Shown here: positions 1-47,243 of the stretch, piece by piece | Position numbering within the stretch: position 1 is the first letter of the stretch | How the letters are laid out: every line of letters begins with the position of its first letter | Source of the DNA: an uncultured Bacteroidia bacterium | GTDB taxonomy: Bacteria > Bacteroidota > Bacteroidia > Bacteroidales > ML635J-15 | Length of the DNA stretch: 47,243 nt | Direction: 5' to 3' | Assembly (NCBI GenBank): GCA_902762455.1 | Contig: CACWOG010000001.1 | Coordinates: 1-47,243 of the forward strand | Made by a program: the position numbers and the translations under genes | Notes under the pieces: generated by a model | What the model was told of the DNA's origin: nothing | Database searches by the model: none | The model's input: only the letters and a program-made list of their open reading frames with translations

Positions 1-2
1 AA

Positions 3-3000
3 GGATTCGTCATTGTCACCTACCCCGAGGCGGTGATGGAAAAGGTGATTCGCACACGCGAACTTACTCGCAATACCTTCAATGTGGCTGTCGGCGATGA
101 GCTGTCTATGGAAAAGCTTATCGATGTGCTCAACGACTGGAATTTCAGTCGCGACGACTTTGTGTTCGAACCGGGCAGTTTTGCAGTGCGCGGAAGCCTA
201 ATCGATGTGTTCTCGTATGGTGCCGAAAAGCCATACCGTATCGATTTCGACGACGACAAGGTGGAGAAAATCCGCGAGTTCGACCCCGAAACACAAGGCT
301 CTACCGAAAAACTGCGCAAAGTGCGTATCATTCCCAACATCTACGACAAACAGACCGTAGAGGACAGGATTTCGATTTTCGAATTTATAAATCGCGACTT
401 TGTGCTCTGGGTGGATTCTCCCGACTATGTAATCGACAGTATAGAAAAGAATTACAAGCTTGCCGAGACTCGCTACAGTGAAATTTCGGAAAAAGAAATC
501 CTCGACGAGGATACCTATATAATAAATCCGCAGTCGAACCTTATCGGCAAGGAAGAGTTTGTTGCCGAGGCAAAAACGCGTGCCATTGTGGAGATGTCGT
601 CGCGGTCGTTTTTTGATGCTACCGACGAGATACATTTTTCCACCGAGCCGCAGCCTGCTTTCAGCAAGCAGTTCGACCTGCTCATTTCCAACCTAAAGCA
701 GAATTCAGAAAACGGTTTCACGACCTATATTTTTAGCAACAACGACAAGCAGTTGCAGCGTCTGCGCGACATTTTTGCCGACAAGGGCGAAAATCCCGAC
801 TTCGTTGGCGTGAATGCTTCTCTGCACGAGGGTTTTGTTGATAACGACACCCGCACTTGCGTATATACCGACCATCAGATTTTCGAGCGTTACCACCGAT
901 ATTCCACCAAGAGCATTTCGAAGGCAAACGCACTTACATTACAGGAAATTAAGGAGTTGCATCCGGGAGACTACATTGTTCATGTTGACAATGGCATCGG
1001 ACGCTTCGTGGGCTTGCAGAAAATCAACCACAACGGGCGTATGCAGGAGGTTGTCACGCTGGCATACGGCGAAAACGACTTGCTCTATGTGAACATTCAC
1101 TCGCTGCACCGAATTTCAAAATACCGCGACAAGGATGGTGAACCGCCTGTGATTCATCGTCTTGGCTCGGGGCATTGGAAACGACTGAAGGAGCGTACCA
1201 AGAAGAATATCAAGGATATAGCACGCGATTTGATTTTGCTTTATGCAAAACGGCGCGAGCAGAAGGGCTTTGCATTTTCGCCCGACTCGTATATGCAGGT
1301 CGAGCTGGAATCGTCGTTCATGTACGAGGATACGCCCGACCAGAGCAAGACTAACGAGCTGATAAAGGCCGATATGGAATCGGAAGTGCCGATGGACCGC
1401 CTTATCTGTGGCGATGTGGGTTTTGGCAAGACCGAACTTGCTATCCGCGCGGCTTTCAAGGCTGTAGTCGATGGGAAGCAGGTGGCTGTGCTGGTGCCGA
1501 CAACGATTCTCGCTTTGCAGCACTACCAGACATTTTCGGAGCGACTGAAAAATCTTCCTGTGACGGTTTCCTACATCAGCCGCCTGAAATCGGCGAAGGA
1601 AATCCGCGAGACGCTTGCCGACCTAAAGTCTGGCAAGATAGATATTATTATAGGTACACATAAACTTGTTGGCAAGTCGGTGGAATTTAAGGACTTGGGC
1701 TTGCTGGTTGTCGATGAGGAACAAAAGTTCGGCGTATCGGTGAAGGAGAAAATCAAGCAGATGAAGGTCAACATCGACACGCTTACGCTTACCGCCACTC
1801 CTATTCCGCGAACCTTGCAGTTTTCGCTCATGGGTGCCCGCGACTTGTCGGTGATAACAACGCCACCGCCCAACCGCCAGCCGATTGCAACCGAACTTCA
1901 CGCCTTCAACAACGATGTTATCCGCGAAGCAATCTACTACGAGGTCGGACGCAACGGACAGGTTTTCTTCGTCCACAACCGCATACAGAATATCTACGAG
2001 GTTCAGAACCAGATAGCTAAGATTTGTCCCGAGGTGAAAACAGTCGTTGCTCACGGGCAGATGGACGGCGAGGAACTGGAGAAGATTATCCTCGACTTTA
2101 TGCGCGGCGACTACGATGTGCTAATCAGTACCTCGATTGTCGAAAATGGAGTTGACATTCCAAACGCCAATACCATAATAATAAATAATGCCAATAATTT
2201 TGGTCTCAGCGACTTGCATCAGCTTCGCGGGCGCGTTGGACGAAGCAACCGCAAGGCTTTCTGCTATCTGCTCACACCACCTATCGACCTGCTCACACCC
2301 GATGCACGCCGTCGTCTGAAGGCAATCGAGGAGTTTTGCGAACTTGGCAGCGGAATAAACATCGCCCTGCAGGATTTGGACATTCGCGGAGCTGGAAACA
2401 TCCTCGGAAGCGAGCAGTCGGGCTTCATTGCAGACATCGGTTTCGAGACCTACAACAAGATTTTGAACGAGGCTATCGACGAGCTGAAAGAAACTGAGTT
2501 CCACGATGTTTTCAAGGACGAGGAAGGCGAACACACGCCAGTGTTGCGCGATTGCTACATGGAAACCGACCTCGACCTGATGATTCCCGACTATTACATA
2601 TCGAGCACCTCGGAGCGCATAAAATTGTACCGCCAGATGGACGAACTGAAGGACATGCAGGAGCTGGAAAAATTCCGCGATATGCTTGTTGACCGCTTTG
2701 GCAAGATTCCAGACGAAACCGAAAAGATGTTCGATATGGTAAAGCTACGCTGGATGGCGGTACGGCTTGGTTTCCAAAAGATTGCCATTAAGAATGGCGT
2801 TTTCCTCGGCTATTTCCCGCAGGACCAGAAGTCTGACTATTATTCGTCGAAGCTATTTATTTCAATTCTGCAGTTCGCTCAGAACAATCCCCGCAACCTC
2901 ACCATCAAGCAGCATAACGACAGGCTGATAATGCGATTGGAAGGAATAAGCAGTCTGTCACAGATTGTTGATTTTGTGAAGAGGATGGAAACCGAAGTAA

Positions 3001-3026
3001 CCGAAAACAAACAATTTAATCCTTAA
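3..3026 (+). CDS. mfd: Transcription-repair coupling factor Mfd (5' end outside the window)
   Basis: Mfd is a DNA translocase that removes RNA polymerase stalled at lesions and recruits UvrA. The reading frame is open from base 3, so the first 100 or so residues of a roughly 1100-residue protein are missing; about 1007 codons are visible. In order I see the end of the UvrB-homology part, a CarD-like polymerase-binding segment (HPGDYIVHVDNGIGRF, near visible residue 320), Walker A GDVGFGKTEL (near 470), the DEEQ box in VVDEEQKFGV (near 570; DEEQ is usual for Mfd), TATPIPRTL, the RecG-like GRVGRS motif, and the C-terminal TRCF domain beginning around SSTSERIKLYRQ. An ATG at position 33 is internal, because homology continues upstream of it. 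Identity is secure. Confidence 0.97.
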   Translation, partial: GFVIVTYPEAVMEKVIRTRELTRNTFNVAVGDELSMEKLIDVLNDWNFSRDDFVFEPGSFAVRGSLIDVFSYGAEKPYRIDFDDDKVEKIREFDPETQGSTEKLRKVRIIPNIYDKQTVEDRISIFEFINRDFVLWVDSPDYVIDSIEKNYKLAETRYSEISEKEILDEDTYIINPQSNLIGKEEFVAEAKTRAIVEMSSRSFFDATDEIHFSTEPQPAFSKQFDLLISNLKQNSENGFTTYIFSNNDKQLQRLRDIFADKGENPDFVGVNASLHEGFVDNDTRTCVYTDHQIFERYHRYSTKSISKANALTLQEIKELHPGDYIVHVDNGIGRFVGLQKINHNGRMQEVVTLAYGENDLLYVNIHSLHRISKYRDKDGEPPVIHRLGSGHWKRLKERTKKNIKDIARDLILLYAKRREQKGFAFSPDSYMQVELESSFMYEDTPDQSKTNELIKADMESEVPMDRLICGDVGFGKTELAIRAAFKAVVDGKQVAVLVPTTILALQHYQTFSERLKNLPVTVSYISRLKSAKEIRETLADLKSGKIDIIIGTHKLVGKSVEFKDLGLLVVDEEQKFGVSVKEKIKQMKVNIDTLTLTATPIPRTLQFSLMGARDLSVITTPPPNRQPIATELHAFNNDVIREAIYYEVGRNGQVFFVHNRIQNIYEVQNQIAKICPEVKTVVAHGQMDGEELEKIILDFMRGDYDVLISTSIVENGVDIPNANTIIINNANNFGLSDLHQLRGRVGRSNRKAFCYLLTPPIDLLTPDARRRLKAIEEFCELGSGINIALQDLDIRGAGNILGSEQSGFIADIGFETYNKILNEAIDELKETEFHDVFKDEEGEHTPVLRDCYMETDLDLMIPDYYISSTSERIKLYRQMDELKDMQELEKFRDMLVDRFGKIPDETEKMFDMVKLRWMAVRLGFQKIAIKNGVFLGYFPQDQKSDYYSSKLFISILQFAQNNPRNLTIKQHNDRLIMRLEGISSLSQIVDFVKRMETEVTENKQFNP

Positions 3027-3181
3027 ATCATCGAATTATCAAATCGTCAAATTATCGAATTATTAAATCTTTCTAAACAATTTGTACAATCGTGCCATGG
3101 CGCGATTTTCAGAAACCTAGAAACTTATAAACGTGAAACATTTAAACTTAGAAACTTAAAAAACCAGAAACATTCAACCTT
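3027..3181. repeat. AT-rich gap with short degenerate direct repeats
   Basis: Between mfd and the next gene the sequence is built from near-repeats: first ATCGAATTAT / ATCAAATCGT / AAATTATCGA-like words (3028-3068), then GAAACCTAGAAACTTA, AAACTTAGAAACTTA-like words (3111-3160). Similar word repeats occur at 33274-33307 and 4691-4721. No promoter match was found; the gap may hold slippage-derived simple repeats. Confidence 0.5.
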
Positions 3182-3943
3182 ATGAAAATAATAACATTCA
3201 ATCTCAACGGAATTCGCTCTGCAATTGCAAAAGGTTTGTACGAATGGGTGGAAGCTCAGTCGCCAGATGTGTTGTGCGTGCAGGAAACAAAGGCTCAGCC
3301 CGATCAGATAGACATACTGAAATTCAAGGAGATGGGTTATAATGCCTACATTTTTTCAGCCGAAAAAAAAGGCTACAGTGGGGTGGCAATCTTTACTAAA
3401 AAGGAACCCGACTTTGTGAAGGCAGGCATTGGCATTCCCGAATTTGATGCCGAAGGTAGGTTGCTTCGCGTTGATTTTGGTGATGTTACAATTATAGACT
3501 CGTATTTCCCGTCAGGTACTATGGGCGATGTGCGTCAGGATGTGAAGATGAAGTATCTTGATGCCGTTCAGAAGTTTATAGACGAACTGAAGAAAGAGCG
3601 TCCAAACATAATCCTTGCTGGCGATTATAATATCTGCCATAAGGAAATTGACATCAGCAATCCGCAGAACAAGAAGGGCGTGTCGGGATTTTTGCCCGAG
3701 GAACGCGAATGGATAACCAATTTCCTTGCAAGCGGTTTTGTCGATTCGTTGCGCGTGTTCAATACCGAAGCCGAGCAATACACGTGGTGGAGCTACCGCA
3801 GCGGAGCCAAAGCCAAGAACTTGGGTTGGCGTATAGACTACCAGATGGTTTCGGAACCACTGGCATCAAGGTTGAAGTCGGCAAGAATCTTCCCCGAAGT
3901 GCAGATGTCAGACCATTGTCCGTACCAGATTGAAATAGAATAA
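3182..3943 (+). CDS. xth: Exodeoxyribonuclease III family endonuclease/exonuclease
   Basis: Family of AP endonucleases that nick DNA 5' to abasic sites and have 3'-5' exonuclease activity, acting in base excision repair. 253 residues, the usual length. All catalytic motifs are present: NLNGIRSA at the N-terminus, QETKAQ (metal-binding Glu), the YFPSG segment, GDYNICHKEIDI with the Asp and Asn of the active site, WWSYR, and the C-terminal SDHCP with the Asp/His pair. The start ATG at 3182 fits the family N-terminus (MKIITFNLNG). It follows mfd on the same strand, two repair genes side by side, but with 155 nt between them. It could be called exoA/xthA. Confidence 0.93.
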   Translation: MKIITFNLNGIRSAIAKGLYEWVEAQSPDVLCVQETKAQPDQIDILKFKEMGYNAYIFSAEKKGYSGVAIFTKKEPDFVKAGIGIPEFDAEGRLLRVDFGDVTIIDSYFPSGTMGDVRQDVKMKYLDAVQKFIDELKKERPNIILAGDYNICHKEIDISNPQNKKGVSGFLPEEREWITNFLASGFVDSLRVFNTEAEQYTWWSYRSGAKAKNLGWRIDYQMVSEPLASRLKSARIFPEVQMSDHCPYQIEIE

Positions 3944-3962
3944 GAACCGTACCCAGATTCGC

Positions 3963-3984
3963 ACACTGAGCGTAGTCGAAGTGT
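3963..3984. repeat. Small palindromic intergenic repeat (CTGAGCGTAGTCGAAG type)
   Basis: ACACT and AGTGT arms enclose GAGCGTAGTCGA. The core is the same family as the inverted pair at 33348-33410. A second decayed copy (GCCGAAGTAAGCCTAGTCGAAG) follows at about 3998-4019. Placed between two co-directional genes. Confidence 0.6.
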
Positions 3985-4041
3985 AAGTCGAAAGGCTGCC
4001 GAAGTAAGCCTAGTCGAAGCCACTAATAAATAATAAACATT

Positions 4042-4647
4042 ATGTCTATATCCCTATTCACTCGTTTCCCCAATCCGTTTCTCAAAGGAATACGGAGAGT
4101 GAAAGGTGTAGGCAAGGTCGTCTATATCACATTCGACGACGGACCAACTCCCGATGTCACCGAACAAATCTTGGAGGTTCTTGACAAGTATTCAGTTAAG
4201 GCTAGCTTTTTCTGCTGCGGACAGAATGCCGATGCCAATCCGGGACTATTGAAAAAAATTGCCGATGAGGGACATACTATCGGTTACCATTCTTATTCTC
4301 ATAAAGATATTCTGAAGACAAAGCCATCGGAGTGGATTGCCGATGTGGAGCGGAAGTCGGCCTTGTCGGATGTTAAGTTGTTTCGTCCGCCGTACGGACG
4401 TATCTTGTTCCGTCATTACCGCAGGCTGAAGTTGAAATACAAGTTTGTGTTCTGGGATGTAATGTCCTACGACTATGATGTTACGCGTTCCCCCGAATCA
4501 ATAATGTCGTTATTGGAAAAGTCGGTGCGCGAAGGTTCGGTTGTCGTTTTTCACGATAAGGGAAAGTGCAAGGAAAACACGTTGGCGGTATTGCCACAGT
4601 TTATAGAGTTGATGAAATCAAAGGGATATTCGTTTGGAGTTCTGTAG
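4042..4647 (+). CDS. Polysaccharide deacetylase family (NodB/CE4) protein
   Basis: CE4 enzymes remove N- or O-acetyl groups from peptidoglycan, chitin-like or other glycans using a divalent metal. The 201-residue protein is essentially the catalytic domain alone. Visible motifs: motif 1 TFDDGPTP (catalytic and metal Asp, residues near 31-38), motif 2 HTIGYHSYSH (metal-binding His pair), motif 3 FRPPYGR, and the late VVFHDKGK with the catalytic His. There is no classical signal peptide; the N-terminus (LFTRFPNPFLKGI) is short and basic. Substrate cannot be told from the sequence. Confidence 0.88.
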   Translation: MSISLFTRFPNPFLKGIRRVKGVGKVVYITFDDGPTPDVTEQILEVLDKYSVKASFFCCGQNADANPGLLKKIADEGHTIGYHSYSHKDILKTKPSEWIADVERKSALSDVKLFRPPYGRILFRHYRRLKLKYKFVFWDVMSYDYDVTRSPESIMSLLEKSVREGSVVVFHDKGKCKENTLAVLPQFIELMKSKGYSFGVL

Positions 4648-4690
4648 GCGGATAGTCGAACAGGCTCAAAGTCTTGCGGTCTTACAGTCT

Positions 4691-4721
4691 GTTAGCCTGT
4701 TAGCCTTCTAGCCCGTTAGCC
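4691..4721. repeat. Short direct repeat, GTTAGCC
   Basis: GTTAGCC occurs at 4691-4697, 4699-4705 and 4715-4721, with related TAGCC words between. It lies in the convergent gap between the deacetylase and the Rieske-like gene. No strong hairpin with a T-run was seen. Confidence 0.45.
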
Positions 4722-5161
4722 TAATAGTACGAATTATAAATATACAGCACCGACCCTTGGTAATCAGTTGTGTATTGCAACGGTGTGTATTTTGATGGTC
4801 CGCTGACAATGTTTCCGTCGTTAAGGTTGAATTTCGAGCCGCATACAGGGCATTCGAGGAATAGTCCTGTAGAATCTACGCTAAGTATTGCGTCGTTTGT
4901 TCGCGGGTGGTGCGGGCAGGCGCGGTCGAAGGCTACCCATTCATCCGGACCTGTGCATGCAACTACTATTCCCTTGTATCCTTGCTTATCTATATATAGG
5001 TAATTGCCTGGTGTTTTAAGTGCCATGTGCGATGGCATGTCGGGATATAGCTGGACGTTCACATAAACGTATGGTACGTATTCCTCTCTGTCGCAGGACG
5101 GATTTATTCCGATTGCAAGCAGCAGAATTGAAATTATTATTATCTTTGGCAGCAATTTCAT
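4721..5161 (-). CDS. Rieske-like lipoprotein with an altered cluster motif
   Basis: 146 residues. Residues 1-23 form a lipoprotein signal ending in GINPSC, so the protein is probably anchored in a membrane facing the periplasm. The C-terminal half has a Rieske-like layout: CPHHPRT at about residues 82-88, then CPVCGSKFNLNDGNIVSGP at about 105-123, then a typical PLQY strand. A classical Rieske [2Fe-2S] site needs C-x-H and C-x-x-H. Here the first pair is present (C-P-H), but the second reads C-P-V-C, giving Cys where the second His belongs. The site could hold a cluster with three Cys and one His, or another metal. It is divergent from the next gene with only 24 nt between the start codons. 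Confidence 0.75.
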   Translation of the reverse strand: MKLLPKIIIISILLLAIGINPSCDREEYVPYVYVNVQLYPDMPSHMALKTPGNYLYIDKQGYKGIVVACTGPDEWVAFDRACPHHPRTNDAILSVDSTGLFLECPVCGSKFNLNDGNIVSGPSKYTPLQYTTDYQGSVLYIYNSYY

Positions 5162-5185
5162 GATATACTTATTTAATAATTGAAC

Positions 5186-5713
5186 ATGGCAAAATTAATT
5201 AAAATTGTTATCCAAGTATTTTTGATGGCAATAATTTTTATTCCCAATTATTCAACCGCGCAGGTTAACTATACGGCAAAAAAGGATAGGCATGCCGAAT
5301 CTATTGATAGACAAGAGGAACGGCGGATAGAACACTCCAGAAAGGCCAACGAGAGAAAGAAGGCTGAACTTCAACGGCAAAACCAGAGAGAGCAGGAGAA
5401 GAGGAAGCACAATGCTCAGAAGCAACAGCATAAGTTGCAGAAATATAGTATGGAGCGAGACATAAAGTCGCGAAGAGTGAAGAGGAAAGATGAAAAGCCA
5501 ACGCCCGAAGAACGCCTTGTGATGAAAATTGAAAAACAGAAAGCAAAGGAAGATGCAAAGAAGGATAAGCTTGCCGAAAAGGAGCGTAAAAAGATGCTGA
5601 AGTCTTATCATAAAAAAGTTAGCGGAGCAGGCAAGGATGTCGCCAGTCGCAAGAAAGTCTATAAGCGCATGAAGAAGTCGAAGCGCATTGCAAACAAAAA
5701 TAATAAGAGGTAG
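5186..5713 (+). CDS. Exported Lys/Arg/Glu-rich helical protein, function unknown
   Basis: I do not recognise this gene. The ATG at 5186 gives 175 residues: a signal peptide of about 26 residues (hydrophobic IVIQVFLMAIIFI, cleavage likely after STA), then an almost uninterrupted run of charged residues (K, R, E, Q) predicted to be one long helix or coiled coil, ending in a very basic tail (KKSKRIANKNNKR). An upstream in-frame TTG at 5180 is possible but unneeded. The charge pattern would fit binding to nucleic acid, phospholipid or cell-wall polymers; nothing distinguishes these. Confidence 0.6.
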   Translation: MAKLIKIVIQVFLMAIIFIPNYSTAQVNYTAKKDRHAESIDRQEERRIEHSRKANERKKAELQRQNQREQEKRKHNAQKQQHKLQKYSMERDIKSRRVKRKDEKPTPEERLVMKIEKQKAKEDAKKDKLAEKERKKMLKSYHKKVSGAGKDVASRKKVYKRMKKSKRIANKNNKR

Positions 5714-5823
5714 TAGTATTACTATTCCGTTAACTTACTAACAAAAATATTTGTTGATAACGTGCTGACTTACAATATAGTGTGTCGGGCTTGTTAATTT
5801 TTCAGAAAAAAAAAGCAAAAAAG

Positions 5824-5855
5824 TTGTTAAGAAAAGAAAAAGTGTAGTAATTTTG
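5824..5855 (+). promoter_or_regulatory. Bacteroidota-type promoter for the outer-membrane operon
   Basis: TTG at 5824-5826, a 21-nt spacer, then TAATTTTG at 5848-5855, which matches TAnnTTTG exactly. Transcription should start near 5862, about 45 nt before the receptor start codon. Confidence 0.65.
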
Positions 5856-5858
5856 AAG

Positions 5859-5875
5859 CCCCATTTTATTTGGGG
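5859..5875 (+). other. 5'-terminal hairpin in the receptor mRNA leader
   Basis: CCCCA and TGGGG pair around a 7-nt AT loop. The hairpin lies directly at the predicted transcription start, where it could shield the 5' end of the operon mRNA or control initiation. Similar start-site hairpins occur before greA and before the DUF1566 gene. Confidence 0.45.
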
Positions 5876-5907
5876 AGATATAAGTAGTAAGTAAGTAAAT
5901 TTTTATT

Positions 5908-8900
5908 ATGTTACGAAGAATACAATTGTTGATTATTACACTCTTAGCGAGTGTGGGATTGTTCGCTCAATCAGGTACTTTAAACGGTACGGTCATTGAT
6001 GCGTCAACCAACGAACCTGTTCCTTTCGCCAATGTTTCCATCGAAGAGAACGGCAATGTCGTTACCGGTGGTATGACGGATTTTGACGGTAGGTTTAGTA
6101 TCAAGCCGATTAAAGCCGGCAAGTATGATGTTTCTGCATCGTATATTGGTTATGGTACGGTAAAGTACTCTAATGTACAGATTACAGCTGGTCAGATTAC
6201 TTTCCAGAACTTCAAGCTGAAGCCCGAAGCAGAAATGCTTGCCGAGGTTGAAGTTATCGAGTACAAGGTTCCTCTTATCCAGAAAGACCAGACCCAGTCG
6301 GGTGGTACTATGACATCGGAGGACATCTCAAGAATGAACGCACGTTCGGCAGACGCTGTTGCAGCAACAGTCGGCGGTGTTTACTCGGAGGATGGTTCTG
6401 TAGGTAGTATTAGAGGTTCGCGTTCCGAAGACGTTGTTTACTATGTTGACGGTGTCAAGGTTCGTGGTTCCAGCAGCGTTCCTAAGTCGGCAATCGAACA
6501 GGTATCTGTAATCACCGGTGGTGTTCCTGCTCAGTACGGTGATGCTACAGGTGGTATCATCAGCTTGACCACAAAGGGCCCTGCTTCAGAATTCTGGGGT
6601 GGTGCCGAAGTCCTTTGCTCTGTCGAAGGCTACGGATACAACCTTGCAGGTCTGACCTTGTCGGGTCCTATCTGGACAAAGACCGATGCAGAAACCAACC
6701 GCAAGAGAACCATTATGGGCTTTATGGTTTCGGCAGAAGGTGCTTACATCCTCGATGGCAGCCCATCAGCAGTAGGTGAGTGGAGAGCTTACGATGATGT
6801 AAAGGAGGAAATGACCAACAATCCTCTTCGCCTCGTAGAATCAGAACAAGGTGCTGTGGTTTATCAGAATACCTTATATTTAAAGGACGACTCATTCTAC
6901 AACAAGAGAAGAAGAAGTGATGCTACCAATATGAACCTTAATATTGCAGCAAAGATTGATATTGCTCCTATCAGGGACTTGGACATTACTTTCGGTACCA
7001 ACATTTACCTTGCTAATGCTAGAATGTACTCAAGGTCGAATTCCTTGTTCAACTCCGAGAACAACGGTCGCCAGAAATATGGTAGCTACCGTATGTACGG
7101 ACGTTTGACCCAGAAGTTCAGAAGCAATGATGATGAAGATTCCGAAAAGAAGGCATTCTTGAGAAACCCATACTATACCATTCAGGTGGACTATACTATG
7201 GTTCGTTCTCAGTCGGGTGATGTAAATCACTGGGACAACTACTTTGATTATGGTTATGTTGGCAAGTTCGACATTACACCTAATAAATATTATTCATGGG
7301 CAGAAGATACCGTTACTGGTTTGACAGGTAACTGCATGGAAACTTTCTACTATCAGGTTGATGAATTCAATGGCGGTAGCTTGAATCCTGCACTTGCAAC
7401 TTACACCAACCAGTTCTACGACTATATGGGAAGCAGCTTCCCTATAATGTATAAGGAATATATACAGATGTATGGCGGTTTGCTCAATGGTGAAGGCCCA
7501 TCTTCAATTTATGGTATGTGGCAAGTTCCAGGTGTTCCTTATGGATCTTTCTCGAAGTCTGATGCAACGCAGTTGAGGGTTTCTGCAAATGCAGCTGCCG
7601 ACCTTGGCGGTCATGAAATCAGTCTAGGTTTCGAATTTGAACAGAGAAAAGACTCTTACTTCGGAATCTCTGCCTATGGTCTGTGGGGTCTGGCAAGAAG
7701 CCTTACCAACAGCCACATAGAGGAAATCGACAAGACCAATCCTATTGTATATAGGGACGACAACGGTATGTTCCTTGATACTATCGACTATCCAAGAATT
7801 TACAATGCTTCTACCCAGAAGAGATTCGATAAGCATTTGCGCGAGGCATTAGGCTATGCTGTTGATGGAACCGACTGGATTAACATTGATTCATACGATC
7901 CAAGTACATTCGATATCAGTTGGTTTAGTGCCGATGAACTTTTCAACCAAGGTTCAAGCTATGTTTCTTACTATGGTTATGACTATGTAGGTAATAAGTT
8001 GAACTACAAGCCGACTTTTGAAGACTTCTTTACTAAGGATGCTGATGGCGACGGATTCCTTGACAGACCGATTGCACCATTTGAACCTACTTATATGGCA
8101 GGTTATATTCAAGATAAATTTGCATTTAAGGATCTTATCTTTAATGTAGGTGTACGTATTGACCGTTATGATGCCAACCAGAGTGTATTGAAGGATCCAT
8201 ATACATTACATAATGCATATACAGTTAGTGATAAGCAAGTTGATCTTATCGGATCTACGAATCATCCAGGTAATATTAGCGATGATGCTGTAGTTTATGT
8301 TAACGATATTAATAATCCTACCGAAATTACTGGTTACCGTATCGGAAGCGTTTGGTATAATGCAAATGGTTTGGAAATCGACAATCCTAATTCAATTCAA
8401 GGTGCAAATGGTATTTCTCCTTACCTTGTTGATCCGAATGAAGAGCTTAATGCTTCTGCATTCAAGGATTATCAGCCGCAGGTTGTTGTAATGCCTCGTA
8501 TTGCATTCTCATTCCCGATTTCCGAAGACGCTTTGTTCTTCGCACACTACGACATCTTGTCGCAACGTCCTCAGGCTGGCGGACAGTTGAGCCCGACTGA
8601 ATATATGTATATAAGACAGCTTGGAACATCTACGATTAATAACCCTGATCTAAAGAGTGAAAAGACCATCGATTATGAATTAGGTTTCCAACAGAAACTT
8701 GGAAATACTTCTTCGTTGAAGATTTCGGCTTTCTACCGTGAAATGCGTGATAAGTTGCAGACCATCTCCGTTTATGGCGCATATCCTGTTACTTACTATA
8801 CTTTGGGTAACATCGACTTCGGTACTGTACGAGGCTTCACCCTTGCATACGACTTGAGAAGAACCGGTAACATTACCTTGAGAGCAAACTACACATTGCA

Positions 8901-9540
8901 GTGGGCTAAGGGTACTGGTTCAAGCTACGATTCAGGCGCTTCAATCGTTAAGTCCGATAATCCTAACTTGAGAACCATCCTTCCTTTGGATGTTGACCAG
9001 CGTCATAACTTCCAGATTGTTCTTGACTACCGTTTCGGTGGCAAGGCTGACGGAACTCCATACAACGGTCCTAAGATTAGAGGTAAACATATACTTGCTA
9101 ATACTGGTGTTAACTTCACTATCGTTACAGGTTCTGGTACTCCTTATACTAGAAGAACAGAACCATCTAATGGTGTTATCATCGGTTCTTTGAATGGCGC
9201 AACAAAGCCGTGGAGAACAAAGGTTGATATGAGTGTTTCAAGGGACATCAGAATCAGACTTGCAAAGGCTAAGGACGAAGGTTCGAAGGAAAGATATGGT
9301 AACCTCAGAATCTCTCTTGATGTAAGCAACCTTCTAAATTCGAAGACCCCGATGTATGTTTACTCATACACAGGTAATGCAGGAGACGATGGTTACTTGA
9401 ACTATGCAGATTACCAGACATTGATTGCTTCGCAGACAGATGAGGCTGCATTCAGGAACTTCTATGCAATGTACATCAATTCACCGGGATATTATATGTT
9501 GCCTACAACTGTAAGATTAGGTGTTAGTTTCTCATTCTAA
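5908..9540 (+). CDS. TonB-dependent receptor-like outer-membrane protein
   Basis: 1210 residues. A signal peptide (to about residue 20, LFAQSG) is followed by a CarboxypepD_reg-like beta-sandwich (LNGTVIDASTNEPVPFANVSI, residues 23-110), then a plug domain (about 120-225, with DVVYYVDGVKVRG and the GGVPAQYGDATGGIISL plug end), then a long beta-barrel ending in LGVSFSF, with the terminal aromatic expected for insertion by the BAM complex. An EF-hand-like stretch DADGDGFLD (near 710) may bind calcium. First gene of a three-gene operon with a secreted protein and a PorV/PorQ-like protein, from the promoter at 5824. The ligand is unknown. It may be an importer or a partner of the secreted protein. 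Confidence 0.88.
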   Translation: MLRRIQLLIITLLASVGLFAQSGTLNGTVIDASTNEPVPFANVSIEENGNVVTGGMTDFDGRFSIKPIKAGKYDVSASYIGYGTVKYSNVQITAGQITFQNFKLKPEAEMLAEVEVIEYKVPLIQKDQTQSGGTMTSEDISRMNARSADAVAATVGGVYSEDGSVGSIRGSRSEDVVYYVDGVKVRGSSSVPKSAIEQVSVITGGVPAQYGDATGGIISLTTKGPASEFWGGAEVLCSVEGYGYNLAGLTLSGPIWTKTDAETNRKRTIMGFMVSAEGAYILDGSPSAVGEWRAYDDVKEEMTNNPLRLVESEQGAVVYQNTLYLKDDSFYNKRRRSDATNMNLNIAAKIDIAPIRDLDITFGTNIYLANARMYSRSNSLFNSENNGRQKYGSYRMYGRLTQKFRSNDDEDSEKKAFLRNPYYTIQVDYTMVRSQSGDVNHWDNYFDYGYVGKFDITPNKYYSWAEDTVTGLTGNCMETFYYQVDEFNGGSLNPALATYTNQFYDYMGSSFPIMYKEYIQMYGGLLNGEGPSSIYGMWQVPGVPYGSFSKSDATQLRVSANAAADLGGHEISLGFEFEQRKDSYFGISAYGLWGLARSLTNSHIEEIDKTNPIVYRDDNGMFLDTIDYPRIYNASTQKRFDKHLREALGYAVDGTDWINIDSYDPSTFDISWFSADELFNQGSSYVSYYGYDYVGNKLNYKPTFEDFFTKDADGDGFLDRPIAPFEPTYMAGYIQDKFAFKDLIFNVGVRIDRYDANQSVLKDPYTLHNAYTVSDKQVDLIGSTNHPGNISDDAVVYVNDINNPTEITGYRIGSVWYNANGLEIDNPNSIQGANGISPYLVDPNEELNASAFKDYQPQVVVMPRIAFSFPISEDALFFAHYDILSQRPQAGGQLSPTEYMYIRQLGTSTINNPDLKSEKTIDYELGFQQKLGNTSSLKISAFYREMRDKLQTISVYGAYPVTYYTLGNIDFGTVRGFTLAYDLRRTGNITLRANYTLQWAKGTGSSYDSGASIVKSDNPNLRTILPLDVDQRHNFQIVLDYRFGGKADGTPYNGPKIRGKHILANTGVNFTIVTGSGTPYTRRTEPSNGVIIGSLNGATKPWRTKVDMSVSRDIRIRLAKAKDEGSKERYGNLRISLDVSNLLNSKTPMYVYSYTGNAGDDGYLNYADYQTLIASQTDEAAFRNFYAMYINSPGYYMLPTTVRLGVSFSF

Positions 9541-9570
9541 TTTTTAATAAAGAAATACAATTATCACGAT

Positions 9571-12500
9571 ATGAAAAGTTTAAATAAAATAGTATTTGTA
9601 GTAATACTTGGTCTTTGTTCAAGTTATGCCTTTGCTGACAAGTGGGCGGGAACAGTAAATGTTACCCCAGTTGCTAAGGCATCAGGTGGATGTGAATCTG
9701 CAAGAACTTCCACCGATTTGGGTTTGAACAACGTAGTAGCAAGAGTTCACACCGGTGGTGATATGTGGTGGGACTTGCAAGGCAAAGCTAAATACGAAGT
9801 GCCAAAAGGTGGTGGTGTTCATGCCTTGTATTGTTCTGCTATATGGGTAGGTGGAAAGGATGCTAATGGTCAGTTGAAACTTGCAGCCCAGCGTTATCGT
9901 CAGGTCGGTATCGACTATTGGCCTGGTCCTCTGATTATATCAGGTGCAGAAATAGCTTCAGTTTCTGCTGATATTTGCCGTCAGTATGATAGGCATTTCA
10001 GTTTGTCAAAGCAAGATGTTAAGGATTTTAGAGACTGGTATAATTGTAATATTGATCCTGAATGTACACCTAATCCGGAATATGTAATTCCTGATATTAT
10101 TCGTGATTGGCCAGCTCATGGTCCAGTTGGCGGGTATGATTACAATCTCGCTCCGTTCTATGATATGGATGGCGATGGCTATTACGATTGCAATAGAGGT
10201 GATTTCCCTTATTTCGAGTTTGCTAACGAAGGAATTACTGAAGACCCCGACTGTTTAAGACCGCGTGGACAGGCTGCACGTCTTTTCGGTGACTATACAA
10301 TGTGGTGGGTATATAATGATAAAGGTAATATCCACACAGAAACAGGTGGCGCTGCTATCGGTTTCGAATTCAGGGCTCAGGCATTTGCTTTCCAGACCAA
10401 CGATGCTTTGAACGATATGACTTTCTACAACTACAGAATTATCAACCGTTCTACCTATACTTTATATAATACATACTTTGGTATATTCGTCGATGGCGAC
10501 TTAGGTTATGCAAAGGACGATTATACAGGTTGTGATGTTCAGCGTGGTCTCGGTTTCTTCTATAATGGTGATGATAATGATGAAAATGCAGAAGGTACCA
10601 ATGGATACGGTGCTCAGCCACCTGCTGTAGGTATTGACTTTTTTGAAGGACCTTATCAGGATCCGGATGGAATGGATAACTCTACAAGTTATAAGGAAGT
10701 TTCTGGAAAGAAGGTATTGGATTGTAATTTGGGCGATTTCAAGAATGGTAATATCAATGGCTTGAACTTTGGCGATGGTACTGTTGATAACGAACGTTGG
10801 GGTATGAGACGTTTTATTTATTTTAACAATACCAGCACAAGTGGTGACGATCCAAAGACTGACCCAAAGACTGCAATTGAATATTATAACTTTATGTTAG
10901 GTTATTGGAAGGATAATAAGCCTCTGCTTTATGGCGGTGACGGTTATACTGTATCTCTCGGTGCAGACCCTTCGCAGCCAACTAATTTCATGTTCCCTGG
11001 AACTTCTGATATATGCGGATGGGGACAAGATGGTATTGTTAGGGAAAATTGGACTGAAGAGACAGAATCTAATCCTCCTTATGACAGACGTTTTATTCAG
11101 GCAGCAGGTCCTTTTACTTTGACTCCTGGTCAAGTAAATGATATTACAATTGGTGCTGTATGGGCAAGAGCAACATCCGGTGGTGCATACGCTTCGGTTG
11201 AAGCTGTAAAAGTTGCCGACGATAAGGCTCAGATACTTTTCGAAAACTGCTTCCGCGTTCTTGATGGTCCAGATGCTCCAGAACTAAATATTGTTGAACT
11301 TGACAGAAAACTTATTTTCCACATTTACAACAAACCAAGTTCTAACAACTACCTTGAAGGCTATTCAGAAAAGGATCCTTCGATGTTCTGTGGAGATCCA
11401 GATGTTAATCCTTGCGACCAGTACTACTATTTCCAGGGTTATCAAGTATTCCAGTTTAAGGATGCTTCTGTATCTATGACCGATAGGTATGACGGAAACA
11501 AGGCTCGTCAGGTATTCCAGTGTGATATTAAGGATAATGTTTCAAAACTTGTTAACTATACCTGGTCTGATGATTTGGAAGCCAATATGCCTGTATTGGA
11601 AGTAAGTGGAAACAACCAGGGTATTACTCATACATTTGTAGTTGAGAAAGACCTTTTTGCAACAGGTGATTCTAGGTTAATAAACAATAGGGAATATTAT
11701 TATAGTGCAATTGCATATTCTTACAACCCGACTATGAAATATGACCAGAATGATGAAATGACATTCAAAGGTCAGAAGACCCCATACTTGGCGGGAAGAA
11801 ATAATTTGAAACTATATACTGTAACGCCTCATTTGTCAAGTGTGAACGGAACTATTATTCAGGGAGAATTCGGTTATGGTCCGGAAATTACAATGCTTGA
11901 AGGTTTTGGTAATGGAAACAACGAACTCGAATTGAAGGCTGAAACTATAGAGGAAATTATGTCTGGTGCACCTTGGAAGGCATCTGCAAGAACTTACGAA
12001 AATGGCAAAGGCCCGATTAATGTTAAGATAATTGACCCTCTTAATGTTATTGATGATACTTACTATGTAAAATTCAATGTTCCTCAAAGCAATCCTATTG
12101 GTATAATTGGTACTGATAAGTCTAATCTTGTTGCAAAATACACTCCGTTTGATTATGTAGTGTACAATGAGGCAGGTGATTCAGTACATTCCGATGCAGC
12201 TGTTATGGTTGGATATTCAAACGAGCAGTTGTTTATGAATTGGGGCTTCTCAATTTCTATATCTCAAGAATATAGTGCTGGTGATGAAAATATGAACCCA
12301 TATAATAATGGTGTAATATCATCAAGCATAACTTTTGCAGATGATTCTAAGCCTTGGTTATCATTCTTGGCTGATGATGATTCGTATCAGGAGAACCAGA
12401 TGCTGAAATGGACAAACTGGATTAAGGTTGGAACTTTGTTATATCCAGAGCATAGCGCTGGTCAATACGATGACAAATTGCAGGATTTCGTAGGTGACAG

Positions 12501-13725
12501 ATCGTCAACATCAGCCGATCCTAACCAGAACTTTGAAAAGATATGCAATGGTAAGTGGGGTCCAGCTAAATTTGTAAATTGCTACAAGTATGGTATGATA
12601 CCGGCTGCAGCTAGAAGCAAAAATGCAATGTCAATCTTGTCGGGACAGATGTTGTCGTCTGTGGATATTGTGATAACAAGTGATAAGTCTAAATGGACTC
12701 GTTGCTGTGTTGTTGAGATGGCAGAAAACGATTGGACAACAGACCAGTATGGTTTTGATAAGGAAGTTACACCTTTGGTAAATTATAATAGTATAGATGG
12801 TGCTTTGAAATATTCGTTAAGAAAGAGCCCGTCTGTTGACAAGGAGGGTAATCCTTTGAATGATGGAACTCATGGTTTGGGTTGGTTCCCCGGATATGCA
12901 ATTAATGTTGCAACAGGAGAACGCTTGAATATGATGTTCGGTGAAGATTCTTGGATGAGGGGCGAAAACGGTGCCGATATGATTTGGAACCCGACATCAT
13001 CTTACGCAGATTCTCATTACAATCCGATATTAGGTGGTAAACACTATATATATGTTATGGGTAATGAATTAGGTGGCGGAACAGATGGTGATGTAAGTGG
13101 AGAAAATGCACCTGCATACGATGAGTGCCAGTACATTTATCAGAAGTTGTTAAACTATGAAAATGGTTCTACTATGGCTTTGAGACAGGCATGGAAGGGC
13201 GCGATGTGGTGTGCTATCCCGTTGCATAACGAAAGGTACGATTTCTTAGCTACTGATGTTACAATTAAGATCAGAGTATCTCAGCCGTACTTTGTTGGCA
13301 AGAACGAAATGGCTGTCGAAAATCCAGAGAACGATAATTCTCCTCTCTTCAAGTTCTCTACTTCCGACATCAAGACTATTCACGATGATGAGGAAACAGC
13401 AGAAAATGCTCTCGATCTTATTAAAGTAGTACCAAATCCGTACTACGGTTCTTCATATTATGAGTCGAATCAGTTGGACAATAAGGTAAGAATAACGAAT
13501 CTGCCTAAGACTTGTACGATTTCTATCTACAATATCAATGGTACTATGATTAGGAGGATTAAGAAAGATACCGAATCCACATTCATTGAATGGGATCTTA
13601 CCAACTCGGCAAATATTGTGATTTCAAGTGGTGTGTACATCATTCATATAAATGCTCCTGGAATTGGAGAAAAGGTTGTGAAATGGTTCGGCGCACTTCG
13701 TCCAACAGATTTAAATAACTTCTAA
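9571..13725 (+). CDS. Large secreted protein with T9SS-like C-terminal domain
   Basis: 1384 residues with a signal peptide (cleavage near AFADKW, residue 23). The central region is rich in aromatic, Gly and Asp residues and has a calcium-loop-like DMDGDGYYD near residue 197. I recognise no enzyme domain. The last 100 or so residues (from VVPNPYYGSS near 1287, through VRITNLPKTCTISIYN, to SGVYIIHI and VVKWFGALRP) match the layout of type IX secretion sorting domains or the related FlgD-Ig-like folds. It lies 30 nt after the receptor and 17 nt before the PorV/PorQ-like gene, which supports export through the T9SS. The protein is probably surface-attached or released. No T9SS core genes are in the window. 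Confidence 0.75.
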   Translation: MKSLNKIVFVVILGLCSSYAFADKWAGTVNVTPVAKASGGCESARTSTDLGLNNVVARVHTGGDMWWDLQGKAKYEVPKGGGVHALYCSAIWVGGKDANGQLKLAAQRYRQVGIDYWPGPLIISGAEIASVSADICRQYDRHFSLSKQDVKDFRDWYNCNIDPECTPNPEYVIPDIIRDWPAHGPVGGYDYNLAPFYDMDGDGYYDCNRGDFPYFEFANEGITEDPDCLRPRGQAARLFGDYTMWWVYNDKGNIHTETGGAAIGFEFRAQAFAFQTNDALNDMTFYNYRIINRSTYTLYNTYFGIFVDGDLGYAKDDYTGCDVQRGLGFFYNGDDNDENAEGTNGYGAQPPAVGIDFFEGPYQDPDGMDNSTSYKEVSGKKVLDCNLGDFKNGNINGLNFGDGTVDNERWGMRRFIYFNNTSTSGDDPKTDPKTAIEYYNFMLGYWKDNKPLLYGGDGYTVSLGADPSQPTNFMFPGTSDICGWGQDGIVRENWTEETESNPPYDRRFIQAAGPFTLTPGQVNDITIGAVWARATSGGAYASVEAVKVADDKAQILFENCFRVLDGPDAPELNIVELDRKLIFHIYNKPSSNNYLEGYSEKDPSMFCGDPDVNPCDQYYYFQGYQVFQFKDASVSMTDRYDGNKARQVFQCDIKDNVSKLVNYTWSDDLEANMPVLEVSGNNQGITHTFVVEKDLFATGDSRLINNREYYYSAIAYSYNPTMKYDQNDEMTFKGQKTPYLAGRNNLKLYTVTPHLSSVNGTIIQGEFGYGPEITMLEGFGNGNNELELKAETIEEIMSGAPWKASARTYENGKGPINVKIIDPLNVIDDTYYVKFNVPQSNPIGIIGTDKSNLVAKYTPFDYVVYNEAGDSVHSDAAVMVGYSNEQLFMNWGFSISISQEYSAGDENMNPYNNGVISSSITFADDSKPWLSFLADDDSYQENQMLKWTNWIKVGTLLYPEHSAGQYDDKLQDFVGDRSSTSADPNQNFEKICNGKWGPAKFVNCYKYGMIPAAARSKNAMSILSGQMLSSVDIVITSDKSKWTRCCVVEMAENDWTTDQYGFDKEVTPLVNYNSIDGALKYSLRKSPSVDKEGNPLNDGTHGLGWFPGYAINVATGERLNMMFGEDSWMRGENGADMIWNPTSSYADSHYNPILGGKHYIYVMGNELGGGTDGDVSGENAPAYDECQYIYQKLLNYENGSTMALRQAWKGAMWCAIPLHNERYDFLATDVTIKIRVSQPYFVGKNEMAVENPENDNSPLFKFSTSDIKTIHDDEETAENALDLIKVVPNPYYGSSYYESNQLDNKVRITNLPKTCTISIYNINGTMIRRIKKDTESTFIEWDLTNSANIVISSGVYIIHINAPGIGEKVVKWFGALRPTDLNNF

Positions 13726-13742
13726 AATTATTAGCTCGAGAT

Positions 13743-14888
13743 ATGAAAAGGATATATTTAATATTACTAATTACGGTTATAGGTTTAATTAGTACGGATT
13801 TGTTTGCCGGAAACTGGCAGAGGGCAGGTCAGGCAGGAGCTTCGCAGCTTTTGATAAACCCTTGGGCAAGAAGTTCGGGCTTTGGTGGAGCAAATGTTGC
13901 TTGCGTAACTGGTTACGAGAGTATGCACTTGAACGTCGCAGGTATGGCTTTCACTAAGAAATTGGAAGTTGGCTTTAATAATTCTCAGTATTTTGTTGGT
14001 ACTGGAATTCAGGTTAATGCAGCATCTTTGGCCGTAAGGGTTGGCGAAAACAGTGTGTTGGGAGCAATGGTTGAAGCTTTCAACTGGGGCGAAATTGAGA
14101 AAACAACTGAAGCAATGCCAGAAGGCGGTTTCGGTACATTCAAGCCTGGATATACTGTAATAGGTTTGTCATACGCACGTGAATTCTCAAATAGTATCTT
14201 CGGCGGTATTACCGTTAAGATTATTAACGAGCATATTGATAACCTTAGTGCTACAGGGTTTGCCTTTGATGCAGGTATTCAGTATATAACAGGTTTCGGT
14301 AAGGATAAGGCTGGCAACAGAAAGCGTGACAACTTGCATTTCGGTATCACAATGAAGAATGTTGGTTCTACAATGAAGTATTCCGGTGATGGTATGTCAT
14401 TCGTCGGCGTTTCTCCAACTGGAACCAATATGAGTGTTGAGAACAGAAGTCAGGAATATGAGTTGCCGTCATTGATTAAGATAGGTTTCTCATATCATAT
14501 CAAGCTTGCTGCAAAGGTTGACGAGGAAGAAGAGACCGTATATTCGAATCATAACCTTGCAATTGCATTGAACTTTACATCTAACTCGTTTACAAACGAC
14601 CAGTTCCACTTTGGTCTCGAGTATTCGTTCATGGAATACTTGTTCATCCGTGGCGGTTATACTTACGAGAAGGGCTTGTATTCAGTTGACAATTGTATGA
14701 CAGCATTCTCTGGCCCTTCAGTTGGTATTACATTGCAGGCTCCGTTAAAGAAGAAAGAGGAAGGTACAAAGTACGGATTGAACACAACTTCATGCAGTAC
14801 AAGACCTGTAATTGGCGTAGATTATTCGTATAGGTTTACGAATGTATTCGGTGGTGTTCATACTTTCGGTCTGCGTGTAACAATGTAG
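13743..14888 (+). CDS. PorV/PorQ-family outer-membrane barrel protein
   Basis: 381 residues with a signal peptide (cleavage near LFAGNW). After it comes the typical start of the PorV/PorQ/UPF0164 group: GASQLLINPWARSSGFGGANVA, then YESMHLNVAGMAF, that is, an asymmetric lid loop followed by the first barrel strands. The rest is an alternating beta pattern ending in TFGLRVTM. PorV-type proteins accept T9SS cargo at the outer membrane, and the cargo-like gene just upstream makes that role likely here. It is the last gene of the operon, before a strong terminator. Confidence 0.8.
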   Translation: MKRIYLILLITVIGLISTDLFAGNWQRAGQAGASQLLINPWARSSGFGGANVACVTGYESMHLNVAGMAFTKKLEVGFNNSQYFVGTGIQVNAASLAVRVGENSVLGAMVEAFNWGEIEKTTEAMPEGGFGTFKPGYTVIGLSYAREFSNSIFGGITVKIINEHIDNLSATGFAFDAGIQYITGFGKDKAGNRKRDNLHFGITMKNVGSTMKYSGDGMSFVGVSPTGTNMSVENRSQEYELPSLIKIGFSYHIKLAAKVDEEEETVYSNHNLAIALNFTSNSFTNDQFHFGLEYSFMEYLFIRGGYTYEKGLYSVDNCMTAFSGPSVGITLQAPLKKKEEGTKYGLNTTSCSTRPVIGVDYSYRFTNVFGGVHTFGLRVTM

Positions 14889-14910
14889 TAATTTAGATTC
14901 TTAATTGATA

Positions 14911-14960
14911 TTTAATCGGAAGGTTCATTTTTAATGGGCTTTCCGATTAAAATTTTTTTA
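14911..14960 (+). terminator. Rho-independent terminator of the outer-membrane operon
   Basis: An 11-bp perfect stem, TTTAATCGGAA (14911-14921) with TTCCGATTAAA (14941-14951), is followed by an uninterrupted T-run to 14959. Confidence 0.85.
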
Positions 14961-14980
14961 TTTCCAAAGCAAAAAAGTGT

Positions 14981-15025
14981 TACCTTTGCATTGGAAATCC
15001 CAGAGAGAAGAAAGGGATTTCTTTT
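14981..15025 (+). promoter_or_regulatory. greA promoter element and start-site hairpin with T-run
   Basis: TACCTTTG at 14981-14988 matches TAnnTTTG; no good -33 TTG was found. Transcription would begin near 14994, exactly at an inverted repeat: GAAATCCC (14994-15001) and GGGATTTC (15014-15021), followed by TTTTTATTT. This has the form of a terminator inside the leader, about 40 nt before greA. It could be an attenuator or a 5' stability hairpin. Confidence 0.55.
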
Positions 15026-15062
15026 TATTTGTATAACATTAATAATTAAATAATTAAAAATT

Positions 15063-15536
15063 ATGTCTGGTATTTCATATTTGACAGAAGAAGGTTTAAA
15101 GAAACTGAAGGATGAATTGGATAGAATGGTAAATGTTGAAAGACCTAATATCTCCAAGCAGATTGCAGAAGCTCGCGATAAGGGTGACCTGTCGGAAAAT
15201 GCTGAGTATGATGCAGCAAAAGAAGCACAGGGCCTGTTAGAAATGAAGATAAGCAAACTTCAGGAAACTATTAGAAATGCACGTATTATCGACCCATCAC
15301 AGATAAACACTAATGCTGTCCAGATTTTAAACAAGGTAAAGCTTAGAAATGTGAAGACCAATCAGGAGATGGAATACACCATAGTATCTGAGTCTGAGGC
15401 AGACCTAAAGGCAAAGAAGATTTCAGTTTCAACTCCTATCGCTAAAGGTTTGTTGGGTAAGAAAGTAGGTGAAGTAGTTGATATTCAGGTTCCAAGTGGA
15501 ATAGTATCGTTTGAAATTGTAAACATCTCAATTTAA
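15063..15536 (+). CDS. greA: Transcription elongation factor GreA
   Basis: GreA enters the secondary channel of RNA polymerase and stimulates cleavage of the 3' end of backtracked RNA. 157 residues, the usual size. The N-terminal coiled coil (residues 1-75) carries the tip sequence ARDKGDLSENAEYDAAKEAQ, with the two acidic catalytic residues at D-L-S-E-N-A-E. The C-terminal FKBP-like domain has the TPIAKGLLGKKVGEVV pattern. The start ATG at 15063 matches the family. Only 5 nt separate it from the HIT gene. Confidence 0.97.
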   Translation: MSGISYLTEEGLKKLKDELDRMVNVERPNISKQIAEARDKGDLSENAEYDAAKEAQGLLEMKISKLQETIRNARIIDPSQINTNAVQILNKVKLRNVKTNQEMEYTIVSESEADLKAKKISVSTPIAKGLLGKKVGEVVDIQVPSGIVSFEIVNISI

Positions 15537-15541
15537 GGATT

Positions 15542-15934
15542 ATGGCAACATTGTTCACAAAGATAATCAATGGAGAAATTCCTTGCTACAAGGTGGCTGA
15601 GAATGACAAGTTTATCGCTTTCCTCGATATTAATCCGCTGAAGAAAGGTCACACTTTGGTTGTCCCGAAGGAAGAGAAGGACTATATATTCCGTAATTCA
15701 GACGAAGTGCTGTCGGAGATATTGCTTTTTGCAAAGAAAGTAGCTGCAGCATTGGAAAAGACTATCGAATGCGAACGCATTGGATTAATGGTTCTCGGTC
15801 TTGAAGTTCCTCATACTCATATACATCTTATTCCAATAAGCAAGGAAGGTGATATGCTGTTGTCGAATACTCGCGTAAAACTCACAGATGAGGAGTATAA
15901 GCAGCTTGTTGAGGAAATAAAGAAGAATATGTGA
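15542..15934 (+). CDS. HIT-family nucleotide hydrolase
   Basis: Histidine-triad proteins cleave nucleoside phosphoramidates or AMP-lysine/acyl adenylates. 130 residues, the full single-domain length. The C-terminal signature HTHIHLIPI (residues near 97-105) is the H-x-H-x-H-x-x triad, and the N-terminal FTKIINGEIPCYKVAEND and HTLVVPKEEKDYIF segments are typical of the HINT/Hit branch. The usual N-terminal zinc-binding Cys pair is absent. Co-transcribed with greA. Confidence 0.92.
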   Translation: MATLFTKIINGEIPCYKVAENDKFIAFLDINPLKKGHTLVVPKEEKDYIFRNSDEVLSEILLFAKKVAAALEKTIECERIGLMVLGLEVPHTHIHLIPISKEGDMLLSNTRVKLTDEEYKQLVEEIKKNM

Positions 15935-15956
15935 TTTTGAATGATTTGGTTTATGG

Positions 15957-15984
15957 AAGGGCGGAATTTTTCCGTCCTTTTTCA
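15957..15984 (+). terminator. Terminator after greA and the HIT gene
   Basis: AAGGGCGGAA (15957-15966) pairs with TTCCGTCCTT (15970-15979) with one G-T pair, followed by T residues. Confidence 0.8.
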
Positions 15985-16055
15985 TTTCAAAATAAATTGC
16001 AAAAAAATAATGCGATGTCAAAAATAAATCTTATTTTTGCACCGCCTTTTGGCAA

Positions 16056-16128
16056 CGGGGTGTGGCGCAGTTGGTAGCGCGCTACGTTCGGGACGTAGAG
16101 GCCGGAAGTTCGAGTCTTCTCACCCCGA
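16056..16128 (+). tRNA. tRNA-Pro, anticodon CGG
   Basis: The acceptor CGGGGTG pairs with CACCCCG. The D-arm is GCGC-AGTTGGTA-GCGC. The anticodon stem CTACG/CGTAG encloses TTCGGGA, giving anticodon CGG for codon CCG. The variable loop is 5 nt and the T-arm GGAAG-TTCGAGT-CTTCT. The discriminator is A and the CCA is not encoded. A TATTTTTG -7 element sits at 16032-16039, 17 nt upstream. Confidence 0.97.
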
Positions 16129-16136
16129 CTTTGATG

Positions 16137-16166
16137 GCAGATTTTTTTAGGAAATCTGCTTTTTTT
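16137..16166 (+). terminator. tRNA terminator
   Basis: GCAGATTT (16137-16144) pairs with AAATCTGC (16152-16159), followed by seven T. It stands 5 nt from the 3' end of the oppositely oriented tolC-like gene, so it also shields that operon from read-through. Confidence 0.85.
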
Positions 16167-16171
16167 GTGGT

Positions 16172-17572
16172 TTATTGCCTAGTCAGCTGTTTATATTTCG
16201 TGAGTTTTTTCATGTATTCAACCTTGTCATCGGCAAGCTGGCTGTGAGCCTGTTGCAGCAAGGTCTGCGCTTCGAGCAGTTCCGACATGCTTATCATTCC
16301 TGCATTATAATTATCGGTGCTGAGGTTTAGATTCTCGGTGGAGGTTTCGGCTGTCTGCTGCGACAACATCACCTGCGAGTAGGCTTCGCTGAGGTCGTTC
16401 CAAGCCATCTGCATTTGCAGAAGCATCTGCTCGTCGAGGTCGCGGCGCTGGTTTTCGGCCTTGGTGCAGTTGAGTTCCTGCTTCTTCAGGTCGTACGACT
16501 TTTCCCACCAGTCGGAAATTGGAATAGACAGAGTTGCGAAAACCAAGCCGTTGGTCTTGAACTTGTCCATCAGCGTATTGCAGGTATAGCCTGCACCGAC
16601 GGCAATCTGCGGCAAAACTTCGCCAACAAGCATTTTTTTCTTCAGCCTTTCGGCATCGGTGCTAAGGTCGAGAAGCTGGTACTCGATGCGACCTTTTACG
16701 GCTTCGGCATGGTCCACATGGTAAATGCTTGGGTTTGGAATATCGCCAATGCTGTCGGAAAGCACCATATTCTCATCGTACGGAATGCCAATATGCTGGC
16801 ATAAAGCCGATTTTGCAAGACGAATGCCGTTGTTCAGTTTCATTTCGTTCGACTTCATTTCCGACTGCTTCAAGGTTACTTTCAGCATGTCGTTCCTATG
16901 GATGATACCTGCCTCTACTGCTCCCGAAGCATCGCGGTAAAGCGTATCGAGAAGTTGGTTTGCGGAGGCGATGATTTTCTTCTTTTCCTGCAAAGAAATA
17001 ATTGTCCAGTAAAGTTCTACTGTTTTCAGGTCGGTCTCGTCACGGGCAATTTCGGTCTGCAGTTTTGCGGCTTCCACGCCAAGTCCAGCCAACTTGTTTC
17101 CGTTAACAATTCTGCCGCCGACAAAAACCGGTTGCACTGCCATTACACCGCCTACAATTCCATCGTCGAGACCTTTTACATTTGCACTTGCGTCAATGTA
17201 TGGGCCATAGACATTGTAAAGCGTCGTAAATACATTGTTCATCGCCAGATTGCCAAAATCGACATTTGCATTGCCCTTCCCAATTTCCATGTCGAGAAGC
17301 GGGTCGGTTGCCTTAAATGCTCCGCCCTTGACGCTTACCTGCGGGAAATATTTTGTGAAGGCTCCTTTTTTTGTAAGTTTGGCCGCTTCAATATCGAGTT
17401 CTGCGTTCTTTATCTTTGCGTTGTTCTCAATGGCAAGGCGTTTGCACTCATCAAGCGAAAGGTATTGCACAGTCACCTCGGTCTTGTCGGTGTCGGTTGT
17501 TGTGAACTCATTTTGTGCCAACATAGTGAGGCTGAACAACAATGCGGATAATATGGCGGTCAATCGTTTCAT
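16172..17572 (-). CDS. TolC-family outer-membrane efflux channel
   Basis: 466 residues from the ATG at 17572, with a signal peptide (LSALLFSLTMLAQ). The mature part shows two repeats of long amphipathic helices (for example SLDECKRLAIENNAKIKNAELDIEAAK near residue 45 and a second set near 270-400), as in TolC/OprM trimers that span the outer membrane and periplasm. The start overlaps the RND stop codon as ATGA, which implies translational coupling. Longer in-frame extensions upstream lie inside the RND gene and lack a signal peptide at the N-terminus, so they are rejected. It supplies the exit duct for the pump encoded just before it. Confidence 0.9.
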   Translation of the reverse strand: MKRLTAILSALLFSLTMLAQNEFTTTDTDKTEVTVQYLSLDECKRLAIENNAKIKNAELDIEAAKLTKKGAFTKYFPQVSVKGGAFKATDPLLDMEIGKGNANVDFGNLAMNNVFTTLYNVYGPYIDASANVKGLDDGIVGGVMAVQPVFVGGRIVNGNKLAGLGVEAAKLQTEIARDETDLKTVELYWTIISLQEKKKIIASANQLLDTLYRDASGAVEAGIIHRNDMLKVTLKQSEMKSNEMKLNNGIRLAKSALCQHIGIPYDENMVLSDSIGDIPNPSIYHVDHAEAVKGRIEYQLLDLSTDAERLKKKMLVGEVLPQIAVGAGYTCNTLMDKFKTNGLVFATLSIPISDWWEKSYDLKKQELNCTKAENQRRDLDEQMLLQMQMAWNDLSEAYSQVMLSQQTAETSTENLNLSTDNYNAGMISMSELLEAQTLLQQAHSQLADDKVEYMKKLTKYKQLTRQ

Positions 17573-20500
17573 TCTCCTTTGCGTTTGTAGATTTGCCAGT
17601 ATGCCACAGGAAGTACGGTTACTATCAGTGGTAACGAGAAAATTGTGCCGAAGCAGATTACCACGCCCATAGGCATCCAAAGCGAAGTTGCTGCAATTAT
17701 CATAGGGATAACGCCAAGGGCTGTTGTTGCCGATGTAAGGAAAATCGGTCGCATACGGCGCTTGCCAGCTTCGTAGGCGGCTTCCTTGGCTGTCTTGTGC
17801 CCTTCGCGGCGAAGCGATTCGGCATATTCGAACATGATGATTGCATTTCGCACAATCACACCTATAAGGCTCACAATTCCAAGCACTGCCGTAATGCTGA
17901 AGTCAAGGCCGAACATCCAAAGTCCAGTGAACGCACCGAATATGCATATCAAGCTCGATGCTATCGAAAGCACTGCCATGTCTATTTTTGCAAAATGGTA
18001 TAGCAGGAAGATGAATAGTACCAGCACGGCTGCAATAATAGAAACAACAATCTGCGGAATCATTGAGTTGTTGGCTCCTGTAAGTCCGCCATATTCAACT
18101 TTTATGCCTTCGGGCATAGTAGGCTTTATGTTGTTATCGACAAATTTGGTAACTTGCTTCATGCTTACAGGCTGACTGCATCCGTATTTTAGGTCGCAAC
18201 CAACGGTTATGGTACGAATGCTGTTGTAGCGTGTAATCGACGACTTTCGCCATTCAGGTTCTATTTCGGCAACCTGACGAAGTGGTACCCACACACTTGG
18301 CATTGCTGTGGGGACAAGCATATTTTCAAGCGTCCGAATCTTGCTGGTGTCGGAAACCTGCGAATAAAGCACCACGGGAATCTTGTAGTCGCCTTCCCAT
18401 ACCGATGTAAGCGTTTGCCCTCCCAGTGCTCCCGACAGGAATATCGAAAGCATGCTCTGGGTTATACCGAGTTGCGAGGCTTCGTCTGGTTTGAGGCGGA
18501 TTTTTACATTAGGGGTAGATTCGTCGTAGTCGGAATGCACCCAGGTGACTTCGGGCAAGGTGTTCATGTAGGCTTTCAGCGTATCCGCCAAGGCTTCCAT
18601 CTGCTGCAGGTTGTCGCCACGGAAGCGCACCTCGATAGGATTTTTCACTGCCTGATAGTCCATCTGCTTGAAGCGTACATACGCATTCGGGAAATAGTTC
18701 TCGTATTTCTCTCCGTATTCCTTCAGAATTTCGAGCGTCGCTTTTTCGCTTATGGTGTTCACGATGAACTGTGCGTAGCTTTTCTTTCCCATCTGCGGGG
18801 CGTAGGTGGCGTGGAATCGTGGAGATGCACAGCCTACAAACGATGTTACAGCTTTTACGCGACTGTCGGCATTGAGTATTCTTTGCAAGCTGTCAACCAC
18901 TTCGGCGGTTTGCGTCAGACTGCTACCTTCGGTAAGGTGGATTTCGACGGCAAAGCAGTCGCGGTCGGCCTTCGGAAGCATCTGTATGTTCATTCTGGTA
19001 AACAGGAAAATACCGATAGCAAATGTCACGAAGAATATGAGAATCACTGTCTTCGGGAAGCGGAAGCAAAGGTTCAGCAGTTTTTCAAACGAATTTTGCA
19101 GCAGGTCGAAGAACTTGTTTTGCGCTCTTTCGAATGCGTTCACATTGTCGTCCTTCTTCCGTATGAATTTGGTACACAAGTATGGAGTAATCCACACGGC
19201 ATAGAGCAGCGAAATAAGCAGTGCGAACGAGATTGTCCACGGGAAGAGTTTCACGAAGTCGCCAAGAGGTCCGTTGATAATCTTGGTCATCGGGAAGAAC
19301 ATTGCGCAGATGGCTATGGTGGCGAGCAGGGTGGGAACGAACAGCTCTCTTGTGCTTACTGATGCCGAGAACCACCGCGAATGTCCCTTTTGCTGGTAGT
19401 CGGTGTAGCCGTCAATTACAATGATTGAGTTATCGACTATCATGCCGAGAACGACTATAAGTGCAGCGAGTGTAACTGTATTAAGTTCAATGCCAAACAG
19501 ATACATCAGTCCCAGCGTGATGGCTGTACAAATTGGAACACCTGAACCTGCCACAAGTGCAGTACGCAACGGGAAAAGCAGAAGCATAACGGCGATAACC
19601 ACGAGCATCGACTCTACAAGGTCGCGCAGGAAGGAGATTACCGACTTGTTAACCACTTTGGGCTGGTCGGTTATGCGTTGCATGTTTACATCGGGCGGAA
19701 GTTCGTGGCGCATTTCGTCGAGGATGTTTTCAACCTTTTCGCCGAAAGCCACAATGTTGTTGCCAGCGCACATTTCCATCGATATTATCACACAACTCTT
19801 GCCGTTGTATTCGATGTAGCTCGACGGTTCGGCGTAGCGGCGTTCGATGTCGGCAATGTCGCGCAGACGAATGGAATTGCCGCTGGGGTCGGCATACACA
19901 ATCTGCTCACCGATGGCATATTCCGAATCGTAAGGTATTGCAATGTGTATCTGTGAGTTGCCCGAATTTTCCTCGACATTTCCGCCTATCGTGCGGAAGC
20001 CTTGTGTAGCAAGTTCGGCAAGCAATACCTTCTGGTCGATTCCGTATGCCGAAAGTTTTTCTGCATCGATGCTGACTGCAATTTCTTCCTTTTGTATGCC
20101 GAAAGTCTTGAGGTTGCCCATTTCGCGAATCGACCTGAGGCGGTCGCAAATTTGTTCCGAATAGGTTTCGAGTTCGCGTGGGGTGCGCTGTTCCGATTCA
20201 ACGGCCAGAAGCATCGACGAGGTGTTGCCAAAGTCGTCAACAACAACCACTTCCAAAACGCCAGCAGGCAACGATGTAGTTTTGAACAACTTCAGTCCGT
20301 GGCGGATTTTCGACCATACGGCATCCTTGTCGTTTATTGTCGGCTTAAGTTCGACAAACACATATACAATTCCGTTTTCGGAAATAGAGTAGGTGCCGTC
20401 CTTGTCGATTTCCTGATAGGTGAACAAAAAGCGTTCCAGGGGTTTTGCAACCTGCTGTTCCACTTCCTGAGCCGAGGCTCCTGGATATATTGCTGCAACA

Positions 20501-20646
20501 ACACCCTGACGGATAGTGAATTGCGGGAACTCATCCTTGTTAAGGTTCGGCAGACTGAATATTCCAAACGCAACAAGAGCGGCGCACACAACAAATATTA
20601 TGCTGTGGTGCTGCATTGCCGACTCTATGTGATTGCGCTTCTTCAT
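17569..20646 (-). CDS. RND-family efflux pump, AcrB/HAE1-like inner-membrane subunit
   Basis: 1025 residues, the normal size for a proton-driven trimeric exporter. Twelve membrane helices are arranged as one N-terminal helix (SIIFVVCAALVAFGIFSLP), a large periplasmic porter domain, six-helix groups near residues 335-530 and 850-1010, and a second porter domain between. The intramembrane motif GMIVDNSIIVIDGY carries the conserved acidic residue of helix 4 (one Asp where many AcrB proteins have two). The VRNAIIMFEYAE segment in the C-terminal half is typical. It lies 3 nt after the MFP gene. The sequence favours drug or amphiphile export over metal export, but the substrate is open. Confidence 0.93.
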   Translation of the reverse strand: MKKRNHIESAMQHHSIIFVVCAALVAFGIFSLPNLNKDEFPQFTIRQGVVAAIYPGASAQEVEQQVAKPLERFLFTYQEIDKDGTYSISENGIVYVFVELKPTINDKDAVWSKIRHGLKLFKTTSLPAGVLEVVVVDDFGNTSSMLLAVESEQRTPRELETYSEQICDRLRSIREMGNLKTFGIQKEEIAVSIDAEKLSAYGIDQKVLLAELATQGFRTIGGNVEENSGNSQIHIAIPYDSEYAIGEQIVYADPSGNSIRLRDIADIERRYAEPSSYIEYNGKSCVIISMEMCAGNNIVAFGEKVENILDEMRHELPPDVNMQRITDQPKVVNKSVISFLRDLVESMLVVIAVMLLLFPLRTALVAGSGVPICTAITLGLMYLFGIELNTVTLAALIVVLGMIVDNSIIVIDGYTDYQQKGHSRWFSASVSTRELFVPTLLATIAICAMFFPMTKIINGPLGDFVKLFPWTISFALLISLLYAVWITPYLCTKFIRKKDDNVNAFERAQNKFFDLLQNSFEKLLNLCFRFPKTVILIFFVTFAIGIFLFTRMNIQMLPKADRDCFAVEIHLTEGSSLTQTAEVVDSLQRILNADSRVKAVTSFVGCASPRFHATYAPQMGKKSYAQFIVNTISEKATLEILKEYGEKYENYFPNAYVRFKQMDYQAVKNPIEVRFRGDNLQQMEALADTLKAYMNTLPEVTWVHSDYDESTPNVKIRLKPDEASQLGITQSMLSIFLSGALGGQTLTSVWEGDYKIPVVLYSQVSDTSKIRTLENMLVPTAMPSVWVPLRQVAEIEPEWRKSSITRYNSIRTITVGCDLKYGCSQPVSMKQVTKFVDNNIKPTMPEGIKVEYGGLTGANNSMIPQIVVSIIAAVLVLFIFLLYHFAKIDMAVLSIASSLICIFGAFTGLWMFGLDFSITAVLGIVSLIGVIVRNAIIMFEYAESLRREGHKTAKEAAYEAGKRRMRPIFLTSATTALGVIPMIIAATSLWMPMGVVICFGTIFSLPLIVTVLPVAYWQIYKRKGE

Positions 20647-20649
20647 TTT

Positions 20650-21675
20650 CTATTTTGTCATCTTGTTTATTTCAACCTTGGCGTTGTCATATAGTTTCTG
20701 GTAACCTTCGACCACTATTGTGTCGCCCTTGGCAATTCCTTCGGTGACAAGCACACCGTCGGCAACATATTTGTTTGATGTTATGATACAGCGTTTTGCA
20801 CGACCATTTTCAATTTTCCAGATGCCGATTCCGTCCTGCATGGTCTGTACTGCACGCGATGGAACGACATAACCTGTGTTTTCGGGCTCGTCCATTGTAA
20901 CCTTGCAGACCATTCCGGGCAGAAGTTTGCTATGGTCGCCCTTGAATATGCACTTTACATCGTAGCTGTGCGAAAGTATGTTGGCTTCAATACCTTTTTC
21001 AATGACTTCTGCCTCAAAGACTTCGTCGTCGGCAGCAGGTACAGTTACCATGGCTTTCTTACCTATGTTTATCTTCGAGATTTCGTTTTCGGGAATTGAT
21101 GCTTTTACTTTCAGCTGCCTGATGTTCATTAGCTTGAAAGCCTGTTGCAGTGGCGAAACATTGCTTCCAGGTTCTATGCTGCGACTACCGATAACGCCCG
21201 ATGCTGGTGAATAAAGGTCGCAATGTTGGAGAGCTTCTTTTGATATTTTTTCCATCGACTGAGCCTGTGCAAGTTTGGTTTGGATTTCTACCCAGCGCAC
21301 TTCGGGAAGACTTCCGTTGTCGTGAAGCTGTTTTGCACGGCGGTAGCCGTCTTCGGCTTGCTCCAAAGTGGATTTGGCTGCATCGTACGAACTTTGCACC
21401 GAGGTTTTATCGAGACGGGCAAGCAGTTGCCCTGCGTGGACATTGTCGCCAACCTTCACGAACACATCCTTTACATTTCCGCCAGCTTCGAAACTCAAAG
21501 TTATTGCTTCCGAAGCCTCGATAGTGCCGACGTATGTGCGTTTTTCTCCGAAAGTTTCGGTGTCGGCAACCATGGCATTGACGGAAATCACGCGTTCTTC
21601 GGCGACTTTGTCCTTGTCCTTGCAACCCGAAAGCAAAATTGTTGCTAATATTAATATAAAGGTCAACCTTTTCAT
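20650..21675 (-). CDS. RND periplasmic adaptor (membrane fusion lipoprotein)
   Basis: 341 residues with a lipoprotein signal (LILATILLSGC, Cys near 18). The lipoyl-like halves (GTIEASEAITLSFEAGGNVKDVFVKVGDNVHAGQLLARLD and YSPASGVIGSRSIEPGSNV) flank a helical hairpin (residues 85-135). A beta-barrel and membrane-proximal domain follow (to VVEGYQKLYDNAKVEI). It joins the pump to the TolC channel. Its start codon overlaps the stop of the thioesterase gene by one base, so it is in one operon with it. Confidence 0.93.
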   Translation of the reverse strand: MKRLTFILILATILLSGCKDKDKVAEERVISVNAMVADTETFGEKRTYVGTIEASEAITLSFEAGGNVKDVFVKVGDNVHAGQLLARLDKTSVQSSYDAAKSTLEQAEDGYRRAKQLHDNGSLPEVRWVEIQTKLAQAQSMEKISKEALQHCDLYSPASGVIGSRSIEPGSNVSPLQQAFKLMNIRQLKVKASIPENEISKINIGKKAMVTVPAADDEVFEAEVIEKGIEANILSHSYDVKCIFKGDHSKLLPGMVCKVTMDEPENTGYVVPSRAVQTMQDGIGIWKIENGRAKRCIITSNKYVADGVLVTEGIAKGDTIVVEGYQKLYDNAKVEINKMTK

Positions 21676-22163
21676 TATTCTATTTCAGTAATATTGTCCT
21701 CAATGAGGTATTTCATCTCCTCGTGAATGTCGAAGTCGCCGATTGTAGCGTTGGGTAGTCTCATATAAGTGCCTTCTGCCGATGCGAGCAATTTTCCGTT
21801 TGCATCGTATATTTCGCCAATACCTACGAATCCGCGCGACGAATCCTGTTCCAGTCTTGCCACTCCGCGCAATTGCTCGCCAATAGGCATTGGACGGCGA
21901 TATTTGACTGTGATTGTAGTCGTTACGGCAAGACTTTCGGGTTCCTTAATCCATAATACGCGACCTATAAGTTCATCGAGCATTGCCGTTATCATTCCGC
22001 CATGTACGCGTCCCGGGTAGCTTTGGTGTTCGTTTCTGAAAGTGAACAAACCGCGCAGTTCGCCGTTCTCCATTTCGTAGAACATGGCCTTTACGCTCGA
22101 CGGATTGTCCATTCCGCAGATTATGCACGATTTGCTATTGCGCTGTTTCTTTACGACCTTCAT
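21675..22163 (-). CDS. PaaI-like hotdog-fold thioesterase
   Basis: 162 residues. The hotdog core has HGGMITAMLDELIGRV (residues 54-69), the usual HGG...DE active-site pattern of PaaI/YbgC-like acyl-CoA thioesterases, and later VTVKYRRPMPIGEQL-type strand residues. The N-terminus has an added CIICG pair (residues 13-17), which could bind a metal. Its place inside an efflux operon suggests that the pump or its regulator responds to, or exports, acyl compounds; that is inference. Confidence 0.82.
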   Translation of the reverse strand: MKVVKKQRNSKSCIICGMDNPSSVKAMFYEMENGELRGLFTFRNEHQSYPGRVHGGMITAMLDELIGRVLWIKEPESLAVTTTITVKYRRPMPIGEQLRGVARLEQDSSRGFVGIGEIYDANGKLLASAEGTYMRLPNATIGDFDIHEEMKYLIEDNITEIE

Positions 22164-22179
22164 ATCTTTGTTGTTTTTA

Positions 22180-22629
22180 TTACTCGTCTAGTTTTGTCCA
22201 GTACATGCTGCGACCGAAAATCGGAAGTCCGACATAACCGCGCACCTTCAGTTTCTTTGGCGATTCGAACTTGGCGTATGCCTTGTACATGTCGCCTTCG
22301 ACGGGATTGTAGATTTCGCCACTCCACTCGTCGTCGCTTGCATTGTACTTGAAGTTGTGCAGAAGTACAATCTTGTCGGCAGGCGTGTTGCGCTTGTTGG
22401 GGTCGGGGTTCTTGATGTCGGTCTTTGGCGAACCGTCCTCGAAATAGGGGTTCTTCATCCAGATTATTTTTCCTTCAAAATCACCGTTTGACTTGCGAGT
22501 TACCTTTACTTTCGAGACTTCGCTCTTTTCGATTACAAGGTAGGTGCCGCATATTTTCTCGGCGTTGCTTTGCGAGAATGACGGGAATGCCAATGCGATT
22601 GCTATTAGTATGACTGCTAATCTTTTCAT
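22180..22629 (-). CDS. DUF2147-family exported protein
   Basis: 149 residues with a signal peptide (IAIALAFPSFSQ). The body fits the DUF2147 pattern, a small beta-barrel with GTYLVIEKSEVSKVKVTR, a DPNKRNTPADKIVLLHNF loop, and GYVGLPIFGRSMYWTK at the end. Family members are periplasmic and their biochemical role is not known. 15 nt upstream of the thioesterase gene and 2 nt after the lipoprotein gene. Confidence 0.8.
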   Translation of the reverse strand: MKRLAVILIAIALAFPSFSQSNAEKICGTYLVIEKSEVSKVKVTRKSNGDFEGKIIWMKNPYFEDGSPKTDIKNPDPNKRNTPADKIVLLHNFKYNASDDEWSGEIYNPVEGDMYKAYAKFESPKKLKVRGYVGLPIFGRSMYWTKLDE

Positions 22630-22631
22630 GT

Positions 22632-23129
22632 TTAGTCGTTTAGTTTTGCTATGGTTATTGCGTTGTCGCTTTTGATTGTGCCTACAGCTCCAGTTTCCTT
22701 TTCGGTGAAGAAACCCGAATAGTTGTCGTCGAATACTATAGTGTTGTCACGGAGTTTTCCTTTCGCCGTATAGGTTACCTTTGCTTTTCCATTAATAATG
22801 GTGTCGAGCTTGATTTCCTTTTCGTAGGTGTATTCGTCGATTGAAAGTTCACCGTCCGAAACTTTTCCGCTAAAACGCTTGATGTCGCCTGTTATAGATG
22901 TCTTTATTATCGAGACTTTGCCTTTTTCGTCGCCTTTCATTATCTGCATCTGTCCCATCTTGTCGGTAATCGGCACATCAACGCCTCCTGTAATTAGACC
23001 TATATTAATCTTGCCGTCGCTTTGGTAAGTGTATTCGCCTATATATGGACGCGGACTATTCTTGCACGACGAAAAGCATCCTGCGAGAATTCCGAATATC
23101 AATATTGCAGTTAAAACTTTTGCTTTCAT
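22632..23129 (-). CDS. Lipoprotein of unknown function in the efflux operon
   Basis: 165 residues. The lipoprotein signal ends at a Cys in GILAGCFSSC (two Cys are possible). The mature part is a run of beta strands with alternating charges (YIGEYTYQSDGKI, GKAKVTYTAKGKLRDNTIVF), as in small calycin-like or DUF-type barrels. I recognise no named family. Second gene of the operon, 24 nt after the TetR gene, so it may share the regulator's ligand or the envelope-stress function of the pump. Confidence 0.6.
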   Translation of the reverse strand: MKAKVLTAILIFGILAGCFSSCKNSPRPYIGEYTYQSDGKINIGLITGGVDVPITDKMGQMQIMKGDEKGKVSIIKTSITGDIKRFSGKVSDGELSIDEYTYEKEIKLDTIINGKAKVTYTAKGKLRDNTIVFDDNYSGFFTEKETGAVGTIKSDNAITIAKLND

Positions 23130-23153
23130 TTTGTACTAATTTATTATTTCGGT

Positions 23154-23759
23154 CTAAATTGTTTCTAATGGTTTGAATATTATCTCGTCTATCATATAAT
23201 CGAACGAGTTTTTGTACTTGTCGTAGAGATTGAAAATAAAGAATGGAAACTCAAGCGACGACAGCATCATGATAAGCGAGTTGACGTACTTCGATGCATC
23301 GATTTCCTGACGAAAAACGCCTTTGTTTTTCCCAGAAACTATGATTGCCGTAAGTTGTTCCTTTTCCCAGGTTACCAGTGCATCGTGAACTTTCGAGAAG
23401 CATTCCATCAGTTGCTTGTCACCGCTTTCAAGCACTCTGTTTTTCAATACATTGTGGTACGAATATCTGTTGTTCATGCTTTCCATCCTGACAAGAGCAT
23501 ACTTTTTTATCTTTTCGGGTTCCGACAAGGTGCTGTCGTTTATTATTGCAAGCAGGTCGGTGCGGATTTTCTCAAGCTCGCTTTCAAGGATTGAGTTCAT
23601 CAGGTTGAGTTTGCTCGAAAAGTGGTAATAGACGCTTCCCTTGGCGTGCTTCGACTCCTTGGCGATCCGGTCCATCGAAATCTTGTTGAACCCGAAGCGG
23701 CAGAAGAGCCTTTCTGCAACGTTCATTATATCGTCTTTTACTCCCAATGTTTTCTGCAT
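23154..23759 (-). CDS. TetR-family repressor
   Basis: 201 residues. The N-terminal helix-turn-helix (residues 10-55: IMNVAERLFCRFGFNKISMDR, AKGSVYYHFSSKLNLMNSI) is a clear TetR DNA-binding domain. The rest is an all-helical ligand domain ending in a tyrosine- and phenylalanine-rich segment. First gene of the minus-strand efflux operon. A 31-bp palindrome overlaps its own -7 box (23772-23802), which supports autorepression of the whole operon. The ligand is unknown. Confidence 0.92.
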   Translation of the reverse strand: MQKTLGVKDDIMNVAERLFCRFGFNKISMDRIAKESKHAKGSVYYHFSSKLNLMNSILESELEKIRTDLLAIINDSTLSEPEKIKKYALVRMESMNNRYSYHNVLKNRVLESGDKQLMECFSKVHDALVTWEKEQLTAIIVSGKNKGVFRQEIDASKYVNSLIMMLSSLEFPFFIFNLYDKYKNSFDYMIDEIIFKPLETI

Positions 23760-23771
23760 GGCAATCTAAAT

Positions 23772-23827
23772 CTTTGTACCAATTTTCAAATTCGGTGCAA
23801 AGATAGTGTTCTATTTTTTGCTCACAA
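23772..23827 (-). promoter_or_regulatory. Efflux-operon promoter with overlapping palindromic operator
   Basis: On the minus strand: TTG (23827-23825), 19-nt spacer, TATCTTTG (23805-23798). Over the -7 box and start site lies an inverted repeat. The left arm is CTTTGTACCAATTT (23772-23785), the spacer TC, and the right arm AAATT-C-GGTGCAAAG (23788-23802), with one unpaired base and one mismatch. The length and position fit a TetR operator. Confidence 0.7.
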
Positions 23828-24079
23828 GTTTTAATTTGAGGTTTAACATAACATTAATAGCGAAAGGGAAATAGTTTTTTGTTGAATTAGAATGTCTGAT
23901 GATTGCTTTGTGTAAAATATTGAAATATAACTACATATTCGTGTATAAGCGACAAGAAACGACTAATAAACGAAAGTAAACGTTTAAAAACCGACTCGTG
24001 TTTTGAGGTTGCACGACCTTTGCGGTGGATTTCGAAACGAAGTCCAGACGAAAATTGTTTAACAAAAATTTTTTACACG
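23828..24079. other. AT-rich divergent intergenic region
   Basis: Between the TetR promoter and the SSB-like start I see no gene. GACCTTTG at 24015-24022 is one base off the TAnnTTTG element but lacks a -33 partner. The stretch 23935-24000 is A-rich with ACGACTAATAAACG-like words. Nothing else is supportable. Confidence 0.4.
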
Positions 24080-24436
24080 ATGAGATTAGGCGGACATGTA
24101 GAATTTGAAGCAAGAATCGGTTCGGTTCCTGAATTGGTAAATGAAATGTGTGGGCATAAGCTCGTAAGGTTTATAATTGCTGTTGTTGACAGGCGCATAG
24201 ATAATAATAGGTATTCGCAATACACACACTGGTACACGGTAAATGCGCTAGGCGACACCGCCGAAATGTTGCTCGAATCGGGTCTGCGTATATGCGATAC
24301 GATAACCATCAGTGGCAGGTGGGTAATTGATGGCAACCGCGATGTACTCGGAAATAGTAATTATATGTATGAGATTATTGCAGAAAGTGTATCGATGGCA
24401 AAGGATAGCTGTGCGAGAAATTATGAGGTGGCATAA
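24080..24436 (+). CDS. SSB-like OB-fold protein (paralogue of the downstream ssb)
   Basis: 118 residues from the ATG at 24080 (MRLGGHVEFEARIGS). The order of segments follows single-stranded DNA-binding proteins: VEFEARIGSVPEL, a conserved LVRFIIAVVDRR strand, HWYTVNALGDTAEMLLESG (compare WHNIVAWNRLAEKVERYFLKG in the true SSB), CDTITISGRWVID, and YMYEIIAESVSMA. The usual tip DDDIPF is absent, as is common in Bacteroidota. It differs strongly from the ssb at 26598 and lies 20 nt before the polyvalent-domain genes, which suggests a mobile-element origin. An upstream in-frame ATG at 24020 adds residues with no OB-fold match and is not favoured. Confidence 0.65.
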   Translation: MRLGGHVEFEARIGSVPELVNEMCGHKLVRFIIAVVDRRIDNNRYSQYTHWYTVNALGDTAEMLLESGLRICDTITISGRWVIDGNRDVLGNSNYMYEIIAESVSMAKDSCARNYEVA

Positions 24437-24456
24437 AAGATAAGAATTGTATTGTA

Positions 24457-25365
24457 ATGGTTAAGACAAGTGAAATATTGCAAGAAGATATTGCATCGTC
24501 CAATAAGACTATTGATGAAATAAAACAATCTGAGGAACAACTGGAAATCTCTAAAAAGAAAAATTGTCCTTTTTTGGAGAGCGGGCCAACCTATTCGGAC
24601 TCCCCATCGGACAATGCAAATTCTTCTATTACGAGTAGCCCTACCGATACCCTTCGTACCTTGAAGAATCCAACTGCAAAAATAATAAAAAGTAAAGTAA
24701 TGAAAAGACATTCAATTATTATTCGGAAATCAGTACATAAAGTAAATTTATCCCCGAGTGCATTAACTCTTGATTTGCAAAAGCAAAAGGATTTTGTTAA
24801 GAAAAAGCGTTGTGAGTATTATGTAATAAGCCTATATAATGCAGCAATTAGAGGAGAATTTTACGGCAAAGCAAAAGAAATAGGGCTTCTCACAGAATCA
24901 GGAAAGATTTTCCTTGAAAAATTATCAGGACTAAAATTACGGAATAAGGTTTCATTTGTTTTGAATCCATCGGACTTATGCCATATAAACAGTGATCATT
25001 TTGGCAAAGAAAAAGATGAAGGCAATAATATTCCTCTAGAAATAAAGGATATACGCAATTTGATATACATACTAATGTCACCGGATATTGTAATGTATTT
25101 CAATGACAAATATGGTAGGAAATCTTTTTATCTATTGAAAAACAATGGAAATGGTACTTATAATATTGATGAAATATATGCAAGTAGAAATGGAAATCTT
25201 ACATTAAAAACAATGTATAAAACAAAAAAGAGTACCGATCAGCGAGTTATGGACTTAACATCCCTACTCTCTACGTCCGGAACGTACTCTGTCGTAAACT
25301 CTTCGGATGCAAAAATACCAATTTTATTCCAATGTGCAAGTGAAAATTTGGAAAACATAAAGTGA
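24457..25365 (+). CDS. Protein with a C-terminal BECR (Barnase-EndoU-ColicinE5-RelE) nuclease-like domain
   Basis: 302 residues, no signal peptide. The first 100 are Ser/Lys-rich and of low complexity (helical NKTIDEIKQSEEQLEISKKK, then a Ser/Pro stretch). The C-terminal 135 residues (from VSFVLNPSDLCHINSDHFG near 165) resemble phage-type BECR nuclease domains of polyvalent proteins. There is a His pair in L-x-H-I-x-x-x-H-F, then IRNLIYILMSPDIVMYF, then a strand ending in LKTMYKTKK, which matches the family's Thr-Met-aromatic motif. I infer an RNase- or DNase-like activity; the family match is from memory. Its stop overlaps the next start as GTGA. No obvious antitoxin. Confidence 0.5.
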   Translation: MVKTSEILQEDIASSNKTIDEIKQSEEQLEISKKKNCPFLESGPTYSDSPSDNANSSITSSPTDTLRTLKNPTAKIIKSKVMKRHSIIIRKSVHKVNLSPSALTLDLQKQKDFVKKKRCEYYVISLYNAAIRGEFYGKAKEIGLLTESGKIFLEKLSGLKLRNKVSFVLNPSDLCHINSDHFGKEKDEGNNIPLEIKDIRNLIYILMSPDIVMYFNDKYGRKSFYLLKNNGNGTYNIDEIYASRNGNLTLKTMYKTKKSTDQRVMDLTSLLSTSGTYSVVNSSDAKIPILFQCASENLENIK

Positions 25366-26456
25366 AAAACAATAGCATATCTATGGACTTCCTTAACAGC
25401 AAACCGATTATTGAACTTAGTGGCGAGGAGTTTTTGCCTATTGAAGGGAAAACGTTTGTCCAGCAAGTTGAAGAGTTCTTTCAAAAGCAAGGAGGGGTAG
25501 CTCATTCGGCATTTGGCGATGTAATACTTGATAAAAAAGGAATACAAAATGATTTCCATCACGGAATGAGTCCGATTAAAAGATCATCTTTTGCAGCAAT
25601 CAAAGATGTATTGGAATCTGGAGTTATTGTTCTACCGTTAGACTTTTATAATACTAACAACAAGAAGCAGTTAACGGGTATGATAGCAGCTCCGATAAAG
25701 ATAAGTTATGAACGGTATGTCTGTATAGTTGAAGTAATAGCAAATACAAACAAGCAAAGATTATATCTACATGAAGTATTTTTAATAAAAAACCTCCAGG
25801 AGATTGTTGCGACTAGCCCCGTCCATGATAACAATAAAATTACTTCACGGCAACCTCAAGGAGAGATTGCAAAGGTACTACAAAATTATGTAAGTGCAAA
25901 CAAAGGAGATATAAATTCTGGGAATTTACTTAATGACAAACCAATTATAGAGTTAAGCGGAGATGAATTCTTACCAAAAGAAGGGATTACATTTGCACAA
26001 CAAGTAAATGAGTATTTCAAATCACAAGGCGGGAAAGCGGATTCTCCATTCGGAGAGGTGTTGCTCGACATTAAGGGCATACAAAATAGCAAACAGCATG
26101 GTATGAGCAGGATTAAAGCCGCTGCATTTGCTGCCGTGAAGGATGTGCTAGAAAAAGGTGTTGAAATACTTCCTATGGAATATCACGGAGTACATGACAA
26201 GAAGCAAATGACTGGAATAATTGCTGCTCCTATTGTAATAGGAGTTGAGAAGTATATATGTGTGGTTGAAGTTATTGCAAACATAGAGGTTAATCGTCTG
26301 TATGTTCACGAAGCATTTGTGATAAAAACTCTCTTTGAGGATGCTGCATCTAACTCGGTCCATGGTAGTAAAACTACGTCTCCACATCCTCAAGGAGAGG
26401 TTGCAAAAGTACTACAAAATTATGTAAATGCAAACAAAAATAGCACGCCCAGTTGA
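25362..26456 (+). CDS. Tandem-duplicated LPD3-like polyvalent-protein domain
   Basis: 364 residues made of two copies of one domain (about residues 8-165 and 191-350), joined by a linker ending in PQGEIAKVLQNYV, which is itself repeated at the C-terminus. Each copy has a KPIIELSG entry, F(G)-D/E-V-I/L-L-D, an HGMS-x-I-K-x-x-x-FAA core followed by KDVLE-x-G, TGMIAAPI, and an (R)LY-x-HE strand. This pattern resembles LPD3-type domains, which accompany nuclease domains in large phage and conjugative-element proteins. GTG at 25362 overlaps the upstream stop; ATG at 25383 is an alternative. It may be an accessory or neutraliser of the nuclease-like product of the preceding gene, which is inference. 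Confidence 0.55.
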   Translation: MKNNSISMDFLNSKPIIELSGEEFLPIEGKTFVQQVEEFFQKQGGVAHSAFGDVILDKKGIQNDFHHGMSPIKRSSFAAIKDVLESGVIVLPLDFYNTNNKKQLTGMIAAPIKISYERYVCIVEVIANTNKQRLYLHEVFLIKNLQEIVATSPVHDNNKITSRQPQGEIAKVLQNYVSANKGDINSGNLLNDKPIIELSGDEFLPKEGITFAQQVNEYFKSQGGKADSPFGEVLLDIKGIQNSKQHGMSRIKAAAFAAVKDVLEKGVEILPMEYHGVHDKKQMTGIIAAPIVIGVEKYICVVEVIANIEVNRLYVHEAFVIKTLFEDAASNSVHGSKTTSPHPQGEVAKVLQNYVNANKNSTPS

Positions 26457-26471
26457 TATATCCAGAACCAT

Positions 26472-26532
26472 AAAAAAAGTCGTCGGGCAATTTGATCTGC
26501 GCCATCCCGCAGACACGCTCCCAACGACTTAG
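26472..26532 (-). ncRNA. Predicted small RNA, minus strand, own promoter element and terminator
   Basis: On the minus strand TATTTTTG (26546-26539) matches the -7 element; eight bases later begins AAGTCGTTGGG (26530-26520), which pairs with CCCGACGACTT (26487-26477). Inside is a second hairpin, TCTGCG/CGCAGA. The outer stem runs straight into a T-run (26478-26472). A start near 26532 would give a folded RNA of about 60 nt. No -33 TTG at the right distance. It lies antisense between the LPD3-like gene and ssb. Confidence 0.5.
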
Positions 26533-26597
26533 ATAATGCAAAAATAACAAAAAAATTTAAAAAAAAGAAATATTAACAATTAAAAATTTTAAAAATT

Positions 26598-26942
26598 ATG
26601 GAATTTAAAAATCATGTACAGTTGGTTGGTCGCTTAGGCAGCGACCCCATCGTAAGAGAGACAAAGAACGGAAAAGTTGCAAGGTTTTCAATCGCAACAA
26701 ACGAGCAGTATTCCGAAAACGGACAGGTGAAAAACAACACCCAGTGGCACAACATCGTGGCTTGGAACAGACTTGCCGAGAAAGTGGAGCGTTATTTCCT
26801 CAAGGGAGACGAAATCCTAGTTGAAGGGAAACTCACGAGCCATAGCTACGAAGACCAGAACAAGATTAAACGCTATGTCACCGAGGTAGTTGCAAACGAA
26901 GCCTACTGCCTGAATAAGCAGGAAAAGTCCGATGCAGCTTAG
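26598..26942 (+). CDS. ssb: Single-stranded DNA-binding protein
   Basis: 114 residues. OB-fold from residue 1 to about 105: VQLVGRLGSDPIVRETKNGKVARFSIATNE, WHNIVAWNRLAEKVERYFLKGDEILVEGKL, YVTEVVANE. It binds ssDNA as a tetramer in replication and repair. The C-terminal acidic tip that recruits partner proteins is missing; the protein ends in KQEKSDAA. Short Bacteroidota SSBs of this type exist, but another ssb may be the main replication protein. It stands before bcp and recA. Confidence 0.92.
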   Translation: MEFKNHVQLVGRLGSDPIVRETKNGKVARFSIATNEQYSENGQVKNNTQWHNIVAWNRLAEKVERYFLKGDEILVEGKLTSHSYEDQNKIKRYVTEVVANEAYCLNKQEKSDAA

Positions 26943-26956
26943 CTTTGTCGCAAAAT

Positions 26957-26986
26957 GGGCGGAACTGTAATAGGCAGTTCCTGCCC
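26957..26986 (+). terminator. Hairpin after ssb, probable terminator
   Basis: GGGCGGAACTG (26957-26967) pairs with CAGTTCC-T-GCCC (26975-26986) with one bulge. GCAAA and TTTGC extend it outside. The T-run is weak. Confidence 0.5.
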
Positions 26987-27072
26987 TTTGCAAATTTGTT
27001 AACAAGTTTTTGCAACAATGGGCACAAAGACAAAAAATTGAAATTATTTTTGTAACTTAAACATAAAAGACA

Positions 27073-27534
27073 ATGATAACACTGAAAAAAGGCGACAAAG
27101 CACCATCGTTCAGCGGAAAAAACCAGAACGAGGAAACAATAACAAGCGAACAGCTTGCTGGAAAAAAGTACATTCTCTACTTCTATCCGAAGGATAGCAC
27201 TCCTGGCTGCACCGCCGAGGCTTGCGACCTGCGCGACAACTACAACTTCTGGATGAAGCGCGGATATACCATAATCGGCGTAAGCACCGACTCAATAGCC
27301 AGCCATCGCAAATTCATCGAAAAGAATTCTCTCCCGTTCGACCTTATCAGCGACAGCGACAAGGTGATTGTCAACGCTTTCGGCGTGTGGGACAAGAAAA
27401 AGATGGCAGGACGCGAATACTACGGAATTTTGCGCACCACATTCATCATCAACGAAAACGGTATCATCGATGAAGTGTTTACAAAAGTCGACACAAAAAA
27501 GCATACAGAACAGATAACCAAAGTATTAGAATAA
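27073..27534 (+). CDS. bcp: Thioredoxin-dependent thiol peroxidase (Bcp/PrxQ)
   Basis: 153 residues, usual length. Reduces H2O2 and organic peroxides. The peroxidatic and resolving Cys are in the PrxQ arrangement: [22 protein letters not shown], with Cys five residues apart (C-T-A-E-A-C). The [13 protein letters not shown] and [15 protein letters not shown] segments are typical of the peroxiredoxin fold. A TATTTTTG -7 element at 27045-27052 stands 20 nt before the start. 16 nt upstream of recA, so possibly co-transcribed. Confidence 0.95.
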
Positions 27535-27550
27535 CAAAAAAATTACAGAT

Positions 27551-28561
27551 ATGGCAGAAACACCAGAAGAAATCAGAAAAGAAAAGCTGAAAGCAGTTCA
27601 GCTTGCAATGGGTAAAATAGAAAAGGACTACGGCAAAGGCTCTATCATGATGCTTGGCGCTCAGGTAGTCGAAAATGTACCAGTTATAAAGTCAGGTTCG
27701 ATTGCTCTCGACGCTGCTCTTGGCGTTGGTGGTTACCCACGCGGACGAGTAATTGAGATTTACGGTCCCGAATCGTCAGGTAAGACAACCTTGGCAATCC
27801 ACGCCATCGCCGAAGCCCAGAAAAACGGCGGTATTGCAGCTATAATCGATGCCGAACACGCTTTCGACCGCTTCTATGCCGAAAAACTTGGCGTCGACAT
27901 CGACAACCTTATCATCTCGCAGCCCGACAATGGCGAACAGGCTCTCGAAATTGCCGACAACCTTATCCGCTCGGGTGCAATCGACATCATCGTAATCGAC
28001 TCGGTGGCTGCACTTACACCAAAAGCCGAAATCGAAGGCGAAATGGGCGACTCGAAGATGGGTCTGCAGGCACGACTGATGTCGCAGGCATTGCGAAAAC
28101 TCACCGCAACAATCAACAAGACTCAGACTTGCTGCATCTTCATCAACCAGTTGCGTGAAAAAATCGGTGTAATGTTCGGCAATCCCGAAACCACTACAGG
28201 TGGTAATGCTCTGAAATTCTACGCATCCATCCGTCTCGACATACGCCGCATCGGTCAGCTAAAGGACGGCGACACCGTCATCGGAAACCGCACCAAGGTA
28301 AAGGTTGTAAAGAACAAAGTTGCTCCGCCATTCAAGCAGGCCGAATTCGACATTCTTTACGGCGAAGGCATCTCAAAGACTGGTGAAATCATCGATATGG
28401 CTGTCGAACTCGAAATCATCAAGAAGAGCGGTTCGTGGTTCAGCTATGGCGAAACCAAGCTCGGACAGGGACGCGACACCGTAAAGCAACTTATCGAGGA
28501 CAATCCAGAAATGAGAGAAGAAATCGAAAACAAAATCAGAGAAAAGATTTCAGCAAAATAA
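27551..28561 (+). CDS. recA: Recombinase RecA
   Basis: 336 residues, a normal-length RecA. It forms filaments on ssDNA for strand exchange and for LexA cleavage. Walker [11 protein letters not shown] (residues 65-74), the conserved IIDAEHAFD, Walker [16 protein letters not shown], loop L1 ([20 protein letters not shown]) and loop L2 ([27 protein letters not shown]) are all present. The alanine in DAEHAFD is usual. The stop codon overlaps the next start as TAATG. Confidence 0.99.
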
Positions 28562-29637
28562 TGAAGCAATACATTTATCTAACTCTGCTGTTTGCATTTA
28601 CCCTTCTTGCATATTCGTGCAAGGACGGCGAAAATGGCAATAGCGGAGAAACAACCGAACCGAAAACTTTGTCCGACAGCATACAGATGTTGTCGGACAA
28701 AATTCGGGAGAATCCCCACGATGCGGCATTGTTCGTACAGCGTTCCGACTTGCAATTTCTTAATGGCGACCTCGACGAGGCCATAAACGATATGGAAATC
28801 GCAATGAAGGTCGATTCGACAAAGCCTCCGTATTACAGCAAGTTGGCAAGCCTTTACATGCTCAAGGCAAACGGCTCGGAAAAGGCAAAGGAAGTGCTCA
28901 ACAAATGCATCAACCGCTACCCGTCGTATCCGCAGGCGCACATCGACCTCGCAAAAATTTTCTTGTATGTCGGTATGTTCCAAGAAGCTATGCAGGAAAT
29001 ACAGTTCCTTGAACTCAACAACCTGCAAAATGGCGATTCGTACTTTGTGCGCGGCATAATTCTTCGCAAGGCTTCCGAAACCGAGTCGGACACTGCCAAC
29101 ACGCGAAAGTGGAGACAAGATGCTCTGGCAGCTTTCAAGAAATCCGTTGAATATGACGATGAAAACTGGGAAGCATATAATCTTATAGGTGTAAGCCTTA
29201 CCGAACTTGGCGATTCCATTGCTCTGGAATACTTCAAGACGGCGACATCAAAATTTCCCGACAATCAGGAAATTAAATATTGGAACGGCTGGTCGCTTCG
29301 CAACTTCGGACACTACGAGGAAGCTAAAGACACCTACATCGAAGCAGCACAAATGGATAGCGCCTCGTACTGGACTTTCTTGGCGTACAGCGACTTAGGC
29401 GACATGTACAAAGACATAAGCCTCGAACCAGACCGCTACAATACGGCAATAAACTACTATTCAAACGCATTGGCTTGCGACACAACCGCTTTCGAGACTT
29501 TTGCCAAGCGCGGCGATGCATACGCACAAAACAAGCAATACCAGCTTGCCGAAGCCGACTACCGCAAGGCTCTGAAACTCGAAACAAACTACGAACCTGC
29601 CATCGAAGGACTGAATCTCATTGCAGGAAAACGATAA
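28561..29637 (+). CDS. TPR-repeat lipoprotein
   Basis: 358 residues from the ATG at 28561, which overlaps the recA stop by one base. The signal ends at the lipobox LLAYSC (Cys 18). The mature protein has about seven tetratricopeptide repeats (for example LFVQRSDLQFLNGDLDEAINDMEIAMKVD, WEAYNLIGVSLTELGDSIALEYFKTA, TFAKRGDAYAQNKQYQLAEADYRKAL). It probably scaffolds a protein complex at the periplasmic face; the partner is unknown. A longer reading frame starting inside recA has no signal peptide at its N-terminus and is rejected. Confidence 0.85.
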   Translation: MKQYIYLTLLFAFTLLAYSCKDGENGNSGETTEPKTLSDSIQMLSDKIRENPHDAALFVQRSDLQFLNGDLDEAINDMEIAMKVDSTKPPYYSKLASLYMLKANGSEKAKEVLNKCINRYPSYPQAHIDLAKIFLYVGMFQEAMQEIQFLELNNLQNGDSYFVRGIILRKASETESDTANTRKWRQDALAAFKKSVEYDDENWEAYNLIGVSLTELGDSIALEYFKTATSKFPDNQEIKYWNGWSLRNFGHYEEAKDTYIEAAQMDSASYWTFLAYSDLGDMYKDISLEPDRYNTAINYYSNALACDTTAFETFAKRGDAYAQNKQYQLAEADYRKALKLETNYEPAIEGLNLIAGKR

Positions 29638-29681
29638 TTTAATACATTTGATTCACAATGTGTTTCGTGAGGAAATCACCC

Positions 29682-29843
29682 AACCTCGGAGAGGTTGCAT
29701 ATTATAGACTAAAGATGTATAAATAGCGTTGGCGCACATTTTTGCAGCGACAGCAACCATAACCTCGGAGAGGTTACATATTTGTAGAAAAGAATAAATA
29801 AAATATAGGTAGCGTTGGCACGCATTTTTGCAGCGACAGCAAC
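29682..29843. repeat. Two tandem copies of a palindromic intergenic repeat
   Basis: Copy 1 (29682-29757) and copy 2 (29761-29843) share the palindrome AACCTCGGAGAGGTT at the start and CATTTTTGCAGCGACAGCAA near the end, joined by different AT-rich spacers of 20-35 nt containing TAGCGTTGGC. GCGTTG and CAACGC form a second stem in copy 2 (GTTG/CAAC in copy 1). Each copy could fold into two hairpins. The only notable content of the gap between the TPR and CapA genes. Confidence 0.7.
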
Positions 29844-29894
29844 GCAAAAATTGTGACAACGCATAAACGAAGAACAATAAAATTGAATAGTATA

Positions 29895-31073
29895 ATGCAT
29901 AGAAGCATCGCATTCCTAATCGTAATCGCATTGTTGTCATACAGTTGCAAATCAAATACACAACAAAAAGAAACAAATGCAGAGGCCATTGCAGAAGACA
30001 CAATCACATCTTCTCCACGCGAAGCAAAACTAACCTTTGTTGGCGATTTCCTTTTCGAAGCCCCGTTTTTCACGGCTGTCGATAATGGCTACGACAGAAA
30101 TTCCTATTTTACGCTTGTAAAGAAATACTTCGAAGACGATGACCTCTCCGTAGGCAACATGGAAGTCGTAATCGGCAACGACCGCATGAAGGTCAGCGGC
30201 GACAACTACAACTTCTGCGCACCGCACTACATAGGCGAACTGGTGGCATCACTCGATATGCAGGTGCTGTCAACAGCCAACAACCACACATTCGACCGTG
30301 GCATAGAAGGCATAAACTCCACTCTCGACTTCTTCGACAGCACCAACATTGTAACGGTAGGTACATACCGTAGCCAGCAAGACCGCGAAACGCCTAGAGT
30401 CGTTGAGAAAAACGGCATAAAGTTCGGATTTTTGGCATACACATTAAGCACAAACCAAATTGTTCCTCAGCAATACCGAGACCTCGTCGGGCTATACAGA
30501 AATCCAGAAACCCGCAAAGTCACCGATGAGTACAAAAATCTGATTGCCAACGAGATGTCGGCACTTAGACCGCAGGTTGATGTGCTTATCGTGATGATGC
30601 ACTGGGGAACGGAATTTACCTTTGAGCCAAACAGCGAGCAGAAGGAAATGGCAAAATTCCTCAACGAACATGGAGCCGACATCGTTTATGGTAGCCATTC
30701 ACATTCGGTACAACCAGTCGAAATCATTGGTAGCGACCACAAGACGCTAGTTTATTATTCGCTTGGCAACTTCGCATCGCAGGACGACGACATTGCCCGC
30801 ACGCCCAAAGGTCAGGAAACCTTCGACAATGCATACCAAGTTGGGCTTCTGTCACAATTCAAGGTTACGCTTGACAATGGCAAGGTGGATTTTTCCGACA
30901 TTACAAACCATCTAATTGTCAACCATCTGAACTACGACATGAAGAAGTTTACCCTCGTGCCGTTAGAGCAGTACGACGAGTTCTACGAGAAAACCCATTA
31001 TCGCTACAACCTTGGTTTCAACAGAGAGTTTATCAATGGTCTGTACGATGTAGTAAATAAGGAGATAAAGTAA
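29895..31073 (+). CDS. CapA/PgsA-like (PGA_cap) lipoprotein
   Basis: 392 residues from the ATG at 29895, giving a lipoprotein signal (IALLSYSCKS, Cys 17). The domain is the metallophosphatase-like PGA_cap fold found in capsule poly-gamma-glutamate proteins and in other uncharacterised enzymes: LTFVGDFLFE, STANNHTFDRGIEGI, VLIVMMHWGTEF, DIVYGSHSHSVQPVE and YYSLGNFASQ carry the expected metal-site residues. No other pgs/cap genes are nearby, so poly-glutamate synthesis is not supported; a hydrolase of an envelope component is equally possible. Confidence 0.85.
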   Translation: MHRSIAFLIVIALLSYSCKSNTQQKETNAEAIAEDTITSSPREAKLTFVGDFLFEAPFFTAVDNGYDRNSYFTLVKKYFEDDDLSVGNMEVVIGNDRMKVSGDNYNFCAPHYIGELVASLDMQVLSTANNHTFDRGIEGINSTLDFFDSTNIVTVGTYRSQQDRETPRVVEKNGIKFGFLAYTLSTNQIVPQQYRDLVGLYRNPETRKVTDEYKNLIANEMSALRPQVDVLIVMMHWGTEFTFEPNSEQKEMAKFLNEHGADIVYGSHSHSVQPVEIIGSDHKTLVYYSLGNFASQDDDIARTPKGQETFDNAYQVGLLSQFKVTLDNGKVDFSDITNHLIVNHLNYDMKKFTLVPLEQYDEFYEKTHYRYNLGFNREFINGLYDVVNKEIK

Positions 31074-31128
31074 TTGTTACAAGCAACAAGATTTTTTGTT
31101 TGCTTCATTCCAAATCGGATTTTTTATG

Positions 31129-31136
31129 TATTTTTG
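31129..31136 (+). promoter_or_regulatory. -7 promoter element before kamD
   Basis: TATTTTTG matches TAnnTTTG, 35 nt before the kamD start. No TTG at 19-21 nt upstream, so the call rests on the -7 box and position. Confidence 0.45.
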
Positions 31137-31171
31137 CAAAATTCTAATTTAGGTTAATAACGATATTAAAT

Positions 31172-32728
31172 ATGAATACCAGCAAAGTAGGTCTCGACTT
31201 CGAAAAAGTTGAATACGCAAGAGGTAAAGCAAGAGAAATTGCTAATCAAGTACAGGATTTCGTTGAAAACTACACGACCGTAGCAGTAGAAAGAACATTG
31301 TGCCGTCTGCTTGGAATCGATGGCATAGATAGTAACGATGTTCCTTTGCCAAATGTAGTAGTAGAAGAACTTAAATCAAAAGGCGTTTTGAATCAGGGTG
31401 TAATGTTCTACATTGGTAATGCAATGGTAGAAACTAAATTGTCAGCTCAGGAAATCGCAGAACAAATTTCTAATGGCAAACTCGACATTACAAAACTCCC
31501 GATTCATCCAATGCCCGAAATAAAAAAAGCCCTAGAACCTACAATCAATAAAACGATAGAGAAAATAAGAGGCAATCGTTTGCGTCGCGAAAACTATATC
31601 AACACAATTGGCGAAGGCAGCAAACCTTACCTATATATTATCGTTGCTACTGGCAACATTTACGAGGATGTCGTTCAGGCACAGGCTGGTGCTCGCCAGG
31701 GTGCCGACATCATAGCGGTTATCAGAACTACAGGGCAGAGCCTTCTCGACTATGTGCCTTACGGTGCAACAACTGAAGGCTTTGGCGGAACATTCGCAAC
31801 TCAGGAAAACTTCCGCATTATGCGTAAGGCTCTCGATGAGGTAGGCGAGGAGGTTGGTCGCTACATCCGCCTTTGTAACTACTGCTCAGGCTTGTGTATG
31901 CCCGAAATCGCAGCAATGGGAGCTCTCGAAGGTCTTGATGTGATGCTTAACGATGCTCTCTATGGAATTCTTTTCCGCGACATCAATATGCAACGCACCC
32001 TCATTGACCAGTACTTCTCAAGAATAATCAACGGTTTCGCAGGCGTTATTATCAATACAGGCGAGGACAACTACCTCACCACCGCCGATGCTTACGAAGA
32101 AGCTCACACGGTTCTCGCATCCGACCTTATAAATGAGCAACTCGCTCTGTTGGCTGGCCTTCCCGAAGAACAAATGGGTCTTGGCCACGCATTCGAAATG
32201 GATCCGAAACTCGAAAACGGCTTCCTCTACGAACTTGCCCAGGCTCAGATGATTCGTGAAATATTCCCCAAGGCTCCGCTTAAATACATGCCTCCTACAA
32301 AGTTCATGACTGGTAACATCTTCCGCGGACACCTTCAGGATGCGCTATTTAATATAATAGGTATATGGACACACCAAGGTTTGCAGCTTCTCGGTATGCC
32401 AACCGAAGCTATCCACACACCGTTCATGAGCGACCGTTATCTGTCTATCGAAAACGCAAAATACATCTTCAACAACATGAAGAGCATTGGCGAAGAGGTT
32501 GAATTCAAGGAAAATGGAATCATCCGCAAGCGTGCTGCTGAAGTTCTCGACAATGCAACAAAACTTCTTGAGCACATGGTTGACGAAGGCTTGTTCACTG
32601 CATTGGAAAAAGGTATCTTCGCAAACATCAAGCGCCCGAAGAACGGTGGTAAAGGTCTTGCCGGTGTTACCGAAAAGGGCGAAAACTACTTCAATCCGTT
32701 TGTTGAATTGATGAAGGGAAAGAAATAA
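31172..32728 (+). CDS. kamD: D-lysine/beta-lysine 5,6-aminomutase alpha subunit
   Basis: 518 residues, the size of KamD. The enzyme uses adenosylcobalamin and PLP to shift the terminal amino group of lysine or beta-lysine to C5 during lysine fermentation to acetate and butyrate. The catalytic TIM-barrel domain is recognisable by YIIVATGNIYEDVVQAQAGARQGADIIAVIRTTGQSLLDYVP, GATTEGFGGTFATQENFRIMR, LCNYCSGLCMPEIA and the C-terminal half with TGNIFRGHLQDALFN. The beta subunit KamE, which carries the Rossmann cobalamin domain and the PLP lysine and normally follows directly, is absent: a terminator and a convergent unrelated gene follow. Confidence 0.92.
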   Translation: MNTSKVGLDFEKVEYARGKAREIANQVQDFVENYTTVAVERTLCRLLGIDGIDSNDVPLPNVVVEELKSKGVLNQGVMFYIGNAMVETKLSAQEIAEQISNGKLDITKLPIHPMPEIKKALEPTINKTIEKIRGNRLRRENYINTIGEGSKPYLYIIVATGNIYEDVVQAQAGARQGADIIAVIRTTGQSLLDYVPYGATTEGFGGTFATQENFRIMRKALDEVGEEVGRYIRLCNYCSGLCMPEIAAMGALEGLDVMLNDALYGILFRDINMQRTLIDQYFSRIINGFAGVIINTGEDNYLTTADAYEEAHTVLASDLINEQLALLAGLPEEQMGLGHAFEMDPKLENGFLYELAQAQMIREIFPKAPLKYMPPTKFMTGNIFRGHLQDALFNIIGIWTHQGLQLLGMPTEAIHTPFMSDRYLSIENAKYIFNNMKSIGEEVEFKENGIIRKRAAEVLDNATKLLEHMVDEGLFTALEKGIFANIKRPKNGGKGLAGVTEKGENYFNPFVELMKGKK

Positions 32729-32749
32729 TGTAACGATACAATATTTTGC

Positions 32750-32780
32750 AAAAAGGTCGTCCTTGCAACGACCTTTTTTT
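32750..32780. terminator. Bidirectional terminator between kamD and the LHH nuclease gene
   Basis: AAAAAGGTCGT (32750-32760) pairs with ACGACCTTTTT (from 32768). It has a T-run on the plus strand and a matching A-run that serves as a T-run on the minus strand, so it can end both convergent transcripts. Confidence 0.88.
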
Positions 32781-33267
32781 ATTTCATCCGCGAATAGCAG
32801 TCCTTGAAATCCTTGAACCGTGCCATCCAGTGGCGTTCGCGTTCGCGTGTGAACTCGTCGCGCTCGATGGTGGAGTAGTCGTCGAACTGATGCAGAATCT
32901 GGAAATTGCCGTCGTCGTGATGCTGTGCGGCAGTGAGTTCGGCAAGCGGTGAATCGGGCTGCTGTCCGATGTGATGTAGTTCGTACGGGTCGCCATTCTC
33001 GTCGTGAGGTGGGTAGCCTTCGCCCATAAGGTCGGCATTGCACCAGTCCCAGTATTCGGGATGCTTGCGTCCGTACCAGTTGCGGCAGTTGTAGGCCTCG
33101 CCAACGATTGCAGGGTTAAGCAGGGCTGCCTTGCCGTTGACGCGACCTTCCTTGAGCCCTGCCTTGATATACACATTTGCTTCGTCCATGTCGCGGATGT
33201 AGTCAACTATTGCCGATGACCAGCCGGTCTCTATCTTTATTTGAATTTTCTGAAAAAGCGATAACAT
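32779..33267 (-). CDS. Stand-alone LHH-type HNH/EndoVII nuclease domain
   Basis: 162 residues, no signal peptide or membrane segment. The C-terminal half carries ELHHIGQQPDSPLAELTAA, then HHDDGNFQILH, the signature of the LHH subgroup of HNH/endonuclease VII toxins seen at the C-termini of polymorphic secreted toxins. The preceding ETGWSSAIVDYIRDMDEANVY and the LNPAIVG stretch are the usual beginning of that toxin module. The delivery domains that normally precede it are missing. The predicted activity is DNA cleavage. No immunity-like gene follows, because kamD is convergent directly downstream. It may be a detached toxin cassette or a domesticated nuclease. Confidence 0.75.
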   Translation of the reverse strand: MLSLFQKIQIKIETGWSSAIVDYIRDMDEANVYIKAGLKEGRVNGKAALLNPAIVGEAYNCRNWYGRKHPEYWDWCNADLMGEGYPPHDENGDPYELHHIGQQPDSPLAELTAAQHHDDGNFQILHQFDDYSTIERDEFTRERERHWMARFKDFKDCYSRMK

Positions 33268-33273
33268 AAAGTT

Positions 33274-33307
33274 GATTTACGATTTTAGATTTACGATTTA
33301 CGATTTT
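33274..33307. repeat. GATTTAC word repeat
   Basis: GATTTAC occurs at 33274, 33288 and 33295, with GATTTT between. Same style as the degenerate repeats after mfd. Confidence 0.5.
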
Positions 33308-33347
33308 GCTGACAAGATGCAAATGATTTAGATTGACTATTCTCCGA

Positions 33348-33410
33348 ACCCTGAGCCTGTCGAAGGGTAGAATGCTTTACATTAACCAGACCCTTCGACT
33401 ACGCTCAGGG
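33348..33410. repeat. Inverted pair of CCCTGAGC...TCGAAGGG palindromes
   Basis: The 21-nt unit at 33348-33368 (ACCCTGAGCCTGTCGAAGGG plus T) recurs in inverted form at 33390-33410 (ACCCTTCGAC-TACG-CTCAGGG). Each unit is itself a palindrome, and the two can pair into one long hairpin. The element is related to the repeat at 3963. Confidence 0.75.
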
Positions 33411-33436
33411 AGCTGGATTTTCGACAAACTAAGTGT

Positions 33437-33745
33437 TTATGCAAACAAATTTGCAATTCCGACCACCACAAGCGCAATAATTGCGATAATTAAAATTCCA
33501 AGCACAATCAGAAACCATTTGATACCCTTGACTATCCTTGCAAGGTGCTCGTTGGATTCTTTGAGGTACGACTGGATAAGATTTAAGCCGCCCGTTACTG
33601 TAATCAGTATATCGTCAACCCATCCTGCAACAGGAATGACATCGGGCAAAATATCAACAGGCGATATGGCATACAATACAGCGATTACGCCCCAAATCCA
33701 CGCACCAACGTGCGATACTTCTCTTTTTTCTAAATCTTCTGACAT
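33437..33745 (-). CDS. DUF1232 (YkvA-like) small membrane protein, copy A
   Basis: 102 residues from the ATG at 33745. The DUF1232 signature is IAVLYAISPVDILPDVIPVAGWVDD, in which D and P residues form a conserved hairpin between a first hydrophobic segment (residues 13-27) and a second. The C-terminal helix (WFLIVLGILIIAIIALVVVG) is a membrane anchor. Function unknown in the family. It begins 2 nt after the zinc-ribbon gene and closely resembles copy B at 38714. A longer frame back to 33853 overlaps the zinc-ribbon gene and is rejected. Confidence 0.85.
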   Translation of the reverse strand: MSEDLEKREVSHVGAWIWGVIAVLYAISPVDILPDVIPVAGWVDDILITVTGGLNLIQSYLKESNEHLARIVKGIKWFLIVLGILIIAIIALVVVGIANLFA

Positions 33746-33747
33746 AT

Positions 33748-33954
33748 CTATTTCCTTTCTTCCATTTGTTTCCAAATATCTTCGTAAGTTGACTTGCTTA
33801 GGAACGACATTAATCCCCAAGGCATAGTCCTTATGCTCTGGCAATGCGGGCAAGGTTGTGGAACCGAAAGCACTGTGGCGTTCAGCTCAATATCGTCTGC
33901 GCGAAATTTTTCGCCGCATTCTGTACATTTGAATAATCTTTTTCCTCTAATCAT
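33748..33954 (-). CDS. Small zinc-ribbon protein
   Basis: 68 residues from the ATG at 33954 (MIRGKRLFKCTECGEKF). Two CxxC knuckles, CTEC (10-13) and CPHC (near 36-39), would hold one zinc ion. The C-terminus is a short charged helix. Such ribbons act as nucleic-acid- or protein-binding modules. It is translationally close to DUF1232 copy A. The ATG at 34032 gives a longer N-terminus with no added motif. Confidence 0.7.
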   Translation of the reverse strand: MIRGKRLFKCTECGEKFRADDIELNATVLSVPQPCPHCQSIRTMPWGLMSFLSKSTYEDIWKQMEERK

Positions 33955-34032
33955 AATCCATACGTTTTTAAATTCATTGCAAAAATAACACATTATAATG
34001 TCGAAAGGTGCAAAATATGGTTTTCTCCCCAA

Positions 34033-34524
34033 TTAAAAGATAGAGAATAAGCTTGAAATATCATCGATTATACTCATAAGAAGTTTTACTAGCAAGTATA
34101 TTACAAAACCTAACACGACAATAATAATCGCCATCAAAATAGCTCTTCTGTTGACTTTCTTAATCGTATCCTCATCTCCATCCACAAAGTCAACCATCAA
34201 ATGCATATTTTTTCTGAACCCCTTGTAAAAGAAATCGGCAACATTTCCAATGTAAAAAGGAATCATTCCAATAGCAGTATCCATCAACATATTGAAGATT
34301 ATTGCCAAAGTCAATGGAATAGACTTTATCTTGAATAATGAAACATATACAAATGGAAGTGAAAAAATAGGTGTAAAAATATCTCCGATTCCTGGAATAA
34401 GACCTACAAGTGGGTCAATATACCAGTCGTCCATAAATTTGGAAATACCTTTTACCATCTGAAAGGACGTTGACTCTTCAAGATCCTTCCTTTTGTTTCT
34501 ACGTTTGACTAAACTGCTGCTCAT
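34033..34524 (-). CDS. DUF4112 membrane protein
   Basis: 163 residues. The core MDDWYIDPLVGLIPGIGDIFTPIFSLPFVYVSL is the DUF4112 pattern, with a glycine/proline-rich membrane loop. Two further hydrophobic segments follow near residues 70-90 and 130-155. The N-terminus is strongly basic. The family has no assigned role. It lies 3 nt after the 148-residue gene. Confidence 0.82.
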   Translation of the reverse strand: MSSSLVKRRNKRKDLEESTSFQMVKGISKFMDDWYIDPLVGLIPGIGDIFTPIFSLPFVYVSLFKIKSIPLTLAIIFNMLMDTAIGMIPFYIGNVADFFYKGFRKNMHLMVDFVDGDEDTIKKVNRRAILMAIIIVVLGFVIYLLVKLLMSIIDDISSLFSIF

Positions 34525-34527
34525 AAT

Positions 34528-34974
34528 TTAAAAGTCTAATTCTAATGGTTGCTTGTCATCTTTCCAAACATTTAAAAGCTTATCGAAATCTTCCAACGGT
34601 TTGCTGGTTACAATATTGGCAATCTGGTGCAGAGAGTTTATGATAACATCCCTGTCGTTATTATCCAACCCGTATTGCAAGGTCTTATAGTTGTTTTCCA
34701 AAGCGTCATGTCTTTCCTTGAAAATCAAATTCAACGCTAACTCTGTTTTTTTGTAATCTGCTGCAATTTTAGCAAGAGTCGTGGTTTCTATGGCTTTTAA
34801 CTTTACGATGTCGCGTTCTATTATCTTGCTTTGCTTCCAACAATCAATCAGATTGTTTACAGTATTAAATCCATCTTTTGCAAGCCCTACGTAGGCATTT
34901 AACTTCATTTTCTCCAGTTCGTTGTCTGATACTTTGGGCAAGTTCTCATTGACCTTTACTACATCATTACTCAT
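34528..34974 (-). CDS. Helical protein of unknown function, middle gene of a membrane-protein operon
   Basis: 148 residues, no signal peptide or membrane helix. Mostly helical and charged, with a long predicted helix from about residue 55 to 95 (ERDIVKLKAIETTTLAKIAADYKKTELALN). I do not recognise the family. It lies 10 nt after the 524-residue membrane protein and 3 nt before the DUF4112 gene, so the three are probably one transcript and may form one complex. Confidence 0.6.
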   Translation of the reverse strand: MSNDVVKVNENLPKVSDNELEKMKLNAYVGLAKDGFNTVNNLIDCWKQSKIIERDIVKLKAIETTTLAKIAADYKKTELALNLIFKERHDALENNYKTLQYGLDNNDRDVIINSLHQIANIVTSKPLEDFDKLLNVWKDDKQPLELDF

Positions 34975-34984
34975 AATCTATTCT

Positions 34985-36559
34985 TTAAAGTGTTGTTTTG
35001 TTAATTTTATTATAGGAACTACATACTTCTTGCAAAGTTGCTAACTTTACATTTATTTTTTTCCTATTTCTCTTTATCGTCTTCCTGTTTATCCTATGAA
35101 ACAAGAAATTGAAGAAATTGGTTTTCGTATATATGGTATCCCTTAGTTCGCTGTAGCTTTTAACAAAAGCCTTGTTTGCAAAGAACAAAGCAGACAGCAG
35201 TTCCTCGTATCTTAACAATTCGGCCTTGTACTTGGCAAAATCCCTGCCCGATTCTTGAATCGCTAAGACAATCTTGACAATAGCACTTTGCAAAGCTTCT
35301 TTTTTGCGCTTTTTCTTTACAGTGGTTTCAATAATCTCAGATACCGCATACACGCCTCTCACGGCAGTCGTTGCTACAGAACTTTCAATTCCTATGGTAT
35401 TAAGATTTGTAATAGCCGACAAACAATTCCGCTCCATAGTGTCAAAGTCGAAATGAACCTGTGTATATAAGCTATTGTCAATTTTGACGGTTCTTTTTTC
35501 ATAATGTGCATGCGAATCCTTTACAAGGGTTTGATTTTGGGACTTGCTGATTTTCTTAATTGTCCCCATTAACTCCTTAGCGCATATCAAGTTTTTCATT
35601 GCGGAGATTCTTTCGATTTCCAGATAACCGCCCAATTGGTTACTATAAACTTCAAGTTGCCCAAACAAATCCTCAATTTTGTACTGGATTTCACTAATAT
35701 CGTCCAATCTGTCCATTTCGAATTCAATAGAGCCGTCGTTTAGTGTCTTCTTTTTTATCCAGTTTAATAATCCAGACTCGTTAGTAACAAATCTTTTGTT
35801 CCCTATGTTAACGGCTTTGTTTATAAGCGAACCTAGCTCGTTGGCTAACTGGGGCAATCCAACTTTTATATTGTCGCAGGTTTGTTCCAAGTCGGTTTTT
35901 CTACCTTGGAGAATATCAGATTCGTACAAGTCGCGCCTATAGTATTCGCATTTTAGAACATATATCCGGTATGGAATTCTAACCACATCGAAAATTAAAA
36001 TCGCCACTAGTCCGAAACCTGAAATTTTTGTCAAGATGGGAATATTTTCATTCCATAAACTTGACGGGAACATCATGAACTGGAATGTACTGAGAACTAT
36101 CAGTAGCGACAACACCCAATGAACGACAAATGATGCGGAGGCGAGATAGGCATAGTGGAATCCAAATATTCCGCCTAATAATTCGTACAAGTATGCTTTG
36201 CCAGATGAGTGCTTGTCTATATAATGACCGCTTTTTAATATCCGTTTCCTTTGGCGGCATATAATTATCAGCACTATTAATATGACTATAAACGCAGCAC
36301 ATACTGCAATTTTCAACCAACTTTCATTGTTTTCTAAGAATGAGATTCTTTCTTTTGATGAGTTGTATTCTGTTTCCGAAATCTCAGCCTTGTGAGTTTC
36401 TAGAAATTTATAGTCCGAATCATAATCTTCGTTTCCAAAAACCTTAATTATGTTGTCACCAAGATCTTCCCAAGATGCCTGCTTTTCGTCGCAGGAAACA
36501 TTCAATGCAACTAGCGTGAATAATGTCAGTATTTTCCAAACAAAAATGTGTGCATTCAT
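34985..36559 (-). CDS. Multi-helix membrane protein with a TM2-like segment, function unknown
   Basis: 524 residues from the ATG at 36559, chosen because it starts a signal sequence (FVWKILTLFTLVALNVSC) with a possible lipobox. A membrane helix follows (WLKIAVCAAFIVILIVLIIICR), then a TM2-domain-like pair (LYELLGGIFGFHYAYLAS then VVHWVLSLLIVLSTF), then another helix (KISGFGLVAILIFDVV). The C-terminal 310 residues are soluble, helical and charged, with an aromatic-rich end. The ATG at 36592 would put 11 residues before the signal. First gene of the operon leading to DUF4112. Confidence 0.6.
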   Translation of the reverse strand: MNAHIFVWKILTLFTLVALNVSCDEKQASWEDLGDNIIKVFGNEDYDSDYKFLETHKAEISETEYNSSKERISFLENNESWLKIAVCAAFIVILIVLIIICRQRKRILKSGHYIDKHSSGKAYLYELLGGIFGFHYAYLASASFVVHWVLSLLIVLSTFQFMMFPSSLWNENIPILTKISGFGLVAILIFDVVRIPYRIYVLKCEYYRRDLYESDILQGRKTDLEQTCDNIKVGLPQLANELGSLINKAVNIGNKRFVTNESGLLNWIKKKTLNDGSIEFEMDRLDDISEIQYKIEDLFGQLEVYSNQLGGYLEIERISAMKNLICAKELMGTIKKISKSQNQTLVKDSHAHYEKRTVKIDNSLYTQVHFDFDTMERNCLSAITNLNTIGIESSVATTAVRGVYAVSEIIETTVKKKRKKEALQSAIVKIVLAIQESGRDFAKYKAELLRYEELLSALFFANKAFVKSYSELRDTIYTKTNFFNFLFHRINRKTIKRNRKKINVKLATLQEVCSSYNKINKTTL

Positions 36560-36611
36560 ATAGCGTACCGTATTTTTGATAATCATTAGCACTTTGTTTC
36601 AAATTGAAATG

Positions 36612-36646
36612 CAAAAGTAATCTGTCAATTTGCCAAAACTTGGCAA
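36612..36646 (-). promoter_or_regulatory. -7 element plus perfect palindrome upstream of the membrane-protein operon
   Basis: Minus-strand TACTTTTG (36619-36612) matches the -7 consensus. Just upstream stands a perfect inverted repeat, TTGCCAA-AAC-TTGGCAA (36630-36646). It occupies the space where the -33 region should be; no TTG is at the ideal distance. The palindrome could be an activator or repressor site. Confidence 0.5.
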
Positions 36647-36649
36647 CGA

Positions 36650-37072
36650 TTATTTTTTCCGAATACAGCGAACACTATAATTAAAGAAACCTGTTTTATA
36701 CGATGTATCTTGTCCTCCCGTCAAAAAACTTTGAAACCAGCCCAGAATTAAGTAAGAATCCGAAGAACTCCAATAAACAGATCTAAACGAACTACTAAAT
36801 GATGGTTCATCATTTTTAAAACCACCTATTTTTTCTTTTTGTTTATAAAGTCCATCTAACTCATACTTGTCCGGTAAAAACCAGTCACTCTTTCCAAAAG
36901 CGACCAATTTGTCACAGGCCTCTTTGGCTTCATACCAGTCGTATGTGCCATCAAGGTCATACGGTAGCACTTCGTAGTTCTTATAATTGATTTGAACTGT
37001 TTTCGGACTATTCTGTGCAAACATTACCGCTGAAAGTATTAGCAAAACTGATAGAATACCTATCTTTCTCAT
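36650..37072 (-). CDS. Secreted DUF1566-type (Lcl C-terminal/FISUMP-like) protein
   Basis: 140 residues from the ATG at 37072, with a signal peptide (ILSVLLILSAVMFAQ). The mature protein is one DUF1566 domain: YDWYEAKEACDKLVAFGKSDWFLPDKYELDGLYK (compare the family W-x-LP-x-x-x-EL), YWSSSD, and the terminal YSVRCIRK. Related domains have a C-type-lectin-like fold and often bind ligands at the surface. It is preceded by a 268-nt leader with its own promoter. Confidence 0.8.
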   Translation of the reverse strand: MRKIGILSVLLILSAVMFAQNSPKTVQINYKNYEVLPYDLDGTYDWYEAKEACDKLVAFGKSDWFLPDKYELDGLYKQKEKIGGFKNDEPSFSSSFRSVYWSSSDSYLILGWFQSFLTGGQDTSYKTGFFNYSVRCIRKK

Positions 37073-37085
37073 ATTTATATCCCTA

Positions 37086-37341
37086 TATTGTGTCGGGCGC
37101 AACCTTTTTTGTCCGCTGTGCCTTACGAACAATTTTACACAATAGAAGCGTGGCACTGATATACCACTTCTTCAGTTGAAGGTCGTGAGAATTACCCTTG
37201 GGAAAGATGTGTAAAATAACAGTCCACGCCGCAGCGTAAACCATCACACTCTCTTGTCCCGAAAATTTCTCACGTTTTCAACTGCAAGACGAGCATAACG
37301 CTTCGTTAATCAATATGTTTGGTCGGTATAAAGTACCAAAC
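37086..37341 (-). ncRNA. Long, highly self-complementary leader RNA upstream of the DUF1566 gene
   Basis: The space from the promoter to the DUF1566 start is filled with perfect inverted repeats. These are GTTTGGT/ACCAAAC (37317-37341) at the predicted start site; GAAGCGT (37145-37151) with ACGCTTC (37298-37304); CAGTTGAA (37173-37180) with TTCAACTG (37277-37284); CGTGAGAA (37184-37191) with TTCTCACG (37267-37274); ACGC/GCGT (37226-37237) at the tip; and TATTGTGT (37086-37093) with ACACAATA (37137-37144). The three middle pairs are nested, giving a rod-like domain of about 160 nt. The local GTGG/CCAC pair at 37150-37167 is an alternative fold. Either a cis-regulatory leader or an independent ncRNA; a 6S-like rod is one possibility. 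Confidence 0.65.
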
Positions 37342-37347
37342 CAAGCG

Positions 37348-37378
37348 CAAAAATAGGAATAGTAAATAATATGACAAA
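37348..37378 (-). promoter_or_regulatory. Perfect Bacteroidota promoter for the leader RNA and DUF1566 gene
   Basis: Minus strand: TTTG (37378-37375), 19-nt spacer, TATTTTTG (37355-37348). Start near 37341, exactly at the GTTTGGT hairpin. Confidence 0.8.
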
Positions 37379-37385
37379 ATTTTTT

Positions 37386-38306
37386 TTACCCTACCAGAAA
37401 CATCAAATCTGTAAGGAATCCCATCACAAATCCCAATGCCACGCCAAACCACACCAAGGCCTTCAGCTCCTTGTCCATAATAGAGATGATAAGCCGTTCA
37501 GTTTCGGCCATATCCATGGCGTTAAGCCTGTCCTCGATAATCTTCTGTATGTTGATGGTTTCAAGGATTTTGGGAAGATTGTTGGTTATAAGCGACTTGT
37601 ATATCTTCATGCAAACTTCCTTTATGCGGGCAAGCGTTTCGGCATTTGTGGCGAAAAGTTCACTTATCGGTTTGTCCTGCAACCCGTGCAATTCGCCTTT
37701 CACCATATTTTCGACCATTTCTGGAGCATTTTTCCGCAGCATCTCGTTGATATTGTCGGCAAGCAACCTCTTGGCAGAGTCCTTCATCGTTTCAAGCACT
37801 ACCGAACCAATTCCACCTAGAATGCTACCCGACAGTTTATCCTGCACATGCCTTATTGCAACATCGGCAATATTCTCGCCAATAGCCTCGTCGCTCAACT
37901 TGTTGCAAATTGCATGGCAAATGCGCTGTTCAAGTTTTTCCGAAGCAATATCTATCTCCTTTTCATCAAGGTAACGGACTGCGAACTCGCGTATGCTCTG
38001 CTGCGAATTGCATATCCCGTACAATACGCCATCAAGTCTGTCCGACACTTTTTTCATCATATCGTCGGACAATAGCGTCTGCGACATGGTTTCGGCATCA
38101 AGCAGATTACGGCTCACCGCTTCACCGACAGCCCTTGCAATGCGCGATTTTTCCTTGGGAATTATGCCCGGCGTAAACGGAACATGCATTTTACCTATAT
38201 ATTTAGCCTCGTATGGCGAAAAAAGCATCTTTATCGCAATCTTGTTTGTGATTCCACCGATTACACCGCCGACTATCGGTCCAAGAATAAGCTTGATTAT
38301 TAGCAT
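37386..38306 (-). CDS. DUF445-family membrane protein
   Basis: 306 residues. The N-terminal helix (LILGPIVGGVIGGITNKIAIKMLFSPYEAKYIGKM) followed by PFTPGIIPKEKSRIARAVGEAVSRNLLD is the DUF445 (YheB-like) hallmark. The centre is a long amphipathic helical region with repeated LxxxI patterns. The C-terminal helix (LVWFGVALGFVMGFLTDLMFLVG) is a second membrane anchor. The family is found in cell-envelope contexts without a known activity. Confidence 0.85.
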   Translation of the reverse strand: MLIIKLILGPIVGGVIGGITNKIAIKMLFSPYEAKYIGKMHVPFTPGIIPKEKSRIARAVGEAVSRNLLDAETMSQTLLSDDMMKKVSDRLDGVLYGICNSQQSIREFAVRYLDEKEIDIASEKLEQRICHAICNKLSDEAIGENIADVAIRHVQDKLSGSILGGIGSVVLETMKDSAKRLLADNINEMLRKNAPEMVENMVKGELHGLQDKPISELFATNAETLARIKEVCMKIYKSLITNNLPKILETINIQKIIEDRLNAMDMAETERLIISIMDKELKALVWFGVALGFVMGFLTDLMFLVG

Positions 38307-38344
38307 AGTGATATTTTTTACAAAAATATGAAACTTAGAAATAA

Positions 38345-38707
38345 TTAAAACAAATATTCGTTTGACTCTAGCAAGGCCATTCCGCTGTCAACAAGTTCAA
38401 GACAGAACTTCGACGATTCTCCCAACCTGTCGAAAGCGACAATGGCATAGAATTCCACACCTATTTCGTATGTCACAATATAACCGTAGCCACTTGGATA
38501 TTCGTCATAAACATCGTTTACATCATAATAGGTAGCGACTCTCACATCATCGACCGAAGAACATTCGTCTGCGCCACAAAGGTCTAGTACGGTATGTTTT
38601 GTTTCTGTACAATTGATTATATGTGGTGCATCAGCCAGTCTGTTCTTTACAAATGTTGTCGTTTTCAAAACAATTAGCATATAGGCGTAAAAATTTTGAC
38701 AAGTCAA
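38345..38707 (-). CDS. Small protein of unknown function
   Basis: 120 residues at most; a start at the internal Met 11 is also possible. The sequence is acidic and mixed alpha/beta (DDVRVATYYDVNDVYDEYPSG, then YIVTYEIGVEFYAIVAFDRLG). No family recognised, no signal peptide. It stands 6 nt after the stop of DUF1232 copy B on the same strand, so a shared transcript is likely. Confidence 0.45.
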   Translation of the reverse strand: MTCQNFYAYMLIVLKTTTFVKNRLADAPHIINCTETKHTVLDLCGADECSSVDDVRVATYYDVNDVYDEYPSGYGYIVTYEIGVEFYAIVAFDRLGESSKFCLELVDSGMALLESNEYLF

Positions 38708-38713
38708 GTTTCC

Positions 38714-39031
38714 TTAAAATATCTTCGTACACAGCACGACAATTGCAAGCACAATGACAACCAATGGAGCGAGTCCTATCACTATCCACTTGATGCGCTT
38801 AACCATCTTTGCAAGTGCTTCGTTTTTCGGCATCAGGTACGACTGGACAAGGTTGATGATGCTTATTGCCACTACAAGTATATCGTCAACCCAGCCGTAT
38901 GGTGTGATGACATCCGGAATGAAGTCAAGCGGTGCAATTGAGTACAATACGGCTATCGCAATCCAAAGCCACGCGCCTGCGTGTGGCGAAACGCTCTTTC
39001 CTCTCGATAAAGTTTCTGTTTTGTTGGTCAT
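38714..39031 (-). CDS. DUF1232 (YkvA-like) small membrane protein, copy B
   Basis: 105 residues from the ATG at 39031. Signature IAVLYSIAPLDFIPDVITPYGWVDD, then a second hydrophobic stretch and a C-terminal helix (WIVIGLAPLVVIVLAIVVL). It aligns with copy A over nearly the whole length, including the shared N-terminal AW(I/L)W and the INLVQSYL / LNLIQSYL segment. The two copies lie about 5 kb apart on the same strand. Confidence 0.85.
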   Translation of the reverse strand: MTNKTETLSRGKSVSPHAGAWLWIAIAVLYSIAPLDFIPDVITPYGWVDDILVVAISIINLVQSYLMPKNEALAKMVKRIKWIVIGLAPLVVIVLAIVVLCTKIF

Positions 39032-39160
39032 AATCTTTGTTGTTTTTGGTTTGAGAGGACAAAGGTATGGGGAGAGATTGCCAAAAGGTGGCAGAGAGAA
39101 GTGTTTTTCTCCACTTGTTGCCGTCAAATTGGCAATGGTAACCTTGTCCTCCTTCAAAAT

Positions 39161-40387
39161 TTATTTTGCCCCCTCTCTAACTGCTCTACTTACAGCCTCA
39201 ATGCCACCATTGTGAGCCATACCTTTGTGGTAAACCTCAGGAACCAGAATAATAGTTTTGCAGTCTTCACATTCATGGAGGACTCTTTTTATGTTTTTAG
39301 GGTTATTGCACCTATTCAAAACTTCTTGCTTTGAGCAATTCCATTTTTTCATTAATCTTTCAACAGCTGCGGCATCGCCTTTAAACGCCTTAATTTCATC
39401 AACGGTCTTATTTTGGCTTTGGGCTAGCCTTTTGTATGCTTCTTCGTGCAACTTTTCCCTATTAACTTTTCCTCCTTTTAGCATTTCGTCGCGATTCAGA
39501 TACTTGTCAATGCCTTCGTCAATCTGGCATTTCAACGGTTTTCCTGTTTTAGTTCCAGGGTCTTTCACATTTCCAAAATCAGCACGGCCATTCTTATATG
39601 GGACACTTATATTATCTGTTTCCAGATCGTCAGCCCATTCCTTAATTGTCTTTTCTTCTCCTTGAATATTCAATTTCTGATTAGGATTTCTAACATATTT
39701 TGAATTTCCTTTTTGTCCAGTCCAGTTGCCATTTTTTCCATTGTTGGGAGATCTATGCTTTACGCCCTTGCTGGGACTATTTCCGTTGGCACCATTGGCC
39801 TTGTTGAAATAGATATGCTTCTTGATGTCTTTCAACTCATCTTTGTCAGCTTTCTTCGAGCCATTTCCTATAGTGTGGGAGTATACGGGTAATGGCTTGT
39901 CCGATTTTACTTTGTCAGCAGCCTTCTTTATTGCATCCTTAGTCTTGACGTATGTCGGATTAAGACAAGTGTGCTGTGATAGTTTTTGAGTGCTGGCTTT
40001 TAATGTCTTCTTTTCGAGAACATTTTCCACGGTTGCCCCTGTCGATTTGACAAGTATGCGTTCGCTTCCTTCCTTGATTGTGTTTACCCCAACCTTTGAG
40101 AACACTTTTTTCGCTTCAAGCGTCCCTATGTTTCTCGCATAATTCTTCACTTCAGATTTTGGTAAGTTCGAAATGTATTTTTTGGGAACAGAATGTACCA
40201 TTTCGTTCCTTGCGAAAACACTTAACGAATTGGCTACAGTTTTCGTTGTACCTTTCGCACCAACTTTTACTGCTGTTTTTGCAGTTTTGCCAACGAGGTT
40301 TGCCACCTGTGAATATGCAGATGTACAACTTGCCAGAATGCTTGCGCCCAATATTATTGAGCAAATAATCATCTTAATAGTTCTCAT
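39161..40387 (-). CDS. Lipoprotein with a C-terminal WHH-like HNH nuclease domain
   Basis: 408 residues. The lipoprotein signal ends at ILASC (Cys 21), so export and membrane anchoring are expected. The middle is basic and Lys/Asn/Gly-rich, with a GNWTGQKGNSKYVRNPN segment and a VPYKNGRADFGNV stretch typical of the entry to HNH toxin modules. The C-terminus has RVLHECEDCKTIILVP, then HKGMAHNGGI, close to the WHH subgroup (W-H-H...LVP...H...HTGG); the first W-H is changed to L-H-E, so activity is uncertain. The start overlaps the stop of the upstream lipoprotein by 14 nt. No dedicated immunity gene is recognisable. Confidence 0.65.
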   Translation of the reverse strand: MRTIKMIICSIILGASILASCTSAYSQVANLVGKTAKTAVKVGAKGTTKTVANSLSVFARNEMVHSVPKKYISNLPKSEVKNYARNIGTLEAKKVFSKVGVNTIKEGSERILVKSTGATVENVLEKKTLKASTQKLSQHTCLNPTYVKTKDAIKKAADKVKSDKPLPVYSHTIGNGSKKADKDELKDIKKHIYFNKANGANGNSPSKGVKHRSPNNGKNGNWTGQKGNSKYVRNPNQKLNIQGEEKTIKEWADDLETDNISVPYKNGRADFGNVKDPGTKTGKPLKCQIDEGIDKYLNRDEMLKGGKVNREKLHEEAYKRLAQSQNKTVDEIKAFKGDAAAVERLMKKWNCSKQEVLNRCNNPKNIKRVLHECEDCKTIILVPEVYHKGMAHNGGIEAVSRAVREGAK

Positions 40388-41981
40388 ATATGTATCTCTT
40401 TAAATTGTTTCTTGATTTGATTGTATTTTCGGTCATCTCATTGAAGAGTGCGTCTGTATAGAATTCTGCCATTTGTGAAATGTGTTCGTTCATCTTGTAC
40501 TGGAACTCATCAAGTTTTTCCTTGACATACTTGGCATCAGAATTATAGTCGAATAAAGATTTGCCTATTTCAATTAATGAAATGACATCGCCGACAACAG
40601 GAATCCAGGAAGCCACTTCCATAACATCTCCTACTACATCGTCTTCATTTTGCCTGTCGTAAATCTTCTTCATTTCCGAGATGTTGCTTGGCAGTTTGAA
40701 AGTAGGGCATTCTTTGTTCTCACTTTTCTTTATGTTCGTTGCGTTGGCATTCCTCCTACCTGTCATTTCATAGACGAAAGAATTTCGTGCGTCGTTAAGT
40801 TCGTTTCTTGCTTCTGATACGTATTTGTCTATTGTGGATATTATTTTCTTCTTTGATATATGGGATGCGTATGTCCGATAAAACATTTTGTCGTAGGTCT
40901 CTTCGCTTCCTTTCTTTTTTCCTTTGTCAGAATCAGAAAAAAGCCCTACAAAAAAATTATAAACACTCTTGGCAGCATCAACAATGCCATCAACCATCCC
41001 TTTCCCTACATTCAGAAGGAAATCGGTGGGATTATCCCAAAATGCATCCCAGTATTCTCCTAGTGAAGGCATAATATAGGTTGCAATTATTTCTTGAGAA
41101 GCATTGGTAAGGTAATTCATAGTTTCCTCGTATGCGTAGGACTTATATGCAGTCAAAAGCTCTTGTTCCGCAGTGACGTATGCATTAATACTTTCTTCCA
41201 CTAGCGGTCTGAGGGCTGTTCGTATCGAATCGTATTTTGGAATGAAAACTTCGGCGAGGTCAGTACTGGCAAAAGCATTTGCAAGTCCTTTTACGTCTTG
41301 ATATTCAAGGTCGTTGATGTCCGCCAAATAAGTGTTCTGTAATATAGGCTTTAGGAATTTCTGGTCGTAACTATGAGATTTGTAGTAGTTGCCAACTTGT
41401 TGAATTTCCATTCCGCTGAGCAGATTGAGAATGGAATCCTCATATTCTTCTCCATATATTTCTGCGTATGGATATATCAGATCCCTGCGGGCAATATACT
41501 TGTCCCTTAATGGCTCTTCGAGGTCTGTCGATATAAATGCAGTATACATGGCTTTGACATCGTCGTACGACAAATCATCTGAATTGGCAACAAATGTTTC
41601 ATATAGTATTTCGTTCAGGAAATTGTGTTCGTCCTCCTTTGCCTTGTAATATTCTGCTATTTCGTGGATACCCATAGTTGACAGGGAGGATACTATGCTG
41701 TCTTCCTTTTGACCGATAACGTCTGAAAAATAGTCATAAAGCTGCTCATCGTATATGCTTATTTCCCTATACAGCATCAGGTCTCCGTACGATGCCGACA
41801 TATAGTCCTTTGATGTCAGGTAGTTCTTGATGTTTTCGCTTTGTTTCGGGTACTTATAGCTGTCAACTATCAGTTCTTCTACATCATCTCCGGCGATGGC
41901 AGTGGTAACTTTTTTCGCACCTGTACAAGATGTTAATACTATTTCAACGACGATAATAACTATGCTTACAACCTTTTTCAT
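40374..41981 (-). CDS. Lipoprotein with an internal tandem duplication, partner of the nuclease lipoprotein
   Basis: 535 residues from the ATG at 41981 (signal IIVVEIVLTSC). Two related units of about 90 residues lie near residues 65-150 and 155-245: each has EDSI(V/L), a stretch like IHEIAEYYKAKE / IQQVGNYYKSHS, FL-x-(E/P)IL, then YDDVKAMYTAFISTDLEEP / YQDVKGLANAFASTDLAEV. Later come two hydrophobic helices (VGKGMVDGIVDAAKSVYNFFVGLF and VASWIPVVGDVISLIEIGKSLF), which could insert into a membrane. No family recognised. Translational overlap with the nuclease lipoprotein implies joint function, perhaps delivery or anchoring. Confidence 0.6.
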   Translation of the reverse strand: MKKVVSIVIIVVEIVLTSCTGAKKVTTAIAGDDVEELIVDSYKYPKQSENIKNYLTSKDYMSASYGDLMLYREISIYDEQLYDYFSDVIGQKEDSIVSSLSTMGIHEIAEYYKAKEDEHNFLNEILYETFVANSDDLSYDDVKAMYTAFISTDLEEPLRDKYIARRDLIYPYAEIYGEEYEDSILNLLSGMEIQQVGNYYKSHSYDQKFLKPILQNTYLADINDLEYQDVKGLANAFASTDLAEVFIPKYDSIRTALRPLVEESINAYVTAEQELLTAYKSYAYEETMNYLTNASQEIIATYIMPSLGEYWDAFWDNPTDFLLNVGKGMVDGIVDAAKSVYNFFVGLFSDSDKGKKKGSEETYDKMFYRTYASHISKKKIISTIDKYVSEARNELNDARNSFVYEMTGRRNANATNIKKSENKECPTFKLPSNISEMKKIYDRQNEDDVVGDVMEVASWIPVVGDVISLIEIGKSLFDYNSDAKYVKEKLDEFQYKMNEHISQMAEFYTDALFNEMTENTIKSRNNLKRYIYENY

Positions 41982-42046
41982 ATTACTTTTTTTATTATTC
42001 AACTTATTATCAAACTTTTCTCTAAACATTCAGTCCCTCCATCGGC

Positions 42047-42175
42047 TTATTTATTCTGGTCCGACGATTTCACTCTGGCCCTATATACTTCCGCATTTTT
42101 CCTCATTTGTTCGCGCACTGGGTCATTAATGATTATTAAAATGCCTATTAACTTTATTATTTCTTTCAAACTCAT
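42047..42175 (-). CDS. Tiny membrane-associated peptide, array gene 9 (type D)
   Basis: 42 residues: a short hydrophobic N-terminal segment (IIKLIGILIII), then a charged helix (NDPVREQMRKNAEVYRARVK). It shares the MSL start and DPVR with the preceding array gene. Too short for automatic gene calls. Last array gene, 65 nt before the duplicated lipoprotein start. Confidence 0.55.
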   Translation of the reverse strand: MSLKEIIKLIGILIIINDPVREQMRKNAEVYRARVKSSDQNK

Positions 42176-42207
42176 AATTCTATTGTTTTTTTGTGTTAAT
42201 ACTCCGT

Positions 42208-42354
42208 TTACTTTCTTTCAGTTTTTTTGTCCTGCTCGTTGTCATCCGAGAACAGAGCTACCATTCTTTCCCTGAAATCCCTTACAGGGTTGCATGGGTC
42301 ACGCAAAACTGTTGTCTGCCACTTGATTACCTCAATGTATCTTCTCAAACTCAT
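42208..42354 (-). CDS. Tiny array peptide, array gene 8 (type D)
   Basis: 48 residues starting MSLRRYIEVIKW, with RDPCNPVRDFRERM in the middle and an acidic/basic tail. Paralogous to the next peptide (MSL..., DPVR/NPVR, following Arg-rich helix) but less hydrophobic. It is preceded by a 16-codon frame (42403-42353, MKENENNNVKLKKLVI) whose TGA overlaps its ATG as ATGA, a possible leader peptide. Confidence 0.5.
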   Translation of the reverse strand: MSLRRYIEVIKWQTTVLRDPCNPVRDFRERMVALFSDDNEQDKKTERK

Positions 42355-42413
42355 ATTACCAATTTTTTTAGTTTAACATTGTTGTTTTCGTTCTCTTTCA
42401 TAATTCACTTTTT

Positions 42414-42484
42414 GCGGCCGGCCGTTGTTGGCGACCGGACCAGGGTTAAACCTGTGGAGGCCTTTCACCTCCGTTATTCGTCAC
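42414..42484 (-). repeat. GC-rich 71-nt element, copy 2
   Basis: It differs from copy 1 (43197-43267) at two bases only. On the minus strand it can form GGAGG/CCTCC, CAGG/CCTG and a strong GG-CCGG / CCGG-CC hairpin. It stands 18 nt after the type B peptide gene, as does copy 1 (22 nt). Confidence 0.8.
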
Positions 42485-42502
42485 TCTGCGTAGCTGATCG
42501 GG

Positions 42503-42664
42503 CTAATCGTCCTGTTGTCCGGATCTCTGCTGTTCCTTCAGTTGCTGCTGAGTCTTCCAACTTTCGTGCTCATGAACCATATCAAGTACTCCAGCAACGA
42601 GTGTACCAACAGCGGCTATTCCAGCCAGGGCAATGCCTAATCGCTCAAAGCCTTTGTCTGTCAT
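42503..42664 (-). CDS. Tiny membrane peptide, array gene 6 (type B)
   Basis: 53 residues: a short polar N-terminus (MTDKGFERLG), one transmembrane segment (IALAGIAAVGTLVAGVLDMV), then a Gln-, Glu- and Lys-rich tail (ESWKTQQQLKEQQRSGQQDD). It has the same layout as array gene 2. GGAGG lies 5 nt before the ATG (GGAGGTAGTATG), a strong Shine-Dalgarno that is unusual for the phylum. Confidence 0.65.
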   Translation of the reverse strand: MTDKGFERLGIALAGIAAVGTLVAGVLDMVHEHESWKTQQQLKEQQRSGQQDD

Positions 42665-42747
42665 ACTACCTCCTTTTTTTGGGGTTAGTACTCGCCAGCC
42701 ACCTTCTCACCAATTTCTTGGTTTTACCCGCAGGCTGGCTTTACGGG
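42665..42747 (-). promoter_or_regulatory. Structured leader element R, copy 5
   Basis: GCCAGCC pairs with GGCTGGC, enclosing ACCAA-GAAA-TTGGT, then AAAAAAAGGAGG before the start codon. Nearly identical to copy 4. Confidence 0.75.
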
Positions 42748-42764
42748 TTAGCTTTCCGGCTCCA

Positions 42765-42857
42765 CTATTGGCGGTTGCTCTTGATTGCCTTGTAGGCCTC
42801 GATTGTGATTATGACCACATTGGCACCCAAAAGCAAGCCTAACAGCAGTAAGACCAT
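42765..42857 (-). CDS. Tiny membrane peptide, array gene 5 (type C)
   Basis: 30 residues: one hydrophobic helix from the first residue (MVLLLLGLLLGANVVIITI), then EAYKAIKSNRQ. GGAGG 4 nt before the ATG, preceded by leader copy 4. It is not an obvious paralogue of types A or B, but has the same plan of a helix with a short charged tail. Confidence 0.6.
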   Translation of the reverse strand: MVLLLLGLLLGANVVIITIEAYKAIKSNRQ

Positions 42858-42941
42858 ATTGCCTCCTTTTTTTAGGGTTAGTACTCGCCAGCCACCTTCA
42901 CACCAATTTCTTGGTTTTGCCCGCAGGCTGGCTTTACGGAC
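42858..42941 (-). promoter_or_regulatory. Structured leader element R, copy 4
   Basis: GTCCGTAAA, then GCCAGCC paired with GGCTGGC, apical ACCAA-GAAA-TTGGT, and GGAGG before the start of array gene 5. Confidence 0.75.
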
Positions 42942-42957
42942 ACGCGTCCCGTTTCGC

Positions 42958-43041
42958 CTACTTGCGTACGGTGTCGCACACCTCGATGATGGTGGTAGCA
43001 ACCGTAACGACAATAGTCAGCACCTTTATAAACGTACCCAT
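42958..43041 (-). CDS. Tiny membrane peptide, array gene 4 (type A)
   Basis: 27 residues: MGTFIKVLTIVVTVATTII, then EVCDTVRK. It aligns without gaps with array gene 1 (M-x-x-F-(I/L)-K-(V/I)-L, then A-T-x-I-I). GGAGG 5 nt before the ATG. Confidence 0.65.
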   Translation of the reverse strand: MGTFIKVLTIVVTVATTIIEVCDTVRK

Positions 43042-43178
43042 ATCGTCCTCCGCTTTTGGTTAAACAATCCCTCATCACCACCACACCAAGTTCCTTGGTT
43101 TTGCCCGCAGACGAGGTTTGCGGACTTTGTTTCCGATGTTTTGTCTGATTTATTTTTCATAATAGGTTTGTTCCTCAT
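43026..43178 (-). CDS. Doubtful 50-codon frame through leader copy 3 (array frame 3)
   Basis: The frame from the ATG at 43178 has a polar start (MRNKPIMKNKSDKTSETKSA), then reads through leader element copy 3 and overlaps array gene 4. Only its first 18 or so codons lie outside the RNA element. The rest follows a frame that stops in other copies, so the downstream part is probably not selected as protein. A short leader peptide is possible. Confidence 0.2.
   Translation of the reverse strand: MRNKPIMKNKSDKTSETKSANLVCGQNQGTWCGGDEGLFNQKRRTIWVRL
43042..43125 (-). promoter_or_regulatory. Structured leader element R, copy 3
   Basis: CCTCGTC pairs with GATGAGG (one G-U) and encloses ACCAAG-GAA-CTTGGT. 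GCGGAGG lies before the start of array gene 4. The outer stem differs in sequence from copies 4 and 5 but keeps the pairing. Confidence 0.72.
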
Positions 43179-43196
43179 ATTAATTTTTCATTTTTT

Positions 43197-43267
43197 GTGG
43201 CCGGCCGTTGTTGGCGACCGGACCAGGGTTAAACCTGTGGAGGCCTTCCACCTCCGTTATTCGTCAC
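43197..43267 (-). repeat. GC-rich 71-nt element, copy 1
   Basis: Same element as at 42414-42484, 69 of 71 bases identical, so either recently duplicated or strongly constrained. It follows array gene 2 (type B) and precedes frame 3. Potential hairpins as in copy 2. No T-run follows, so it is not an ordinary terminator. Confidence 0.8.
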
Positions 43268-43289
43268 TAAGCTCTTGCAGTTTCCAACA

Positions 43290-43433
43290 CTACTTCTGCT
43301 TTTCCTGATCGTCGCGTCTCTGCTTTGCTTCGCGCACTTCGTTGACTGTGGTCAACACAGTGCCTGCGATAGTTCCTGCAGCAACGAGGATAGAAAGAGC
43401 TGTGTTGAAATTGTTCCAACCGTTTCCCTTCAT
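43290..43433 (-). CDS. Tiny membrane peptide, array gene 2 (type B)
   Basis: 47 residues: polar start (MKGNGWNNFN), transmembrane segment (TALSILVAAGTIAGTVLTTV), then a strongly charged tail (NEVREAKQRRDDQEKQK). Paralogous in layout and in the AG-x-VL segment to array gene 6. The ribosome-binding site is weak here (AAAGAAAGTTGATAGT). Confidence 0.65.
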   Translation of the reverse strand: MKGNGWNNFNTALSILVAAGTIAGTVLTTVNEVREAKQRRDDQEKQK

Positions 43434-43521
43434 ACTATCAACTTTCTTTTTTGCGTTTAATACTCGCCAACCACCTTCACACCAATTTTCTTGGTTCTGC
43501 CCACAGGTTGACTTTGCGGAC
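43434..43521 (-). promoter_or_regulatory. Structured leader element R, copy 1
   Basis: GTCAACC pairs with GGTTGGC (one G-U) and encloses ACCAA-GAAAA-TTGGT. Relative to copy 4 a G-C pair has become A-U, which is a compensatory change. Confidence 0.72.
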
Positions 43522-43540
43522 ACGAGTCTCTGCTCAGCGA

Positions 43541-43624
43541 CTAGCTGCAAACGATGTTCATTATCTTTATGATAGCGGTAGCAATCGTCGCAATGCAAGC
43601 CAGTATCTTCAGAAATGCTGTCAT
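43541..43624 (-). CDS. Tiny membrane peptide, array gene 1 (type A)
   Basis: 27 residues: MTAFLKILACIATIATAII, then KIMNIVCS. One hydrophobic helix with two Lys. First gene of the array. GAGG lies 4 nt before the ATG at 43624. Homologous to array gene 4. Confidence 0.6.
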   Translation of the reverse strand: MTAFLKILACIATIATAIIKIMNIVCS

Positions 43625-43712
43625 AATGCCTCATCTCTTTTTGTTTAACACTCTCTCGCCACCCTCATACCAAAACTTCATTTTGGCTTGCCCGCAGACG
43701 AGATTTACGGAC
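43625..43712 (-). promoter_or_regulatory. Structured leader element R, copy 0 (first)
   Basis: TCTCGTC pairs with GGCGAGA (one G-U) and encloses CCAAAA-TGAAG-TTTTGG, the most diverged apical stem, still fully paired. TGCGGGCAAG between the two stems is shared with the other copies. Confidence 0.7.
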
Positions 43713-43820
43713 AAAAGAAACGGAAGCGCATCAGGTTTTATTTTTATGAGACTCCGCCTCTTCAAACTTTTGTAAATTTAGTTGTGATGATTAAATCATC
43801 ATAATAAAAGTTTTGAAACG

Positions 43821-43851
43821 CAAAAGTAGTGTTTTTTTTATTACCACCAAA
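43821..43851 (-). promoter_or_regulatory. Perfect Bacteroidota promoter driving the peptide array
   Basis: Minus strand: TTTG (43851-43848), 19-nt spacer, TACTTTTG (43828-43821). Start near 43814. The early transcript holds a 17-nt perfect palindrome, TGATGATT-T-AATCATCA (43801-43785 on the minus strand). The first leader element begins about 100 nt downstream. Confidence 0.8.
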
Positions 43852-44192
43852 ACTTTTCCTCTTTTTTTTAAAAAAGTTGTGTTTATATTTGCAATGCATT
43901 TATAATCAATTGTTTGCAAGATTGCATTCTTGCGATTTTTGGGAAAAACATCCGTTTTTTTGCATCAAAATTATCATTCCCCGACTTCCACAATCGCGCC
44001 AAACGTCATTTTCTTGTGCAAGTTCCTCAGAATTTGCATTCGATGAAATACTTATCTATGGCGAATGTTCGAGTTATGATACCTCTGGTTTGCAAAGTTA
44101 TTCTTCAGGTCAGCCGTTAGAATTCATTTGTTGGCATTACCATTAGTGGCGGTTTTCATTCTTAGCAATTCCTTTGTTTTTGCTTTCGAATC
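43852..44192. other. Intergenic region between the peptide array and the NTPase gene
   Basis: No convincing gene. TATATTTG at 43884-43891 on the plus strand matches the -7 consensus but lacks a -33 partner. TTTTTTTAAAAAA at 43862-43875 is a simple palindrome. A plus-strand frame of 105 codons here has no recognisable features. Confidence 0.4.
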
Positions 44193-47100
44193 CTAAAACC
44201 TTACGCCAAGCAGAGCCAACCATTCAGGTTGCACCTTTGTGTTAGGGTTGTTCTCAATTTCAATACCCTTGCTAGCAAGATACTCAACAATTGCTGCAGA
44301 TGATACATTGAAGAAAGCTGCTACGGCACTTAATCTTTTGGCCTTACCTATTGCGTTATCTTCAATTTGTTTTGCTTCTTCGTCATCTTTCTGAACGCGA
44401 TCATTCTCCTTTGTTCCATTAACATTTTCTGTATACTTGATGGCGGTTTCGTTCAAGACCTTCGAGTCCTTGAACTTTTCGTCGAGCATAGCCAACCATT
44501 CGGGACGTACCTTGGCATTGGGGCTGTTCTCGATTTCGATACCCCTGCTTGCGAGATATTCCACAATGGTTGATGTCGCCACATTATAAATGGCAACTAA
44601 GGCGCTTAATCTTTTGGGAGAAATATTATCCAAAGGCGGATTTTTTAATCCCCAAGAGTACCAATAGATTGGAGCAAATAAATATTGTCTTCCTCTTTTA
44701 GTAATTTTTTCTGCCATAATGCCATTGGCAAAGATGAGACGTTTTAAATCATCTGGAGTTTTAACTACTTCACTATCATCTATGAGTTTAAAAGTTATAT
44801 TAATCAAGTTCTCAAATTGCTCTCCCGTCAATGATTTAAAGCGGAATTGTTCTCCTATAGAAGTTCTGATAACTTCTTTAAACTTAAGAAGATCCTTGCT
44901 AAAAGCATCTTGTGTTAAATCTGCGAAGTATTTTTCCGTTGTTTCATCTCGGACTGCTTGTGAAGCATATATTTCAGGGGGAATGATTTCTTTAACATAT
45001 TTTTTTGTTATTGCCAAAGCTTTGTCAACTGCATTTGAGTCCATTGTGTTTATAAATGGCCTTAAACTAATAGCGGTATTATCAGCATTGGCAAGTTCCT
45101 TTTGAAAATATTCCCATGGAGTACCCAAAGAAGATGCCCCTCTAACATCTTTACCAAAAAATACCCTAATGATAGGGGTCATTTCCGCAACGGTTAATGA
45201 TTTAAATTGATTTTTAGGGAATTTATCAAAACTTTTCTTTGTGTTGTTGATATAACTGCTATCTATTCCAACCTTTTGAGCTATTGCCCAATACGCATCA
45301 CTTGCTTCTTTGTTTGAAAATATAAGTTTAAAAAAGAAACCAAACACTTCTCCTATTGACCATTCAATATGAATAATGCTATTCTCCAATCTGGCCATAT
45401 TTGTACCTTCTATTTGTCTAAATAGGTCTGTTCGCACAAAAATTTTAGGTCTAATGTTTGAAAAAGATTCGCAATTATTTCGCCAATAGTTAATTAAAGG
45501 TGAAACAGCCTTGGTCCATCTTAATGGATTAATACAAGTGTCAAGTCTGTCATATAATATAAATAATTTTTTGTTTTTTTCTTCTAATAAGTCATTAATA
45601 AGTTTAATGTCTTTTTCTATTGTGATTAAAGTCTTTACTCCATTATTTATTAGTTCGTCTATTCTTACTAATGCTTCTTTTGCATATCCAGCACCTGTAA
45701 TAGGCTTAACATAATCATGCAGTTCGCTGTTGTCTCTAATGGTCTTAAATTCTGTGTTAAGAAGAAGGACATTCCAAGTATAAATCTGCCAAAAGGCATT
45801 AAAGTAAAATTCAGGTTCTTCAATATTAGAGTACCTAATATTCTCAAATACTAGAGATGATTCATTTGTGGGTAAGATGTTTATGAAAATAGGGTCAGAT
45901 ACATTGTTTCCATTAGATCCTGCCCATTTCTGAATATTTCTTGCGATATTTTTGTCCGCTAATGCCTTATATAGGTATGTTTTTCCCGTTCCCTTATAGC
46001 CTTGAATTAGAAATTTCTTTGGGTCAAATAGACCTTTCATACATTCACGATAAAAGAATTGTTCGTCATTTATCTGTGTGTCTTCTGCAAAGTTAGAAAC
46101 ATTTTTTAAGGTATTCTTTAGATGTTTTAATATAGTATTACGAAGTTTAATAGCTGGGGTATTTTTAGAATAAGTAGAATAAGGTTGCGTGGTTTTGAAG
46201 AAATAATTATTTAATTTTTCAAACAATGCGTTGAAATCTTGGATTTTATTGCCTTGTATTGATTCTACAAATTCATAATCCGATTGTTCATCCCCTGTTC
46301 CGATTTTTTCGAGAGAAGCATTCCTATGTAAATACAAAAAGGGGAGAAGAGAATCTTTAGATTCATCGCCAATATAATTGATGAATCCACGAACTTGACT
46401 TTCGTGATCTTCTACCCATTTTTGTTGAGCATTTTCTGGCAATATTGAAAAAACCAGTTGTAATTTAAAGGAATTTGATTTTTTGTAATATTCTTTTAAC
46501 AAATTAATTAGTCCAGGCTGGGTTTGACGGCTAAATCCGAAGAATCCTACTACGTATGATGATAAGTGCAGAGCTGCAGTTCCAAAGATATCATTAAATC
46601 CAGTTCTGGAATCAATAAGAATAATATCTGGCTTAATAGTCTCGCGTATTTTTTTAAACAAAAGATTGAAACTATCTATGACCGATTGAACGCTTGATAG
46701 ATTAATTTTTGCAAGTCCTTCAAGGTAGTCGTTTCTGTCTGTGCTACTTTCTAAGTCTGAATAACCCTCATTAAGGTTGCCTGCAGGAACTAACCAAATA
46801 TTATCTAGATTATTATATGCAAAGTTGTTTTTGTTATCATTACCTACATTTATTATGTAATCACTAATATCCAACTCTTCTGGATTGGATAAGAACTGAG
46901 CATCACTAATGAATTCTACTAGTCCATTTTTTTTGCCACTATTAAGTTCTGTGTGTTCCGATAAGTCAAAAAAGTTTAGATAGCCTGGTGCTTCCAAATC
47001 ACAGTCAATAATAACAACAGTTTTGTTTTTGGGTGCATCTTTTTGGGCAGCAAGACTTATTGCATACGCGACCATCGTTGTCGTTCTTCCCATACCTCCT

Positions 47101-47243
47101 TTGTAACTATAGAAAGTTACTATTGGTATTTGTCTATCATTATTCGGTGATAGATATGGCGGTTGCTTTTCTTTTAAAAATGAATCAAACCGATATCGCG
47201 GTCCCCAGTCTATTTTATTAAAAAAAAAAAAAAAAATATTAAG
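44193..47243 (-). CDS. Large two-NTPase protein: KGGxGRT ParA-like domain, second P-loop domain, two IF2-N-like domains (5' end missing)
   Basis: At least 1016 codons are open to the window end; the true start is outside. The frame gives PIVTFYSYKGGMGRTTTM (visible residues 39-56), a deviant Walker A of the ParA/MinD class, then IIDCDLEAPGYLNFFD and Walker B IILIDSRTGF (near 208). A second ATPase follows with Walker A FLIQGYKGTGKTYLYKAL (near 410-425) and a Walker B-like LFILYDRLD (near 560). The C-terminus holds two copies (about 877-926 and 968-1016) of an IF2-N-like domain, KRLSA...VEYLAS(R/K)GIEIEN, then N(A/T)KV(R/Q)PEWLA. The ATG inside the Walker A (47093) cannot be the start. KGGxGRT ATPases often sit in defence or signalling loci. 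Function is inferred, not known. Confidence 0.75.
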   Translation of the reverse strand, partial: LNIFFFFFNKIDWGPRYRFDSFLKEKQPPYLSPNNDRQIPIVTFYSYKGGMGRTTTMVAYAISLAAQKDAPKNKTVVIIDCDLEAPGYLNFFDLSEHTELNSGKKNGLVEFISDAQFLSNPEELDISDYIINVGNDNKNNFAYNNLDNIWLVPAGNLNEGYSDLESSTDRNDYLEGLAKINLSSVQSVIDSFNLLFKKIRETIKPDIILIDSRTGFNDIFGTAALHLSSYVVGFFGFSRQTQPGLINLLKEYYKKSNSFKLQLVFSILPENAQQKWVEDHESQVRGFINYIGDESKDSLLPFLYLHRNASLEKIGTGDEQSDYEFVESIQGNKIQDFNALFEKLNNYFFKTTQPYSTYSKNTPAIKLRNTILKHLKNTLKNVSNFAEDTQINDEQFFYRECMKGLFDPKKFLIQGYKGTGKTYLYKALADKNIARNIQKWAGSNGNNVSDPIFINILPTNESSLVFENIRYSNIEEPEFYFNAFWQIYTWNVLLLNTEFKTIRDNSELHDYVKPITGAGYAKEALVRIDELINNGVKTLITIEKDIKLINDLLEEKNKKLFILYDRLDTCINPLRWTKAVSPLINYWRNNCESFSNIRPKIFVRTDLFRQIEGTNMARLENSIIHIEWSIGEVFGFFFKLIFSNKEASDAYWAIAQKVGIDSSYINNTKKSFDKFPKNQFKSLTVAEMTPIIRVFFGKDVRGASSLGTPWEYFQKELANADNTAISLRPFINTMDSNAVDKALAITKKYVKEIIPPEIYASQAVRDETTEKYFADLTQDAFSKDLLKFKEVIRTSIGEQFRFKSLTGEQFENLINITFKLIDDSEVVKTPDDLKRLIFANGIMAEKITKRGRQYLFAPIYWYSWGLKNPPLDNISPKRLSALVAIYNVATSTIVEYLASRGIEIENSPNAKVRPEWLAMLDEKFKDSKVLNETAIKYTENVNGTKENDRVQKDDEEAKQIEDNAIGKAKRLSAVAAFFNVSSAAIVEYLASKGIEIENNPNTKVQPEWLALLGVRF
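47220..47236. repeat. Homopolymer run of 17 A at the contig end
   Basis: A run of 17 A (T on the coding strand) lies 7 nt from the window end. In the NTPase frame it would encode five or more Phe, which looks unnatural, so it may be a sequencing or assembly artefact. Confidence 0.7.

Follow-up and report, generated by a model that had tools for sequence, protein, structure and literature searches.

An array of tiny membrane-peptide genes with repeated pseudoknot leaders in an uncultured lineage of Bacteroidales

The locus and its short genes

The window, i.e. the whole stretch of 47,243 nucleotides analysed here (contig CACWOG010000001.1 of an uncultured Bacteroidia bacterium from the rumen), carries on its minus strand seven short open reading frames (ORFs) of 27, 47, 27, 30, 53, 48 and 42 codons, all present with the lengths and in the order given in an earlier note on this DNA. 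They are arranged as A1-B1-E, A2-C-B2-E, D1-D2, where A to D denote peptide types and E a repeated three-hairpin element. Beyond what the earlier note described, every A, B or C gene is preceded by a covarying pseudoknot leader (L, 66-70 nt), and unusually strong Shine-Dalgarno sequences (SDs) occur in the array. A second array was found in another species of the genus (G009: JAFZRE010000019.1, Bacteroidales bacterium RGIG8023, from buffalo rumen). The features of the window, in the direction in which the array is read, are as follows.

43821-43851, minus strand: Bacteroidetes-type promoter TTTG-N19-TACTTTTG, perfect match
43786-43800, minus strand: perfect palindrome GATGATT-T-AATCATC (GATGATTtAATCATC), directly past the promoter
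43643-43712, minus strand: L1, leader of A1 (covariance model and pair counts)
43541-43624, minus strand: A1, membrane peptide of 27 aa
43455-43521, minus strand: L2, leader of B1 (covariance model and pair counts)
43290-43433, minus strand: B1, 47 aa, single transmembrane (TM) helix and charged tail
43199-43267, minus strand: E1, three-hairpin element (repeat and fold)
43140-43170, plus strand: perfect promoter-like site, antisense to E1/B1 (sequence match)
43059-43125, minus strand: L4, leader of A2 (covariance model and pair counts)
42958-43041, minus strand: A2, membrane peptide of 27 aa, strong SD
42876-42941, minus strand: L5, leader of C (covariance model and pair counts)
42765-42857, minus strand: C, membrane peptide of 30 aa, strong SD
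42683-42748, minus strand: L6, leader of B2 (covariance model and pair counts)
42503-42664, minus strand: B2, 53 aa, single TM helix and charged tail, strong SD
42416-42484, minus strand: E2, second three-hairpin copy (repeat and fold)
42208-42354, minus strand: D1, 48 aa, amphipathic/polar, no L leader and no SD
42047-42175, minus strand: D2, 42 aa, N-terminus hydrophobic over a short segment, without L leader; no counterpart found in G009

Five of the peptides had been described as hydrophobic, one as having a shorter hydrophobic segment and one as polar, and this agrees with their best 17-residue Kyte-Doolittle means, which are 2.3 for A1, 1.9 for B1, 2.1 for A2, 2.8 for C and 2.4 for B2 and, outside these types, 1.7 for D2 and 0.15 for D1. 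Five non-overlapping TM-like short ORFs were observed, whereas dinucleotide shuffling of the stretch (500 replicates) gave a mean of 0.028 and never more than 1. A1, B1, A2, C and B2 thereby share a trait of the toxins of type I toxin-antitoxin (TA) systems, namely small size and hydrophobicity with a single predicted TM helix. Searches of the peptides against Pfam, PHROGs and NCBIfam yielded no match above cut-off and none to known type I toxins, a weak hit to YonT (12.8 bits against a cut-off of 45) not being evidence. Type I toxins are diverse, so that membership does not strictly depend on such a match; nor did any family hit favour a holin, a regulator of the envelope or a secreted signal. 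Several short, hydrophobic and mostly cationic peptides encoded in one operon might also represent a multi-peptide leaderless bacteriocin, exported without a leader as antibacterials or signals; this is very improbable, since B2 has a net charge of -3, the tails of B1 and B2 are long and charged, and neither an exporter nor an immunity gene lies beside the array in both species.

The perfect shared promoter that had been claimed for the array is confirmed as a Bacteroidetes-type match (43851-43821 in reading direction), one of five perfect matches on the array strand across the whole window, and at the corresponding place G009 carries CTTG-N19-TACTTTTG, with one mismatch. The palindrome past the promoter, a candidate operator or 5' hairpin, was not seen in G009. 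On the opposite strand, the site at 43140-43170 would direct transcription into E1 and B1 and is a weak candidate for the promoter of an antitoxin RNA; it has decayed in G009 (TTGGTTTG, with loss of the A of TAnnTTTG).

The E element comprises about 70 nt within an 89-nt repeat that is 93% identical, and is located exactly after B1 and B2. Hairpin 3 of E1 is preserved in G009, where G has been replaced by A at one position and U-A stands in place of U-G. Nowhere in the locus is the match to the anti-SD stronger than at GGAGGUGA/G in the E elements (-14 to -15 kcal/mol), a motif that is closed in a hairpin with CCUCC and has no start codon nearby.

A covarying pseudoknot before each A, B and C gene

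L folds into an H-type pseudoknot, in which helix a (7 bp) is interlocked with helix b (7 bp), two A separate the first strands of these helices and a hairpin c of ~5 bp lies inside loop 3. The pseudoknot is real and well supported. Helix b occurs among the copies as GCCAGCC/GGCUGGC, GUCAACC/GGUUGGC, UCUCGUC/GGCGAGA and CCUCGUC/GAUGAGG, which is clear covariation, and paired cells amount to 97.9% in the five window copies and 96.7% in 11 copies, the latter including 17 cells with both sides changed, whereas slid registers pair at 33-51%; the copies are related, so that these counts are not independent events. The covariation value is 0.363 versus 0.03-0.15 in slid versions, and was equalled in 0 of 500 shuffles. 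The MAFFT alignment places hairpin c of L1 one column off, and its pairing is underestimated as a result. Read on the opposite strand, the U-G pairs would become A-C mismatches; it is therefore the mRNA strand that is under selection. Between the two species L has diverged by 3.9%, as against 12.2% at third codon positions and 10% in linkers.

The placement of L is equally regular. It begins 19, 16 and 16 nt after the stops of A1, A2 and C, respectively, and 16-19 nt after the stop in seven cases across the two species, the gaps being retained in G009, while in the window it ends 18, 21, 17, 18 and 18 nt before the ATG of A1, B1, A2, C and B2. Both this spacing and the SDs are non-random. In its own genome no further L copy was detected, a weak hit of the L model (R1) at 30750-30818 (14.3 bits, E 0.58) being judged chance, and the Rfam 15 covariance models gave no match to L or E at gathering score and only chance-level matches at E 5. 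In topology L resembles the preQ1-II riboswitch, likewise an H-type pseudoknot whose loop 3 contains a hairpin, but L has no Rfam match even at E 5, the SD does not coincide with the 3' strand of helix b, and no queuosine genes were seen.

Type III TA systems such as ToxIN carry a repeated pseudoknotted RNA element in their transcript, as does the array. L is repeated, pseudoknotted and better conserved than the ORFs, as might be expected if the RNA were the product, cut from the transcript to act in trans like type III pseudoknot antitoxins, with the peptides being secondary. Such a role is quite improbable given that, unlike in ToxIN, the L copies are not tandem, contain an embedded hairpin and are tied to start codons at a fixed 17-21 nt before the ATG; moreover, the peptides are under purifying selection (see below), the genome has no other L copy and no ToxN-like endoribonuclease was recognised nearby, the ToxN/CptN/TenpN families being absent among the scanned neighbours.

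Other readings of L were rejected. A frame beginning SANLVCGQ... runs through L1, L2 and L4, but a leader peptide fails as a general explanation, since L5 and L6 are one base shorter; it is further countered by a stop within L6 of the window and by the ATG before L1 of G009 (ATGAAAAAC), which is ATA here. A frameshift or readthrough stimulator is contradicted by the lack of a nearby slippery site, the spacer of 16-19 nt and read-on peptides that end at differing places. By eye, neither integron boxes, as in an attC-like cassette site, nor a P3 equivalent, as in HDV-like ribozymes, was recognised, and no Rfam match points to other ribozymes. L contains no anti-SD, and hence simple sequestration of the SD by L is unsupported.

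Initiation sites of the array

In Bacteroidia, bS21, bS18 and bS6 sequester the anti-SD, so that the ribosomes normally ignore SDs (PMC9976891), and bS21 genes are present in 28 of the 31 genomes of the family. Predicted anti-SD pairing of A1, A2, C and B2 reaches -9.5 to -13.6 kcal/mol (C -12.2, B2 -13.6), compared to a mean of -2.5 and a minimum of -10.6 kcal/mol across 81 genes from these loci (p=0.0003), the generally known anti-SD tail being used, since no 16S tail could be located in the genomes. The SDs of A2, C and B2 are retained in both species. That of B1 is weak in the window (-5.8 kcal/mol) where G009 has AGGAG (-12.9), so that the SD is not strictly kept, and A1 of G009 is weak as well (-3.7). 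The L-bearing cistrons thus have unusual initiation sites, tending towards strong SDs, which are rare in this SD-blind class. In Flavobacteriales, rpsU uses an extended SD for autoregulation (PMC9976891); the array resembles it in having strong SDs in a class whose ribosomes hide the anti-SD, but encodes small membrane peptides rather than bS21, and in this genus rpsU lacks an SD. For the start sites of the L cistrons, a fold that ignores the pseudoknot predicts an accessibility of 0.33-0.57, which reaches only into the lower portion of the control values (0.58, sd 0.15).

The five A, B and C genes all end in UAG (stops at 43541, 43290, 42958, 42765 and 42503), compared to 4 of 26 window genes, and in G009 one of the corresponding stops is UAA. 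These stops and the strong SDs could be leftovers of transfer from an SD-using donor, devoid of regulatory meaning, an explanation that competes with ours only on initiation and is compatible with it for the peptides and L. The GC content of the array (0.47 versus 0.42 for the window), the excess of UAG and the lack in window B1 of the SD found in G009 all fit such an origin, which we consider unlikely but worth keeping in mind, as the SDs of A2, C and B2 have been retained in both species and no relative was found in other phyla, phage or plasmid sets.

A second array, purifying selection and genomic surroundings

Over the 31 genomes of the family the L covariance model matches only its own genome and G009, and an L pattern run over all species genomes, exact and therefore liable to miss diverged forms, returned only RGIG8023. 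At wider range, in 393 genomes from the order and 395 from the phylum, the L model recovered only its own genome. Phages and plasmids yielded no match by distant BLAST, and neither did viral contigs searched with L, E and B patterns. The layout is unmatched in any database searched, and searches of the literature on smalltalk proteins, Bacteroidetes type I toxins and LHH/DUF1232 found no account of it. The comparative results accordingly rest on two arrays in two genomes.

The G009 array (locus L014, 6717-8404) reads A1-B1-E-A2-A2'-C-B2-E-D1, i.e. the order of the window plus one extra A2, so that the search for the same order of short frames proposed in the earlier note succeeded, with six of the seven frames intact. 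Homology is sharply bounded, extending from about L1 to a point after D1; the adjacent upstream genes, D2 and both lipoprotein genes downstream are not common to the two species. A2' arose by a 185-bp tandem duplication of ORF A2 and the following L, from which it follows that the bank grows by ORF+L units. Duplication within the array has occurred, and the earlier proposal that an A-B-E cassette was duplicated and gained one member is supported; the tandem copy in G009 displays the duplication process directly.

The earlier note had named broken frames beside intact RNA elements as telling against the genes; the opposite was seen, A1, B1, A2, C, B2 and D1 all being open in G009. Differences between the species number 13/8/29 at codon positions 1/2/3 (p=0.0007), and the comparison of synonymous and non-synonymous changes suggested at the outset gave, for the six concatenated orthologous frames, dN 0.050, dS 0.164 and dN/dS 0.30. 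Among single ORFs purifying selection is clearest in B1 (2/1/11, dN 0.067, dS 0.26) and D1 (dN 0.054, dS 0.31), while C shows three synonymous and zero non-synonymous differences; A1 and A2 are too short to be judged singly, but compared as paralogues their second positions are best kept (14/6/13). As a set, the ORFs are under purifying selection, and their coding nature is well supported. Together with the intact G009 frames and the TM-like hydrophobicity, this upholds the view of the array as paralogous membrane-peptide genes.

The proposed link to two lipoprotein genes downstream did not hold, as the first lipoprotein has no homologue in G009 and the pair is not conserved. The AlphaFold prediction of the downstream lipoprotein has a mean pLDDT of 37. 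After the G009 array the place of the lipoproteins is taken by a 118-aa glycine-zipper-like membrane protein (locus L014, 8661-9017). At 39161-40387 the window encodes a protein with a lipoprotein signal (LASC) and a C-terminal WHH-type nuclease domain (E 0.00037, below the Pfam cut-off), possibly a surface-borne nuclease effector. A gene at 44193-47093 encodes a 966-aa ParA-like/AAA-like NTPase fusion that matches the defence-candidate models PDC-M28B/C and has, by eye, two repeated IF2-N-like motifs near its C-terminus.

Genes flanking the array match defence-candidate models. The array adjoins the ParA-like/AAA fusion in the window and STAND-like ATPases in G009, and the conserved charged tails of B1 and B2 could contact partners, so that the peptides might be, rather than toxins, small membrane subunits or regulators that serve NTPases or envelope proteins encoded nearby on the island, with L only balancing stoichiometry. 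This is rather unlikely, however, because the directly upstream and downstream genes differ wholly between the two species, no adjoining gene being common to both, and the near-identical copies A2 and A2' speak against fixed subunits. As to a prophage holin, no phage-like neighbours were recognised and no phage match was obtained.

LHH nuclease genes occur in 7 of the 31 family genomes, each adjoining a DUF1232 gene. The pair lies at 32779-33267 and 33437-33748 in the window, and also at loci L036-L040 and L014, at several different chromosomal sites of the genus. Upstream of it the cargo varies, comprising dynamin-like GTPase pairs (G021/G022, named by eye), STAND/AAA ATPases or, in two genomes, the peptide array. 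The region looks like a mobile or hot-spot island, and the array seems to be exchangeable cargo, which would agree with a role in conflict.

A proposed bank of peptides under pseudoknot control

The type I toxin loci Ldr and Ibs/Sib of E. coli, like the array, place several paralogous hydrophobic peptides near one another, but each of their units stands alone with a promoter and an antisense RNA of its own, where the array has one promoter and intercistronic pseudoknots. The best precedents, both established by experiment, are tisB and timP, which encode small membrane proteins that are toxic. In tisB mRNA, the binding of 30S and S1 as well as toxicity depend on a pseudoknot in the leader (PMC7708055); initiation on timP mRNA likewise requires a pseudoknot, which the antitoxin RNA disrupts (PMC11228461). 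As in tisB/istR1 and timP/TimR, there is a tiny single-helix inner-membrane peptide and a structured leader upstream of the start, an H-type pseudoknot in tisB; the structured mRNA leader, a further type I TA trait, is present here as the covarying L pseudoknot. On the other hand, tisB and timP have one cistron per mRNA where the array has five or six, each with L, and they belong to another phylum, have a known antisense RNA and carry pseudoknots that are not homologous to L. For an antitoxin RNA the array offers only the candidate promoter at 43140-43170, perfect in the window but not in G009, and it is therefore not assignable to type I TA. The toxin-like build of the peptides, one of the options named in the earlier note, is supported, and by analogy the array plausibly works like tisB or timP, once per cistron.

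We favour a reading in which membrane peptides built like type I toxins form a bank that is transcribed together, each cistron having a pseudoknot leader of its own for translation control; as a whole this reading has, in our estimation, about an even chance of being correct. One mRNA would carry the bank of tiny inner-membrane peptides of types A, B and C, and L would most likely govern initiation of its own cistron, by recruiting or holding 30S/S1 beside an SD to which the usual ribosomes of Bacteroidia do not respond, and by shielding the cistron from ribosomes of the one upstream; that L acts in cis on translation is probable. The peptides, once made, would most likely lodge in the inner membrane and perturb it in the manner of type I toxins, and that they damage membranes we hold at a little short of an even chance. 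The pseudoknots may keep the peptides silent or release them together, and the bank would enlarge through tandem duplication of ORF+L units. A far bolder idea, to which we give only a very slight chance, is that L plus a strong SD makes the cistrons readable only by ribosomes with an exposed anti-SD, e.g. those lacking bS21, so that stress or a bS21-carrying phage would free the whole toxin bank at once; if true, this would be an abortive system that senses the state of the ribosomes, and the first of its kind to be described.

In conclusion, L represents a new covarying pseudoknot family ahead of five tiny membrane-peptide genes in one array, which offers a multi-copy natural test of pseudoknot control over membrane-peptide translation outside enterobacteria. 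As a rare strong-SD gene set in an SD-blind class, the array also makes the idea of specialised ribosomes directly testable.
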